Origin: Cyanobium sp. PLM2.Bin73 | GTDB lineage: Bacteria > Cyanobacteriota > Cyanobacteriia > PCC-6307 > Cyanobiaceae | Assembly: GCA_007694915.1 (NCBI GenBank) | Contig: REEV01000049.1 | Span: 1 to 56,156, forward strand | Reading direction: 5' to 3' | Length of the DNA: 56,156 nt | In this document: piece by piece, positions 1-56,156 of the stretch | Layout of the letters: each line of letters starts with the position of its first letter | Numbering within the stretch: the first letter of the stretch is position 1 | Notes under the pieces: generated by a model | The model's input: the letters and a program-made list of their open reading frames with translations, nothing else | Database searches by the model: none | What the model was told of the DNA's origin: nothing | Made by a program: the position numbers and the translations under genes

Positions 1-164
1 TTCTCGGTGCTCCAGGCCCTACGCCCTCTCGGGCGCAGCTCATTACTGTAGCACCTGATACGGAGAGCCCGTCCCCGCCCTGGCCCGGGGGGCGACTGCC
101 CAATCCCTCTGGCGCTTCTAGGGTCGGTGCGGAATGCGCGGCCCGCGCCGGAGCGACCTTGCCC

Positions 165-1667
165 ATGGCACGCCAGTTCAGCCAGCAACAGCTCCGTGTG
201 CGTCCGAGCTCGAAGGAGGAAGCCGTGGTAGCGGCCGCCCGCGAGCAGTTCGAGCGCACGCTGGTGACCGTGCGAGGTCAGCTGGTGGGGTCGGTAGCGG
301 CCCTGGAGCATCCGCACAAGCGCAACGAGGCGAACTACGGAGAAGTATTCCTGCGCGACAACGTGCCGGTGATGGTGTATCTGCTGCTGCAGGGGCGCTA
401 CGGCGTGGTGCGCAACTTCCTCAGCACCTGCCTCGACCTTCAGAGCACCGCTTACCAGACCCGCGGAGTCTTCCCCACCAGCTTCGTGGAGGAGAAGGGA
501 GAGGTGGTGGCCGACTACGGCCAGCGCTCGATCGGGCGCATCACCTCAGTGGACGCCAGCCTCTGGTGGCCCGTGCTGTGCTGGTACTACGTGCAGCGCA
601 GTGGCGATCTTGAGTTCGCCAACAGCCAGAAGGTTCAGCGCGGTGTGCAGTTGCTGCTGGATCTGGTGCTGCATCCCAGCTTCGAGGGCACACCGGTGCT
701 GTTCGTGCCCGACTGCGCATTCATGATTGACCGTCCCATGGACGTGTGGGGCGCGCCTCTGGAGGTGGAGGTGCTGTTGTACGGGTGCCTGCGCAGCTGC
801 TGCAAGCTGATGGATGTGGCCCAGACCCATGTGCGCAGCCGCCTGCTGGAGCAGCGACTGGTGGTGACCCGCAAGTGGATTCACGATCTGCGCCTGTTTC
901 TGCTCAAGCACTACTGGGTCACCAGCAAAACGATGCAGGTGCTGAGGCGACGGCCCACCGAGCAATACGGAGACCAGCAACACCAGAACGAGTTCAATGT
1001 GCAGCCTCAGGTGATCCCCCCCTGGCTGCAGGACTGGCTGGAAAACAGAGGCGGCTACCTGATCGGCAACATCCGCACCGGACGCCCGGATTTTCGCTTC
1101 TACAGCCTGGGCAACACGCTCGCCTGCCTGTTCGGCATCCTCACCTCACCGCAGCAGCGAGCCCTGTTCCGACTGGTGCTTCACAACCGTGACCATCTCA
1201 TGGCGCAGATGCCGATGCGCATCTGTCACCCCCCGATGGAGCTGGAGGAATGGGCGAACAAAACAGGCTCAGACCCCAAGAACTGGCCCTGGAGCTATCA
1301 CAATGGCGGCCACTGGCCCAGCCTGCTCTGGTATCTGGGGGGCGCCATCCTCCTGCACGAACAAAGCAATCCCAGCGCAGACGTGCTGTTGACGGCACAG
1401 ATGCGCTCCATGCTGGAGGAGTGCTACTGGAGTCAGCTGAACCAGCTGCCACGGCAGCAGTGGGCGGAGTACTTCGATGGCCCCACAGGCACCTGGGTGG
1501 GCCAGCAGGCCCGCACCTACCAAACCTGGACCATCGTGGGCTTTCTGCTGCTGCACCATCTCCTGCGGGTGAATCCCAGCGATGTATGGCTCCTGGATCT
1601 GGATGGCCAACGCCGGGAGCGGCAAGACACAAAAAAAGCCGCGGCAAAAGCCGCGGCGGAAAAGTGA
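165..1667 (+). CDS. Alkaline/neutral invertase, glycoside hydrolase family 100
   Basis: Cytosolic enzyme expected to hydrolyse sucrose to glucose and fructose. The 500-residue length fits cyanobacterial GH100 proteins. Family motifs are visible: FLRDNVPVMVYLL near the N-terminus, MIDRPMDVWG in the middle (its Asp corresponds to the proposed general acid of Anabaena InvA) and WAEYFDGPTG followed by ARTYQTWTIVGF near the C-terminus (its Glu is the proposed second catalytic residue). ATG 165 is preferred; a TTG two codons upstream (159) is possible. The C-terminus is a Lys/Ala tail (KKAAAKAAAEK) encoded by the inverted repeat that appears to terminate the convergent petB-petD transcript. Substrate range (sucrose only or wider) cannot be read from sequence. 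Confidence 0.9.
   Translation: MARQFSQQQLRVRPSSKEEAVVAAAREQFERTLVTVRGQLVGSVAALEHPHKRNEANYGEVFLRDNVPVMVYLLLQGRYGVVRNFLSTCLDLQSTAYQTRGVFPTSFVEEKGEVVADYGQRSIGRITSVDASLWWPVLCWYYVQRSGDLEFANSQKVQRGVQLLLDLVLHPSFEGTPVLFVPDCAFMIDRPMDVWGAPLEVEVLLYGCLRSCCKLMDVAQTHVRSRLLEQRLVVTRKWIHDLRLFLLKHYWVTSKTMQVLRRRPTEQYGDQQHQNEFNVQPQVIPPWLQDWLENRGGYLIGNIRTGRPDFRFYSLGNTLACLFGILTSPQQRALFRLVLHNRDHLMAQMPMRICHPPMELEEWANKTGSDPKNWPWSYHNGGHWPSLLWYLGGAILLHEQSNPSADVLLTAQMRSMLEECYWSQLNQLPRQQWAEYFDGPTGTWVGQQARTYQTWTIVGFLLLHHLLRVNPSDVWLLDLDGQRRERQDTKKAAAKAAAEK
1631..1657 (-). terminator. Rho-independent terminator of petB-petD, inside the invertase coding region
   Basis: Read on the minus strand, 20 nt beyond the petD stop, there is an 8-bp GC stem (GCCGCGGC in both arms, 1638-1645 and 1650-1657), a 4-nt loop and then seven U (1631-1637). 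This is a textbook intrinsic terminator for petD. It lies wholly within the last codons of the convergent invertase gene. On the plus strand the hairpin is followed only by GGAAAAG, so it should work in one direction. Confidence 0.8.
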
Positions 1668-1677
1668 GTGGTTAGTC

Positions 1678-2160
1678 TCAGAACAGACCCAGGGTCAGAG
1701 ATTTGTCGATGGGAAGCGCCGCTCCGATACCAAGGTAAATGGTGAATGCGGTGCCAAACAGAAAAACTGCCGTGGCCACCGGACGACGGAAGGGATTCTG
1801 GAACTTGTTGAAGCTCTCAATGAAGGGCACCAGCATCAGCCCCAGAGGAATCATGGTCTGAAGCGCAATCCCCAGGAGCTTGTTGGGAACGACCCGGAGG
1901 ATCTGGAACACCGGGTACAGGTACCACTCGGGAAGGATTTCCAGAGGGGTGGCAAACGGGTCAGCCTTGTCGCCGAGCATGGCCGGATCCAGCACGGCCA
2001 GACCGACGATGCAGCCAATGGTTCCCAGGATTACCACCGGGAACATATAGAGGAGATCGTTGGGCCAGGCGGGCTCACCGTAATAGTTGTGGCCCATGCC
2101 CTTGGCGAGCTTGGCGCGCAGGGCTGGATCGGTTAGATCAGGCTTCTTGAGGATGTGCAT
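1678..2160 (-). CDS. petD: Cytochrome b6f complex subunit IV
   Basis: Thylakoid membrane subunit of cytochrome b6f; with PetB it forms the quinol-oxidising core between photosystems II and I. The 160-residue length is standard. The start [15 protein letters not shown] and the Qo-site motif [13 protein letters not shown] are diagnostic, and three hydrophobic helices follow (around residues 38-58, 95-115 and 128-148). It lies 68 nt downstream of petB on the same strand, the usual petB-petD operon, and is followed by a strong terminator embedded in the convergent invertase gene. Confidence 0.97.
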
Positions 2161-2228
2161 GGCTGAAGGGCCGGTGGACGAAGGCTAGAGGAGGGGCCAG
2201 GGGCTGGAGAAGAAAACGCAGAAGAGAG

Positions 2229-2912
2229 TCACAAGGGACCGGAGATGCCCTGCTTGCGGATCATCAGGAAGTGCATCAGCATGAACACCGCCAGGAGCCA
2301 GGGCATCACGAAGGTATGCAGGCTGTAGAAGCGCGTGAGGGTTGCCTGACCAACGCTTTCGCCGCCGCGGAGCAGCTCCACCATGAAATCGCCCACGACC
2401 GGCACAGCGGCCGGGACGCCGCTGACGATTTTCACGGCCCAGTAGCCCACCTGATCCCAGGGCAGGGAATAGCCGGTGACGCCGAAACTCACGGTGATCA
2501 CAGCCATCACCACACCGGTGACCCAGGTGAGCTCACGAGGACGCTTGAAACCACCGGTGAGGTACACCCGAAAGACGTGGAGGATCAGCATCAGCACCAT
2601 CATCGAGGCACTCCAGCGGTGCACAGAGCGGATCAACCAGCCGAAGCTGACATCCGTCATCAGGTATTGAACTGAGGAATAGGCCTCAGCCACCGTGGGC
2701 TTGTAGTAGAAGGTCATCGCAAATCCAGTGGCGAACTGGATCAGGAAGCAGACCAGAGTGATGCCGCCGAGGCAATAGAAGATGTTGACGTGGGGCGGAA
2801 CGTACTTCGCAGAGATATCGTCGGCGATGGCCTGGATCTCCAGGCGCTCCTCAAACCAGTCGTAGACGGGGTTGGAAGCACCTCCGGGAGTGCCAGCGGG
2901 AGTGTTCGCCAT
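2229..2912 (-). CDS. petB: Cytochrome b6
   Basis: Membrane cytochrome of the b6f complex, carrying two b haems and the covalently bound haem c-n. Diagnostic segments are [19 protein letters not shown], the Cys in NIFYCLGG (haem c-n attachment), [10 protein letters not shown] with [12 protein letters not shown], and [18 protein letters not shown], which supplies haem-ligand histidines. The 227 residues are slightly longer than the usual 215-222 because of a short Ala/Gly/Pro/Thr stretch before the VYDWF motif. First gene of petB-petD. Its start lies 49 nt from the probable GTG start of the divergent processing protease, so the two promoters must share a very small region. Confidence 0.97.
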
Positions 2913-2961
2913 GCGGCTGGATGGGTGGGTTGCGAGAGTCTACGCACCGTCCGAAGCTGCC

Positions 2962-4242
2962 GTGAGCGCCGCACCCCCTGTGTCCTTCTCCCCGCCGCCT
3001 CCGGGCCGACGCGGCGGCCGCCTCCGCGCTGCCACGGCTCTGGCTGTGGCCCTTGTCCTCTGGCTGGGGACACAGACACCGGCAGGCCTGGCCCTGAGCG
3101 ACGCCCAGCAGCTGGTCGTGGAGACCTGGCGGCTGGTGAACCAGAGCTACGTGGATCCGGCCCAGTTCGAGCGCATCCGCTGGCGGCGGCTGCGGCAGCG
3201 GGCCCTGGAGCAACCGATCAGCAGCTCCGATGACGCCTACCGGGCCATTGAGGGGATGCTGAGCCCTCTGGGTGATCCCTACACCCGGCTGCTTCGGCCC
3301 CGCGACTACGCCGCGCTGCAGTCCACCAACCAGGGCACGGTGAACGGTGTGGGCTTGCAACTGGCGGCACGGGAGAGCGACCAGGCGGTGGTGGTGATCG
3401 CGCCGCTGGACGAGTCACCGGCGGCCGAGGCCCAGATCCAGAGCGGCAGCGAAGTGCTCAGCGTGAATCGGGTGCCCACCAGCGAACTCGGGCTCGATGG
3501 CACCGCCGCGGCCCTGCGGGGCCCCAGCGGCACGTCGGTGCTGGTGAGCCTGCGGGATGGGGCCCATGAACCGCGAGAGCTGGAGCTGGAACGGCGGCAG
3601 GTGGATCTGCACCCCGTGCGCAGCAAACGCCTGCGAGTGGATGGCCACACCCTGGGCTACCTGCGCATCACCCAGTTCGCCGAACCCGTGCCGGAGCAGG
3701 TGAGTGAGGCCCTCCGGGACCTCCAGGATCAGGCGATCGAGGGCCTGATCCTGGATCTGCGCAACAACACCGGTGGACTGGTGAGCGCCGGCGTGGCGGT
3801 GGCCGATGCCCTGCTGGACAACCGGCCGATCGTGGTGACCGAAGAGCGTGATGGGCTGGTCTCTCCCCAGCAGTCCGGGCCCGGCCAGCTCTTCGATGGC
3901 CCGATGGTCACCCTGGTGAACTCCGGCACGGCCAGTGCCAGCGAAATCCTTGCCGGTGCCCTCCAGGACAACGGCCGCAGCAGGCTCGCCGGTGGCCGCA
4001 CCTTCGGCAAGGGGTTGATCCAGACCCTCATCCCCCTGAGCGACAGCAGCGGCCTGGCCGTGACCGTGGCCCGCTACCTCACCCCCAGCGGACGTGACAT
4101 CCAGAACGAGGGCATCGAACCCGACCTCACCCTGGGCGAGCCGGAACCGCTCAATCCCGGCGGCGACGGCGACACCTGGCTGGAGCAGGCCGGCAAGCTC
4201 CTGGCTGGCGAACTGCCAGGCCAGGGCGATTCCGAAAGCTGA
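2962..4242 (+). CDS. Carboxyl-terminal processing protease (S41, CtpA type)
   Basis: Serine protease that trims C-termini of exported proteins; in cyanobacteria the family includes the enzyme maturing photosystem II D1. From GTG 2962 it has 426 residues: an N-terminal signal or membrane segment (ATALAVALVLWLG), a PDZ domain beginning near NGVGLQL, and the S41 catalytic region. The Ser/Lys dyad is visible in NSGTASASEI and FGKG. The frame stays open upstream to 2872, and ATG 2911 is an alternative, but both would overlap the petB start; GTG 2962 places the signal peptide close to the N-terminus. Which paralogue (D1-processing or another Ctp) cannot be decided here. Confidence 0.88.
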   Translation: MSAAPPVSFSPPPPGRRGGRLRAATALAVALVLWLGTQTPAGLALSDAQQLVVETWRLVNQSYVDPAQFERIRWRRLRQRALEQPISSSDDAYRAIEGMLSPLGDPYTRLLRPRDYAALQSTNQGTVNGVGLQLAARESDQAVVVIAPLDESPAAEAQIQSGSEVLSVNRVPTSELGLDGTAAALRGPSGTSVLVSLRDGAHEPRELELERRQVDLHPVRSKRLRVDGHTLGYLRITQFAEPVPEQVSEALRDLQDQAIEGLILDLRNNTGGLVSAGVAVADALLDNRPIVVTEERDGLVSPQQSGPGQLFDGPMVTLVNSGTASASEILAGALQDNGRSRLAGGRTFGKGLIQTLIPLSDSSGLAVTVARYLTPSGRDIQNEGIEPDLTLGEPEPLNPGGDGDTWLEQAGKLLAGELPGQGDSES

Positions 4243-4250
4243 GGTCTGCG

Positions 4251-5513
4251 GTGTCCGAGCAAAACCAGGACATGGCCGAACGCACCTATCACGACCCCCT
4301 CCATGGGGCGATCACGCTGCGCCACAGGGAGCCGGCCGAAGCCCTGGCCATCCGCCTGATCGACACAGCGCCGTTCCAGCGGCTGCGGCGGGTGCGCCAG
4401 CTGGGGCCTGCCTTTCTGACGTTTCACGGCGCCGAGTCGAGCCGGTTCACCCACTCCCTCGGGGTGCTGCAGCTGGCCCGGCGTGCCCTGACGCGGCTAG
4501 AGCGGCTGCATCCCGAGCTGGCGGCACACCGGGGGGTGCTCTATGCCGCGGCCCTGCTCCACGACGTGGGCCATGGCCCCCTCAGCCACACCGGCGAAGA
4601 GATGTACGGACTGCGCCACGAAGCCTGGTCAGGGCGGCTGATCCGCGAGCATCCGGCCCTGCGGGAGCCGCTGGAGCAGTTCGCCCCTGGGAGTGCCGCG
4701 GCGGTGGCCGACCTGCTGGAGCGGGGCCAGCACCCCTGCAGTGCCATCAAGGCCCTGGTGAGCAGTCAGCTCGACTGCGACCGGCTCGACTACCTGATGC
4801 GGGACAGCCACAGCACGGGCATGACCTACGGCCACCTCGACCTGGAGCGCCTCCTGGCCGCCCTCACCCTGGCCCCTGACGGCAGCCTGGCCCTCCACCC
4901 CAAGGGCCTGATGGCGGTGGAGCACTACCTGGTGGTGCGCAATCTCATGTACCGCAGCGTCTACAACCACCGCCTCAACGTGGTGTGCAACTGGCTGTTG
5001 CGGCAGGTGATCAGCCAGGCACGCCAGCTCGGGCCCACCAGGGTGTGGGCCGATCCGGTGATGGCCCGCTGGCTCTGGCAGCAGCAGGCTCTCAGCGTGG
5101 ATGCCTACCTGGCCAACGACGACATCCGCACCGGCTACCACCTGATGCGCTGGATGGAGGAGGGCCCCGAGGAGCTGGCCCAGCCCTGCCGGCGGCTGCT
5201 GGAGCGGCGGCTGCTCAAGGCCACCGACGTCAGCCACCTGCAGGCCAGTGCTCGACTGGAGCTGCTGGCCCGGGCCCGGCGGTGGGCGGAGGAGCAGGGC
5301 CTGGTGGCGGAGACATGCTGCGGCCTCCAGCAGCGTCAGAGCCGCGGCTATCACCCCTACAAGGGCGGCCTGCGGCTCTGGGACGGCCGCCATCTCGAGG
5401 CCCTCGAGCAGCGCTCCCCCCTGGTGCAGAGCCTGACCCAGCCCGTGGAGATGGCCTGGCTGATTCACCCGGCGGAGGTGGCCCCTAAGTTGCGGCGGAT
5501 GGTGAAGGGCTGA
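4251..5513 (+). CDS. HD-domain phosphohydrolase, dGTPase-like
   Basis: Metal-dependent HD-superfamily phosphohydrolase of the COG1078 type (420 residues). The HD metal site is visible: a His in SSRFTHSLGV, the HD pair in LLHDVGHGPLSH, and a later Asp in SSQLDCDRLDYLMRDS. This architecture matches dNTP or nucleotide phosphohydrolases, but the substrate is not determined by sequence. Start GTG 4251; ATG 4272 is a credible alternative seven codons downstream. It begins 8 nt after the protease stop, and its TGA overlaps the minC ATG by one base (TGATG), so it probably belongs to the same transcription unit as minCDE. Confidence 0.85.
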   Translation: MSEQNQDMAERTYHDPLHGAITLRHREPAEALAIRLIDTAPFQRLRRVRQLGPAFLTFHGAESSRFTHSLGVLQLARRALTRLERLHPELAAHRGVLYAAALLHDVGHGPLSHTGEEMYGLRHEAWSGRLIREHPALREPLEQFAPGSAAAVADLLERGQHPCSAIKALVSSQLDCDRLDYLMRDSHSTGMTYGHLDLERLLAALTLAPDGSLALHPKGLMAVEHYLVVRNLMYRSVYNHRLNVVCNWLLRQVISQARQLGPTRVWADPVMARWLWQQQALSVDAYLANDDIRTGYHLMRWMEEGPEELAQPCRRLLERRLLKATDVSHLQASARLELLARARRWAEEQGLVAETCCGLQQRQSRGYHPYKGGLRLWDGRHLEALEQRSPLVQSLTQPVEMAWLIHPAEVAPKLRRMVKG

Positions 5514-6319
5514 TGCCGGCAGCGGCCAGGGCGGCGATGGTGCTCAGACCCCAGTGGCACGGGGCACCGGGATGGCTGTTGCTGCCCCTGCCGGGTGGGG
5601 AGGCCACGGCGGCCGAACTGGTGGAGCGGGCTGTGGATGCGGCCGACCTGCTGGACGGGGCACCCGTGCCGGCGAACCTCGCCCTGGTAGCCGGAGAGTG
5701 GCAGCTCGGAGTGCGCGAGCTGCGCGCGCTGGTGGATCGGCTGGCGGCACGGGGAATCAGGCTGACGGCCCTGTGGAGCGCCGATCCCCGCAGCCGGGTG
5801 GCGGCAGCTGCGGTGGGGCTGCAGAGCAGCTCCCCCGGGCCCGAGGACCAGGCCAGCCGCTCGGAGCCGAGCCCCCGCGAACCCAGCAGCCAGAAGCTCT
5901 GCCTGCAGCGCGGCACCCTGCGCTCCGGGGATCACCTCGAGGCCGAGGGATCGGTGCTGGTGCTGGGGGACGTGAACCCCGGCGCCCGGGTGAGCGCCGG
6001 GGGCCACGTGCTCGTGTGGGGACGGCTGAGGGGCATCGCCCATGCCGGCTGCCATGGCGATGCCAGGGCCCGGATCGTGGCGCTGCAGCTGCGGCCCCTG
6101 CAGTTGCGCATCGCCGGCGCCGTGGCTCGCGGCCCGGACGACAGTCCCGCGGCCGGGATGGCGGAGCAGGCGTCCCTGGTGGACGGCACCATCCGCCTGG
6201 ACCCGGCTCCGCCGATCTGGCCGCTGGAGAGGACACCGGATTCCCCCGCTTACTCGGGGCTGGAACCGGTCGGCCGCCGTTTTGGCCCTAACCTGCCCCG
6301 ACCTCAGGCCCAGCCGTGA
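5513..6319 (+). CDS. minC: Septum site-determining protein MinC
   Basis: Inhibitor of FtsZ ring formation that works with MinD. The C-terminal MinC beta-helix domain is clear (roughly residues 125-210, from LCLQRGTLRSGDHLEAEG through GDVNPGARVSAGGHVLVWG to a G-rich end). The N-terminal domain is poorly conserved, as usual in cyanobacteria. A linker rich in Ser/Pro/Glu separates the two. The gene overlaps the preceding HD gene by one base and its stop overlaps the minD GTG by four bases, so expression is probably translationally coupled. Confidence 0.93.
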   Translation: MPAAARAAMVLRPQWHGAPGWLLLPLPGGEATAAELVERAVDAADLLDGAPVPANLALVAGEWQLGVRELRALVDRLAARGIRLTALWSADPRSRVAAAAVGLQSSSPGPEDQASRSEPSPREPSSQKLCLQRGTLRSGDHLEAEGSVLVLGDVNPGARVSAGGHVLVWGRLRGIAHAGCHGDARARIVALQLRPLQLRIAGAVARGPDDSPAAGMAEQASLVDGTIRLDPAPPIWPLERTPDSPAYSGLEPVGRRFGPNLPRPQAQP

Positions 6320-7134
6320 CCGCCCAGTCCAGCCGCTTCATCCTGATCTGTTCCGGCAAGGGAGGGGTGGGTAAAACCACCCTCACCGCCAATCTCGGCA
6401 TCGCCCTGGCCCGGCTGGGCGCCACAACCGCCGTGCTCGACGCCGACTTCGGGCTGCGCAATCTCGATCTGCTGCTGGGCCTGGAGAACCGCATCGTCTA
6501 CACCGCCCAGGAGGTGCTGGCGGGCAGCTGCCGGCTGGAGCAGGCCCTGGTGAAGCACAAGCAGGAGCCCAACCTGGCCCTGCTGCCTGCTGGCAACCCG
6601 CGCATGCTCGAGTGGCTCAAGCCCGAGGACATGCGCCAGATCGCCACGATGGTGGGCGAACAGTTCGAGTACGTGCTGATCGACGCCCCTGCCGGGATCG
6701 AGGGCGGCTTCCGCAACGCCATGGCTGCTGCCACCGAGGCCATCGTGGTCACCACCCCGGAAGTGTCGGCGGTGCGCGATGCCGACCGGGTGATCGGCCT
6801 GCTGAACAGCGAGGGCGTGAAGCCCATCCAGCTGGTGCTGAACCGGGTGCGTCCGAAGATGATGGCCAGCCAGGAGATGCTGGCCGTCGACGACGTCACC
6901 GACATTCTCGCCCTGCCGCTGCTGGGGCTTGTGCAGGAGGACGAACAGGTGATCGTGAGCACCAACCGGGGCGAGCCCCTCACCCTTGGCGACAGCGGCT
7001 CGCCGGCGGCCCGGGCCTACACCAACGTGGCCCGTCGCCTGCGCGGGGAAGCCGTTCCCCTGATCGACCCCAGCAAGGAGCGCCAGGGCCTCAGGGCCCG
7101 GATCGGCCGCCTGATGCAAACCAAGATCTTCTGA
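6316..7134 (+). CDS. minD: Septum site-determining ATPase MinD
   Basis: ParA-family ATPase that carries MinC to the membrane and oscillates under MinE. The deviant Walker A box [11 protein letters not shown] is at residues 12-22 and the switch region [12 protein letters not shown] follows near residue 115. The C-terminal amphipathic segment ([14 protein letters not shown]) is the expected membrane-targeting sequence. Length 272 is typical. GTG start overlaps the minC stop (GTGA). Confidence 0.97.
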
Positions 7135-7138
7135 GGCG

Positions 7139-7471
7139 ATGACCCTGCGCGAACTGATCGACAAGCTGCTGGGCCGCCAGCCGGCCAGCGCCGACACCGC
7201 CAAACAGCGGCTGCGCCTCGTGCTGGCCCACGATCGCAGCGATCTCAACCCGGAACTGCTGGAACAGATGCGCCGGGAGATCCTTGAGGTCGTGAACCGC
7301 TATGTGGAGATCGACCTGGAGGAAGGCGACGTGAGCCTCGCCACCGAGGATCGGGTCACGGCACTGGTGGCCAACCTGCCGATCCGCCGGGCCCGCATTC
7401 CCGAGCCTGAGCTGAACATGGCGGCCGGCACCCCCGAAGAGGATTCCGAGGGCGTGGCAACCCTGGGCTGA
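7139..7471 (+). CDS. minE: Cell division topological specificity factor MinE
   Basis: Stimulates MinD ATPase and confines MinCD to positions away from mid-cell. The MinD-binding N-terminal region ([16 protein letters not shown]) and the topological-specificity domain ([20 protein letters not shown]) are conserved. The C-terminus beyond about residue 85 is a variable acidic tail. It begins 4 nt after minD and completes minC-minD-minE. Confidence 0.96.
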
Positions 7472-7491
7472 GCAGCACGCCAGCCGCGACC

Positions 7492-7779
7492 ATGACCAGC
7501 CTGTTTCAAGCCCCAGAGGCCAACTGGGTGGATGGCATCCCAACTATCAGCCCAGCGGAGCAGAGGGTGCTCCTGGAGCTGGGCCGGGGACTGAGCAACA
7601 AGGGCATCGCCGCCGCGCTGGTGCTGAGCCCGCGCACGGTGGAGAGCCACATCTCCAACCTGCTGGCCAAGAGCGGCTGCCGCAACCGCACCCAACTCCT
7701 GCTCTGGGCCCTGGCGCGCGGGCCGGCGGTGGATAATTCCATGGGTTGCCACCAGCAAGCCGGCTTAGCTCAGCGGTAG
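7492..7779 (+). CDS. Small LuxR-type helix-turn-helix regulator
   Basis: A 95-residue protein that is almost entirely a LuxR/GerE DNA-binding domain: ISPAEQRVLLELGRGLSNKGIAAALVLSPRTVESHISNLL covers the helix-turn-helix (seen from residue 19 to 58). There is no receiver domain. Short stand-alone LuxR proteins with a redox-active Cys exist in cyanobacteria (PedR); Cys63 and Cys86 here make that a possible analogy only. The last seven codons, including the TAG stop, lie inside the tRNA-Thr gene, so the C-terminal tail may not be conserved. Confidence 0.75.
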   Translation: MTSLFQAPEANWVDGIPTISPAEQRVLLELGRGLSNKGIAAALVLSPRTVESHISNLLAKSGCRNRTQLLLWALARGPAVDNSMGCHQQAGLAQR

Positions 7780-7830
7780 AGCAGCGCTTTTGTAAAGCGA
7801 AGGCCATCGGTTCAAATCCGTTAGCCGGCT
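7759..7830 (+). tRNA. tRNA-Thr (UGU anticodon)
   Basis: A full cloverleaf: acceptor arms GCCGGCT (7759-7765) and AGCCGGC (7823-7829), D-arm TAGCTCAGCGGTAGAGCA, anticodon TGT at 7791-7793 in loop TTTGTAA, and T-loop TTCAAAT. No CCA is encoded. The T-stem has a T-T mismatch (7807/7821), and position 27-43 of the anticodon stem is G-A. The gene's first 21 bases overlap the end of the LuxR-type ORF on the same strand. Confidence 0.93.
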
Positions 7831-7864
7831 TCCCGGGCTCCCCGCGACCCAGGCCCTTCTCGCT

Positions 7865-9205
7865 TCAGACACCTGGCAGGGTCTGGGGCAGCTGGGGCAG
7901 CGGTGGACGGGTCGATGCCGGCGGACCGAGCGGGGATGGCGGCGGCGGAGCGAGTGGCGCCCGCTGCGGTGACGCCGGCGGAGCGGTGGCCGCAGGCGCG
8001 GGCCCTGCGACCCGGGGCGCCGGAGCCGCGAACAGCCTGGCGAGCGCCAATTTGCGCTGATCCGGAGGTTCCGGCCCCAGCTGCCAGAGACTTTCGAGGT
8101 AGAAGAAAGCCACCCCCAGCCCGGCCTGACGGTTGGCGAACACCTTCTGCTGAATCAGACCCATGGGGGTGGGGCGGCTGCGCTGGCCACTGAGGATGGC
8201 GATGGCGGTGGGAATACGCTGGCGGGACTCCTGCACCTCGGGGCGAAGCAGATGGGGTGAGTAGCTGGGCAGATCGGCGCGATAGATCTGCACCAGCAGC
8301 TCATCGGCAATGCCACGCCGCACCCAGGTGAGCCAGTCCTGTAGCTGCAGCTTGTAGGCGAACTCGTAGTAATTCGGGGAGATCGACACGATCGCGCCCG
8401 GCCGCCTTGCCCGCACGGCCTTGGTGAGCTGGTCCATGAATTCCGTGATCTTGTCGGCACGCCACTTGACCCAGGCCTCATCCGCCGGATTGGCAGGCGG
8501 GTTTCTGCCGGTTTCGCGGCGGTAGAGCGCGGTGGTGAAGGCGTCGTAGCCAAACTCCCGCGGCAGGGTGGTGTGATCGTCGAACTGAATGCCGTCGGCG
8601 CCGTAGGTGCCCACCACCTCCAGCACCAGATCGGTGATCAGCTGCTGCACCTCCGGGCGGAAGGGATTCAGCCAGGCCACCTCTCCGGCGGCACTCATCG
8701 AGGTCAGCCCGCCGTCCTGTTTCTCGGTGAGCCAGGCCCGGTGCCGTCGGGCCAGGGTGGAATCCAGCGGCGCCATGAAACCGAACTCAAACCAGGGGAT
8801 CACCAGTAACCGCTGGCGCCGCCCCTCGGCGATCAGCTCACCAAGCACGTCCTGGCCCTGCAGGCCCAGATAGGTGAAGTCCTGCAGCCCCCGCTCCTTC
8901 ACCACGGCGCTGGGGTAGTAGGCCATCCCTCCGTTCCACACCACCGGGTAGAGCGAGTTGAACCCGAGCTCAGCCAGTCGGGTCACGCTCTCACGCATGC
9001 GTTCCCGGTCGCGCAGCACAGGCATGTCGTTGGCCGTGAGCCACACCCCGCGCAGTTCGGGCCGCGGCGTCCCAGGTGTTGTGGCCTGCGGGGCGGGCTG
9101 GGGGGGTGTCTGGGCCAGAGCCGGCAGCCCAAGGTGCATCAGCAGGCTGCAGCACCACCCCAGGAGCATCAGGCTCGCCGCAACTAGCCGGCGGCGTCGT
9201 GCCAT
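7865..9205 (-). CDS. Secreted glycoside hydrolase-like protein, GHL10/DUF187 family
   Basis: A 446-residue protein with an N-terminal signal peptide (positive start, then SLMLLGWCCSLLMHLGLPALA, with likely cleavage after ALA) followed by a GHL10 barrel beginning at ELRGVWLTANDMPVL. Further family features are FNSLYPVVWNGG, DGIQFDDHTTLP and SISPNYYEFAYKLQLQDW. Members are predicted cell-envelope glycosidases; the substrate is unknown. The C-terminal 60 residues are Pro/Ala-rich low-complexity sequence. It ends 35 nt from tRNA-Thr in convergent orientation. Confidence 0.8.
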   Translation of the reverse strand: MARRRRLVAASLMLLGWCCSLLMHLGLPALAQTPPQPAPQATTPGTPRPELRGVWLTANDMPVLRDRERMRESVTRLAELGFNSLYPVVWNGGMAYYPSAVVKERGLQDFTYLGLQGQDVLGELIAEGRRQRLLVIPWFEFGFMAPLDSTLARRHRAWLTEKQDGGLTSMSAAGEVAWLNPFRPEVQQLITDLVLEVVGTYGADGIQFDDHTTLPREFGYDAFTTALYRRETGRNPPANPADEAWVKWRADKITEFMDQLTKAVRARRPGAIVSISPNYYEFAYKLQLQDWLTWVRRGIADELLVQIYRADLPSYSPHLLRPEVQESRQRIPTAIAILSGQRSRPTPMGLIQQKVFANRQAGLGVAFFYLESLWQLGPEPPDQRKLALARLFAAPAPRVAGPAPAATAPPASPQRAPLAPPPPSPLGPPASTRPPLPQLPQTLPGV

Positions 9206-9353
9206 GGACCGAGCGGTAGAATGCTCGGCACCTTAGAGGTGTCGCAGCGCACCTGAGGTCCTCCCGGACCCAGCGGGAGCACTGTCACCGCCGGGGCGAC
9301 AGGGCGGGGCCGGGGTGCACGCGCCCTTGGCCCAGCTGTGGCCGATAGGCTTT
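9206..9353. other. Intergenic region with a hairpin, no gene seen
   Basis: About 150 nt between the start of the GHL10-type gene and the end of the small membrane protein, both on the minus strand. It contains an inverted repeat CTCCCG/CGGGAG with a 7-nt loop near 9265-9285, without a U tract. No tRNA or small coding sequence is convincing. Confidence 0.4.
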
Positions 9354-9509
9354 TCACTCGTGGCCAGCCAGCAACCAGAGCAGGGCCAGCAAGGGCAACC
9401 AGAGCAGCCAGCCGGCCTGAAGCAGGCCGGTGCCCACCTCGATGAACGGCGTGGCCAGCCAGGCATAGGCGGCCATCGTGATCAACAGCACCAGCACCAG
9501 AGCCGCCAT
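9354..9509 (-). CDS. Small hydrophobic membrane protein, 51 residues
   Basis: Function not recognised. The sequence is two hydrophobic stretches (LVLVLLITMAAYAWLA and AGWLLWLPLLALLWLLAG) joined by a short polar turn, consistent with a two-helix inner-membrane or thylakoid peptide. Its ATG overlaps the stop codon of the Sua5-type gene (ATGA), which argues for translation and coupling. Downstream there is only a short intergenic region. Confidence 0.55.
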   Translation of the reverse strand: MAALVLVLLITMAAYAWLATPFIEVGTGLLQAGWLLWLPLLALLWLLAGHE

Positions 9510-10189
9510 CAGCTTTCCAGTTGCAGGTCTGCCGGTAGGAAAGCACCGGCGCGCAGCAGGCTCCAGCGGCCCTGGCTCCCGCTCTCGCCCTCTCGCCAGG
9601 CCAGCACGGTGCTGGCCAGACCAGCGCCCGCTGGCCATGGCAGGGGCGCCAGCATCGGCAGGTGGGGGAAGAGAAGCCGGGCCTCCTCCGCGCTGGTGGC
9701 CGCTGGCTGGCCGGAGGGATTGGCACTGGTGGTGGCCAGGGGCCCGCTCAGGCGCAGCAGGTCCCTGGTCTGGTGACAGGCAGGGACGCGCAACCCCAGA
9801 TCCTGGCCGCCGGGGTGGAGCGCGTGCACCCCGGCCCCCCGGGCCGGGAGCACCAGCGTGAGCGCCCCAGGCCAGCCTCGAGCGGCCAGCTCCAGCCATT
9901 CCCGCCGCCAGGGGCGGCCCAGCACCATCTCAATCTGCTCCAGATCTGCCGCCATCAGGATGAGGGGCTTGTGGGCGGGACGGTTCTTGAGGGCCCAGAT
10001 CTGGCCGGCATGCTCAGGACAGGCCGCCAGGGCCGGCAGAGTGTCTGACGGCATCAGGGCCACGGCTCCGGCCCGAAGCCGCCGGGCCAGCTCGGGAGCC
10101 GCCAGCAGCGGGCCCATGGAACTGCGGCCCGTGGAGGTGACCCCAGGGCGGCTGTCCCCACGGGGGTGGGCTCGTTCAGGCGCAGTCAT
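9509..10189 (-). CDS. Sua5/YciO/YrdC protein, threonylcarbamoyl-AMP synthase
   Basis: Expected to make threonylcarbamoyl-AMP from threonine, bicarbonate and ATP for t6A37 of ANN-reading tRNAs. The YrdC fold is recognisable in ALMPSDTLPALAA, IWALKNRPAHKPLILM, GWPGALTLVLPA, DLGLRVPA and GPLATTSANPSGQPA. ATG 10189 gives 226 residues and overlaps the end of prmC by 14 nt; ATG 10117 (202 residues) starts nearer to the conserved domain and may be the real start. Its stop overlaps the start of the small membrane protein. Confidence 0.85.
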   Translation of the reverse strand: MTAPERAHPRGDSRPGVTSTGRSSMGPLLAAPELARRLRAGAVALMPSDTLPALAACPEHAGQIWALKNRPAHKPLILMAADLEQIEMVLGRPWRREWLELAARGWPGALTLVLPARGAGVHALHPGGQDLGLRVPACHQTRDLLRLSGPLATTSANPSGQPAATSAEEARLLFPHLPMLAPLPWPAGAGLASTVLAWREGESGSQGRWSLLRAGAFLPADLQLES

Positions 10190-11108
10190 GGCTGCTGGAG
10201 GGGTTGCGGGCGGAGGCAAAGCGCCGCACGCCCTGGAGGTCGGCATGGGCCTGCACCTGCTCCAGGCCGGCAGCGGCCAGCAGGGCGGCCACGGCTGAGC
10301 TCTGGTCGTGATGGTGCTCCAGCACCAGCCAGCCGCCCGGGGCAAGCGCCGCGCCGGCTCCAGCGGCGATGACCCTCAGCGCCTGCAGGCCATCCGGCCC
10401 GCCGTCGAGGGCAAGAGCGGGTTCGTGATCCCGCACCACCGAGTCCAGGTCGCTCCACACCGCCGTGGGGATGTAGGGAGGATTGGCCACCACCAACTCC
10501 AGCTGGCCCCACTGGGGCACAAGCGGTTGCCACCAGCTGCCCGCCGCCAACACCAGCCGATCAGCCACGCCAGCGGCGGCCACGTTGGCAAGGGCCTGGC
10601 GCAGGGCCACTGGGCTCAGGTCGACGGCCACACCACGGCTCTGGGGCCAGAGACGGGCCAGGGCAATGGCCAGACAGCCGCTGCCGGTGCCCAGATCGGC
10701 CCAGACAGCGGGCGGCCGATCCACCAGCCGCTCAGCCAGCTCCACGAGTAGTTCAGTGTCGTGGCGTGGGATCAGCACCCCTGGGGCCACGGCCAGAGTG
10801 AGATCCCGCCAGGGACAGCAGCCCGCCAGGTACTGCAGGGGCTCCTGGCTCTCCAGGTGCCGGCGCCACAGCGCTTCCAGGCTGGACAGGGGGCACTGCA
10901 GCGGCACAGCGCGCTCTGGCGCCAGCCGCAGCCGCTGCAGATCGGCCCAGCGCAGCCCGCCCACCAGATCCAGGAGCCAGTCGAGATCCTCGGCGCGCCC
11001 TCCCAGGGCCAGCTGGCGACGGCGCCAACCCAGAAGCGCATCGCCCTGAAGCATCATCTGGTATTCAGCCTCCGCCGGCAGAGGCCATCGAGAGGTCGTG
11101 GCGGCCAC
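10176..11108 (-). CDS. prmC: Peptide chain release factor N5-glutamine methyltransferase
   Basis: SAM-dependent enzyme that methylates the GGQ glutamine of RF1 and RF2. It has an N-terminal helical domain (with EPLQYLAG), a Rossmann methyltransferase domain with WADLGTGSGCLAIALA, and the catalytic NPPY motif in LVVANPPYIP. At 310 residues it is somewhat longer than usual, so an internal ATG near 11055 is possible. It is followed by the Sua5-type gene with a short overlap; both act on translation. Confidence 0.92.
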   Translation of the reverse strand: MAATTSRWPLPAEAEYQMMLQGDALLGWRRRQLALGGRAEDLDWLLDLVGGLRWADLQRLRLAPERAVPLQCPLSSLEALWRRHLESQEPLQYLAGCCPWRDLTLAVAPGVLIPRHDTELLVELAERLVDRPPAVWADLGTGSGCLAIALARLWPQSRGVAVDLSPVALRQALANVAAAGVADRLVLAAGSWWQPLVPQWGQLELVVANPPYIPTAVWSDLDSVVRDHEPALALDGGPDGLQALRVIAAGAGAALAPGGWLVLEHHHDQSSAVAALLAAAGLEQVQAHADLQGVRRFASARNPSSSHDCA

Positions 11109-11135
11109 AGCATGGCAGCGGAAGCTGACTGCAGG

Positions 11136-12311
11136 CTAAAGCCGCCGCCAGTGCAGACCAGGCTCCGCCCGCACCAGCCCCGCCAGCTCCAGAGCCAGCA
11201 GGCGGGGGGCCAGCCTTCCGGCCGGTTGCTGCAGCTGTCCGCAGAGCTCCTCGAGAGAGGCCCGCTCCCCGAGGGCCCGCAGCAGCGCGCCATCGCTGGC
11301 CGCCGACGCGGAGACCGGGCCGGCGGGCCGCCCGCCGCGGCCCGCCGCGCGGGCAAGGGGGCCAGGGCCCAGCTGGGTCACCAGATCGGCGGGATCGAGC
11401 AGCACCGAGGCGCTTTCACCCAGCAGGCGGTTGCTGCCCCGGGCAGAGACGCGGGCGGCATCGGCGGGCACCACCCAGAGCGGCAGCTGCTGCCGCCAGG
11501 CCAGGCGGGCGGAATGCAGCGCACCACTGCGCTCAGGACACTCCACCACCACCACGGCCTGAGCCAGCGCCACCTGCAGACGATTGCGAGCGGCGAAGTG
11601 TCCAGCCCGCACCGGGGCGCCCCGTGGATGCTCGCTGATCAGCAGTCCCTGCTCAGCCACCTGGCGCTGCAGGGGGCCGTGATGACGGGGGTAGACCCGC
11701 TCCAGGGGTGTGCCCAGCACCGCCACAGGCCTCCCGCCCGCCGCCAGGCAGCCCTGGTGGCAGGCGGCGTCGATCCCCTCCGCCAGCCCACTCACCACCG
11801 GCCAGCCGGCCTCCGCCAGGGCCCGGCCCAGGGCCTCGGCCATGGCCAGGCCATGGCGGGAGGGACGGCGGGTGCCCACCACCGCCACGGCCCGGCGATC
11901 AGCAAGGCAAGGCCAGAGGCTGCCGCGGCCCCGCCAGTGCAGGGCCAGGGGCGGCCGCTCGAGCTCACCCAGCTGCGCCGGGCAGGCCCCGTCGCCGGGC
12001 AGCAGCACATGGCGGCCGTCGTGCACCTGCTGCGCCCAACGCTCCAGGGGCGCCTCGCCCCAGCGGCGGCGAAAGCGATCGAGGCGGGCCAGCCCCTGCC
12101 TGCCGGCCGGCAGCGGCGGCAGCTTTTCCAGCGGGGTGTGCCAGGCAGCCTCCAGGGAGCCGGCATGGGCCTCAAGGATGCGCAGGCTCACCCAGCCCAG
12201 GCCGGGGCAGGACGACCACAACAGCCACCAGAGGCGACGGTCGCGGGGCCAGCGGCGGCGCCGGGGCTGGAAGCAGGAGGGCCGGGAGGGCAGCGCAATC
12301 AACTCTCCCAT
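11136..12311 (-). CDS. dprA: DNA-processing protein DprA (Smf)
   Basis: Cytosolic protein that loads RecA onto incoming single-stranded DNA during natural transformation. The Rossmann core is clear: AVAVVGTRRPSRHGL, VVSGLAEGIDAACHQGCL, RPVAVLGTPLERVYPRHH, LLISEHPRG and ARGSNRLLGESA. The C-terminal domain has a winged-helix character (LSLEELCGQLQQ-like segment). Length 391 matches the family. Upstream of prmC on the same strand. With comF in this window it suggests a transformation pathway. Confidence 0.93.
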   Translation of the reverse strand: MGELIALPSRPSCFQPRRRRWPRDRRLWWLLWSSCPGLGWVSLRILEAHAGSLEAAWHTPLEKLPPLPAGRQGLARLDRFRRRWGEAPLERWAQQVHDGRHVLLPGDGACPAQLGELERPPLALHWRGRGSLWPCLADRRAVAVVGTRRPSRHGLAMAEALGRALAEAGWPVVSGLAEGIDAACHQGCLAAGGRPVAVLGTPLERVYPRHHGPLQRQVAEQGLLISEHPRGAPVRAGHFAARNRLQVALAQAVVVVECPERSGALHSARLAWRQQLPLWVVPADAARVSARGSNRLLGESASVLLDPADLVTQLGPGPLARAAGRGGRPAGPVSASAASDGALLRALGERASLEELCGQLQQPAGRLAPRLLALELAGLVRAEPGLHWRRL

Positions 12312-12335
12312 CGCACCAGTACATCTGTACTGATC

Positions 12336-12803
12336 CTATCCCGGTCCGCGTTGCAGGCGCTCAATCGCCAGGGCCAGATCCGCCGGCCACCGGCGCAGCG
12401 CACGCCCCGCGCCCGCCCCGCCATCGCCAGCCTCGCGAGCCGGCCGTTGGACCAACACCAGCTCCACACGCGCACTGGCGGCCAGCTCTCCCGATGGGCC
12501 ATAAAACCGGCTGCACCAGGGCAGCTTCAATCCCTGGCGAGGCTGCACCGCGCTGCGCAGCTCCACCGCATCACCATGCAGCAGGGCCCGGCGGTAATCG
12601 ATCGCCAGGCTCACCACCGGCAATTCCAGCCCCTGCGCCGACAGCTCGCTGTAGGCCAGGCCCGCCTCCGCCAGAGCCTCCACCCGCGCCTCCTCCAGCC
12701 AGGCCAAATAGGCCCCGTGCCACATCACCCCGGCGTGGTCGGTGTGCTGGGGCAACACCCGTCGCCGCAGCAACCATTCGCCACACTCCGTCACGGTCTG
12801 CAT
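12336..12803 (-). CDS. Hotdog-fold acyl-CoA thioesterase (4HBT family)
   Basis: A 155-residue single hotdog domain. The segment VLPQHTDHAGVMWHGAYLAWLEEARVEAL contains the Asp and the following G of the 4HBT active-site helix. Cyanobacterial members include the 1,4-dihydroxy-2-naphthoyl-CoA thioesterase of phylloquinone synthesis, so that role is possible, but YbgC-like acyl-CoA hydrolysis cannot be excluded. Start ATG 12803 leaves 61 nt to the divergent stress-protein gene; the open frame extends further but would run into that gene. Confidence 0.8.
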   Translation of the reverse strand: MQTVTECGEWLLRRRVLPQHTDHAGVMWHGAYLAWLEEARVEALAEAGLAYSELSAQGLELPVVSLAIDYRRALLHGDAVELRSAVQPRQGLKLPWCSRFYGPSGELAASARVELVLVQRPAREAGDGGAGAGRALRRWPADLALAIERLQRGPG

Positions 12804-12864
12804 GGTGACGCCAGGCCCTGTGCCCCAACCGCCATAGGCTGCCGCAGAGCCCGGACTTGTCCCT

Positions 12865-13716
12865 GTGTTCCGCAACGTTCTGATCGCCGATTCCGGCAAA
12901 GGCCACGTAGAGGAGATGGTGCGCATGCTGCGCGACATCCCCGTGGTACGGCAGGCACGCCTCAATCTCCTGCATGTGGTGCCGGAGCAGGCGGGGGAGG
13001 ATTTCCAGCAGCACTGGCAGCAGGCAGCCGGACTGGTGGCCGATGCGGTGAGCCGCCTGCAACTCAATCCCAGCGAGGTGAACACGATCATTCGTCAGGG
13101 CGACACCAAGCAGACGGTGCTGCAGGTGGCCGACGAGCTCAATGCCGATCTGATCGTGATGGGGTCGCGGGGTCTCAACCGGATTCAGTCGATCCTCGGC
13201 AACAGCGCCAGCCAATACGTGTTCCAGCTCTCCACCCGGCCGATGCTGCTGGTGCGCGACGACCTCTACGTGCGCCACATCAACCGGGTGATGGTGACGG
13301 TGGATGGCACCGGGGTTGGCGATGACGCCCTGCGCCTGGCCGCCGATCTGGTGCGCGAGATCCCAGGCGGCAGCCTCACCGGCGTGCACGTGACCCGCCA
13401 GGACATCACCCCATCCCGCGGCGGCCGCTCACCGGCCGACGCGGTGCTGGACAAGGCCGTGCAGAAGGCCCGCACCTATGGGGTGAGCCTCAAGCCGCTG
13501 CACCGCACTGGCCCCGACATCGGCCGCACCGTGTGCGCCGCCGCCGAGGAAATCAACGCCGACCTGCTGGTGATCGCCTCCCAGGACAGGCGGCCCGTGG
13601 TGGCCAAGGCCCTGGTGGATCTGGATCGGCTGCTTGGCAGCTCGGTGAGCGATTACATCCGCGTGCACGCGCCGGCCCCGGTGCTGCTGGTGCGTGAACC
13701 TGAGGGGCGCAGCTGA
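12865..13716 (+). CDS. Tandem universal stress protein (two UspA domains)
   Basis: 283 residues with two UspA domains (about 1-135 and 138-275). The first has the ATP-binding signature IVMGSRGLNRIQSILGNSAS (G-x2-G-x9-G-S type). The second (LLVIASQDRRPVVAKALVDL) lacks the glycine pattern and is probably degenerate. Family members are cytosolic stress-response ATP-binding proteins; the specific role is unknown. Start GTG 12865 gives the normal FRNVLIADSGKG opening. The stop lies in a 13-bp-period direct repeat. Confidence 0.85.
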   Translation: MFRNVLIADSGKGHVEEMVRMLRDIPVVRQARLNLLHVVPEQAGEDFQQHWQQAAGLVADAVSRLQLNPSEVNTIIRQGDTKQTVLQVADELNADLIVMGSRGLNRIQSILGNSASQYVFQLSTRPMLLVRDDLYVRHINRVMVTVDGTGVGDDALRLAADLVREIPGGSLTGVHVTRQDITPSRGGRSPADAVLDKAVQKARTYGVSLKPLHRTGPDIGRTVCAAAEEINADLLVIASQDRRPVVAKALVDLDRLLGSSVSDYIRVHAPAPVLLVREPEGRS

Positions 13717-13750
13717 GGGGCCGAGCCTTCCTCAGCGCGGCTTCCTCAGC
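13700..13750. repeat. Short direct repeats around the universal stress protein stop codon
   Basis: CTGAGGGGC occurs at 13700-13708 and 13713-13721 (13-bp period); the TGA of the second copy is the stop codon. Just downstream CTTCCTCAGC occurs at 13727-13736 and 13741-13750 (14-bp period). Together they fill most of the gap towards psbM. Confidence 0.7.
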
Positions 13751-13793
13751 AAGCCTTCTGCAGCGACAAAGGAGGCTGCTCAGCCCTCTTGCC

Positions 13794-13901
13794 TCAGCCT
13801 CCCTGGCGGCTGCTGGTTTGGATGTAGAGCACCAGCAGGAACACCGTGGGAACCAGGACGAACATCAGGCTGGCAACAAAGCCGAGATCGTTGGTTTCCA
13901 T
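13794..13901 (-). CDS. psbM: Photosystem II reaction centre protein M
   Basis: A 35-residue single-helix thylakoid protein located at the photosystem II dimer interface. The start [18 protein letters not shown] is diagnostic, followed by the end of the helix and a short polar tail ending QTSSRQGG. Below the usual ORF-calling limit. It lies downstream of the ferredoxin-like gene on the same strand (63 nt) and could share its transcript. Confidence 0.95.
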
Positions 13902-13964
13902 GGGGTCGCAGGGAGATCAGGTGGAACGGATGAGCGGAGGGTATCACCGGCGAACCGGCAGCCT

Positions 13965-14456
13965 TCAGGGCGCTTCATCCCCCGTAGTGACGGCCTCTGC
14001 GCCGCCCGGCTCCGCCTTGCACTCCTCGCCCGCGCCTTCAGATTGGGATTCCGATTCGGCTTCGGTTGCCACCGGCTCGGGCCAGCTGCTGGGCCCAGGC
14101 GGCAGGGGGGAGGCCATCGCGGCACTCACCTGACTGTCCTTGTTGGCCAGACCCAGCTGGGGCCGTGTGATCACCACCAGCGAGTCGTTCACCAGGGCCT
14201 GGCAGGCCAGACGCCAGGTGTCGGGGCGGCGGCGCAGCTTCAGGTCTTCCACGCCGGTGCGGGCGCTCAGCGCCGGAGCGCAGCCCTCGGGAATCTCCAC
14301 GAAGCAGGTGATGCACTGCCCGCAACCGCCGCAGTTGCCCAGAATTCCCTTGACCCCGTAGAGGCCGATGCCCTCGCGCAGGGCCACCTCGCGGAGGTTC
14401 TCCCCCGGATAGCACTCCACATCGCGGTTCTCGCGCAGAAAGCGGATCACGGGCAT
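13965..14456 (-). CDS. 2Fe-2S ferredoxin-domain protein with a long acidic tail
   Basis: Residues 1-95 form a plant-type [2Fe-2S] ferredoxin fold with cysteines at 42, 48, 51 and 85 in the C-x5-C-x2-C...C spacing (extra Cys45 within GNCGGCGQC). The remaining roughly 65 residues are a Pro/Ser/Glu-rich acidic, probably disordered extension. The position next to psbM and psbB suggests a photosynthetic redox or assembly role, but partner and electron donor are unknown. Confidence 0.85.
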   Translation of the reverse strand: MPVIRFLRENRDVECYPGENLREVALREGIGLYGVKGILGNCGGCGQCITCFVEIPEGCAPALSARTGVEDLKLRRRPDTWRLACQALVNDSLVVITRPQLGLANKDSQVSAAMASPLPPGPSSWPEPVATEAESESQSEGAGEECKAEPGGAEAVTTGDEAP

Positions 14457-14571
14457 GGCTCCATGGCTGCAGGCCCCATTGTGAAGGGGGCCGTTGCGCT
14501 CCGTAACCTGGCCCGCCGCGCGGGGCGGCCCGACCTTACGATCGCCGCACCCCTCCAGAACTCAGCTCCCC

Positions 14572-16131
14572 ATGGGATTGCCCTGGTATCGGGTGCACAC
14601 CGTGGTCATCAACGACCCGGGCCGCCTTCTGGCCGTGCACCTCATGCACACCGCCCTGGTTGCCGGCTGGGCCGGCTCCATGGCCCTCTACGAGCTTGCG
14701 ATCTTCGATCCGTCCGACCCGGTGCTCAACCCGATGTGGCGCCAGGGGATGTTCGTGATGCCCTTCATGGCCCGCCTCGGCGTCACCGGCAGCTGGGGTG
14801 GCTGGAGCATCACCGGCGAAACCGGCGTCGACCCCGGGTTCTGGAGCTTTGAGGGTGTGGCCGCTGCCCACATCGTCTTCAGCGGCCTGCTGTTCCTCGC
14901 GGCCATCTGGCACTGGACCTTCTGGGACCTGGAGATCTGGCAGGACCCCCGCACCGGCGAACCTGCCCTGGATCTGCCCAAGATCTTCGGTATCCACCTG
15001 TTGCTGGCCGGCCTGGCCTGCTTCGGCTTCGGCGCCTTCCACCTCACCGGCGTGTTCGGCCCAGGCATGTGGGTGTCTGACGCCTACGGCCTGAACGGCC
15101 ACATCGAGCCCGTGCAGCCTTCCTGGGGCCCTGAGGGCTTCAACCCCTTCAACCCCGGTGGCATCGTGGCCCACCACATCGCCGCCGGCATCGTTGGGAT
15201 CATCGCCGGGATCTTCCACATCACCACCCGCCCGCCCGAGCGTCTCTACAAGGCCCTGCGCATGGGCAACATCGAAACGGTGCTGGCTTCGGCCATCGCC
15301 GCCGTGTTCTTCGCTGCCTTCGTTGTGGCCGGCACGATGTGGTACGGCGCGGCGGCCACGCCAGTGGAATTGTTCGGTCCCACCCGCTTCCAGTGGGATC
15401 AGAGCTACTTCAAAACTGAGATCAACCGCCGGGTTCAGACCGCCCTCGACAATGGCGCCACGAAGGCAGAGGCCTTCGCCGCCATCCCCGAGAAACTGGC
15501 GTTCTTCGACTACGTGGGCAACAGCCCCGCCAAGGGGGGCCTGTTCCGGGTCGGCCCGATGGTCAACGGTGATGGCCTTCCCACCGGCTGGCTGGGTCAC
15601 ATCTCCTTCACCGACAAGGAGGGCCGGGAACTGGAGGTGCGCCGTCTGCCCAACTTCTTCGAGAACTTCCCTGTGGTGCTCGAGGATCAGGACGGGATCG
15701 TGCGCGGCGACATCCCCTTCCGCCGGGCTGAAGCCAAGTACTCCTTTGAGCAGACCGGCATCACGGCAACCGTCTACGGCGGTGCCCTCAACGGCCAGAC
15801 CTTCACCGATCCGGCCGATGTGAAGCGGCTGGCCCGCAAGGCCCAGCTGGGTGAAGCCTTCGATTTCGATCGCGACACCTACAACTCCGATGGCACCTTC
15901 CGCAGCTCACCCCGCGGCTGGTTCACCTTCGGCCACGCCACCTTCGCCCTGCTGTTCTTCTTCGGCCACATCTGGCACGGTGCCCGCACCCTCTACCGCG
16001 ATGTATTCGCCGGCATCGACCCCGATCTCGGGGAACAGGTGGAATTCGGCCTGTTCCAGAAGCTGGGCGACCAATCCACCCGCCGAATCCCGGAGGACTT
16101 CGTGCCCCCCGCCGGCACCCCCCTCAGCTGA
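14572..16131 (+). CDS. psbB: Photosystem II CP47 chlorophyll apoprotein
   Basis: Core antenna protein of photosystem II, with six membrane helices carrying chlorophyll-ligating histidines (for example [11 protein letters not shown] and IWHWTFWD) and the large lumenal loop between helices 5 and 6. 519 residues from ATG 14572, starting [18 protein letters not shown]. The frame is open further upstream but the family start is unambiguous. Followed 15 nt later by psbT, as in other cyanobacteria. Confidence 0.98.
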
Positions 16132-16146
16132 CCCGGAGGTCACCCC

Positions 16147-16242
16147 ATGGAGAGCTTCGCCTACATCCTCATCCTCACCCTGGCCATCGCCACCCTGTTC
16201 TTCGCCATCGCCTTCCGCGATCCTCCGAAGATCGGCAAGTGA
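16147..16242 (+). CDS. psbT: Photosystem II reaction centre protein T
   Basis: A 31-residue single-helix protein of photosystem II ([19 protein letters not shown], then a basic/Pro tail ending PPKIGK). Located immediately after psbB, with a good hairpin terminator about 27 nt downstream. Too short for ordinary ORF calling. Confidence 0.95.
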
Positions 16243-16268
16243 GCCACAGAGCGGTCTCACGCTCCTTG

Positions 16269-16294
16269 GCCCCCGGATTTCCGGGGGCTTTCTC
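16269..16294 (+). terminator. Probable terminator of psbB-psbT
   Basis: Perfect 8-bp stem GCCCCCGG/CCGGGGGC (16269-16276 with 16281-16288) and a 4-nt loop, followed by TTTCTC. The U tract is short but the stem is very stable. Confidence 0.7.
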
Positions 16295-16383
16295 ATGGCG
16301 GAAACCTGCGATTGCCAGCCCCAGCCCTTTTCAGGCGGTGATCAGCTGCTTAAACTCAACAAACGCCGCCCGGATGTACGGGG

Positions 16384-16878
16384 ATGCAATGCCCCTCCTG
16401 CCAGCACACCGACAGCCGGGTTCTGGAATCACGATCGGCAGACAGCGGCCGCAGCGTGCGCCGGCGGCGCGAATGCCTCAATTGCACGTTTCGCTTCACC
16501 ACCTACGAGCGCGTGGAAACGGTGCCCGTAACGGTGGTCAAACGCAATGGCGCCAGGGAAACGTTCAACCGGGCCAAGCTCCTGCACGGATTGCTGCGGG
16601 CCTGCGAAAAAACCGGCCTGGAGCCGGCACGCCTGGAATCGGTGGTCGATGAACTGGAGCTGCAGCTGCAGCAGCGGCCCGGCCGGGAGGTGAGCAGCGC
16701 CGAGATCGGCGAGCTGGTGCTCGAGCAGCTCAGAGCCATGAGCGAGGTGGCCTATGTGCGTTTCGCTTCGGTCTACCGGCAGTTCCAGAGCGTGAGCGAC
16801 TTCGTCTCCACCCTCGACGGCCTCAACCGCCGCAGCGGTCGCGGACGCAACACCCCATCCGCGGCCGCCCTGGGCTGA
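16384..16878 (+). CDS. nrdR: Transcriptional repressor NrdR
   Basis: Nucleotide-sensing repressor of ribonucleotide reductase genes. The N-terminal zinc ribbon uses Cys3, Cys6, Cys31 and Cys34, followed by the RRRREC linker. The ATP-cone domain begins at [20 protein letters not shown] and ends with [14 protein letters not shown]. The 164 residues are slightly longer than typical because of a basic tail (NRRSGRGRN). Confidence 0.96.
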
Positions 16879-16943
16879 GGCTTCCGGGACGCCCGGTGGG
16901 TGAGCAGCCTCTGGCGGGTTGGTAGATTTGATAACTCGGACGC

Positions 16944-16961
16944 GTCTGCAGGCGGGCAGAC
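16944..16961 (+). promoter_or_regulatory. Hairpin in the rpsA leader
   Basis: Perfect 6-bp inverted repeat GTCTGC/GCAGAC with a 6-nt loop, 44 nt upstream of the rpsA ATG and just after an AT-rich stretch (TAGATTTGATAAC, 16923-16935) that could contain the promoter -10 element. S1 genes are often autoregulated through leader structures, so a regulatory role is plausible but unproven. Confidence 0.35.
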
Positions 16962-17004
16962 CGTCGGATTCCCTCGTCCTGCCTCAGGCAGTCCGCCCAT
17001 CGCC

Positions 17005-18060
17005 ATGACCGTGACCCCTTCCGAAATCAGCAGCACCGAGGCCGATCTCGATCTTGCCGCTGAAGCGGCAACCGACCTCGACGACGCCATTGCGGAAGAG
17101 GTTCCCGCCGCTGACGACTCCGACAGCCGCGCCGCCAGCCGGGATCTCGACGGCGTGGGCTTCTCGCTCGATGAGTTCGCGGCTCTGCTCAGCAAGTACG
17201 ACTACAACTTCAAGCCCGGTGACGTGGTCAACGGCACCGTGTTCGCCCTGGAATCGAAGGGCGCCATGATCGACATCGGGGCCAAGACCGCGGCCTTCAT
17301 GCCCCTCCAGGAGGTGTCGATCAACCGGGTGGAGGGCCTGGGCGACGTGATGCAGCCCGGCGAAATCCGGGAGTTCTTCATCATGAGCGAGGAGAACGAG
17401 GACGGCCAGCTCTCGCTCTCCATCCGCCGCATCGAATACCAGCGGGCCTGGGAACGGGTGCGTCAGCTTCAGAAGGAGGACGCCACGATCTACAGCGAGG
17501 TGTTCGCCACCAACCGCGGCGGGGCCCTGGTGCGGGTGGAAGGACTGAGGGGCTTCATTCCCGGCAGCCACATCAGCACCCGCAAGCCCAAGGAAGAGCT
17601 GGTGGCCGACTTCCTGCCGCTCAAGTTCCTGGAGGTGGACGAAGAGCGCAACCGCCTGGTGCTCAGCCATCGCCGCGCCCTGGTGGAGCGCAAGATGAAT
17701 CGCCTGGAGGTGGGCGAAGTGGTGCTGGGCACGGTGCGGGGCATCAAGCCCTACGGCGCCTTCATCGACATCGGTGGCGTGAGCGGCCTGCTGCACATCT
17801 CCGAGATCAGCCACGAGCACATCGAAACGCCGCACACGGTGCTCAATGTGAACGACCAGATGAAGGTGATGATCATCGACCTCGACGCCGAGCGGGGCCG
17901 GATCTCCCTCTCCACCAAGGCCCTCGAACCCGAGCCGGGCGACATGCTCACCGATCCCCAGAAGGTGTTCGATCGGGCCGAGGAAATGGCAGCCCGCTAC
18001 AAGCAGATGCTCATGGAGCAGGCGGAAGACCACGAGCCCATGGGCGTCACCCTCGACTGA
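17005..18060 (+). CDS. rpsA: 30S ribosomal protein S1
   Basis: RNA-binding ribosomal protein with the short, three-S1-domain cyanobacterial/chloroplast architecture (351 residues; E. coli has six domains). The OB folds begin near residues 70 (GDVVNGTVFALESKGAMIDI), 155 (ATNRGGALVRVEGLRGFIPG) and 235 (GEVVLGTVRGIKPYGAFIDI). The first 60 residues are an acidic leader. ATG 17005 is the only sensible start; upstream sequence in frame is the leader RNA. Confidence 0.95.
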   Translation: MTVTPSEISSTEADLDLAAEAATDLDDAIAEEVPAADDSDSRAASRDLDGVGFSLDEFAALLSKYDYNFKPGDVVNGTVFALESKGAMIDIGAKTAAFMPLQEVSINRVEGLGDVMQPGEIREFFIMSEENEDGQLSLSIRRIEYQRAWERVRQLQKEDATIYSEVFATNRGGALVRVEGLRGFIPGSHISTRKPKEELVADFLPLKFLEVDEERNRLVLSHRRALVERKMNRLEVGEVVLGTVRGIKPYGAFIDIGGVSGLLHISEISHEHIETPHTVLNVNDQMKVMIIDLDAERGRISLSTKALEPEPGDMLTDPQKVFDRAEEMAARYKQMLMEQAEDHEPMGVTLD

Positions 18061-18070
18061 GCCAGCCCCC

Positions 18071-18862
18071 TTGGCACGGTTGCTGCTGCGGGGCAGACCG
18101 CTCCACCAGGGAGAGATCGAGGCGGTGCTGTTCGACAAGGACGGCACCCTCTGCCACAGCGAGCTCAGGCTGCTCGCCTTGGCCAGGGCGCGGGTGAACC
18201 AGTGCCAGCGGCTCCTGGAGCAGCGCCATCCCCAGTTGGCGCTCAGCGTCGCTGCTGAACTCGCCCCACGACTGGAGGCCACCTACGGCCTGCAGGCCAA
18301 CGGCCTGCACCCGGCCGGCACCACGGCGGTGGCCAGCCGCGAGCACAACCTGATCTCCACGGCCACGGCCCTGGCCCAGCTGGGGCTGGGCTGGCCCGAA
18401 GCCCTCGAGCTCGCCGAAGCCGTGTTTCAGCACTGCGATCGCACCGCTGACGATGACCACGCGCCTGGCGCCACGGCCACGGACGGCGTGCACGAGCTGC
18501 TTCAGCGGCTCTGCGAGGCGGATGTGGCCTGTGCCGTGATCAGCAACGACGATCAGCAGGGCATCGCCGCGTTTCTGGCCAGCCACAACCTCGGCTCCTA
18601 CTTTGCGGCCCTGCGCAGCGCCGATCACCACCCGCGCAAGCCCGATCCCGCCGCCGTTGTGGCCCTCTGCGGCGACCTGGGCACCGAGCCGGGCCGCTGT
18701 GCCCTGATCGGCGATGCCAACAGTGATCTGCTGATGGCCGAGCGGGCCGGTGTGGCGGTGGTGCTGGGCTACAGCGCCGGCTGGAAGCTCCCCCCCCCGC
18801 TCGAGGGCCGCTTTACTCAACTGGCCCACTGGCACGAACTGGAGGTAGGTTCGTCTGGATAA
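18071..18862 (+). CDS. HAD-superfamily hydrolase
   Basis: 263 residues with the HAD motifs in order: VLFDKDGTL (motif I, nucleophile Asp), [10 protein letters not shown] (motif II), RKPDPAAV (motif III Lys) and [16 protein letters not shown] (motif IV). This is a phosphatase or phosphoglycolate phosphatase-like enzyme, but the substrate is unknown. The best start is TTG 18071; no ATG precedes motif I. It lies between rpsA and metK on the same strand, spaced by 10 and 28 nt. Confidence 0.85.
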
Positions 18863-18890
18863 GGTGATGGGCGTGGATCACAAGGTGTCG

Positions 18891-20138
18891 ATGAGTCGTT
18901 ACGTCTTCACCTCCGAGTCGGTGACCGAGGGGCATCCGGACAAGATCTGCGATCAGGTGAGCGATGCGGTATTGGATGCCCTGCTGAGCCAGGATCCCGC
19001 CAGTCGCGTGGCCTGCGAAACGGTGGTGAACACCGGGCTCTGCCTGCTCACAGGAGAGGTCACCACCACCGCCCGCATCGACTTCAACACCCTGGTGCGC
19101 GGTGTGATCGAGGAGATCGGCTACAGCAGTTCGCGCGCCGGAGGCTTCGACGCCCGCAGTTGCGCCGTGCTGGTAGCCCTCGACCAGCAATCCCCCGACA
19201 TCGCCCAGGGGGTGGATGAGGCCGACGACCATGACGGCGACCCGCTGGATCTGGTGGGGGCCGGCGATCAGGGCATCATGTTCGGCTACGCGTGCGATGA
19301 AACGCCGGAGCTGATGCCGCTGCCGATCAGCCTGGCCCACCGCCTGGCGCGGCGGCTCTCCCAGGTGCGCCATGACGGCACCCTCGCCTACCTGCTCCCC
19401 GATGGCAAGACCCAGGTGAGTGTGGTGTATGAAAACGACCGTCCGGTGGCGATCGACACCATCCTGATCTCCACCCAGCACACCCCCAGCATCGATGGGG
19501 TGAGCGATGCCGCACCACTGCGTGAGCGCATCGCCGGCGACCTCTGGACCCATGTGGTGGAGCCAGTGAGCGCCGATCTCAACCTTCGCCCCAGCCGTGA
19601 GGGCACCCGCTTTCTGGTAAACCCCACCGGCAAGTTCGTGGTGGGAGGCCCCCAGGGAGATGCCGGCCTCACCGGGCGGAAGATCATCGTGGACACCTAC
19701 GGGGGCTACGCCCGCCATGGAGGCGGTGCCTTCTCCGGCAAGGACCCCACCAAGGTGGACCGTTCGGCGGCCTATGCTGCCCGCCATGTGGCCAAGGCTC
19801 TTGTGGCCGCCGGCCTGGCCCGGCGCGCCGAAGTGCAGCTCAGCTATGCCATCGGTGTGGCCAGGCCGGTGAGCATCCTGGTGCAGAGCTTCGGCAGCGG
19901 CAGGATCAGCGATGCCGACCTCACCGCCCTGGTGCAGGAGCACTTCGACCTGCGCCCCGGGGCGATCATCGAGCGCTTCGCCCTGCGCGACCTGCCCCGC
20001 CAGCGCGGTGGCCGCTTCTACCAGGACGTGGCCGCCTACGGCCACTTCGGCCGCAGCGATCTCAACCTCCCCTGGGAGGACGTGGACGCCATCGCCGCCA
20101 CCCTGCAGCAGGCCACCGCCAGCCGGGTCGCCGTCTGA
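18891..20138 (+). CDS. metK: S-adenosylmethionine synthase
   Basis: Makes SAM from methionine and ATP. 415 residues from ATG 18891, starting [18 protein letters not shown]. Family signatures are visible: [17 protein letters not shown] (ATP), [16 protein letters not shown] and [19 protein letters not shown] 18864 would add nine residues with no family support. No SAM riboswitch-like structure is seen in the short upstream gap. Confidence 0.96.
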
Positions 20139-20145
20139 GTCTGCG

Positions 20146-21429
20146 GTGGCCCAGGGCAGCCTGGCACTCGGCATCGACCTGGGAACCAGTGGCCTGCGCC
20201 TGGCCCTCATCGACGGCGAGGGCGCGGTGTTGGCCGAGGTGGCCGGCCCCTACCCCGCCCCCTTTGCCCAGCCCCTCGGCTGGCGCGATGGGCTGATCGG
20301 CCTCTGCCGCCGGCTGCCGGCCGAGCAGCGCAGGCGGGTGGGATCCCTGGCGGTGGCCGGCACCTCCGGCACCCTGCTGCTCTGCCGACGCGACGGCAGC
20401 CTCGTGGAAGAACACTATGCAGGGGTGAGCCTGGCCGAGGCCCTGCCCTATCACCTGGCCTGCCCGGAGCAGGCGGCGGCTGCCGCGGCGATCGCGGCCG
20501 GTGGCCCCGCCAGCAGCCCCAGCGGCAGCCTGGCGCGGGCGCTGCGGCTGCTGGAGGCCGCCCGGCATCTGGTCCCGGGGGAACCCTGGCTGCTGCGCCA
20601 CCAGGCCGACTGGCTGCTGGGCTGGCTGCTCGGCGACTGGCGCTGGGGGGAGGAGGGCAACAACCTGCGCCTGGGCTGGGATCTGCAGCACGGGCGCTGG
20701 GCGGGAGCGATCGCCGCACAGCCCTGGAGCCAGGCCCTGCCCGTCGTCCGCGCCAGCGGCGAGGTGCTCGGGCCGCTGGCTGGCAGGGCGGCAGCCCTGC
20801 TTGACCTGCCCCCAGGCTGCCGGGTGGTGGCGGGCAGCACCGATGCCAACGCGGCGGTGCTGGCGGCCGATCCCGGTGAGCAGGACGGCGTGTGCGTGCT
20901 GGGCACCACCCTGGTGCTCAAGCAATGGTGCGCCGAGCCGATCCAGGGCCCGGGCGTGAGCTGCCACAGGGTGGCCGGACGCTGGCTGGTGGGCGGCGCC
21001 TCCAATTCCGGCGGGGGCGTGTTGCGCCGCTTCTTCAGCGATGGGCAGCTGGCAGAGCTCAGCCGCCAGATCGATCCGGCCCACGACAGCGGGCTGGCGC
21101 TGCGGCCCCTCAACGGCCGCGGTGAACGCTTTCCGGTGGACGATCCCACGCTCGAGCCGGTGCTCGAACCCCGGCCCGTGAGCGATGCGCTGTTTCTGCA
21201 GGGCCTGCTGGAGGGCCTGGCCGAGATCGAGAAGGCCGGCTGGACGCGCCTGCGGCAGCTGGGAGCGCCGGCGGTGCAGCGGGTGATCAGCCTCGGCGGT
21301 GGGGCCCGCAACCCCCAGTGGCGAGCGATCCGCCAACGGCGGCTGGGCTGTGCGGTGCTGAACAGACCGCGGCTGAGCGCGGCCCAGGGCATGGCCAGAC
21401 TGGCTGCGACCGCTCTGCCGCCGCCATGA
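20146..21429 (+). CDS. FGGY-family carbohydrate kinase, probable D-ribulose kinase
   Basis: Sugar kinase of the ASKHA fold, 427 residues from GTG 20146. N-terminal GIDLGTSGLRLALID (phosphate loop), VAGSTDANAAVLAAD in the middle and SLGGGARNPQWRAIRQ near the C-terminus match FGGY kinases. From recollection, cyanobacterial and plant plastid homologues of this compact type act on D-ribulose; this should be treated as an inference. It starts 7 nt after metK and its TGA overlaps the next ATG. Confidence 0.85.
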   Translation: MAQGSLALGIDLGTSGLRLALIDGEGAVLAEVAGPYPAPFAQPLGWRDGLIGLCRRLPAEQRRRVGSLAVAGTSGTLLLCRRDGSLVEEHYAGVSLAEALPYHLACPEQAAAAAAIAAGGPASSPSGSLARALRLLEAARHLVPGEPWLLRHQADWLLGWLLGDWRWGEEGNNLRLGWDLQHGRWAGAIAAQPWSQALPVVRASGEVLGPLAGRAAALLDLPPGCRVVAGSTDANAAVLAADPGEQDGVCVLGTTLVLKQWCAEPIQGPGVSCHRVAGRWLVGGASNSGGGVLRRFFSDGQLAELSRQIDPAHDSGLALRPLNGRGERFPVDDPTLEPVLEPRPVSDALFLQGLLEGLAEIEKAGWTRLRQLGAPAVQRVISLGGGARNPQWRAIRQRRLGCAVLNRPRLSAAQGMARLAATALPPP

Positions 21430-21545
21430 ACAACCAACTGCGCACCTGGATCTCAATGGCGCTGTTCGTGGTGCTGGCGGGCTACGTGAGCTTCAGCGCC
21501 ATCCGCCTGGGGGTGCTGCTCTGGCAGCGCTACGCCGGCGCCTGA
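21426..21545 (+). CDS. Small single-helix membrane protein, 39 residues
   Basis: Function not recognised. One hydrophobic helix (WISMALFVVLAGYVSFSAI) followed by a short polar tail (RLGVLLWQRYAGA). The ATG overlaps the sugar kinase stop (ATGA), which supports translation by coupling. Resembles other tiny cyanobacterial membrane proteins of unknown role. Confidence 0.55.
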   Translation: MNNQLRTWISMALFVVLAGYVSFSAIRLGVLLWQRYAGA

Positions 21546-21586
21546 CTGCCCAGCCCAGAATGGCCTGCATCCCGTGTTCCCAGGCC

Positions 21587-21856
21587 ATGGCCGCCGACCC
21601 CCTCACCAACGCCGTGAGCGACCGGATCTGCAAGCACATGAACGACGACCACGCCGAGGCGGTGCTGGCCTATGCCCGCCACTACGGCGGCGTGGCGGCC
21701 GCCGGCTCAGCCCGGATGCTGGCCATCGAGCCGGAGGCGATGCGGCTGGAGGTGGATGGCCAGGAGCTGCAGGTGCCCTTTGACCACAGCCTCAGCGACA
21801 GTGACGACGCCCACCGCACCCTGGTGGCGATGTTGCGGGCCCTTCCCCAGGGCTGA
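21587..21856 (+). CDS. DUF2470 domain protein
   Basis: 89 residues from ATG 21587 (ATG 21560 possible). Matches the DUF2470 fold: HMNDDHAEAVLAYARHYGG, then AEARMLAIEPEAMRL-like strand region and a closing DDAHRTLVAMLR helix. This domain also occurs at the C-terminus of HugZ-type haem-utilisation proteins; as a stand-alone protein its function is unknown. Confidence 0.8.
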   Translation: MAADPLTNAVSDRICKHMNDDHAEAVLAYARHYGGVAAAGSARMLAIEPEAMRLEVDGQELQVPFDHSLSDSDDAHRTLVAMLRALPQG

Positions 21857-21918
21857 GGTCGGCGGCCTGGGACAGGGCTCGGGCAGTGGCAATGCTGACG
21901 TCAGCCTGACCACAGCCA

Positions 21919-22587
21919 ATGCACACACGGCCTGCGCCGGCAGGGATCGACCGCTGGCTGCCCCTGGAGTGGCTGCTGAGGCCGCCACTGCACCGGGAGC
22001 TTCAGCTGCCCGCCATGGGCCTGGCCGGACTGGAACCGTTGCCCTGGTGGGCGGCGGGAAGCTACGAGGGGGAACTGCGCCGCTATCTGCTGAACCTGCG
22101 GCGCGATCCCCGCAGCCAGCGGCTGGCACCGCTGCTGAACGCTCTGGTGGTCAGCCTGAAACAGCTCCAGGCGGGAGGCCGAGCGGTTTCAGCGCGGCTG
22201 CCCCCTCCCCTGCTGGTGGCGGTGCCCAGCTGGAAACGACGGAGCAATCCCCTGCCCCCGTTGCTGGCCCAGATGCTCGGGCGGCAGCTGGGATGGGAGC
22301 AGGGGCAGGTGCTGGTGCGCAGCCGGCCGGTGCTGGGACAGCACCATCTGGGGCGGGAGCTGCGCTGGCAGAACCAACAGGGTGCCTTCCGCTGCCAGCA
22401 GGGGCCCGCTGGCCGCCGCCGAACGGTGCTGCTCCTCGACGACATCCTCACCACCGGGGCCACGGCCTGCGCGGCGGCGGCCGCCCTGCGGGAAGGTGGC
22501 TGGACGGTGCTTGGGATCGCCTGCGTGGCCCGCACCCCGGCGGCGAATCGGAAGCGGAAGAGCCGTGATCTAGGATCTGGCGGTTGA
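21919..22587 (+). CDS. comF: ComF-family phosphoribosyltransferase-like protein
   Basis: 222 residues. The C-terminal PRTase signature VLLLDDILTTGAT is clear, preceded by AVPSWKRRSNPLPPLLAQML and LGQHHLGRELRW, typical of ComF. ComF proteins help bring DNA across the inner membrane during transformation. The N-terminal four-cysteine zinc finger of the classical form is absent; this may be a shorter cyanobacterial version. The start is ATG 21919. tRNA-Phe follows 34 nt downstream. Confidence 0.85.
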   Translation: MHTRPAPAGIDRWLPLEWLLRPPLHRELQLPAMGLAGLEPLPWWAAGSYEGELRRYLLNLRRDPRSQRLAPLLNALVVSLKQLQAGGRAVSARLPPPLLVAVPSWKRRSNPLPPLLAQMLGRQLGWEQGQVLVRSRPVLGQHHLGRELRWQNQQGAFRCQQGPAGRRRTVLLLDDILTTGATACAAAAALREGGWTVLGIACVARTPAANRKRKSRDLGSGG

Positions 22588-22621
22588 TCCGGTGGCCGCA
22601 TCAGCGGGCCTGGACCGACGT

Positions 22622-22694
22622 GCCGGGATAGCTCAGTTGGTAGAGCAGGCGACTGAAAATCGCCGTGTCCCCAGTTCAAATCTGGGTCCTGGCA
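22622..22694 (+). tRNA. tRNA-Phe (GAA anticodon)
   Basis: Acceptor arms GCCGGGA and TCCTGGC (one G-U pair), D-loop AGCTCAGTTGGTAGAGC, anticodon stem GGCGA/TCGCC with loop CTGAAAA, GAA at 22655-22657, T-arm CCCAG TTCAAAT CTGGG, discriminator A. All stems pair. CCA not encoded. Confidence 0.95.
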
Positions 22695-22814
22695 TTCCTG
22701 GAGCAGGCAGCTGGTTTATTGCCGCAGCACGCCCATCCTCGTTGATGGCAGGATTTGGCCCAGGGTGCCGCAAGCTCCCGGGCACCCTGTCCCTGAGCGC
22801 TCCATCCCGCCCCC

Positions 22815-23048
22815 ATGAGCGAACTGGCCAACCCGCAGGATCGGCAGTTCAACAACGCCGACAGTTTCGCCCAGGCCTTCGATGCCGCCTGGCACCTGCA
22901 CAACCGGCAACACCCCAACCACGACCTGGACCGCGACAGCAAACGGGCCCTGGTGCTCCAGTCCCTCGCCGACCATCCCTTCCAGCAGAGCCAGCCCGAC
23001 CTGGCGGCCCAGGTGGCGTCCTTCCGGCTGCGGCTGCTGGGGCTCTGA
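22815..23048 (+). CDS. Conserved-looking small protein of unknown function
   Basis: 77 residues, predicted alpha-helical and soluble (MSELANPQDRQFNNADSF; then AWHLHNRQHPNHDLDR; C-terminal VASFRLRLLGL). No family recognised. It sits between tRNA-Phe and the cpcT-type lyase, 49 nt upstream of the latter on the same strand, so it could share its transcript. Confidence 0.55.
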   Translation: MSELANPQDRQFNNADSFAQAFDAAWHLHNRQHPNHDLDRDSKRALVLQSLADHPFQQSQPDLAAQVASFRLRLLGL

Positions 23049-23097
23049 TGCCAGGCTCACCGTCACGTCCCACCTCCACGTCGACCCCCCTGGCCCG

Positions 23098-23700
23098 ATG
23101 GACAGCTCCCTGAGCCGGCTGGTGCAGCTGCTGAGCGCCGGATTCAGCAACCAGCAGCAGGCCTTCGAGAACCCCCCGCTCTACGCCCACATCCTGGTGA
23201 AGATGAGGCCCCTGCCCCAGCTGGCGCCGGGCTCGCTGCTGCTGGAGCAGAGTTACGCCATTAACCCGGCTGCTCCCTACCGGATTCGGGTGTTGCGTCC
23301 GGAACGCCAGGGCGACGGCCTGGTGATCCACAACCAGGCGGTGATTGATGAGCAGCGCTTCTGGGGTGCGGTGGATGATGCCGAACGCCGCAGCCGGATC
23401 CAGCCCCAGGATCTGCGCCCCCTGGACGGCTGCACCTACCGGGTGCGGGAAGACGGTGAGGGGTTCATCGGCGAAGTGGAGCCCGGTTGCCGCTGCCTGG
23501 TGGAGCGCAAGGGTGCCACCACCTACCTGGTGAGCCGGCTGGAGCTGGATGCCCATGGCATGCGCACCATCGACACGGGCCATGACCCCACCACCCACGA
23601 ACAGGTGTGGGGGTCGCTGGCCGGGCCCTTCGAATTCAGCCGCACCGACGATTACAGCGGGGAGATTCCCGCCGCCTGGCAGGCCGCCTTCAGCCCGTGA
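23098..23700 (+). CDS. CpcT/CpeT-family phycobiliprotein chromophore lyase
   Basis: 200 residues, the normal length of CpcT/CpeT lyases, which attach phycocyanobilin to the second cysteine (Cys153) of the phycocyanin beta subunit. Recognisable pieces are LVQLLSAGFSNQQQAF, ENPPLYAHILVKMRPLP, LDGCTYRVREDGEGF and HEQVWGSLAGPFEFSR. Located just upstream of the phycocyanin operon, whose CpcB carries Cys153, which supports CpcT function. Start ATG 23098. The last 11 nt overlap the convergent coiled-coil gene. Confidence 0.85.
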   Translation: MDSSLSRLVQLLSAGFSNQQQAFENPPLYAHILVKMRPLPQLAPGSLLLEQSYAINPAAPYRIRVLRPERQGDGLVIHNQAVIDEQRFWGAVDDAERRSRIQPQDLRPLDGCTYRVREDGEGFIGEVEPGCRCLVERKGATTYLVSRLELDAHGMRTIDTGHDPTTHEQVWGSLAGPFEFSRTDDYSGEIPAAWQAAFSP

Positions 23701-24145
23701 GGAACCCGCGGTAGTCGCGTGCAGGGCGTGCTGGGGGCTCGGGGCCGGCCTCCAGCTCATCGAGGAAGGGCTGTTCGGGTTCCTCGGGAAACTGTCCGTC
23801 GATGTCGTGAACCCCGGCGGCACGGCCAGCTGGCCCGGCAGGGCTGACAGTGGCTGGCTCGATCCCGGTGAGCAAGCCTTCCACCCGCTTGAGGCGCTCC
23901 TCCGTGTCCTTCAGACGTCCCTGGGCGGCGGCCGCCATGCCCAGGTCCGGTTGTGCGGCCTCGGCCAAATCCTGAAGGTGTCGATCCTGAACCGAGAGCC
24001 GGTCCTCCAGCTCCAGCAGCCGGTAGGTGAGCGTCTCCACCACCTGGGAGAGGGTGTGCAACTGCTGGGCCAGCCGCTGGCTGGCTTCAGGTGCGGGAGG
24101 CGTGGGCAGCCGGAGGGGCGAAGGGGTGGGCGACTGGAGGGACAT
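23690..24145 (-). CDS. Coiled-coil protein of unknown function
   Basis: 151 residues. A Pro-rich start (SPTPSPLRLPTPPAPE) precedes a heptad-like helical region at about residues 20-95 (SQRLAQQLHTLSQVVETL, LLELEDRLSVQDRHLQDL, LKDTEERLKRVEGLL), followed by an acidic, Pro/Glu-rich tail. No enzyme motif. It is divergent from cpcC across a 360-nt region and overlaps the end of the lyase gene, so a link to phycobilisomes is possible by position only. Confidence 0.6.
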   Translation of the reverse strand: MSLQSPTPSPLRLPTPPAPEASQRLAQQLHTLSQVVETLTYRLLELEDRLSVQDRHLQDLAEAAQPDLGMAAAAQGRLKDTEERLKRVEGLLTGIEPATVSPAGPAGRAAGVHDIDGQFPEEPEQPFLDELEAGPEPPARPARDYRGFLTG

Positions 24146-24184
24146 CGCTGGTCACAACCGGCGGTGGGTCAAAGCTGAAGCCAG

Positions 24185-24239
24185 GGTTCCGGAGCAGGGT
24201 TTGCAGAGCAGGGTTTCCAGAGCAGGTTTTCCAGAGCAG
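24185..24239. repeat. Four tandem 13-14 bp repeats upstream of cpcC
   Basis: Units at 24185-24197 (13 bp), 24198-24211, 24212-24225 and 24226-24239 (14 bp each). They share the pattern GGTTTCCAGAGCAG with a few substitutions. The spacing is about 1.3 helical turns per unit, so units face different sides of the helix. Confidence 0.8.
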
Positions 24240-24455
24240 CGAAGCTGGTGGTGGCGCTGGGTGCACAGGAACGGGATGTGCGCCGATGGTATCGATGTTT
24301 GCCCGCGGCGCCAGGGCGAGCCCCATGGCGGGGTTTGTAACGATTCGGGAAAGCCTGTGAAGGGACTCAGGCACACCCATAGGATCGGCCAGCAACTCCT
24401 GTCACGCGCTGCCTGTCACGCTTGAGAGCTGCCCAGCGATGGGTGCCTGATGGCC

Positions 24456-24463
24456 GCGATCGC
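24456..24463. repeat. HIP1 octamer in the cpcC leader
   Basis: GCGATCGC, the highly iterated palindrome of many cyanobacterial genomes. Further copies noticed in this window are inside coding regions at 18435-18442, 20488-20495 and 20707-20714. The density seems low compared with HIP1-rich genomes. Confidence 0.8.
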
Positions 24464-24505
24464 ACTCCATACGCTTCAACTCCATACGCCCGTTCCCGCA
24501 AGTTC

Positions 24506-25351
24506 ATGACCCTCGCCAACGCGTCCTACCTGGGCATTGAGCGTTTTTCCAACGACCGCCCCAAGGAAAACTGGACCAACGCCTCTGAAAATGACAAGGA
24601 GGTGCTGATGCGTGCTGTCTACCGCCAGGTGCTCGGCAATCAGTATGTGATGAAGAGTGAGCGGCTCGAAGGGCCCGAATCGCTGTTCAGGCGCGGCTAC
24701 CTCAGTGTGCGTGAGTTTGTTCGCCAGGTGGCCAAGAGCGGGCTCTACAAGCAGAAATTCTTCGAGAACTGCAACCCCTACAGGTTCATCGAGCTCAACT
24801 TCAAGCATCTGCTGGGCCGTGCCCCCCAGAACAAGGCCGAGATGCTCGAGCACTTCACCATCCTGCAGGAGCAGGGCTTCGACGCTGAAATCGACTCCTA
24901 CATCGACAGTGCCGAATACCAGGACCGCTTCGGCGAAGAGGTGGTGCCCTTCCTGCATGGTTTTAACTACAACGCCGGCCAGCAGGGACTGCAGTTCTCG
25001 TACATGCTGCAGCTCACCCGCGGGGTGGGCGCTTCGGTTCGGGGCGATCTGCTCAAGACCCAGTCACGCCTGAACCCGGCGGTTCACGCTGAGCAGCCGA
25101 TGGCCGTGGTCAGCCCCAACGCCAAGGGTGCCGTGTTCCGCAAGGTCACCAGCGATGGCGTGACCCGTCAGGGCGTGGGCTCAGGAGAGGAGGGTCGCAC
25201 CTTCCGGGTGGAGATCACCGGTTACAACAACTACAGGCTGCACAAGCGCAGCAACCGCGTCCGCTTCATCCCCTTCAACAAACTGTTGCAGACCCAGCAG
25301 CAGATTCTGCGTGAAGGTGGCCGCATCGCCAGCATCACCCCGGTAAACTGA
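24506..25351 (+). CDS. cpcC: Phycobilisome rod linker polypeptide
   Basis: Linker that joins phycocyanin hexamers in phycobilisome rods. From ATG 24506, 281 residues: an N-terminal PBS-linker domain (about residues 20-155; RAVYRQVLGNQYVMKSERL, FVRQVAKSGLYKQKFFE, IELNFKHLLGRAP) and a C-terminal CpcD-like domain (about 225-280; FRVEITGYNNY, VRFIPFNKLLQTQQQI). The two-domain layout favours CpcC over the rod-core linker CpcG. The last five codons plus the stop are duplicated just beyond the stop. cpcD follows 73 nt later. Confidence 0.9.
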   Translation: MTLANASYLGIERFSNDRPKENWTNASENDKEVLMRAVYRQVLGNQYVMKSERLEGPESLFRRGYLSVREFVRQVAKSGLYKQKFFENCNPYRFIELNFKHLLGRAPQNKAEMLEHFTILQEQGFDAEIDSYIDSAEYQDRFGEEVVPFLHGFNYNAGQQGLQFSYMLQLTRGVGASVRGDLLKTQSRLNPAVHAEQPMAVVSPNAKGAVFRKVTSDGVTRQGVGSGEEGRTFRVEITGYNNYRLHKRSNRVRFIPFNKLLQTQQQILREGGRIASITPVN

Positions 25352-25369
25352 ATCACCCCGGTGAACTGA
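25334..25369. repeat. Tandem duplication of the cpcC stop region
   Basis: Two 18-bp units (25334-25351 and 25352-25369) differing by one base. The first encodes the last residues ITPVN and the TGA stop of cpcC; the second repeats them beyond the stop. Confidence 0.9.
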
Positions 25370-25424
25370 CAACCAGCCGCCCGTTTTCGCTCCCTTTCTT
25401 GCCATCCACTTTGCTTCGTCAGCC

Positions 25425-25691
25425 ATGAAGGTTTCTGCAGGTAGCCGCAGCACCAGCTTCAGCAGCGGTCGTCAGGTCACGTTCACAGTGACCGGCCTGG
25501 CCAACAACGACTATTCGCGCACGGCGGACATGGTGATGAATGTGCCCTACACCCGCATGAACGAAACCATGCGCATGGTGCAGCGCATGGGCGGCAGGAT
25601 CACCGGGGTGGCTGTGAACGGCGGCGATCTGGCCGCCACCAAGGTGGCACCGGCCCGGAAGAAAACCCGCTCGAAGGCCGAGAACAACTGA
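25425..25691 (+). CDS. cpcD: Phycobilisome rod-capping linker
   Basis: 88-residue CpcD-domain protein that caps the distal end of phycocyanin rods. Recognisable elements are GRQVTFTVTGLANNDYSR and MRMVQRMGGRITGVAV; the C-terminus is a basic tail (KVAPARKKTRSKAENN). Follows cpcC and is followed by a strong terminator that separates the linker genes from cpcBA. Confidence 0.93.
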   Translation: MKVSAGSRSTSFSSGRQVTFTVTGLANNDYSRTADMVMNVPYTRMNETMRMVQRMGGRITGVAVNGGDLAATKVAPARKKTRSKAENN

Positions 25692-25716
25692 GGCGCGTCC
25701 CGCGCGCAATCCCTGA

Positions 25717-25741
25717 GGGCCCCAACGGGGGCCCTTTTTTT
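25717..25741 (+). terminator. Terminator after cpcD
   Basis: Stem GGGCCCC/GGGGCCC (25717-25723 with 25728-25734), a 4-nt loop and seven T (25735-25741). Strong intrinsic terminator placed between the linker genes and cpcB; partial read-through is possible. Confidence 0.88.
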
Positions 25742-25994
25742 GTGCTCGCCTGGCTGCGCTCATCTAGATGCGCTCGCCTGGCAACCAGAACCATGCCGGC
25801 CCAACCGAAGCCGGCCAGGGGAATGACCGTTTGTGAACCAGATCTCAAGGACCAGCCCCCTGTCGCCAACAATGGTCAGGTCAAGTTGACGAGTACCTGG
25901 CGCAGCGGGTTTGCCCGCCGGCTGTCACTGGGTCAAGCCAACCTGGCCCCGTATCCACTCTCCCCGACAGCCCGTCGAGAAAAGGAGCTCCTCA
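25742..25994 (+). promoter_or_regulatory. cpcB upstream region
   Basis: A 253-nt gap without a gene. It has an 11-bp direct repeat GCTCGCCTGGC (25744-25754 and 25772-25782), a possible hairpin from two GCCGGC sites (25795-25800 and 25810-25815), a TTGACG -35-like box at 25886-25891 without a good -10, and the ribosome binding site AAAGGAG just before ATG 25995. The strong cpcBA promoter is expected here but no clear element can be named. Confidence 0.4.
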
Positions 25995-26513
25995 ATGTTC
26001 GACGCCTTCACCAAGGTCGTTGCCCAGGCTGATGCCCGCGGCGAATTCATCAACGCTGGTCAGATCGACGCCCTCGCGGCGATGGTTGCCGACAGCAACA
26101 AGCGGATGGATTCCGTCAACCGCATCACCTCCAACGCCTCCGCCATCGTCACCAACGCGGCCCGCGATCTGTTCGAGGCCCAGCCCGCCCTGATCGCTCC
26201 CGGTGGCAACGCCTACACCCATCGCCGCATGGCCGCCTGCCTGCGCGACATGGAGATCATCCTCCGCTACGTCACCTACGCCGTCTTCACCGGCGACGCC
26301 TCCGTGCTGGAAGACCGCTGCCTCAACGGCCTGCGTGAGACCTACCTGGCCCTCGGCGTCCCCGGCGCTTCCGTGGCTGAAGGCGTGCGCAAGATGAAGG
26401 ACGCCGCCATCTCCATCGCCAACGATCGCAACGGCATCACCCCCGGCGACTGCTCCGCTCTGATGAGCGAGATCGGCACCTACTTCGATCGCGCCGCAGC
26501 TGCTGTCGGCTGA
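25995..26513 (+). CDS. cpcB: C-phycocyanin beta subunit
   Basis: 172 residues. Chromophore cysteines are at 82 (in [18 protein letters not shown]) and 153 (in [15 protein letters not shown]), both occupied by phycocyanobilin in phycocyanin. Asn72 (in the GGNAYTHRR context) is the usual methylation site. First gene of cpcBA with a strong AAAGGAG ribosome binding site 8 nt before the ATG. Confidence 0.98.
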
Positions 26514-26567
26514 ATCCCTCAGGACTTCCCCTCCTGATCATCGGATCCACTTCCTTCTCTCAACCCA

Positions 26568-27056
26568 ATGAAGACCCCCCTCACCGAAGCCGTCGCCGCT
26601 GCCGATTCCCAGGGCCGCTTCCTCTCCAACACTGAGCTCAACGCCGCCTTCGGTCGTTTCGAGCGCGCCAAGAACGCCCTCGAGGCCGCCAAGGTGCTCA
26701 CCGCCAAGGCTGATGAGCTCGTGAACGGTGCTGCCCAGGCCGTTTACAACAAGTTCCCCTACACCACCCAGATGCAGGGGTCCAACTACGCCTCCGACGC
26801 CCGCGGTAAGGCCAAGTGCGCCCGGGACATCGGCTACTACCTGCGCATGGTCACCTACTGCCTGGTGGCTGGCGGCACCGGCCCCATGGACGAGTACCTC
26901 GTGGCTGGTCTCGATGAGATCAACCGCGCCTTCGAACTCTCCCCCTCCTGGTACGTCGAGGCCCTCAACTACATCAAGGCCAACCACGGCATCTCCGGAG
27001 ACCCCGGTGTGATCGCCAACAACTACATCGACTACGCCATCTCCGCTCTCGTCTGA
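26568..27056 (+). CDS. cpcA: C-phycocyanin alpha subunit
   Basis: 162 residues. Single chromophore cysteine at position 84 ([20 protein letters not shown]), the site served by the CpcE/CpcF lyase encoded just downstream. Start [19 protein letters not shown] is diagnostic. It lies 54 nt after cpcB and is followed by a terminator. Confidence 0.98.
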
Positions 27057-27088
27057 TCCCAACCTCAGGGACCACACCAGACCCACCC

Positions 27089-27115
27089 AGGCCTCCCTCT
27101 ACGGGAGGCCTTTTT
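27089..27115 (+). terminator. Terminator after cpcA
   Basis: Perfect 9-bp stem AGGCCTCCC/GGGAGGCCT (27089-27097 with 27103-27111), 5-nt loop, followed by TTTTC. Separates the abundant cpcBA message from cpcEF. Confidence 0.85.
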
Positions 27116-27205
27116 CATGGTTCTTGTTGCGTGGTTGTTTCGTGGTTGCGGCTGGCTCCGTAACCTGCCCTTGCTTCACCCTCGGCATCCCACCCACCGG
27201 CAACC

Positions 27206-28114
27206 ATGGCTGGTCGATCCAGCAACCCCATCTCCGTGCCCTCAGCCGCTGGGGACGACGGCACCCAGGCCGGCGCTTCGGTCAGAGCCGGTGCCCGAGT
27301 CAGCGCTCCGCTCAGCGAAGGGGCCCCGATCAGCGAAGCCGAGGCCATCGCCCGGCTGGCTCAGAGCGAGGACCCCTCTCAGCAGTACTACGGGGCCTGG
27401 TGGCTGGGCCGCATGCGCAGCCAGCATCCCGAGGCGGTGCCGCTGCTGCGCTCGGCCCTGCGCCAGCGCCGAGCGCGCGACCCCGGGGCCGGCGTGGAGG
27501 AGAACGCCGTGGCCCGCAATGCCGCCCGGGCCCTGGGCAAGCTGGCCCCACTGGCGCTGGCTGCGGTGGACGACCTGCTGGAGGTGCTGGAGGATCCGGA
27601 TGACGGCCTGCGCGAAGCGGCGGCGCGGGCCCTGGGGGACTTGCGTGCCGAGGCGGCGGTGCAGCCGATCTGCCGGCGGCTGGCCAGCGGCCCCCAGGGT
27701 GCCGGCGCCCTGCGCCCGGGAACCCCGCGGCTGATGGAGCCCTGCGAGGCACTGCTGGAGGCCCTGGGCGAGATCGGCCAGGGGGGCGAGCCGGTGCTGG
27801 CCGTGGTGGAGCCCTTCGTGGACCACGAGCGGCCCCTGATCCGCAGCGCCGCGGCCCGGGCGCTGCTGCAGCTCAGCGGCGAGCAGCGCTGGGGCACCCT
27901 GCTGGTGGAGCTGCTGGAGCATCCCCAGCTGCAGGTGCGGCGCGCCGCCCTGATGGACCTGGGGGCAGCAGGCTGGCGCCCTGCCCTCGAGCCGATCCGC
28001 CGCACCCTGGCCGAGAACAGCCTCAAGCTGATGGCCCTGCGGGGCCTGGTGGAGCGGGGCACCGGGGAGCCCGCCGAGCCTTTGCTGCTGGCCTGCATGG
28101 ACGAATTGCTGTGA
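27206..28114 (+). CDS. cpcE: Phycocyanin alpha phycocyanobilin lyase subunit CpcE
   Basis: HEAT-repeat protein that with CpcF attaches phycocyanobilin to Cys84 of CpcA. 302 residues; repeats start around residue 45 (IARLAQSEDPSQQYYGAWW, ALRQRR...AARALGKLA, LREAAARALGDL, LIRSAAARALLQL, VRRAALMDLGAAGW). The first 40 residues are a low-complexity Ser/Gly/Ala leader. The stop overlaps the cpcF GTG. Confidence 0.93.
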   Translation: MAGRSSNPISVPSAAGDDGTQAGASVRAGARVSAPLSEGAPISEAEAIARLAQSEDPSQQYYGAWWLGRMRSQHPEAVPLLRSALRQRRARDPGAGVEENAVARNAARALGKLAPLALAAVDDLLEVLEDPDDGLREAAARALGDLRAEAAVQPICRRLASGPQGAGALRPGTPRLMEPCEALLEALGEIGQGGEPVLAVVEPFVDHERPLIRSAAARALLQLSGEQRWGTLLVELLEHPQLQVRRAALMDLGAAGWRPALEPIRRTLAENSLKLMALRGLVERGTGEPAEPLLLACMDELL

Positions 28115-28761
28115 CCCCCACCGATCTGCCCCCCACCGAGCAGCTGGTGGAGGCCGTGCGCCGTGCCGACAGCAGCCAGGCTCTGCTGCTGGCCACCCGG
28201 GAGCTGGCGGCCAGCGGCGACCCCGGGGCTGCACCGGTGCTGGTGGAGGTGCTCGGATTCAACAACCCAGGCGCCGCCGTGGCCGCCGTGGACGGGCTGA
28301 TCCGGCTGCGGGGGGCAGCGGTGGAGGCCCTGTTGCGGCTCGATGCGCAGAACTACGGGGCTCGGGCCTGGGCGGTGCGGGCCCTGGCAGGGATCGGCGA
28401 TGTGCGCGGCCTGGAGCTGCTGGAGGAGGCCCTGGGTAGCGACGTGGCCGCCAGCGTGCGCCGGGCCGCCGCCAAGGGGCTGGGCACCTTGGAACTCCAC
28501 CACCTCAGCACGGCGGAGCAGGAGCGCATCCTGCAGCGCTGCCTGCAGGCCCTGCTGGCCGCCAGCGCCGATGGCGAATGGGTTGTGCGCTACGCGGTGG
28601 CGGTGGCCCTTGAAACGCTGGCTGAGCGGCTGCAGAGCCGTGGCCAATCCCTCCAGGCCCTGCTGGACGGTCTGGACAGCCTGGCCCAGCCAGCAGACGG
28701 CAATCCGCCGGTGGTGCAGCTGCGCGCCAGGCTGGCCGTTGAGCGAATCCAGCGGCCATGA
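28111..28761 (+). CDS. cpcF: Phycocyanin alpha phycocyanobilin lyase subunit CpcF
   Basis: 216-residue HEAT-repeat partner of CpcE in the E/F-type lyase. Repeats such as AVAAVDGLIRLRGAAVEALL, ARAWAVRALAGIGD and VRRAAAKGLGTLEL are visible. GTG start overlaps the cpcE stop (GTGA); its own stop overlaps the phosphatase ATG (ATGA), so the three are translationally coupled. Confidence 0.93.
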   Translation: MTPTDLPPTEQLVEAVRRADSSQALLLATRELAASGDPGAAPVLVEVLGFNNPGAAVAAVDGLIRLRGAAVEALLRLDAQNYGARAWAVRALAGIGDVRGLELLEEALGSDVAASVRRAAAKGLGTLELHHLSTAEQERILQRCLQALLAASADGEWVVRYAVAVALETLAERLQSRGQSLQALLDGLDSLAQPADGNPPVVQLRARLAVERIQRP

Positions 28762-29243
28762 GTGTGCAGCAGCGGGTGCTGTTCGTCTGTCTCGGCAACA
28801 TCTGCCGCTCCCCCGCCGCCGAAGGGGTGTTTCTGGAGCGCCTGGCAGCGGCGGGGCTGCAGGAGCGCTACCTGGTGGATTCGGCCGGCACGGGCAGCTG
28901 GCATGTGGGCAAGCCAGCCGACGCCCGCATGCGCAGCGCCGCCGCCCGCCGCGGCATTCACCTGCCCAGCCGGGCGCGCCAGCTGGAGGCGGCCGACCTG
29001 CAGCGCTTTGATCGGATCCTCACCATGGATGCTGACAACCTGGCTGCGGTGCAGGCGCTGGCCCGGCGCAGCCCTGCAACAGAGCAGCGGGCCGTGGTGG
29101 AGCCGCTGGTGCGCTACTGCCGGCGCCTGAGCGCCAGCGAGGTGCCCGATCCCTACTTCGGCGGCGAGGAGGGATTCGAGCGGGTGCTGGATCTGCTGGA
29201 AGACGCCTGTGACGGCCTGCTGGTGGCCCTCGAGCAGGGCTGA
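28758..29243 (+). CDS. Low-molecular-weight protein tyrosine phosphatase
   Basis: 161 residues. Active-site loop VCLGNICRSP (C-x5-R-S) at residues 10-19, and the general-acid Asp in VPDPYFGGEEGF near residue 133. It dephosphorylates protein tyrosines in the cytosol; the substrate is unknown. The ATG overlaps the cpcF stop, so it is the last gene of cpcEF. A Synechocystis relative has, from recollection, been linked to photosystem or phycobilisome proteins. Convergent with panC-cmk, 9 nt away. Confidence 0.93.
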   Translation: MSVQQRVLFVCLGNICRSPAAEGVFLERLAAAGLQERYLVDSAGTGSWHVGKPADARMRSAAARRGIHLPSRARQLEAADLQRFDRILTMDADNLAAVQALARRSPATEQRAVVEPLVRYCRRLSASEVPDPYFGGEEGFERVLDLLEDACDGLLVALEQG

Positions 29244-29252
29244 ACCCGGCGC

Positions 29253-30821
29253 TCAGGCAGCCCCGGGATCCGGCCAGGCCTCCTCGGGCACCCGCTGACG
29301 GAACAGGTCCACCAGGGCCTGGATCACCGCCTCGATGCCCATGCCGTCGGTCACCAGCTCCTCAGCGTCGTCGGCCTGCAGCAGTGGCGCCTCCGAGCGG
29401 GTGGAATCGAGATGATCGCGCTCGGCGATCTGGGCCTCCAGCTCCGCCAGGGGGGGCACCGCAAAGCCGCGCTGCGCCAGGTCGTGGGCGCGGCGCCGGG
29501 CCCGCTCCGCCACGGTGGCGGTGAGGAACACCTTGAGTTCGGCATCGGGGAACACCGCCGTGCCGATGTCGCGGCCTTCCGCCACCAGCCCCCCCCGGGC
29601 GCCCATGGCCCGCTGCTGGGCCGTGAGGGCGCGGCGCACGCAGCCATGGGCCGCCACCTGCGACACCTGGTCGGTCACCTCGGGGCTGCGGATCGCTTCG
29701 CTCACCGCATGGCCATTGATCTGCACCGTGGTCTCCCCGGCGCTGCCGCTGCCCAGCCGCAGCTCCAGCCCCTGCAGGCAGGATTCCACCGCGGCCGCAT
29801 CAGCAGGATCCACCCCTTGGTGCTGCACCCACCAGGTCACCGCCCGGTACATGGCTCCGGTGTCGAGGTACAGCAGACCCAAGCGTTCAGCCAGGGCCCG
29901 GGTCACGGTGCTCTTGCCGGCTCCAGCCGGTCCATCAATGGCGACGATCGGCGGGCGGCTTATCAACACGGTGTGATCGATCAGGCGGGTGGAGCCGCAG
30001 CGGATGGCCGCCGCCAGCAGGCACAGGCCCTGGGGGTGCGCAAGCCGAGCCAGGCTATGGGCCGCCACCAGCTCTGCATACTCCACCACGGCACCGGCCT
30101 GCTCCAGGGCCCGCCGCAGGCGGGTGACGGGATCCGGCCCGGCGCCGCCCAGGCCATCCAGCGGCCGCTGCAGGGAGGTGCGAACGGCCTGCAGCGCGGC
30201 TGGCAGCACGGCGGCCTGGCGCCGCTCAGCCGGCGTGAGATAGCGATTGCGGGAGCTGCAGGCCAGCCCATCGCGCTCGCGCACGGTGGCACAGCCCTCC
30301 ACCGCCACCGGCAGCGCGAGATCGGCGAGCACCCGGCGCAGGATCACCAGTTGCTGCCAGTCCTTCTCGCCGAGCAGCAGTCGCCGCGGCCGCACCAGGG
30401 CCAGCAGACGCACCACCACCGTGGCCACCCCGTCGAAATGCGCCGGCCGCCTGGGGGCGCAGAGGCTGCCCAGCAGGGACTCGGGCGGACGGATGCGCGT
30501 GAGGCCCTGCTCCCCGGCGGGCTGGATCTCCTCGACCGCAGGCGCGAACAGGGCCTGGGCACCAGCGGCCGCCGCCAGCTCCTGATCTGCGATCAGATCG
30601 CGGGGGTAGCGCTGGAAATCCTCCCGGGGCCCGAACTGGAGCGGGTTCACGTACACACTTACCAGCACAGTCGGTGCGCCGGCACCGCGGGGCTGGGCGG
30701 CGCGACGGATCAACGCCTCATGGCCGGCATGCAGCGCACCCATGGTGGGCACGAAATGCACAGGGGCATCCTGATCACGGCGCCAGGCCAGCAGATCACG
30801 GCGGGTGCGCAGGAGCTGCAT
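29253..30821 (-). CDS. panC/cmk: Bifunctional pantoate-beta-alanine ligase and (d)CMP kinase
   Basis: Cyanobacterial fusion. Residues 1-285 are pantothenate synthetase (FVPTMGALHAGHEALIRRA, LFAPAVEEIQP, LLGEKDWQQLVILRRVLADL), making pantothenate for CoA. Residues 290-522 are cytidylate kinase with P-loop IDGPAGAGKST near 292, LYLDTGAMYRAVTWW and VAEGRDIGTAVFPDA. ATG at 30821. A fused protein of this size (522) is usual in cyanobacteria. Possible terminator of rlpA lies upstream. Confidence 0.95.
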   Translation of the reverse strand: MQLLRTRRDLLAWRRDQDAPVHFVPTMGALHAGHEALIRRAAQPRGAGAPTVLVSVYVNPLQFGPREDFQRYPRDLIADQELAAAAGAQALFAPAVEEIQPAGEQGLTRIRPPESLLGSLCAPRRPAHFDGVATVVVRLLALVRPRRLLLGEKDWQQLVILRRVLADLALPVAVEGCATVRERDGLACSSRNRYLTPAERRQAAVLPAALQAVRTSLQRPLDGLGGAGPDPVTRLRRALEQAGAVVEYAELVAAHSLARLAHPQGLCLLAAAIRCGSTRLIDHTVLISRPPIVAIDGPAGAGKSTVTRALAERLGLLYLDTGAMYRAVTWWVQHQGVDPADAAAVESCLQGLELRLGSGSAGETTVQINGHAVSEAIRSPEVTDQVSQVAAHGCVRRALTAQQRAMGARGGLVAEGRDIGTAVFPDAELKVFLTATVAERARRRAHDLAQRGFAVPPLAELEAQIAERDHLDSTRSEAPLLQADDAEELVTDGMGIEAVIQALVDLFRQRVPEEAWPDPGAA

Positions 30822-30858
30822 CGCGAACGAGGGGAACAGGAGGCCGGATCAGCCCAGC

Positions 30859-30889
30859 AAAAAACCCACCCGCGACGGAGGCAGGTGGG
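30859..30889 (-). terminator. Possible terminator between rlpA and panC-cmk
   Basis: Read on the minus strand, a 6-bp stem GCCCACC-type (CCCACC/GGTGGG, 30865-30870 with 30884-30889), a 13-nt loop and then six U (30859-30864). The short stem and large loop make it weak to moderate. Confidence 0.5.
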
Positions 30890-30952
30890 CATCAAACCAG
30901 GGCGGGTGCGCGCCGCTCAGGCGCGGCACCCAGGCCTCAGGAGGACGGGCGA

Positions 30953-31453
30953 TCAGCGCAGGACTTCCAGACGCACAGGCGCCAGGCCGCTGGACACCAG
31001 ACCAAGCTCCTGGGCGGCGCCGTGGCCCAGGTCGATCACCCGGTTGCCGGTGAACGGTCCACGGTCGTTGATGCGAACCACGGCGCTGCGGCCGTTGTGG
31101 AGGTTGGTGACGCGCACGCGGGTGCCGAAGGGGAGGGTGCGGTGGGCCGCGGTCATCGTGCCGGGGCGGAACACCTCACCATTGGCGGTGCGGTTGCCGA
31201 AGAAGCCGGGGCCGTACCAGCTGGCGGTGCCCTGGCTCACCTGCACCACATCGGGAGCGGAGGCCAGCAGGGTGGCAGGGGCGATGGGCAGGGAGTCGAG
31301 CTGGAACTGCGGCATCGGCTCGAGTTCCCGCACGGCCAGGGGGCGGGTTGAGCCCTGGCCGGTGGTGGCCAGAGCGGGGGTTGCGGTGGCCGCAACGGCG
31401 GCAGCGCCAGCAAGAAGAAGGGAAGCGGCGCCTTGGGAAAAGATACGTCGCAT
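30953..31453 (-). CDS. rlpA: RlpA-like septal ring lytic transglycosylase
   Basis: 166-residue exported protein. A signal peptide (MRRIFSQGAASLLLAGAAAV, cleavage near ATPALA) is followed by a linker and a double-psi beta-barrel (GTASWYGPGFFGNRTANGE, RTLPFGTRVRVTNLHNG, VVRINDRGPFTGNRVIDL) containing the conserved Asp of the RlpA fold. Acts on peptidoglycan at division or cell-wall sites. No SPOR domain, as is common in short RlpA proteins. Confidence 0.9.
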   Translation of the reverse strand: MRRIFSQGAASLLLAGAAAVAATATPALATTGQGSTRPLAVRELEPMPQFQLDSLPIAPATLLASAPDVVQVSQGTASWYGPGFFGNRTANGEVFRPGTMTAAHRTLPFGTRVRVTNLHNGRSAVVRINDRGPFTGNRVIDLGHGAAQELGLVSSGLAPVRLEVLR

Positions 31454-31847
31454 AACAGACGAAACTCCTGATCGTTACAGCGATCCCCGAAGACGTGGGA
31501 TCGACGGTGTGGCGATGACGAAATCCTGCAGCTTGTGAGCGTTGGAAATCGTGCGGGAGGTCCTGATCAAGCAGAGAACGCCGCAAACGTAGTGGTCCCG
31601 TCCAGGCGTTTCCAGCACGGAAGCGGTGGCCAACTGCGATCAGATTTCATGATCTGTCATGCCATCGCCGGCCACTACAGGGCTCTGCCGCCAGGAGCAA
31701 GCCGTCAAGGCATGAGCAAAGCCAATAGGCGCCATAAGCGCCACTGATTGAATTGTGTGCCGATGGGGCAACCGTCCACCGGTCGGGGCTGGTGGCCGCC
31801 GTCGGAGGATCACCCCGATCACGCATCGCAGCAGCAGGGGAGCAGCC
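31454..31847. other. 394-nt intergenic region between rlpA and purM
   Basis: No gene seen. Divergent promoters for rlpA (minus) and purM (plus) must lie here. It contains the inverted repeat GGCGC/GCGCC with loop CATAA (31728-31742). An 11-codon ATG ORF at 31712-31747 overlaps it but has no support as a gene. Confidence 0.5.
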
Positions 31848-32897
31848 ATGGACTACCGCACAGCCGGCGTGGATGTGCTGGCCGGCCGCGCCTTCGTGGA
31901 GCGCATCCGGTCCAGCGTGGAGTCGACCCGCCGCCCCGAAGTGCTCGGGGGGCTGGGTGGCTTCGGCGGCCTCTGCAGGCTGCCGGCCGGCCTGCGCCAA
32001 CCCCTGCTGGTGGCGGGCAGCGATGGGGTGGGCACCAAGCTCGAGCTGGCCCAGGCCCACGGCCGCCACCACGACGTGGGCATCGATCTGGTAGCCATGT
32101 GCGTCAACGATGTGATCACCAGCGGCGCTGAGCCGCTCTTTTTCCTCGATTACATCGCCACCGGCAAGCTCAGCCCCGATGCCCTGGCGGCCGTGGTGGA
32201 GGGCATCGCCGCTGGCTGCCGGCAGAGCGGCTGCGCGCTGCTGGGCGGGGAGACGGCGGAAATGCCGGGCTTCTACGCACCCGGGCGCTACGACCTGGCT
32301 GGCTTCTGCGTGGCCGTGGTGGAGGCCGATCAGCTGATCGATGGCCGCCGGATCGAAGCCGGCGATCGGATCGTGGCCGTGGCCAGCAGCGGGGTGCACA
32401 GCAACGGCTTCAGCCTCGTGCGCCGGATCCTCGAGGAGCAGCAGCAGCGCAATCCCTCGGCGGCCATGGCCCCGCTGAACGGCGAGGAGCGTCCCATCAT
32501 CGAGGTCCTGCTCACCCCCACCCGGCTCTATGCCGCTCTGGTGAAGACCCTTCTGGCCGCAGAGGTCCCCGTGCACGGCATGGCCCACATCACCGGCGGA
32601 GGGTTACCGGAAAACCTGCCCCGCTGCCTGGGCGAGGGGATGCACGGCGCCATCGACCCCGACAGCTGGCAGCGCCCAGCCGTGTTCCGGTGGCTGCAGG
32701 AGGCGGGCCAGGTGCCGGAAACCGACCTCTGGAACACCTTCAATCTGGGCGTGGGCTTCTGCCTGGTGCTGCCCCCCTCTGCCACTGACTCCGCCCTGGC
32801 CCTCTGCCGCCAGGCCGGCCACGACGCCTGGGTGCTGGGGGAGGTGCGCACCGGCGTGCTGCCGCCGGGAACCGCCCTCGCTGGACTGCCCACCTGA
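31848..32897 (+). CDS. purM: Phosphoribosylformylglycinamidine cyclo-ligase
   Basis: Purine biosynthesis enzyme (AIR synthetase), converting FGAM to AIR with ATP. 349 residues from ATG 31848. PurM/ThiL-fold motifs: [63 protein letters not shown] and [17 protein letters not shown] 93 nt upstream keeps the frame open but the family start is at [10 protein letters not shown]. Confidence 0.96.
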
Positions 32898-33018
32898 GCA
32901 CACCGGCACCACTGCCTAGGGTGCCGGCAGGATCCATCGCTCCAAGCGGCTCATACAGACCAGGCCTGAAGCGCGTGGATCCCTCGACGTCGACGCAATG
33001 ATCTGAGTGAGGAATCGC

Positions 33019-33636
33019 ATGCTCCATAACCAGCAACCCAACCGTTTTCAGGCCGGGCAGCGCATGACCCGCCGCCGCAGTTCGGCCGGGCCAGTTCCCC
33101 CGGTACGCCCCCAGCGCCCTCGCCCCACCCTCAACCGCGGCCTGCGTCCCACCTACCTCAGCCTGCGCGACCACGGGCGGGTGTACGTGGCCGATCTGCC
33201 CCGGCTCTCCGATGGTCAGCTGTCCCGGCTGCAGCAAGAAGCCCAGGAGATGCACCTCAGCCTCAGCCGCCGGCTGGCCGAACCGGCCGACGCTGGCCAG
33301 GTCGGTGCCCTGGATGGAGACACCCGCATCCGCGCCGCCACCAAGCTGGATGTGACCGAACGGTTCCTGCGCGCCATCGCCGAAGAGCAGGAGAGCCGCC
33401 GCTCCAACCCCGCCCTGCGGGCCGCGGCGGATGAATCCCTGGCCCGCACCTTCCTGGAGCTGGCCCGCCACCGCCTGCCCGGCGCCACGTTCGAGTCGCT
33501 GCTGCAGGAAGCCCTGGCGGCCTGCGGCGGCAGCGAGGAGGCGTCAGCCCCCAGCCAGCCCCGGGTGCTGCCGGTGGTGCTCACACCGCCGGCTCACGCC
33601 GCGGCGGGTGCGGCGATGGAAGCGGCGGCCTCCTGA
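33019..33636 (+). CDS. Hypothetical protein, 205 residues
   Basis: No family recognised. A basic N-terminal stretch (residues 1-35: Arg/Pro-rich) is followed by a conserved-looking core (LRPTYLSLRDHGRVYVADLP, then LSRLQQEAQEMHLSLSRRL) and helical segments (TKLDVTERFLRAIAEEQESR; LARTFLELARHRLPGATFE), ending in an Ala-rich tail. Predicted soluble. GTG 33007 is an alternative start four codons earlier. Function unknown. Confidence 0.6.
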   Translation: MLHNQQPNRFQAGQRMTRRRSSAGPVPPVRPQRPRPTLNRGLRPTYLSLRDHGRVYVADLPRLSDGQLSRLQQEAQEMHLSLSRRLAEPADAGQVGALDGDTRIRAATKLDVTERFLRAIAEEQESRRSNPALRAAADESLARTFLELARHRLPGATFESLLQEALAACGGSEEASAPSQPRVLPVVLTPPAHAAAGAAMEAAAS

Positions 33637-33658
33637 GCCTGGGGCAGCGGTTCAGGAG
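33630..33658. repeat. Inverted repeat containing both convergent stop codons
   Basis: CTCCTGA (33630-33636) and TCAGGAG (33652-33658), extended inward by two G-C pairs and one wobble to a 10-bp stem with a 9-nt loop. The TGA of the hypothetical protein and the TCA (minus-strand TGA) of the aldo/keto reductase are in opposite arms. No U tract, so a bidirectional terminator is uncertain. Confidence 0.6.
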
Positions 33659-34677
33659 CTCTGGAATGGGTTGGCGGGCATGCGCCGGTTCAGGTCCAGG
33701 GCCAGGGCATCCAGCTGATGGCGCTGCTCGGCCCTGAGCTGCCAGGCCAGGGCGCCCGCCGCCTGCTCGGCCTGGGCAGGCGTGCGCAACCCCACGATCG
33801 GCAGGGCCCCGTGGGCCCGGCACCAGTTCAGGGCCACCGCCGCCAGCGGGGCTCCGTGGGGTTCGGCGATGGCGGCCATGCAGCGGCGCAGGGGCCCCAG
33901 CTGGGGTTCGAGGCGAGCGAAGAGCGCCCCCCGGGGGCCCCGGGGCCGCGGTTCGCCATCCCCGTCGGGGCGGCCCAGCAGCCCCAGGGCGAGGGGGCTG
34001 TAAGCGATCAGGTCGATGCCCAGCTCGCGGCACAGCGCCGCCAGCCCTCCCGGCGCCGCCAGCCCTCCCGGAAGGATGGGCTCGGGAGAGAGCAGCGAGA
34101 GCTGCACCTGCAGGCTGGTGAGCCGCACTCCCCGCTCAGCGAGGCGGGCCTGCACCTGCCGCAGCCGCCGGGGCCCCATGTTGGAGACACCCAGCTCGGC
34201 CACCTCGCCGGCCTGCACCAGATCGGCCAGCCCATCGAGCAGGGGGTCCTCCTGCCAGGGGGCGTAGCGGGCCGTGCTCCAGTGCAGCTGCACCCGCTGC
34301 AGATGGCCCTCCAGGCGGCGGCGCGAGGCCTGAAAGGCCCGGCGCAGCCCGCCCCGGCCCAGCCGCCAGGGGAAGGGAGCCAGTTTGGTGGCCACCTGCA
34401 CACGCGCCTGCAGGTCGGCGGGCAGGCCGGCGCAGAACCGTCCCAGCAGGGCCTCACTGCGGCCAGTCCAGCGGCCGGTGCCATAGGAATCGGCCGTGTC
34501 CACAAAGCCCAGCCCCAGCTCCACCGCCCGGCGGAAGGTGCGCTCCAGCAGGCCATCCTGGGCCGGGTCATAGCCCCAGAGAAAGCGGTTGCCCCAGGCC
34601 CAGGTGCCCATGCCGATCCCGGGCGGCGGCCCGGGGGAGGGCGTGATCTCGAGCGGTGCGGCTGGAGGATCGGCCAT
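33652..34677 (-). CDS. Aldo/keto reductase
   Basis: 341-residue NADPH-dependent oxidoreductase with a TIM barrel. Family residues: Asp/Tyr in VDTADSYGTG, catalytic Lys in VATKLAPF, His (or its position) in VQLHWSTAR, then VSNMGPRRLRQ, IAYSPLALGLL and NWCRAHGALPIVGLRTPAQ for the cofactor. Start ATG 34677 is supported by the MADPPAAPLEITPS opening. Codons near 34035-34070 contain a perfect 18-bp tandem duplication (PGGLAA twice). Substrate unknown. Confidence 0.9.
   Translation of the reverse strand: MADPPAAPLEITPSPGPPPGIGMGTWAWGNRFLWGYDPAQDGLLERTFRRAVELGLGFVDTADSYGTGRWTGRSEALLGRFCAGLPADLQARVQVATKLAPFPWRLGRGGLRRAFQASRRRLEGHLQRVQLHWSTARYAPWQEDPLLDGLADLVQAGEVAELGVSNMGPRRLRQVQARLAERGVRLTSLQVQLSLLSPEPILPGGLAAPGGLAALCRELGIDLIAYSPLALGLLGRPDGDGEPRPRGPRGALFARLEPQLGPLRRCMAAIAEPHGAPLAAVALNWCRAHGALPIVGLRTPAQAEQAAGALAWQLRAEQRHQLDALALDLNRRMPANPFQSS
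34035..34070. repeat. Perfect 18-bp tandem duplication inside the aldo/keto reductase
   Basis: Two identical 18-bp units, 34035-34052 and 34053-34070, in frame, encoding PGGLAA twice (minus strand). A slippage-type duplication within a coding region. Confidence 0.92.
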
Positions 34678-34711
34678 CGTGAGCAGAACGACCCGCAGCG
34701 CCAGTTCCACT

Positions 34712-34915
34712 ATGGGTGAGATCACCCCAGCACCCTCGCCACGCAGCCCTGCCGGCACCGTTGACACCCCCTCCCCCACTGCCAAGCGTTGCTCGAGCCC
34801 CCCAGCCCCTTCAGACAAGCCCGCGGCCGAGCCGGTGCTCTGCCGACACTGCGGACGCACGGCCAGCAACGGCATCAGCTGCCAGGGGTTCTGCGTGGCC
34901 GACTCGAACTACTGA
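34712..34915 (+). CDS. Small Cys-rich protein of unknown function
   Basis: 67 residues. A Pro/Ser/Thr-rich first half is followed by a conserved-looking C-terminus with four cysteines (LCRHCGRTASNGISCQGFCVADSNY): a C-x2-C and a C-x3-C pair that could bind metal. I believe similar short proteins occur in other cyanobacteria but the role is unknown. Starts 34 nt from the divergent aldo/keto reductase. Its TGA overlaps the CTG proposed as start of the next gene. Confidence 0.6.
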   Translation: MGEITPAPSPRSPAGTVDTPSPTAKRCSSPPAPSDKPAAEPVLCRHCGRTASNGISCQGFCVADSNY

Positions 34916-35433
34916 CCTGGGGAACTGCGGGCGCTCTGGCCGGCGCCCTGGCCTTGGTGCCCGGCCCCGCCGCCCTGGCGGTGCCGGGCCTGACGGCGCC
35001 TGGGGCGGCCAGGGATTTCGGGCGCTGGCAAACCCGCACCAGCCAGTGCAGCTGGCAGCGGGCCCCGTCCCGCCTGCGCCAGCCCTGCCGGGGTCTGCGG
35101 CTGGAGCAGAACCTGGAGGGATTTCTGAACGTGCGCTTCCTGGCGGATGGCCAGGGGGAGTCGATTGCCCTCGAGCAGCTGGTGTTCGCCGGTGCCCTGG
35201 AATCCAACCAAGGGGCGATGCGCTGCAGCGGCGATGGCAGCTGCACCCCCCAGTGGCCGGCCCGGCTGGTGGTGGCCACCGTGGCCGATGCCAGCTTCGA
35301 TCCACGGGGCCTGGCCATGGGACTCCCCCGCACCCATCTGGCGAGCGGCCACTGTGCGTTGGAGCGCCGGCGAGTGGTGTGTGAGGCCCGCGGTCAGCGA
35401 GGGGCCATCTGGATCGCCGAGGCCGAGCTCTGA
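34912..35433 (+). CDS. Probable exported protein of unknown function (CTG start proposed)
   Basis: The frame from CTG 34912 encodes about 173 residues: a signal peptide (LTWGTAGALAGALALVPG, then PAALA as cleavage site) and a mature domain with paired cysteines (TSQCSWQRAPSRLRQPCRGL; MRCSGDGSCTPQW; GHCALERRRVVC), probably a disulfide-bonded exported protein. There is no ATG, GTG or TTG between the far-upstream TTG 34789 and the signal peptide; CTG 34912 overlaps the preceding stop as CTGA. Function not recognised. Confidence 0.6.
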   Translation: MTWGTAGALAGALALVPGPAALAVPGLTAPGAARDFGRWQTRTSQCSWQRAPSRLRQPCRGLRLEQNLEGFLNVRFLADGQGESIALEQLVFAGALESNQGAMRCSGDGSCTPQWPARLVVATVADASFDPRGLAMGLPRTHLASGHCALERRRVVCEARGQRGAIWIAEAEL

Positions 35434-35451
35434 GGTCGGGATCTGAGGTCG
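35429..35451. repeat. Direct repeat spanning the stop of the exported protein
   Basis: TCTGAGGTCG at 35429-35438 and again at 35442-35451 (13-bp period). The first copy carries the TGA stop codon; the second repeats it. Confidence 0.85.
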
Positions 35452-35461
35452 TTAATTGCGA

Positions 35462-35532
35462 AGGCGGCACCCAGATTCGAACTGGGGATAAAGGATTTGC
35501 AATCCTCTGCCTTACCACTTGGCCATGCCGCC
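35462..35532 (-). tRNA. tRNA-Cys (GCA anticodon)
   Basis: Acceptor arms GGCGGCA/TGCCGCC (plus-strand 35526-35532 and 35463-35469), discriminator U as required for Cys, anticodon GCA (plus-strand TGC at 35498-35500), T-loop TTCGAAT. 71 nt, no encoded CCA. Confidence 0.95.
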
Positions 35533-35577
35533 GCCCGGGGAGCAAACTCCCTGGAGGCGGATCGTATCAGCCGTGGC

Positions 35578-36858
35578 ATGGGCGCTCCGCTGCTGGTTCT
35601 GAGCAATGGTCACGGGGAAGACGCCATCGCCCTGCGGGTGATCCAGGCCCTCCTGCGGCGGCAGCCGCAGCTGCCGGTGGCCGTGCTGCCACTGGTGGGT
35701 GAAGGCCTGGTCTTCGCCGCCGCGCAGCGCGCTGGAGCCCTGCGGCTCGTGGGCCCCCGCCAGCCCCTGCCGAGCGGCGGCTTCTCCAACCAGAGCCTGC
35801 GGGGGATGGGCGCCGATCTGGCGGCGGGGCTGGCGTCGCTGAGCTGGCGGCAGTGGCGCTGGGTGCGCCGCTGGGGGAATTGCGGGGCACCGCTGCTGGC
35901 GGTGGGCGACCTGCTGCCCCTGGCCCTGGCCTGGAGCAGCGGCGCACCATTCGCCTTTCTCGGCACACCCAAGAGCGACTACACCTGGCGATCACCGCCA
36001 CCGCCGGGCTGGGGCGGGAGCCCCCTGGCCGATGCCTACCACCGCTGCAAGGGCAGCGAATGGGATCCCTGGGAATGGGCCCTGATGGCCAGCCGCCGCT
36101 GCCGGCTGGTGGCCGTGCGCGACCGGATCACCGCCAGGGGCCTGCGCCGCCGGGGCGTGGCAGCGCTGGCGCCGGGCAACCCCATGCTCGATGGCCTCAG
36201 CGGAGAGCCGCTGCCCGCCTGGCTGGGCCAGCGGCGGCGCCTGCTGCTGCTCCCGGGCAGCCGCATGCCGGAAGCCCTCGGCAACGGCGCCCGGCTGCTG
36301 GCGGCGTTGGAGGTCTGGGCAGCGCCCCCCCCCTGCACCGTGCTGATGACCTGCGGCGGCCTGCCGCGGCAGGCGGCCTGGGACCGGCTGCTGCGCAGCC
36401 GGGGCTGGCGGCTGGAGGAGCTCAGCCCTGCAGGCGCGGCGACGGGTGCCCACGCGGCCTGGCGGCGGGGCGCCGTCAGCCTGCTGCTGGGCCGTGACCG
36501 TTTCGAGGCCTGGGCCGGCTGGGCGGAGGTGGGGCTGGCCACGGCCGGCACCGCCACCGAACAACTGGCGGGGCTGGGCGTGCCCGCCCTGTCGCTGCCG
36601 GGGACCGGCCCCCAGTTCCGCGCTGGATTCGCCCGGCGGCAGAGCCGTCTGCTGGGGGGAGCGGTGCAGCCCTGCCATACGCCGGCGGAGCTGGCCCACC
36701 GGCTGGGCCGGCTGCTCGACGACCCGCCGCAGCGCCGCCGGCTGGGGGCCATCGGCCAGCGGCGCATGGGCCCGGCCGGAGGCAGCGAGGAGCTGGCCGC
36801 GCTGCTGCAAGAGCACCTGCTGGCCGCACCGGGGCCCGCCGGCGGCGGGCTGGGATGA
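35578..36858 (+). CDS. Lipid-A-disaccharide synthase-related protein
   Basis: 426-residue GT-B fold protein of the cyanobacterial LpxB-like family. N-terminal LVLSNGHGEDAIALRVIQALL, VGPRQPLPSGGFSNQS, AFLGTPKSDYTW, and a C-terminal donor-binding half with LLLLPGSRMPEAL, ATAGTATEQLAGLGVPALSLPG and AELAHRLGRLLDDP. It may glycosylate a lipid, but true LpxB function is not proven. Start ATG 35578, 46 nt past tRNA-Cys on the opposite strand. Confidence 0.82.
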   Translation: MGAPLLVLSNGHGEDAIALRVIQALLRRQPQLPVAVLPLVGEGLVFAAAQRAGALRLVGPRQPLPSGGFSNQSLRGMGADLAAGLASLSWRQWRWVRRWGNCGAPLLAVGDLLPLALAWSSGAPFAFLGTPKSDYTWRSPPPPGWGGSPLADAYHRCKGSEWDPWEWALMASRRCRLVAVRDRITARGLRRRGVAALAPGNPMLDGLSGEPLPAWLGQRRRLLLLPGSRMPEALGNGARLLAALEVWAAPPPCTVLMTCGGLPRQAAWDRLLRSRGWRLEELSPAGAATGAHAAWRRGAVSLLLGRDRFEAWAGWAEVGLATAGTATEQLAGLGVPALSLPGTGPQFRAGFARRQSRLLGGAVQPCHTPAELAHRLGRLLDDPPQRRRLGAIGQRRMGPAGGSEELAALLQEHLLAAPGPAGGGLG

Positions 36859-36885
36859 TGGCTGGTGTTTGCAGGTTGGCCCACG

Positions 36886-37143
36886 ATGGCCGGACTCTCC
36901 GATCGGGCCTACACCGCCATCTGCGCGCGCCTGGCCTCCAGCTTGGGCGTGAGCCTGGCCTCCGCCCGCCGCCGGGTGGACATCCGCGCCGCCCAGGCCG
37001 GCATTCGCGAACCGGAGGCCAAGCGAGCCCTGGCCGAAGAGCTCCTGGCGGAGCTGCAGGGCAGCGACGGAGAGCACCACAGCCTGCTCACCGCCCAGCT
37101 GGAGGCGGTGGGCACAGACGACAATTTCATGGTGGAAGACTGA
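36886..37143 (+). CDS. Hypothetical protein, 85 residues
   Basis: All-helical, charged, soluble-looking (SDRAYTAICARLASSLGVSL, ASARRRVDIRAAQAGIREPE, AKRALAEELLAELQ), with a C-terminal acidic end (GTDDNFMVED). ATG 36886 is preferred to GTG 36865. No function recognised; it resembles conserved cyanobacterial proteins. It converges on the RNase D-like gene; both stops lie in one palindrome. Confidence 0.6.
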   Translation: MAGLSDRAYTAICARLASSLGVSLASARRRVDIRAAQAGIREPEAKRALAEELLAELQGSDGEHHSLLTAQLEAVGTDDNFMVED

Positions 37144-37154
37144 GCAGTGCTCAG
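37140..37154. repeat. Palindrome containing two convergent stop codons
   Basis: CTGAGCA (37140-37146) and TGCTCAG (37148-37154) with one base between. TGA of the 85-residue protein and the TCA that is the stop of the exonuclease gene are in the two arms. Confidence 0.65.
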
Positions 37155-37825
37155 CGGTTGCCACCGCTGGAGTGCTCGAAGAGCAGATGGAACCGGCTGC
37201 GGTCAAGCTCCGCCATCACCGGCAGACAGCCAAAACAGCGCTGGGCCAGCTCCCAGCGCTCCTCCCGCCGGAGCATCGTCTCCAGCCGGTCCCGGGCCGG
37301 CAGCAGGTAGCGCACATCCCCGGCCGCATAGGCCAGCTGGGCCTCACTGAGATCCTCCACCCGGCCCCAGTCGGAGCTCTGGGCCTGCTTGTCGAGCTCG
37401 ATGCCCACCAACTCCTGCACCACCTCCTTGAGACCGTGCCGGGGGCTGTAGGTGCGGGCCAGCCGGCTGGCCACCTTGGTGCAGAAGATCGGCTGCACCG
37501 TGATGCCGAGGTTCTCCGCCAGGGCGGCCACATCGAAGCGGGCAAAGTGGAACACCTTCTCGATCGCGGGGTTCTCCATCAGGGCCTGCAGCCGGGACGC
37601 CTGGTGCTGACCGCGGCCCAGGCGGATGCAGCACACGTTGTCGCTGTCGTCACAGATCTGCACCAGGCAGAGGCGGTCACGGCCGTGGATCAGCCCCATC
37701 GCCTCGGTGTCCACCGCCAGGGCCCGGGCTGAGCCGTAGAGCTCCGCCCAGACGGCGTCGAGGTCGCCATCGAACACCGCGAAGCGGACCGGGGCGGGCA
37801 GGTTGCTGCTGGGGTCGGCGGACAT
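37151..37825 (-). CDS. RNase D-like 3'-5' exonuclease
   Basis: DEDDy-family exonuclease, 224 residues without HRDC domains (shorter than RNase D). Motif I is AVDTEAMGL (Asp, Glu), motif II HFARFDVAAL (Asp) and motif III AYAAGDVRYLLPAR (Tyr and Asp), as expected for two-metal catalysis. Probably acts on structured RNA ends. Start ATG 37825. Confidence 0.88.
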   Translation of the reverse strand: MSADPSSNLPAPVRFAVFDGDLDAVWAELYGSARALAVDTEAMGLIHGRDRLCLVQICDDSDNVCCIRLGRGQHQASRLQALMENPAIEKVFHFARFDVAALAENLGITVQPIFCTKVASRLARTYSPRHGLKEVVQELVGIELDKQAQSSDWGRVEDLSEAQLAYAAGDVRYLLPARDRLETMLRREERWELAQRCFGCLPVMAELDRSRFHLLFEHSSGGNR

Positions 37826-37905
37826 CGGCTGACGCTGGCGGGATCGCCCATGCATACAACCCGGGCGGATCAGCACAACACCGGCGGATCCAGCAGAATC
37901 CCGCC

Positions 37906-38457
37906 ATGGCCACCACCGGCTCCACCCTGCTGCTCACCCTGCTGCTGGCCATCGGGCTGGTGTTCTTCCTGCGCGCCGCCAGCAAGGACCGCTCCACCAC
38001 GGTGGAGGTGCGCAGCTCCAGACCCGCCCTGGAGGTGTTGAGCGCCCTCAGCACCTGGCTGGAGGCACGGGGCTATCAGCCGCAGGCCACCGACCCCGAA
38101 CGCCGCAGCCTCCTCTACCGCGGTCAGGTCAGCTCCAGCCCGCTGCTGGCTGTGCTGCTCTCCCTGCTGGGTGGGCTGGGAGCGGGGTGTCTGGGGCTGG
38201 TGTGGCACCAGTTGCTGCCCGCTCTGGGCTGGTGGCCGCTGCTGCTGGCCCTGCTCGGGCCCCTGGCCGGCCTCCTCTACCAGCGCCGCGCCGCCCGCGA
38301 CGAAACCGTGGAGCTCCGCCTGATCAGCCACGACCAGGCCACCGGCAGCGCCCTCAAGCTGCGGGCCCACCGCGATGAGCTGATTGCCCTGGAACAGGAG
38401 CTTGGGGCCAAACTGGGGCTCTACAGCGACACCAACCTGATCAGTTCTCCCATCTGA
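37906..38457 (+). CDS. Probable cofactor-assembly factor of cytochrome b6f (CCB type)
   Basis: 183 residues: an N-terminal membrane helix (LLLTLLLAIGLVFFLRA), a soluble stretch (VEVRSSRPALEVLSALSTWL) and two further helices (around residues 87-105 and 112-126; LLSLLGGLGAGCLGLVW, WWPLLLALLGPLAGLLY), ending in a polar tail. This resembles the CCB1/CCB2-type proteins that attach haem c-n to cytochrome b6. Assignment by architecture and resemblance only. The 3' end, including the stop, is duplicated. Confidence 0.65.
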   Translation: MATTGSTLLLTLLLAIGLVFFLRAASKDRSTTVEVRSSRPALEVLSALSTWLEARGYQPQATDPERRSLLYRGQVSSSPLLAVLLSLLGGLGAGCLGLVWHQLLPALGWWPLLLALLGPLAGLLYQRRAARDETVELRLISHDQATGSALKLRAHRDELIALEQELGAKLGLYSDTNLISSPI

Positions 38458-38470
38458 TCAGTTCTCCCAT
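38437..38470. repeat. Tandem duplication at the stop of the CCB-like gene
   Basis: Two identical 17-bp units, 38437-38453 and 38454-38470, with a further CTGA after. The final codons ISSPI and the stop are repeated beyond the true stop at 38455-38457. Confidence 0.93.
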
Positions 38471-38538
38471 CTGAGCCGCCTGCGGGCGTCCAGGCCCTGC
38501 GCCCTCACCACCACACACCCACACCAGCATCTCGGTCC

Positions 38539-39354
38539 ATGATCCTTCGGCAACGCTGGTTCCGCTTCCTTGCCGTGATGGGGCTGGTGGCCTCCCTGGC
38601 CCTGGGCCTGGGCGTCAGTGCCCAGGCCCCCGGCTGGACGGGCGTGGATCCGCTCACCGGTCCCCGCAGCCGCCTGAGCGACCGCAAGGACTGGGTCGGC
38701 TCGCGCCCCTTGCCCGAGACCGTGGACATCCTGCTGCTCGCCGGCCACGCCGATTCCCAGAACATGGCGGGGGCTGGAACTCCGGGCGAGGCGGTGGCCC
38801 TGCGGGGGGCAGCACCCATGCAACCCGGCATCAGCGACGAGCTCTACTGGAATCTGCTGACGGCCCGGGCCGTGGAGGCCCTGGGCCGTCAGCGAGGGCT
38901 GGCGATGCTCTTCTACGACCCGCCCCTGCGCACCATCCCCGACGGCGATGACCCGCGCACCAACTGGAGCTTGGGTCGCCAGCACGCCCGGCTCGGCGGC
39001 TACGCCCTGGAGATCCACTACGACGCCTACGGGCCCGACGGTGTGGGCTCGGGCCTGATCCCGCCGCTGCACCGCCAACCCAGCCGCATCGACGAGAGCC
39101 TGGCCCAGGGCTTCGGCGCCTACCCGCTGCGCTACCGCAGCGGCCTCGGAGCACCCCGCCGGGGCATTGCCATGCTGGAGATCGGCAAACTGGAGGGCTC
39201 TCTGGAGTCGGCCCTGCGCGATCCGCGCCGCCGCCAGGCCACGATCAACGTGATCGCCACCCGGGTGGTGGACGACATCGAGCGGGGGTTGGGTCGAGAG
39301 CCCGCCACCCCTCTGGAGCCCCCGCTGGTTGGGGAAGCTCAGCCCAGCGCCTGA
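38539..39354 (+). CDS. Exported Amidase_3-like protein
   Basis: 271 residues with a signal peptide ([21 protein letters not shown]). The remainder resembles zinc-dependent N-acetylmuramoyl-L-alanine amidases: possible Zn ligands His in [11 protein letters not shown], Glu in ISDELYWN, His in [10 protein letters not shown] and a Glu in [10 protein letters not shown]. Overall identity looks low, so cell-wall amidase activity is a proposal. The last 16 nt overlap the end of hemF in the convergent direction. Confidence 0.65.
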
Positions 39355-40463
39355 TGGGGGGCGCAGCGTTCGCTGAGGGCGGCGTCCTCCAGCCAGTCCT
39401 GGGGTCTGGTGAACAGCTCGGTGAGCAGGGCCTCCCGACTGCCGGGGTCCACCGTATAGCCATACTCCCAGCGCACCAGCGGCGGCAGTGACATCAGGAT
39501 CGACTCGGTGCGGCCGTTGGTCTGCAGGCCGAAGATTGTGCCGCGGTCGAACACCAGATTGAACTCCACGTAGCGGCCGCGGCGGTAGAGCTGGAACTGG
39601 CGCTCCCGCTCGCCGTAGGCCGTGTGCTGACGCTTCTCGGCGATCGGCACATAGCTGGGCAGAAAGGCGTTCCCGCAGGCGGACGCCAGGGCGAACAGCT
39701 GCTCCCAGCTCTGGGCGATCGGCCCGATCCGCTGACTCTCGGCAGCAGCGCGGCCGGCCCCATCCTGGCCCTTGTAGAGCACACCTGCAGGGTCCTGGTA
39801 GTCGTAGAAGATGCCGCCCACGCCGCGGGTCTCGCCGCGGTGCTTCAGGAAGAAGTATTCATCGCACCAGGGCTTGAACACCTGGTAGTAGGCGGGGTTG
39901 ACGCCATCGCAGGCGCTCTTGAGGGTGCGGTGGAAGTGCTGGGCATCCTCCAGATAGGGGTAGTAGGGGGTGAGGTCGGCCCCGCCGCCGAACCACCACA
40001 CCGGACCGGCCTCGAAATAGCGGTAGTTGAGGTGAACGGTGGGGATGTAGGGATTGCGGGGGTGCAGCACCATCGAGGTGCCGGTGGCGAACCAGGGGTG
40101 ACCCTTGGCCTCGGGACGCTGGCTGAGGATCGAGGGGGGCAGTTCGGAGCCCTGCACCTCGGAGAAGTTCACTCCGCCCTGCTCGAACACACGGCCGGCC
40201 TTGATCACGCGCGAGCGACCACCGCCACCCTCGGGACGCTCCCAGCTCTCCTCCAGGAATCGCCCTTCGCCATCGAGCTGCTCCAGGCCCTGGCAGATGG
40301 AGTCCTGCAGGCCCATCAGCAGATCGCGGGCCCGCTGGCGCGAGTCGGTCGGTGGAGCCTCAAGGGCCTGGAGCATGGATGCCGCGCCGCATCGGCGTAC
40401 GAGATGGATCCACCTTTTCAGGCTGCCCAACCCCTCCACAAGAGGGCTGAGAGCCTCTGTCAT
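39339..40463 (-). CDS. hemF: Oxygen-dependent coproporphyrinogen III oxidase
   Basis: Converts coproporphyrinogen III to protoporphyrinogen IX in haem and chlorophyll synthesis. Highly conserved segments: [74 protein letters not shown] and [22 protein letters not shown] 40463 gives 374 residues; ATG 40376 (345 residues) fits the usual family start better. Likely driven from a short divergent region shared with mrp. Confidence 0.96.
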
Positions 40464-40545
40464 GCCGCCGCCCCTGTCCTGTCTTGGCGCAGACCCTGTG
40501 TGGAGACGACCTCCTTAGGATCAGCCTTCTCGCAGCAACGCTTGG

Positions 40546-41649
40546 ATGGCCACCCTGGAGCAGGCCCGCGATGCCCTCAGTGCAGTTAAGGATGCGGGCA
40601 GCGGCCGAGATCTGCTCGAGCTGGGCTGGATTCAGAACCCCCGCGTGCAGGGCGAACGAGCCGTTATCCGCCTCGCCCTCCCGGGCTTTGCCCAGAGTCA
40701 GCGGGACCGCATCGTGGGCGAAGCCCGTTCGGCGCTGCTGGCCCTCGAGGGCATCGATGACGTGCAGTTCGAGCTGGCCCAGCCCAGCACGTCGCCACCC
40801 GCCGGGGCGCCGATCGGCGCCGCCGGCCACGGCCCCGGCGGGCAAGGTCAACTACCGGAGCGCCAGCCCATCGCCGGGGTGAAGCAGGTGATCGCCGTGA
40901 GCAGCGGCAAAGGCGGCGTGGGCAAGAGCACCGTGGCCGTGAACCTGGCCTGCGCCCTGGCTCTCCAGGGCCTGAAGGTGGGACTCCTCGACGCCGACAT
41001 CTACGGGCCGAACGCACCCACCATGCTGGGGGTGGCCGATCGCACCCCCGAGGTGCGCGACGAGGCCGGCACCCAGATGCTCGTGCCGATGCAGAGCTGC
41101 GGCATCGCCATGGTGTCGATGGGCCTGCTGGTGGCCGAAAACCAGCCGGTGATCTGGCGCGGCCCCATGCTCAACGGCATCATCCGCCAGTTCCTGTATC
41201 AGGTGGACTGGGGCGAGCGCGACGTGGTGGTGGTGGATCTGCCCCCCGGCACCGGCGACGCCCAGCTCACCCTGGCCCAGGCCGTGCCCATGGCCGGTGC
41301 CCTGATCGTCACCACCCCCCAGGAGGTGTCCCTGGCCGATGCCCGCCGCGGCCTGGCCATGTTCCTGCAGATGGGGATCCCCGTGCTTGGGGTGGTGGAG
41401 AACATGAGTGCCTTCATCCCCCCCGACGCGCCCGACAAGCGCTACGCGATCTTCGGCAGTGGCGGTGGGGCCCGCCTGGCCGCCGAGGGGGGCGTGCCCC
41501 TGCTGGCGGAGCTGCCCCTGGAGCTGCCGGTGCGCGAGGGGGGTGACCGGGGCGTGCCGGTGGTGCTGTCGGCGCCGGACTCGGCCACGGCCCGGGCTTT
41601 CGTGGCCCTGGCCGACCGGATCGCGGCGCTCGCTCCCGTTCCGGCCTGA
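40546..41649 (+). CDS. Mrp/ApbC-family ATPase, iron-sulfur carrier type
   Basis: 367 residues: an N-terminal MIP18/DUF59 domain (residues 1-85), then a ParA-like P-loop domain with [18 protein letters not shown] near 119 and VVDLPPGTGDAQLTL. Family members carry or insert iron-sulfur clusters. The usual C-terminal CxxC is replaced by ENMSAFIPPDAPDKRY, so cluster binding would need other ligands. Followed 5 nt later by rodA. Confidence 0.88.
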   Translation: MATLEQARDALSAVKDAGSGRDLLELGWIQNPRVQGERAVIRLALPGFAQSQRDRIVGEARSALLALEGIDDVQFELAQPSTSPPAGAPIGAAGHGPGGQGQLPERQPIAGVKQVIAVSSGKGGVGKSTVAVNLACALALQGLKVGLLDADIYGPNAPTMLGVADRTPEVRDEAGTQMLVPMQSCGIAMVSMGLLVAENQPVIWRGPMLNGIIRQFLYQVDWGERDVVVVDLPPGTGDAQLTLAQAVPMAGALIVTTPQEVSLADARRGLAMFLQMGIPVLGVVENMSAFIPPDAPDKRYAIFGSGGGARLAAEGGVPLLAELPLELPVREGGDRGVPVVLSAPDSATARAFVALADRIAALAPVPA

Positions 41650-41654
41650 GGGCC

Positions 41655-42944
41655 ATGCTCAGCCTTGGCGGGGGCAACCGATCCCTGTTCGCCCGCCGCG
41701 AGCGCACGCGGCGTCGGTTCCTGGCCGGGGTGGACCTGCTGCTCTGGGGCATCCCCCTGGCCATGATTGCCGTGGCCGGCATCCTGATCGCCAGCACCCA
41801 GCGCCAGGCCGACTACGCCGACTGGTACCAGCACTGGATCACGGCGGCCGTTGGCCTGGGAATCGGACTGCTGCTGGCCCGCTTGCCCCTCGATCGCCTG
41901 GCCCGCTGGCAGTGGCCGATCTTCGCCGTCACGGTGGTGAGCCTGGTGGCGGTGCGGGTGGCCGGCACCACGGCCCTGGGCGCCCAGCGCTGGATCAGCA
42001 TCGGCGGCTTCAATGTGCAGCCTTCGGAATTCGCCAAGCTGGCGGCGATCGTGCTGCTGGCAGGGGTGCTGGCCCGCCATCCGGTGGAACGGCCCGTTGA
42101 TCTGGTGCGGCCCACCGCCCTGATCAGCCTGCCCTGGCTGCTGGTGTTCATCCAGCCCGATCTGGGCACATCGCTGGTGTTCGGGGCCGTGTTGCTGGTG
42201 ATGCTGTTCTGGTCTGGGATGCCAGGGGCGTGGCTGCTGCTGCTGCTCTCACCCCTGGCCACGGCGATCGTGGCGGGCACCCTGCCCTGGGCCCTGCTGA
42301 TCTGGATTCCCTTCACCGCCTGGCTGGCCTGGACCAGCCTGCCCTGGAAGCGGGTGGGGGTGGCGATCGTGGCCGGGGTGCAGGGGCTGTTCGCCGCCAT
42401 CACCCCCTGGCTGTGGCTCACGGTCCTGCAGGACTACCAGCGCGAGCGGCTGGTGCTCTTCCTTGACCCGGCCCAGGATCCCCTCGGCGGGGGTTATCAC
42501 CTGCTGCAGAGCACCGTGGGGATCGGCAGCGGCCAGCTCTGGGGCACCGGTCTGATGCGCGGATCGCTCACCAAGCTGCGCTTCATCCCCGAGCAGCACA
42601 CCGACTTCATCTTCAGCGCCCTGGGGGAGGAAACCGGCTTTGTCGGCTCGGTGCTGGTGGTGGCCGGGTTCGCGGCCCTGGCCTGGCGGCTGCTGCAGAT
42701 CGCCGGCCGCGCCGGCAGCGATGTGGAGTCGCTGGTGGTGGTGGGGGTGGGGACCATGCTGATGTTCCAGGTGGTGGTGAACATCAACATGACCATCGGG
42801 CTCGGGCCGGTCACCGGCATTCCCCTGCCCTTTCTCAGCTATGGCCGCTCCGCCATGCTGATGAACTTCATGGCCCTGGGCCTGTGCGCCTCCGTGGCAC
42901 GCCGCGGTGGCGGACTGCCCCGCCCTGGCCCGAACCGCCGCTAA
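41655..42944 (+). CDS. rodA: Rod shape-determining protein RodA
   Basis: SEDS-family peptidoglycan glycosyltransferase of the elongation machinery, 429 residues, about ten membrane helices. Diagnostic pieces are GAQRWISIGGFNVQPSEFAK, FIQPDLGTSLVF, LQSTVGIGSGQLWGTGL, FIPEQHTDFIFSALGEE and GIPLPFLSYGRSAMLM. Preceded by mrp and followed 22 nt later by the histidine kinase-like gene. Confidence 0.95.
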   Translation: MLSLGGGNRSLFARRERTRRRFLAGVDLLLWGIPLAMIAVAGILIASTQRQADYADWYQHWITAAVGLGIGLLLARLPLDRLARWQWPIFAVTVVSLVAVRVAGTTALGAQRWISIGGFNVQPSEFAKLAAIVLLAGVLARHPVERPVDLVRPTALISLPWLLVFIQPDLGTSLVFGAVLLVMLFWSGMPGAWLLLLLSPLATAIVAGTLPWALLIWIPFTAWLAWTSLPWKRVGVAIVAGVQGLFAAITPWLWLTVLQDYQRERLVLFLDPAQDPLGGGYHLLQSTVGIGSGQLWGTGLMRGSLTKLRFIPEQHTDFIFSALGEETGFVGSVLVVAGFAALAWRLLQIAGRAGSDVESLVVVGVGTMLMFQVVVNINMTIGLGPVTGIPLPFLSYGRSAMLMNFMALGLCASVARRGGGLPRPGPNRR

Positions 42945-42966
42945 GCCTCAATCGGGACAACGCACC

Positions 42967-44388
42967 ATGGCCCCAGCGGCACCCCAGGCCAGCGGGCCCG
43001 ATGATCCCGGGTTCCCCGAACCGGTGACGCTGGCCCGGATACGGGCCGCTCTCGCGGCCGGCGTGCCGGCGGGGCGCAACGACGAGGATTCGGTGCGCCG
43101 CCAGTGGTGGGCAGCCCTGGCCACCCTTCAGAGCGACTGTCTGCTGCCGCGGCCCGACCAGGCAGGCGTGTGGCTGGCGGCACCGCTGCCAGCCCTCTAC
43201 GAACCGGAACTGCTGGGCCGGCTGCGCGGGTGGGTGTGGGCTCCAGCGCGACTGCAGACGCTGCTGAGCGCCGCGCCACCCCTGCTCACCGGGGCCGGTG
43301 CCAGGCCGATGCCGATGGCCAGCGGCTTTGAGCGCCTGCCGCTGGAGCCCGATGACGGCACCGATCCACTGCTGATCGTGGTCACACCCAGCCTGCAGGT
43401 GGCGCTGTGTCTCGATGGCCCCGCCGCCGCCAGGCGCCTGGTGGTGCGCTTCGAGCCGGCGGTGCTCAGCGAAGCCCTGGGCCTGATCCACGCCCGCCTG
43501 GCCGCATCCAGTCCGGCCAGCGCCGGGCTCCTGGAGGAGGCGATGCGCAATCTGGGATCCCTGCGGAGTGATCCGGAGCTGGGGCAGCGGTTCTGGCCGC
43601 AACTGGCCGACCGGCTGGCGGCGATGGCCCCGAGCGTGACCCTGCAACCCCTGGCCCAGCCCAGCCAGCGCCAACCCCAGGGTGGACTGGACGAGGTGAG
43701 CGGCGAGCTGGCCCTGTTGGAGGCCCTCACCCACGAGGTGCGCACGCCCCTGGCCACGATCCGCACCCTGATCCGCTCCTTGCTGCGCCGCAGTGATCTG
43801 TCCGGCGTGGTGCGCCAGCGGCTGGAACACATCGATGGGGAATGCAGTGAGCAGATCGATCGCTTCGGACTGATTTTTCTGGCGGCGGAACTCCAGAGCC
43901 ATCCAGGGATGGGCAACCACGGAACCGCAGCGGCGCAGGAGCTGGCCCGCACCGATCTCAGCGCCCTGCTGCGGCAGCTCGAGCCGCTGTGGCAACGGCA
44001 GCTGGCCCGCCGGGGCCTGGAGCTGCAGCTGGCGATCAGCGCCGACCTCCCGGAGGTGCTCAGCGACCCGGCCCGGCTGGAAACGATGCTGGGGGGACTG
44101 ATCGACCGCTTCAGCCGCTCCCTGCCTAGCGGCAGCGTCGTGCGGCTGCGGCTGAGGGCGGCCGGACCACGACTGAAGCTGCAGCTGGACAGCCCCGCAG
44201 CCGCAGCCGGCGCTGGTGACCCCGATGGAGCGCCCGTGCGGGCAGTGGGACCGGTGCTGAGCTGGAATCCCACCACCGGCAGCCTGCAGCTCAGCCGCCA
44301 GGCCACCCAGCGACTGTTTCAGCGCCTCGGCGGACGGCTCACCGAACGGGGCGGCAGCGCTCTGACGGTGTTCTTCCCGGTTTGTTGA
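42967..44388 (+). CDS. Sensor histidine kinase-like protein with a degenerate catalytic domain
   Basis: 473 residues, no clear membrane helix. The H-box LTHEVRTPLATIRTLIRSLL is intact with His256 in a dimerisation region (residues 245-320). The N-terminal 240 residues are a divergent sensory region. The ATP-binding half lacks recognisable N, G1 (DxGxG) and G2 motifs; only a final beta-sheet-like segment remains (FQRLGGRLTERGGSALTVFFP). It may be an inactive kinase or a phosphotransfer partner. Located between rodA and psaD. Confidence 0.8.
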   Translation: MAPAAPQASGPDDPGFPEPVTLARIRAALAAGVPAGRNDEDSVRRQWWAALATLQSDCLLPRPDQAGVWLAAPLPALYEPELLGRLRGWVWAPARLQTLLSAAPPLLTGAGARPMPMASGFERLPLEPDDGTDPLLIVVTPSLQVALCLDGPAAARRLVVRFEPAVLSEALGLIHARLAASSPASAGLLEEAMRNLGSLRSDPELGQRFWPQLADRLAAMAPSVTLQPLAQPSQRQPQGGLDEVSGELALLEALTHEVRTPLATIRTLIRSLLRRSDLSGVVRQRLEHIDGECSEQIDRFGLIFLAAELQSHPGMGNHGTAAAQELARTDLSALLRQLEPLWQRQLARRGLELQLAISADLPEVLSDPARLETMLGGLIDRFSRSLPSGSVVRLRLRAAGPRLKLQLDSPAAAAGAGDPDGAPVRAVGPVLSWNPTTGSLQLSRQATQRLFQRLGGRLTERGGSALTVFFPVC

Positions 44389-44493
44389 GGAGGTTTTGTT
44401 GACGGGTGTGAAGACTGCAGGGCGGGGTCCGGAAGGCTCAAAACCACGGTGCTAGCTTCCGCCTGAACCAGTCTGCCGACATCTGATTTCGCC

Positions 44494-44925
44494 ATGACAG
44501 CAACGGCGCTGAGCGGTCAACTTCCCAAGTCCATCGGCAGCACCGGCGGCCTGCTGAACTCCGCTGAAACCGAAGAGAAATACGCCATCACCTGGACCAG
44601 CCCGAAGGCCCAGATCTTCGAGCTGCCCACCGGTGGCGCGGCGGAGATGAACGAGGGTGAAAACCTCATGTATTTCGCCCGCAAGGAGCAGTGCCTGGCC
44701 CTGGGCACCCAGCTACGCACCCGCTTCAAGCCCCGGATTGAAGACTACAAGATCTATCGGATCTACCCCGGCGGCGACACCGAGTTCCTCCACCCCAAAG
44801 ATGGCGTGTTCCCCGAGAAGGTGAATGAGGGCCGTCCGATGGTGGGGCACAACTCCCGCAGCATCGGCGCCAACCCCAATCCTGCCAACCTCAAGTTCAG
44901 CGGCAAGAACACCTACGACTCCTGA
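44494..44925 (+). CDS. psaD: Photosystem I subunit II
   Basis: Stromal (cytosolic) subunit that docks ferredoxin and stabilises PsaC. 143 residues, with typical [58 protein letters not shown] and [18 protein letters not shown] segments. Followed by a strong terminator. TTGACG at 44399-44404 is a possible -35 box but no matching -10 was found. Confidence 0.98.
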
Positions 44926-44947
44926 ACGGCGTTTCAACCATTCGCCG

Positions 44948-44976
44948 AGCCGGGGCCGTCGGGTCCCGGCTTTTTT
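44948..44976 (+). terminator. Terminator of psaD
   Basis: Stem AGCCGGG/CCCGGCT (44948-44954 with 44965-44971), a 10-nt loop and six T starting at 44971. Separates psaD from the glycosyltransferase cluster. Confidence 0.85.
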
Positions 44977-45018
44977 CATGGGCCCTCTGTTGACTGGCCG
45001 CTTGATGCGGGGCCGTTG

Positions 45019-45918
45019 ATGCTGAACGCAATCCTGCAACGCACCAAAGTGGCCAGGCTGGGATTGGAGCCCCCCTCGCCCCGGCCCCGGCGCCAGGGCC
45101 TGGCGGTGGTGCTGGTGGTGCGCAACGAAGAGCGCCACATCGGCGAATGGGCCCGGTTTCACCGGCTTGCCGGGGTGCGGCAGGTGATCGTCTACGACGA
45201 CGGCAGCAGTGATGGCACCCTTGCCACCTTGGCGGCCGAACTGACGGGCGATCAGCTGCGAGTGATTCCCTGGCGCCAGCGCCTGAGCGATCAGCTGCTG
45301 CGCCGTGAGCTCCACAATCAGGTGCTGGCCTATGCCCACGCTGCGGCGAACTTCGGCGGCGCCTTCCGCTGGATGGCGTTCATCGACGCCGATGAATTCC
45401 TGGTGACGAAGCGCGCCTCCAGCCTCGATGCGGCCCTGGCCCACCTGGGCCCGGATGTGCGCTGCCTGTCGCTGCCGTGGCACATGTTCGGCCGCTGCGG
45501 CCACCAGCAGCCACCGCGTGGGGGCGTGGTGCCCAACTACCGCCTGCGGGCAGCCGATCCGATGGCGGGGGTGAATTTCAAGTGTGTCGTTGACCCCTGC
45601 CATCTCACCGCGGTGCGGGTGCACCGGATGGAGGTGGACCGGGGCACCCTCACCTGGAACGATCGCGGTGAAGCCTGGCCCCTGCGCCGGCGCACCCAGG
45701 CGGCCTTCTACAGCGCCGATCACCTGCAGCTCAACCACTACTACACGCGATCGGGCCAGGAACTGGAGGAGAAGATCCAGCGCGGGCCCAATCTGCGCTC
45801 GAAGGCATCGGCCTACCGCCGCAAGGTGATGCGCACCGTGCAGCAGATCGAACGCCAGGTGGTGAGCGACGATGCCGCCATCCAGTTCCTGGAGCGGATC
45901 GGGGCCACGGCTCTCTGA
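45019..45918 (+). CDS. Glycosyltransferase, GT92/DUF23-like
   Basis: 299 residues, GT-A fold. Nucleotide-sugar signatures: VVLVVRNEERHIGEWARFHR, VIVYDDGSSDGTLATLA and the DxD-type FIDADEFLV. Later conserved residues include LPWHMFGRCGHQQP and LQLNHYYTRSGQELEEKI. No membrane helix. It probably transfers a sugar to a surface polysaccharide or glycoprotein. First gene of the cluster placed after psaD; donor and acceptor unknown. Confidence 0.8.
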   Translation: MLNAILQRTKVARLGLEPPSPRPRRQGLAVVLVVRNEERHIGEWARFHRLAGVRQVIVYDDGSSDGTLATLAAELTGDQLRVIPWRQRLSDQLLRRELHNQVLAYAHAAANFGGAFRWMAFIDADEFLVTKRASSLDAALAHLGPDVRCLSLPWHMFGRCGHQQPPRGGVVPNYRLRAADPMAGVNFKCVVDPCHLTAVRVHRMEVDRGTLTWNDRGEAWPLRRRTQAAFYSADHLQLNHYYTRSGQELEEKIQRGPNLRSKASAYRRKVMRTVQQIERQVVSDDAAIQFLERIGATAL

Positions 45919-45949
45919 GCGGGCGGTCGGCTCAGCGGGCGGCCGGTTC
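45918..45949. repeat. 16-bp tandem repeat between glycosyltransferase and sulfotransferase genes
   Basis: Two 16-bp units (45918-45933 and 45934-45949) with two differences. The sulfotransferase stop (TCA at 45948-45950 on the plus strand) lies at one end of the array, and the glycosyltransferase stop ends at its first base. Confidence 0.85.
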
Positions 45950-46715
45950 AGAACTGGTAGTTGAAGTGCTCGATCTCGCTGCGGTAGAGCCGCCCCACCA
46001 GCCGTTCGAGCTCCGGGGTGTAGTGGCTGCGGTAGCCGCAGGCGCCCCCGGCGGCCGCGGAACGGTGGCCCCCCTTGGAGCGGGGCAGCCAGCCATCCCA
46101 GTCCACGCCGAGGCCCTGGAGGGCAGCGGCCAGGTCGGCCTGGAGGGTCTCAAAGCGCACCACCCGGTCGGCCACCACCTCGTCGTTGATGGTGAGCATC
46201 GGCCAGTTGTCATGGAAGGCCAGGGGCACCACTCCGCCCAGGTCCTGGCCGGCGGCCAGGGCCTGGACGTAGGCCGCGAAGCTGGGCGGACGGCGCAGCC
46301 GCTGGATGCGCCAGAAGTAATCCGACACGGTCTTGTCCCAGGGATTGCGCACCACGGCCAGCTTGCGGTAGTCGCACCACGCGCGGGGGAAGGCCGCCGC
46401 CAAACGCGCTGCAGGGGCGTGGGGTGGTTTACGACCCAGCAGCGGCCGGTAGGCATGGTCGATGGCCCTGGCCACGGCCCGGCCGGCCATCCTGGTGCCC
46501 AGGCCAGCTGCCAGTGTGAGGCTCACAGGGTTGTGACGCCAGGCCTCCCGCAGCACCCGCCGGGTGAGCGGGATGCCTTCGCCGAGGGTCTCCACGATGG
46601 CGCTGATCTGCAGATCGGCCGGACCCAGCAACCGGGCCAGCGACACGCAGATCGAGCTGCCGGCGGCCTTGCGGCAGTGGAGCACGATCAGCCGGTGGCG
46701 GTGGCTGAGGATCAT
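45948..46715 (-). CDS. Sulfotransferase family protein 1
   Basis: 255 residues. The 5'-phosphosulfate loop is RLIVLHCRKAAGSSICVSLA (residues 8-27) and the 3'-phosphate site AVVRNPWDKTVSDYFW lies around residue 120. These are PAPS-dependent enzymes placing sulfate on sugars. Start ATG 46715 overlaps the stop of the neighbouring sulfotransferase gene (ATGA). No signal peptide, so cytosolic or membrane-associated. Acceptor unknown. Confidence 0.85.
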   Translation of the reverse strand: MILSHRHRLIVLHCRKAAGSSICVSLARLLGPADLQISAIVETLGEGIPLTRRVLREAWRHNPVSLTLAAGLGTRMAGRAVARAIDHAYRPLLGRKPPHAPAARLAAAFPRAWCDYRKLAVVRNPWDKTVSDYFWRIQRLRRPPSFAAYVQALAAGQDLGGVVPLAFHDNWPMLTINDEVVADRVVRFETLQADLAAALQGLGVDWDGWLPRSKGGHRSAAAGGACGYRSHYTPELERLVGRLYRSEIEHFNYQF

Positions 46716-47470
46716 CCCTGGCTGCGGGGGCGGTGGTGGGACCACCAGCGCTTGGCCAGGGCCAACGGCGCCGGCAGCTGCCGGTCGCGGCTGCGGCCGA
46801 TGTCACCGAAGTGCTCGGGCCTGAGGCCATAGGCGCTCAGGCGCTGCACGAGATCGTCGATGGCGTCATGGTCGAGCTGGAATTCAATCAACTGCTGCGG
46901 GCGGCTGGCCATGAAGGCGCGCACCGCCGCCAGGTGCTGATCCCACTCTCGCCGCCAGACATCGGCCAGCTCCTGCCTGCCGGCGAGCCCGCGCAGACGC
47001 CGTTCCCGGGCCGCGAATTCCCCATGGCCGTGCCGCAGTCTGGAGCGGATCCAATCCTCCCGATCACGCCAATTCAACAGCAGGATCGTGTCGGGATAGT
47101 CGGTCAGAATGTGTTTGTACAGCGTATTGGCATCAAAGCTTCCCTGGGCACTACTGTCGATCAGATCACCGTAGAAGATATAATCTTCCGCCCCTAAGAA
47201 CACTGGCCGTCCAGCCTCCACATTGCGCCGCATCAGACGACCGATCCGGCGTGGTTTCCACAACCGTGAAGGCCAGCTCGACCGCAGTTTGTGGTGCACC
47301 ACCGGGTGACCGGCCCTGGCGAACAGTTGGGCCAGGCTGCGGGTGCCGCACTTGTTGAAACCCACCGCCACCACCCGCGGCAGCGCTGGATCTCGTTCAC
47401 CGGCCTGCGGGGCCAAGGACTGCGGGACGGGCATGGATGGAGATGGGGCCCGGAGCGCGCCCGCGTTCAT
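46712..47470 (-). CDS. Sulfotransferase family protein 2
   Basis: 252 residues of a different sulfotransferase subgroup: P-loop-like VVAVGFNKCGTRSLAQLFARAG near residue 33 and TILLLNWRDREDWIRSRLRHG around residue 128 for the 3'-phosphate. ATG 47470 or the internal ATG 47434 are possible starts. The central part (about 47090-47210) has unusually AT-rich DNA for this window. Its stop overlaps sulfotransferase 1. Function: transfer of sulfate to an unidentified acceptor. Confidence 0.78.
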   Translation of the reverse strand: MNAGALRAPSPSMPVPQSLAPQAGERDPALPRVVAVGFNKCGTRSLAQLFARAGHPVVHHKLRSSWPSRLWKPRRIGRLMRRNVEAGRPVFLGAEDYIFYGDLIDSSAQGSFDANTLYKHILTDYPDTILLLNWRDREDWIRSRLRHGHGEFAARERRLRGLAGRQELADVWRREWDQHLAAVRAFMASRPQQLIEFQLDHDAIDDLVQRLSAYGLRPEHFGDIGRSRDRQLPAPLALAKRWWSHHRPRSQG

Positions 47471-47497
47471 TGTCTAGCGTCACAGCCAGCCACCGCC

Positions 47498-48294
47498 GTG
47501 CCTGCCCTGCTCGCCGCCATCCCGCCGCAGGGTCCGCAACGCTCAGCCAAACCCTGGCGTGGGCTCAGCCACCGCGCCGCCCGGGTGATCACGCCGTTCT
47601 ATCGGCGCTATCCCTACACGGGGCCGATGGATCTGTTCAAGCTCGATCCCCGCGGCTGCTACTCGCCGGCGGAGCCGTTCTTCTACAGCCGCATCCCCAA
47701 AGCCGCCAACACCACCATCGTGGCGGCCCTGGCCCGCCAAAGTTCCTTCCAGCCGCGCTTTCGGCGCCGCCAGGATCCGAAATACCGCTTCCAGCGCCCG
47801 CTGCTGCTCTCCAGCCGCCAGGTGCAGCGCCTCGAGCGGGAGGCCTTCGTGTTCACCGTCGTGCGCAACCCCTTCAGCCGGGTGCTATCTGCCTACCTGG
47901 ACAAGGTGGGACGGCGGCGCCACCAGGGTCGGCGCTTCCTGGCCTGGGCCCAGGCCCACGGCCAGCCGAGCGACTTCCTGGGCTTCTGCCGGTTTCTGGA
48001 GGCCGGCGCTCTGCATCTGGACATGCACTGGGCCCCCCAGGCCGACATCCTCTGCCTGCCCCTGAGCCGCTTCGACGCCATCGGCCGGGTCGAATCCCTC
48101 GACCGCGACCTGCCCGAGGTGCTGGAGCGCCTGTTCGGCCGCCACCACCTGGAACCCAGCCAGCGGCGCGGCACCACCACCAACGCCGCCCTGCAGCTGC
48201 AGGAGGCCTATCGGGCCGAGGAAACGGCGATCATCGCCAGGCTCTACCGCCGCGACTTCGAGCTGTTCGGCTACGACCCCACCCTGCCGCGGCC

Positions 48295-48298
<4 letters not shown>
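47498..48298 (+). CDS. Sulfotransferase family protein 3
   Basis: 266 residues from GTG 47498 (frame is open further upstream but would overlap the divergent gene). PAPS-binding segments FFYSRIPKAANTTIVAALAR (5'-phosphosulfate) and FVFTVVRNPFSRVLSAYLDKV (3'-phosphate) match the Sulfotransfer_2 family. Its TGA overlaps the trpE ATG, so it precedes trpE-gshA-ppc and may contribute to that transcript. Acceptor unknown. Confidence 0.85.
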
Positions 48299-49895
<1,597 letters not shown>

Positions 49896-49899
<4 letters not shown>

Positions 49900-51086
49900 A
49901 GCCGGATCCGATCGCCCGCCACCGCCTGCTCAAGGGCTTCGAGGTGGAACTGTTCACCGGTCGCCCCGACGGCACAGTGGTGGGCTGCAGCCCCGCCGTG
50001 GTGGCAGCGCTGGAGGGGTTCGTAATCGAGCCCGACCACCGCAACCTGGAGTACATCACGCCGCCGGAGGCCGACTACGGCCGCCAGCTTGAGCTGCTCC
50101 TGGAGCCCCGCCGCCGGCTGCGCACCTGGCTGGCGGCCCGGGGCCTGACCCTGCTGCCCGGCAGCACCCTCAGCTGCGGCGACAGCTCCCGCTTCGAGCG
50201 CTCCGATCCCAGTCACCCGTATCACAGCTACATCGAGGCCACCTACGGCACCCGGGTGGTCACCGCCAGCGTGCACATCAACCTCGGGCTCACCCCCGGC
50301 ACCGCCTTTGCCGGCCAGCCGGCCCTGTTCGCCGGCCTGCGGGCGGTGCGCTGCGAGGCCGCCCTGCTGCTGGCGCTCAGCGCCAGCTCCCCCTTCCTTG
50401 ACGGACAGGTGACCGGCGCCCATTCCCAGCGCTGGCAGCAGTTCCCCCTCACCCCGGCCGAGGTGCCCCTGTTCAGCGGCCACCGGCACTACGTGGACTG
50501 GATGCACGACCAGCTGGCCGCCGGGCGGATGCAGAACGTGCGGCACCTGTGGACCTCGGTGCGCCCCAACGGCGACAACCGCCCCCACAACCTCAACCGG
50601 CTGGAGATCCGCATCTGCGATCTGGTGAGTGATCCCGAGCTACTTCTGGCGATCACCGCCTTCTGCGAACTGCGGCTGCTGCAGCTGCTGCGGGAACCCG
50701 AGCGCTGGGATCCGCTGCGGGCCAGTGCCCTGGGCGCAGCGGAGCTGGCCCGGCTGGCCGATGCCAACGAGCAGGCCAGCGCCCGCGCCAGCCTCGATGC
50801 CGGCCTGCACCACTGGCGTGACGGCCGCCCGCTGCGCTGCCGCCAGTGGATCGAGGCGGGGCTCGAAGAGCTCAGGCCCCTGGCCCGCGATCTCGAGCTC
50901 GAGCACCGCCTGGCGCCGCTGGAGCGGGTGCTGGAGCAGGGCAACCAGGCCATGCGCTGGCTGGCGCAGCACCGCTCCGGGGCCTCGATCGCCGCCATCC
51001 TCAGCGCCGAGGCGGAGGCCATGGTGGCGCAGGAGCAGCGGCTGGCCACCGACCACACAGACCGGCAGGCGGGTGTGTTGGGATGA
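49896..51086 (+). CDS. gshA: Glutamate-cysteine ligase, cyanobacterial type
   Basis: First step of glutathione synthesis (gamma-glutamylcysteine). 396 residues from GTG 49896, matching the cyanobacterial gshA family: [67 protein letters not shown] and [17 protein letters not shown]. Overlaps trpE by four bases and ppc by four bases (ATGA), so translation of the three is probably coupled. Confidence 0.9.
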
Positions 51087-54085
51087 TCGACGCATCCCGC
51101 GCTGCCACCCCGGTTCCCATGCGGCAGTTCGTTCCCACCATCGCCGAACCCTCCCCCCGGGCCACGCGCCTGCTGGGCGAGCGCATGGAACTGGTGGAAG
51201 ACCTCTGGCAGACGGTGCTGCGCAGCGAGTGTCCGGCCGATCAGGCCGAGCGGCTGCTGCGCCTCAAGCAGCTCAGCGATCTCAGCGAAGACGCCGGCGA
51301 GGTGGACAACAGCGCGGCCTTCGTGGAACTGATCCGCCAGATGGACCTGGCCGAGGCCATCGCCGCCGCCCGCGCCTTCTCCCTCTACTTCCAGCTGGTG
51401 AACATCCTCGAGCAGCACATCGAGGAGGACACCTATCTCGACAGCCTCAAGAGCCAGGCCGAGCCGGTGGTCAGCGATCCCTTCCTGCCGCCCCTGGCCA
51501 GCCAGACCGAGCCGGTCACCTTCCGCCAGCTGTTCGAGCGCCTGCGCAGCCTCAACGTGCCCCCGGCCCAGCTGGAGAACCTACTGCGCGACCTCGACCT
51601 TCGGCTGGTGTTCACCGCCCACCCCACCGAGATCGTGCGCCACACAGTGCGCCACAAGCAGCGGCGGGTGGCGGCCCTGATCCAGAAACTGGAGCAGGGG
51701 GCGGGGGTCATCAACCCCCTGGAGCTGCACAACCTGCGCCTGCAGCTCGAGGAGGAGATCCGCCTGTGGTGGCGCACCGACGAACTGCACCAGTTCAAGC
51801 CCACGGTGCTCGACGAGGTCGACTACGCCCTGCACTACTTCCAGGACGTGCTGTTCGACGCCATGCCGATGCTGCGGCAGCGGATCCGCTCGGCCCTGGC
51901 CCAGAGCTACCCCGATGTGGAGGTGCCCCGGGAGGCCTTCTGCACCTTCGGCTCCTGGGTGGGATCCGACCGCGACGGCAACCCCTCGGTGACGCCGGAG
52001 ATCACCTGGCGCACCGCCTGTTACCAGCGTCAGATGATGCTGGAGCGTTACATCAGGTCGGTTGCTGAGCTGCGCGATCAGCTCAGCATCTCGATGCAGT
52101 GGAGCCAGGTGAGTCCGGCCCTGCTGGAATCCCTGGAGATGGACCGGCTGCGCTTTCCGGAGATCTACGAGGAGCGGGCGGCCCGCTACCGGCTGGAGCC
52201 CTACCGCCTCAAACTCAGCTACGTACTCGAGCGCCTGCGGCTCACCGAGGCCCGCAACCAGCTGCTGGCAGAGGCCGGCTGGGAGTCACCCTGCGACACC
52301 ATCGCCAACGTGCCCCTGCCCGGGGGCAACCTCAGCAACACCACCCCCACCCCCGAACTTCACTACGGCTCGGTGGAGGAGTTCCGCACCGACCTCGAGT
52401 TGTTGCTCGAGAGCCTGGAGAGCACGGGCCTGAGCTGCGAGGCCCTGCAGCGCCTGATCAGCCAGGTGCAGATCTTTGCTTTCTGCCTGGCCAGCCTCGA
52501 CATCCGCCAGGAGAGCACCCGCCACAGCGACGCCATCGACGAGCTCAGCCGCTACCTGCAGCTGCCGGTGCCCTACGGCGAGATGGAGGAGCCGGAGCGC
52601 GTGGCCTGGCTGCTCGGCGAACTGCAGACCCGCCGCCCCCTGGTGCCGGCCGCGGCCCGCTGGAGCGATCCCACAGCCGAAACCTTCGCCGTGTTCCGCA
52701 TGCTGCAGCGGCTGCAGCAGGAGTTCGGGACCCGCATCTGCCACACCTATGTGATCTCCATGAGTCACACGGTGTCGGATCTGCTGGAGGTGCTGCTGCT
52801 GGCCAAGGAGGCGGGACTGGTGGATCCAGTGACCCAACATGCCTCGCTGCTGGTGGTGCCGCTGTTCGAGACGGTGGAGGACCTGCAGCGGGCGCCGGCG
52901 GTGATGGAGGAGCTGTTCCAGCAGCCGCTCTACCGCCAGCTGCTGGGCTGGAGCGAAGGCAGCCCGGTACTGCAGGAGGTGATGCTCGGCTACTCCGACA
53001 GCAACAAGGATTCCGGCTTTCTCTCCAGCAACTGGGAAATCCACAAGGCCCAGATCGCACTCCAGCACCTGGCCACCCGCCATGGACTGGCGCTGCGCAT
53101 CTTCCACGGCCGGGGAGGCTCGGTGGGCCGCGGCGGCGGGCCGGCCTACCAGGCGATCCTGGCCCAGCCCAACGGCACCCTGGGCGGCCGCATCAAGATC
53201 ACCGAGCAGGGGGAAGTGCTGGCCTCCAAGTACTCCCTGCCGGAACTGGCCCTCTACAACCTGGAAACCGTCACCACCGCCGTGATCCAGAACAGCCTGG
53301 TGAGCACGCCGGTGGACGACACGCCCAGCTGGAATGAGCTGATGGGCCGGCTGGCCACGCGCTCCCGGGAGGTCTACCGCGCCCTGGTGCACGACAACCC
53401 CGATCTAGTGGCCTTCTTCCAGCAGTGCACCCCGATCGAGGAGATCAGCAAGCTGCAAATCTCCAGCCGCCCGGCCCGGCGCAAGAGCGGCGCCAAGGAT
53501 CTCTCCAGCCTGCGGGCGATCCCCTGGGTGTTCGGCTGGACCCAGAGCCGCTTCCTCCTGCCCAGCTGGTATGGGGTGGGCCGGGCCCTGCAGGAGGAAC
53601 TCGAGCGCGATCCCGAGCAACTCGACCTGCTGCGGCTGCTGCATCAGCGCTGGCCGTTCTTCCGCATGCTGATGTCCAAGGTGGAGATGACCCTCTCCAA
53701 GGTGGACATGGAGCTGGCCCATCACTATGTGCAGGATCTGGGCCGCCGCGAGGACCTGGACTCCTTCGAGCGGATCTTCGCCACCATCGCCGAGGAATTC
53801 GCCCTCACCCGCGACCTGGTGCTGCGGATCACCGGCCGGCGCCGCTTGCTGGACGGCGACCCGGCCCTGCAGCTCTCGGTGGACCTGCGCAACCGCACAA
53901 TCGTGCCCCTGGGGTTCCTGCAGGTGGCCCTGCTGCGCCGGCTGCGGGATCAGAGCCGCCAGCCGCCGATGAGCGAAGCCATCGGGCCCCGCCAGGATGG
54001 ACGCACCTACAGCCGCAGCGAGCTGCTGCGCGGTGCCCTGCTCACCATCAACGGCATCGCGGCGGGCATGCGCAACACCGGCTGA
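51083..54085 (+). CDS. ppc: Phosphoenolpyruvate carboxylase
   Basis: Cytosolic anaplerotic enzyme producing oxaloacetate from PEP and bicarbonate. 1000 residues from ATG 51083. Catalytic signatures: [56 protein letters not shown] and the C-terminal AGMRNTG. The ATG overlaps the gshA stop. Allosteric residues not checked. Confidence 0.97.
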
Positions 54086-54118
54086 CCACCACCCGAGGGC
54101 ACCCTGGGCTCCCTGCTC

Positions 54119-54568
54119 CTGCCATTTAGAAACCACCCGCCGGCGCCGCGGCTGCGCGAGGGCTACCGCCTGGTGAGCGAGGGTCTGCCGGATCCGGTGG
54201 CCCTTGATGCCCTGCTGGCCCAGACCGGCGAACGGGCCCGCGGCCAGGAGCGCTGGCGGCGGGTGCTGGAACGCAGCCTCTGGCATCTGCGGATCCTCAA
54301 CCGGCAGGAGCAGCTGGTGGGGTTTGTGCGCAGCACCAGTGACCTGGCTCTCAACGCCAACCTCTGGGACCTCTGGGCCGATGCCGGTGATCCGGCCCAG
54401 CCGGAGCTGCTGCTGGCCCTGGTGCAGGCCTCCCTGGGCAGGCTGCGGCGGGAGCTGCCGGGCTGCAGCATCTCCCTATCGGCCCCGCCCGAGGCCGTCG
54501 AGGCCCTGCAGCGTCAGGGGTTTGTGGTGGATCCCGGTGGCATCCGGGCCATGGGCCGGCCGCTCTGA
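54119..54568 (+). CDS. GNAT-type acetyltransferase-like protein (CTG start proposed)
   Basis: About 149 residues from CTG 54119. The GNAT-like elements are LREGYRLVSEGLPDP (first strand), QEQLVGFVRSTSDLALNANLWDL (acetyl-CoA region), LGRLRRELPGCSISLSAPP and QGFVVDPGGIRAMGRPL. The only canonical start, GTG 54173, would cut off the first strand. There is no ATG, GTG or TTG between the ppc stop and this position. Substrate unknown. Confidence 0.65.
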   Translation: MPFRNHPPAPRLREGYRLVSEGLPDPVALDALLAQTGERARGQERWRRVLERSLWHLRILNRQEQLVGFVRSTSDLALNANLWDLWADAGDPAQPELLLALVQASLGRLRRELPGCSISLSAPPEAVEALQRQGFVVDPGGIRAMGRPL

Positions 54569-54616
54569 GGGCCGCCGGTGCCAGCGGCCAGGACCACAGG
54601 GGCCGGCTGCTGGGAG

Positions 54617-54647
54617 AAAAAAAATCCCCCCTGCTCAAGCAGGAGGG
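54617..54647 (-). terminator. Terminator of tRNA-Arg
   Basis: On the minus strand: a stem of about 9 bp (54639-54647 with 54626-54634, one G-U) and a 4-nt loop, followed by AUUUUUUUU-type tract (eight A on the plus strand at 54617-54624). Well placed 27 nt downstream of the tRNA. Confidence 0.85.
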
Positions 54648-54673
54648 AGAATGGCCAGGACACAGACAGGCAG

Positions 54674-54747
54674 CGAGCATGGAGGGACTCGAACCCCCGA
54701 CATTCAGAACCGGAATCTGACGCTCTATCCAACTGAGCTACATGCCC
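54674..54747 (-). tRNA. tRNA-Arg (CCG anticodon)
   Basis: 74-nt cloverleaf on the minus strand: acceptor GGGCATG/CATGCTC (one G-U), D-arm AGCTCAGTTGGATAGAGC, anticodon stem TCAGA/TCTGA with loop TTCCGGT, anticodon CCG reading CGG, T-loop TTCGAGT, discriminator G. Followed by a terminator. Confidence 0.94.
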
Positions 54748-54759
54748 GTGATCACGGGC
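54744..54759. repeat. 16-bp perfect palindrome at the 5' end of tRNA-Arg
   Basis: GCCCGTGATCACGGGC at 54744-54759 overlaps the first four bases of the tRNA (GGGC). The leader half could pair with the start of the acceptor stem in the precursor. Confidence 0.8.
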
Positions 54760-54771
54760 CGGCACAACGGC

Positions 54772-54823
54772 CTGCCCTACGGGTGGCTGCCCTACGGGGG
54801 CCTGCCTGAAGGGGCTGCCCTGG
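54772..54823. repeat. Degenerate 13-15 bp tandem repeats upstream of recF
   Basis: Units starting CTGCC at 54772, 54787, 54802 and 54815. The first two (CTGCCCTACGGGTGG and CTGCCCTACGGGGGC) are nearly identical; the others are diverged. They fill the gap between tRNA-Arg and recF and could contain the tRNA promoter region. Confidence 0.6.
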
Positions 54824-54869
54824 GACCACTCCCGATCTGCTTACCTTAGCCGCTGGCCGCCTGGGACCC

Positions 54870-56003
54870 ATTCGGCTGCACCGCCTGGAGCTGAGCCACT
54901 ACCGCAACATCGAGCGGCTGAAGCTGGCCCTCGAAGCCCCACGGCTGCTGGTGGTGGGGGCCAACGGGGAAGGCAAATCCAACCTCCTCGAGGCGGTGGA
55001 GCTGCTGGGCAGCCTGCGCTCCCACCGCAGTGCCAGCGACCGGGACCTGATCCGTCATGGCCAGCCCTGGGCCGTGATTCGCGGCCTCAGCGATGACGGC
55101 GACCAGCTGCGGCTCGAACTGCGGCGCCAGGGGGGTCGGCAGGCCAGCCGCAACGGCAAGCTCCTGGAGCGCCAGCAGGATCTGCTGGGGTCGTTGCGCT
55201 GCGTGGGCTTCAGCGCCCTCGACCTGGAGCTGGTGCGGGGGGAACCGGCCCTGCGGCGCCAGTGGCTCGATCGGGTGGTTCTGCAGCTCGAGCCCGTCTA
55301 CGGCGAGCTGCTCAGCCGTTACGGGCGGCTGCTGCGGCAGCGCGGCCAGCTGCTGCGCCGCGGCCTGGGGGGAGGGGATCTGGGGCCGCTGCTGGATGCC
55401 TTCGACCAGCAGATGGCCCTGGTGGGCACCCGCCTGCACCGCCGCCGCCACCGGGCATTGCGGCGTCTTGAGCCCCTGGCCGCCGCCTGGCAGCACCGCC
55501 TCAGCAACGGCCGGGAGCTCTTGAGCCTGCACTACCGCAGCGGCAGCGCGCTGCCAGGGGAGGAGGCTGAAGATCCCTGGCGCCAGGCCCTGGCCGCCCA
55601 GCTGGCCCAGCAGCGGCCGGAGGAGCTGCGCCTGGGCCAGTGCGGCGTGGGCCCCCATCGCGACGAGGTGGAGTTGCTGCTGGGGGAGCGGCTGGCACGG
55701 CGTTACGGCTCCGCGGGCCAGCAGCGCACCCTGGTGCTGGCCCTGAAGCTGGCGGAACTGGAGCTGGTGGGCACCGTGGTGGGCAGCCCGCCCCTGCTGC
55801 TGCTCGATGACGTGCTGGCCGAGCTCGATCCGGAGCGCCAGCAGCAGCTGCTGGCCGCCGTCGGCGAGGGGCACCAGTGCCTGGTGAGTGCCACCCACCT
55901 GCAGGCCTTCAGCGGCGGCTGGCGCCAGCACTGCCAAGTGGTGCGCATGCGGGCCGGGGAGCTGGAGGTCGAGGAGCCGCCGGCCCCCGCTGGCGGCTCG
56001 TAA
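54870..56003 (+). CDS. recF: DNA replication and repair protein RecF (start uncertain)
   Basis: ABC-type ATPase that helps load RecA at gaps. The frame has [18 protein letters not shown], the Walker A loop [37 protein letters not shown], the signature [19 protein letters not shown] and Walker [16 protein letters not shown]. The first canonical start in frame (GTG 54951) would lie at the beginning of Walker A and remove the first strands, so it is not credible. ATT 54870 gives the expected opening; CTG 54861 is another candidate. About 377 residues. Confidence 0.88.
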
Positions 56004-56030
56004 GGTGAGCCGCCCTCCGTCCTGCCGTTG

Positions 56031-56156
56031 ATGCCCCAGAGCCTGCCCTGCCTCCACCCGAATCCGGGATGGAGCGGCACCCACAGCGCCCCAGCAGCAC
56101 CCCCGAGCTGCGCGCCCCCAAGCTGCGACACGGTTGGGAAACACTGCATCCTCGAG
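56031..56156 (+). CDS. speD: S-adenosylmethionine decarboxylase, N-terminal part
   Basis: Runs off the window end; 42 codons visible. The last residues TVGKHCILE match the conserved start of bacterial SpeH/SpeD proenzymes (VGKHCILEL), which make decarboxylated SAM for polyamine synthesis. They are preceded here by about 34 unusual Pro/Ala/Ser/Cys-rich residues, which may mean that the true start is different. The cleavage-site serine lies beyond the window. Confidence 0.7.
   Translation, partial: MPQSLPCLHPNPGWSGTHSAPAAPPSCAPPSCDTVGKHCILE

Follow-up and report, generated by a model that had tools for sequence, protein, structure and literature searches.

The phycobilisome rod linker gene cpcC of Cyanobium sp. 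PLM2.Bin73 ends in two adjacent copies of an 18-bp unit, and this arrangement is very probably the product of a recent, lineage-specific and effectively neutral small tandem duplication. It is an ordinary event, one of many small copying accidents scattered through the genome. "The window" refers hereafter to the whole stretch of DNA that was analysed, an entire contig of 56,156 bp (C81) from a genome of 2.72 Mb in 137 contigs; its relevant features are collected in Table 1.

Pfam finds in the host gene a PBS linker domain and a C-terminal CpcD domain. Its last five codons and stop codon, ATCACCCCGGTAAACTGA, are directly abutted, head-to-tail, by ATCACCCCGGTGAACTGA; the two copies are identical at 17 of 18 positions, the sole difference being a synonymous one (GTA/GTG), and translation runs in frame through both as ITPVN-stop-ITPVN-stop, with a second TGA six codons downstream of the cpcC TGA. 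The sequence-only reading that had drawn attention to this gene end, as two 18-bp units with one difference repeating ITPVN and the stop, was thus correct. With up to 3 mismatches allowed, the unit occurs in the window at these two places only, when shuffles would lead one to expect 0.03; elsewhere in the genome, at up to 2 mismatches, we found one single match, with 1 mismatch, on contig C112, and no dispersed family.

Table 1. Features of the cpcC region and comparable tandem arrays in the window.
Feature	Position	Strand	Evidence or remark
cpcC-type phycobilisome rod linker gene, 281 aa, ending ITPVN-TGA	24506..25351	+	Pfam PBS_linker_poly 1.3e-48, CpcD 2.7e-13
Copy 1 of the 18-bp unit, covering the final five codons and the stop of cpcC, with a GTA codon that is most likely derived	25334..25351	+	GTG/GTC in 28 readable relatives
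Copy 2 of the 18-bp unit, past the cpcC stop, in frame, with GTG; absent from relatives	25352..25369	+	Sequence and comparison with relatives
Rest of the cpcC-cpcD spacer, 55 nt	25370..25424	+	Aligns with the entire spacer, also of 55 nt, in both closest relatives
cpcD-like small linker gene following cpcC in the cluster	25425..25691	+	Pfam CpcD 3.8e-09
Two phycobilisome subunit genes after the cpcD-like gene	25995-26513, 26568-27056		
14-bp array that begins 8 nt downstream of the universal stress protein gene 12865-13716	13724..13758	+	Extra copy absent from G012
18-bp array, in frame, inside the aldo/keto reductase gene 33652-34875	34035..34071	-	Extra copy absent from G012 and G004
13-bp array at the end of ORF 34957-35433 (ORF uncertain)	35424..35449	+	Extra copy absent from G012
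17-bp array (2.2 copies) over the stop of the CCB1-family gene 37906-38457	38437..38474	+	Repeat not present in G004; G012 without coverage there
16-bp array between convergent glycosyltransferase (45019-45918, +) and sulfotransferase-like (45948-46715, -) genes	45918..45951	.	Extra copy absent from G012

We examined 30 cpcC loci, 15 from whole genomes and 15 from records, 28 of which have a recognisable cpcC end; the other two (L172 and L173, relatives at 55-56% identity) have none. These 28 readable ends come from 24 distinct genomes or records, four genomes being represented twice, and the duplication was found in none of them. The nearest relatives by CpcC protein are G012 (99% identical), taken as the MAG Cyanobium sp. 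CSSed165cm_191R1, and G004 (96%), taken as Cyanobium sp. ATX 6A2; the cpcC-cpcD spacer measures 73 nt here against exactly 55 nt in both, and the flanks align on either side of the extra 18 nt. Across the 28 readable relatives, spacer length ranges from 31 to 58 nt, and is therefore not tightly held. A degenerate two-copy pattern (at most 2 mismatches) is present in one of 400 family genomes, namely this one, a count to be read knowing that many of the 400 may be without cpcC: at E 1e-60, no match was obtained for 33 of 79 relatives. There are, then, two directly adjoining copies here and a single one in close relatives, and the alignments show the duplication to be a derived state that arose in this genome's own lineage. 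The variable codon is GTG or GTC in the 28 relatives and never GTA; copy 1 has, therefore, most likely changed since the duplication. The protein end itself is unchanged, as copy 1 finishes ITPVN-TGA like the closest relatives; ITPVN closes CpcC in 21 of the 28 readable relatives, and near variants close it in the other 7.

Other observations were made around cpcC and its homologues. Upstream of the gene, a 14-bp unit in about four copies (24182-24239) is common to this genome, G012 and G004, with point differences; present in both relatives, this array is therefore older than the cpcC duplication. It adjoins a frame (23549-24178) without a Pfam match that is open here and in both of these relatives; in several more distant relatives, its tblastn matches contain stops or are fragmented, and judging from this, it is probably not a gene. 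A second linker gene of the same genome (L002, contig C53) is 67% identical and matches residues 1-223 of the query only, its C-terminal part seeming to differ from that of cpcC. Three further linker-domain matches at 35-39% identity (L003-L005, contig C135, 69066-71135) lie within one 1011-aa open frame, which fits the expectation for the core-membrane linker ApcE. Among the relatives, the cpcC match of L022 (G007) has one internal TAG and stops at residue 259, with a VTPVN end present further on, and is possibly a broken or frameshifted copy. Finally, in the spacers of L019, L169, L170 and L171 (the last being the same genome as L019), a VTPV lies in frame about 12 codons after the conserved VTPVN of cpcC; the similarity, 8 of 12 bases by eye, is perhaps due to chance, perhaps to an old eroded duplication.

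The duplication at cpcC is not isolated. The sequence-only reading had listed similar repeats at the ends of a CCB-like gene, an exported protein gene, a sulfotransferase gene and a stress protein gene, and all of these repeats are real (Table 1), the one of the "exported protein" being probably the 13-bp repeat. Of the host genes, the sulfotransferase-like gene is barely above the Pfam cut-off, and ORF 34957-35433 has no Pfam match and was accepted by our gene caller in one run, a reverse ORF taking its place in a later run. Around another repeat (54769-54806), the stretch is wholly different in sequence and length among this genome, G012 and G004, with conserved flanks.

We compared this genome with G012 over 192,292 aligned bases, a chance overlap plus the window rather than a designed sample, with 4.2% substitutions. 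The alignment contains 220 indels, of which 63 measure 8 nt or more; among these 63 are 18 tandem duplications, 9-18 nt long. Eleven belong to the side of this genome and 7 to that of G012; by location, 10 fall in genes, 4 between genes, 1 at a start and 3 at stops. Tandem indels were counted at a lag identity of at least 0.8, which leaves uncounted seven more intergenic ones (0.71-0.79, all on the G012 side) that may be eroded duplications. The window holds 6 duplications of this genome and 1 of G012, the rest of the alignment 5 and 6, respectively; events spanning a stop codon or beginning at most 5 nt from one make up 4 of the 7 in the window (ORF 34957-35433 counted) and 1 of the 11 outside. 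As the window is richer in own-side duplications, the cluster at gene ends noticed there is partly local chance.

Scanned more widely, 747 kb of this genome (about 27%) contain 76 arrays with periods of 11-45, whereas 3 shuffles gave 2.3 on average. Of the 76, 44 lie inside genes, 21 are intergenic, 10 touch a stop and 1 touches a start. The density is about sixfold higher outside genes or at their edges than inside (3.9 against about 0.7 per 10 kb), and 16 arrays lie fully within 54.5 kb of non-coding DNA, against a mean of 0.4 in 20 dinucleotide shuffles. Per 100 kb (and, in brackets, per 10 kb outside genes or at their edges), arrays number in the genus 10.2 (3.87) for this genome, 10.3 (4.87) for G012, 6.5 (0.94) for G004, 6.0 (2.93) for G006 and 12.8 (7.01) for G010; outside the genus, they number 3.0 (0.83) for G035, 1.0 (0.95) for G036, 2.0 (0.95) for G015, 7.0 (1.55) for G051, 1.3 (0) for S. 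meliloti pSymB, 4.0 (2.75) for the C. metallidurans megaplasmid and 0.8 (0) for E. coli K-12, control samples other than the E. coli pair being of 100-150 kb each. The genus thus appears to be rich in small duplications; the samples are small, and the contrast with other bacteria is not clean, because G051 falls inside the genus range (6.0-12.8), the non-coding count of G004 is no higher than that of most samples from outside the genus, and Cupriavidus comes near G006. In 121 kb of an E. coli pair of equal mean divergence there was 1 tandem duplication, compared with 18 in the 192 kb aligned here; this is a single pair and, minus a 27-kb piece of 87.9% identity, it is less diverged than the pair formed by this genome and G012. 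Its sole duplication lies at the edge of that very piece, beside rpnC by coordinates. The genome-wide tendency to small duplications suggested by the sequence-only reading is therefore borne out as an excess over shuffles and over E. coli, with these reservations on the comparison with other bacteria.

The edges of the repeats bear on how such copies are made. At cpcC, the lag-18 match extends 0 nt beyond the unit on either side, so slippage at a pre-existing direct repeat is rejected there. Such slippage likewise does not account for most of the comparable events: with junction homology measured as the exact continuation of the lag match, five of the 18 have none, nine have 1 nt, and the remaining four have 2, 3, 4 and 13 nt, respectively. 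Classical bacterial end-joining is also unlikely: a Ku gene was matched in 0 of 13 genomes (this one, 8 of the genus, without G012, and 4 more from the class), in a search where only Bacillus subtilis was positive among 14 control genomes. We therefore prefer, as an inferred route, a nascent strand misaligned or re-primed during replication or repair. One such event would have copied the 18 bp holding the last five codons and TGA of cpcC; copy 1 still encodes and ends CpcC unchanged, with copy 2 pushed into the spacer before cpcD, and one synonymous change, GTG to GTA, would then have occurred in copy 1. As the duplicated unit includes the stop codon, the protein stays intact, and the duplication was probably tolerated for this reason; it would have survived as nothing was broken, like similar duplications in non-coding DNA and those inside genes, whose lengths are mostly multiples of three.

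Could the second copy nevertheless serve a purpose? The sequence-only reading had proposed a functional tail, and we considered a form of it in which a fraction of the ribosomes reads through the first TGA and extends the protein by six residues, a second ITPVN included, yielding a longer linker. Copy 2 is indeed in frame, ends in TGA and would encode an identical pentapeptide, the very one that closes CpcC, as such or nearly so, in all readable relatives; yet it is missing from 28 of 28 readable ends and unmatched in 399 of the 400 family genomes. A second proposal, a duplication favoured as an in-frame backup for a leaky TGA in a highly expressed gene, can point to the second TGA. If second copies were translated or served as backup stops, periods that are multiples of three would be expected among arrays spanning stops. 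Selection on frame is expected for arrays inside genes, and there 74 of 89 periods are multiples of three (arrays shared between genomes included), against 7 of 27 gene ends for arrays with a stop in their first copy, three edge cases left out; one array common to this genome and G012 is counted twice, with two gene ends each, and 7 of 25 remain without this repetition. The class has, thus, no frame preference. Moreover, excerpts of Ho and Hurst (2019; PMC6764699) report for eubacteria a paucity, not an enrichment, of additional stops and no compelling evidence of selection; cpcC resembles the fail-safe stops treated there in having a second in-frame stop shortly after the first, and differs from them in that this stop comes from a private duplication, in a class without frame preference. 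Copy 2 carries no non-synonymous change, an observation that does not discriminate, because, at a divergence of about 4% from G012, 18 bp would be expected to hold fewer than one change.

A third proposal would see in the array a cis-acting RNA or DNA element at the cpcC-cpcD junction, or a phase-variable repeat akin to the heptamers of cyanobacteria (TAACTGA and similar), also named STRR. The site does lie between two genes of the phycobilisome cluster, and the unit ends in AACTGA, 6 of the 7 letters of TAACTGA, a heptamer reported in some cyanobacteria according to excerpts of PMC4679880. The cpcC array shares with the repeats described in that source, VNTRs included, short tandem units placed outside genes or at their edge; unlike the heptamers, its unit is of 18 bp and not 7, it has two copies only, and no dispersed family accompanies it at up to 2 mismatches. 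Folding of the junction RNA gives no signal, with z = 0.08, a background level, against 0.20 and -0.21 in the two closest relatives. Taken together, the lack of frame preference, the background folding and the paucity reported in the excerpts of PMC6764699 speak against a functional tail; translational readthrough is hardly credible, a selected backup stop would be just as surprising, and we grant a cis-acting or phase-variable element an equally slight chance. We infer that the cpcC duplication has no function.

An assembly or sequencing artefact is likewise most improbable. The division of the assembly into 137 contigs and the lack of the event in all other genomes searched could raise suspicion, but the two copies differ by one base, an array of 36 bp fits within one read of current short-read technology, and comparable arrays are found elsewhere in the genus, among others in G006, which is assembled as a single contig.

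The position of such arrays relative to stop codons was weighed against chance. We placed the 32 arrays of this genome that are not inside genes randomly among all such positions, using a home-made gene caller for which stops are exact given the right frame and starts approximate; changes in its training shifted a few genes between runs (ORF 34957-35433, and class counts in G004). At stops, 10 arrays were observed against 7.3 expected (P 0.17); at starts, 1 against 6.0 (P for at most 1 array: 0.011 in one run, 0.0095 in another). The samples of other genomes gave at stops 7 against 3.6 for G012 (P 0.048), 4 against 2.8 for G006 (P 0.31), 5 against 6.4 for G010 (P 0.80) and 0 against 0.4 for G004 (77-kb sample). 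Pooling this genome with G006 and G010 yields 19 against 15.9 (P 0.23), and the four-genome pool with G012, identical arrays removed and G004 left out, 25 against 19.3 (P 0.09); at starts, the same pool has fewer arrays than expected, 8 against 16.0 (P 0.014).

The density of arrays is, therefore, much higher outside genes than within them; few lie at starts, and an enrichment at stops is not clear. A hot spot at stop codons, the positions stressed by the sequence-only reading, is not significant under random placement in this genome or in the pool; the slight excess in the pool and the value for G012 alone run counter to neutrality. Its idea that duplications are tolerated at 3' ends finds weak support in the scarcity at starts, whose positions are predicted.

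By keyword search of the open-licence literature, we found no published account of such small duplications in Cyanobium, none of small tandem duplications in bacterial genomes, none of short intergenic duplications with microhomology in bacteria and none joining tandem repeats with stop codons; work retrieved on short insertions, tandem duplications and slippage concerned human rearrangements. Close counterparts are the small tandem duplications of human and other genomes, made, in the excerpts of Schimmel et al. (2021; PMC8355091), by a route that needs Pol alpha-primase, CST, Shieldin and end-joining. The cpcC case is similarly short, head-to-tail and of two copies where relatives have one; it differs in its probable route, as Ku was found in 0 of the 13 genomes and misalignment in replication or repair is more likely here.

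Taken alone, the cpcC duplication matters little, since a neutral accident accounts for an odd-looking gene end. Of slight importance, perhaps, is the wider pattern: low-homology duplications apparently change lengths in these genomes on a regular basis, and selection seems to sift them, leaving multiples of three inside genes and few at starts, with no filter on frame at stops. This provides a simple baseline for anyone inclined to see function in gene-end repeats, and it raises the testable question of which polymerase or repair pathway produces such duplications. What remains of mild interest is the load of duplications of 9-18 nt, almost free of homology, in a lineage without detected Ku. 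We hold it possible, though rather doubtful, that this lineage has an unusually high rate of such de novo duplications with near-zero junction homology and no Ku detected, cpcC then being one instance; if true, this would be a mutational signature of bacteria that recalls the small tandem duplications of eukaryotes but is made by another route.
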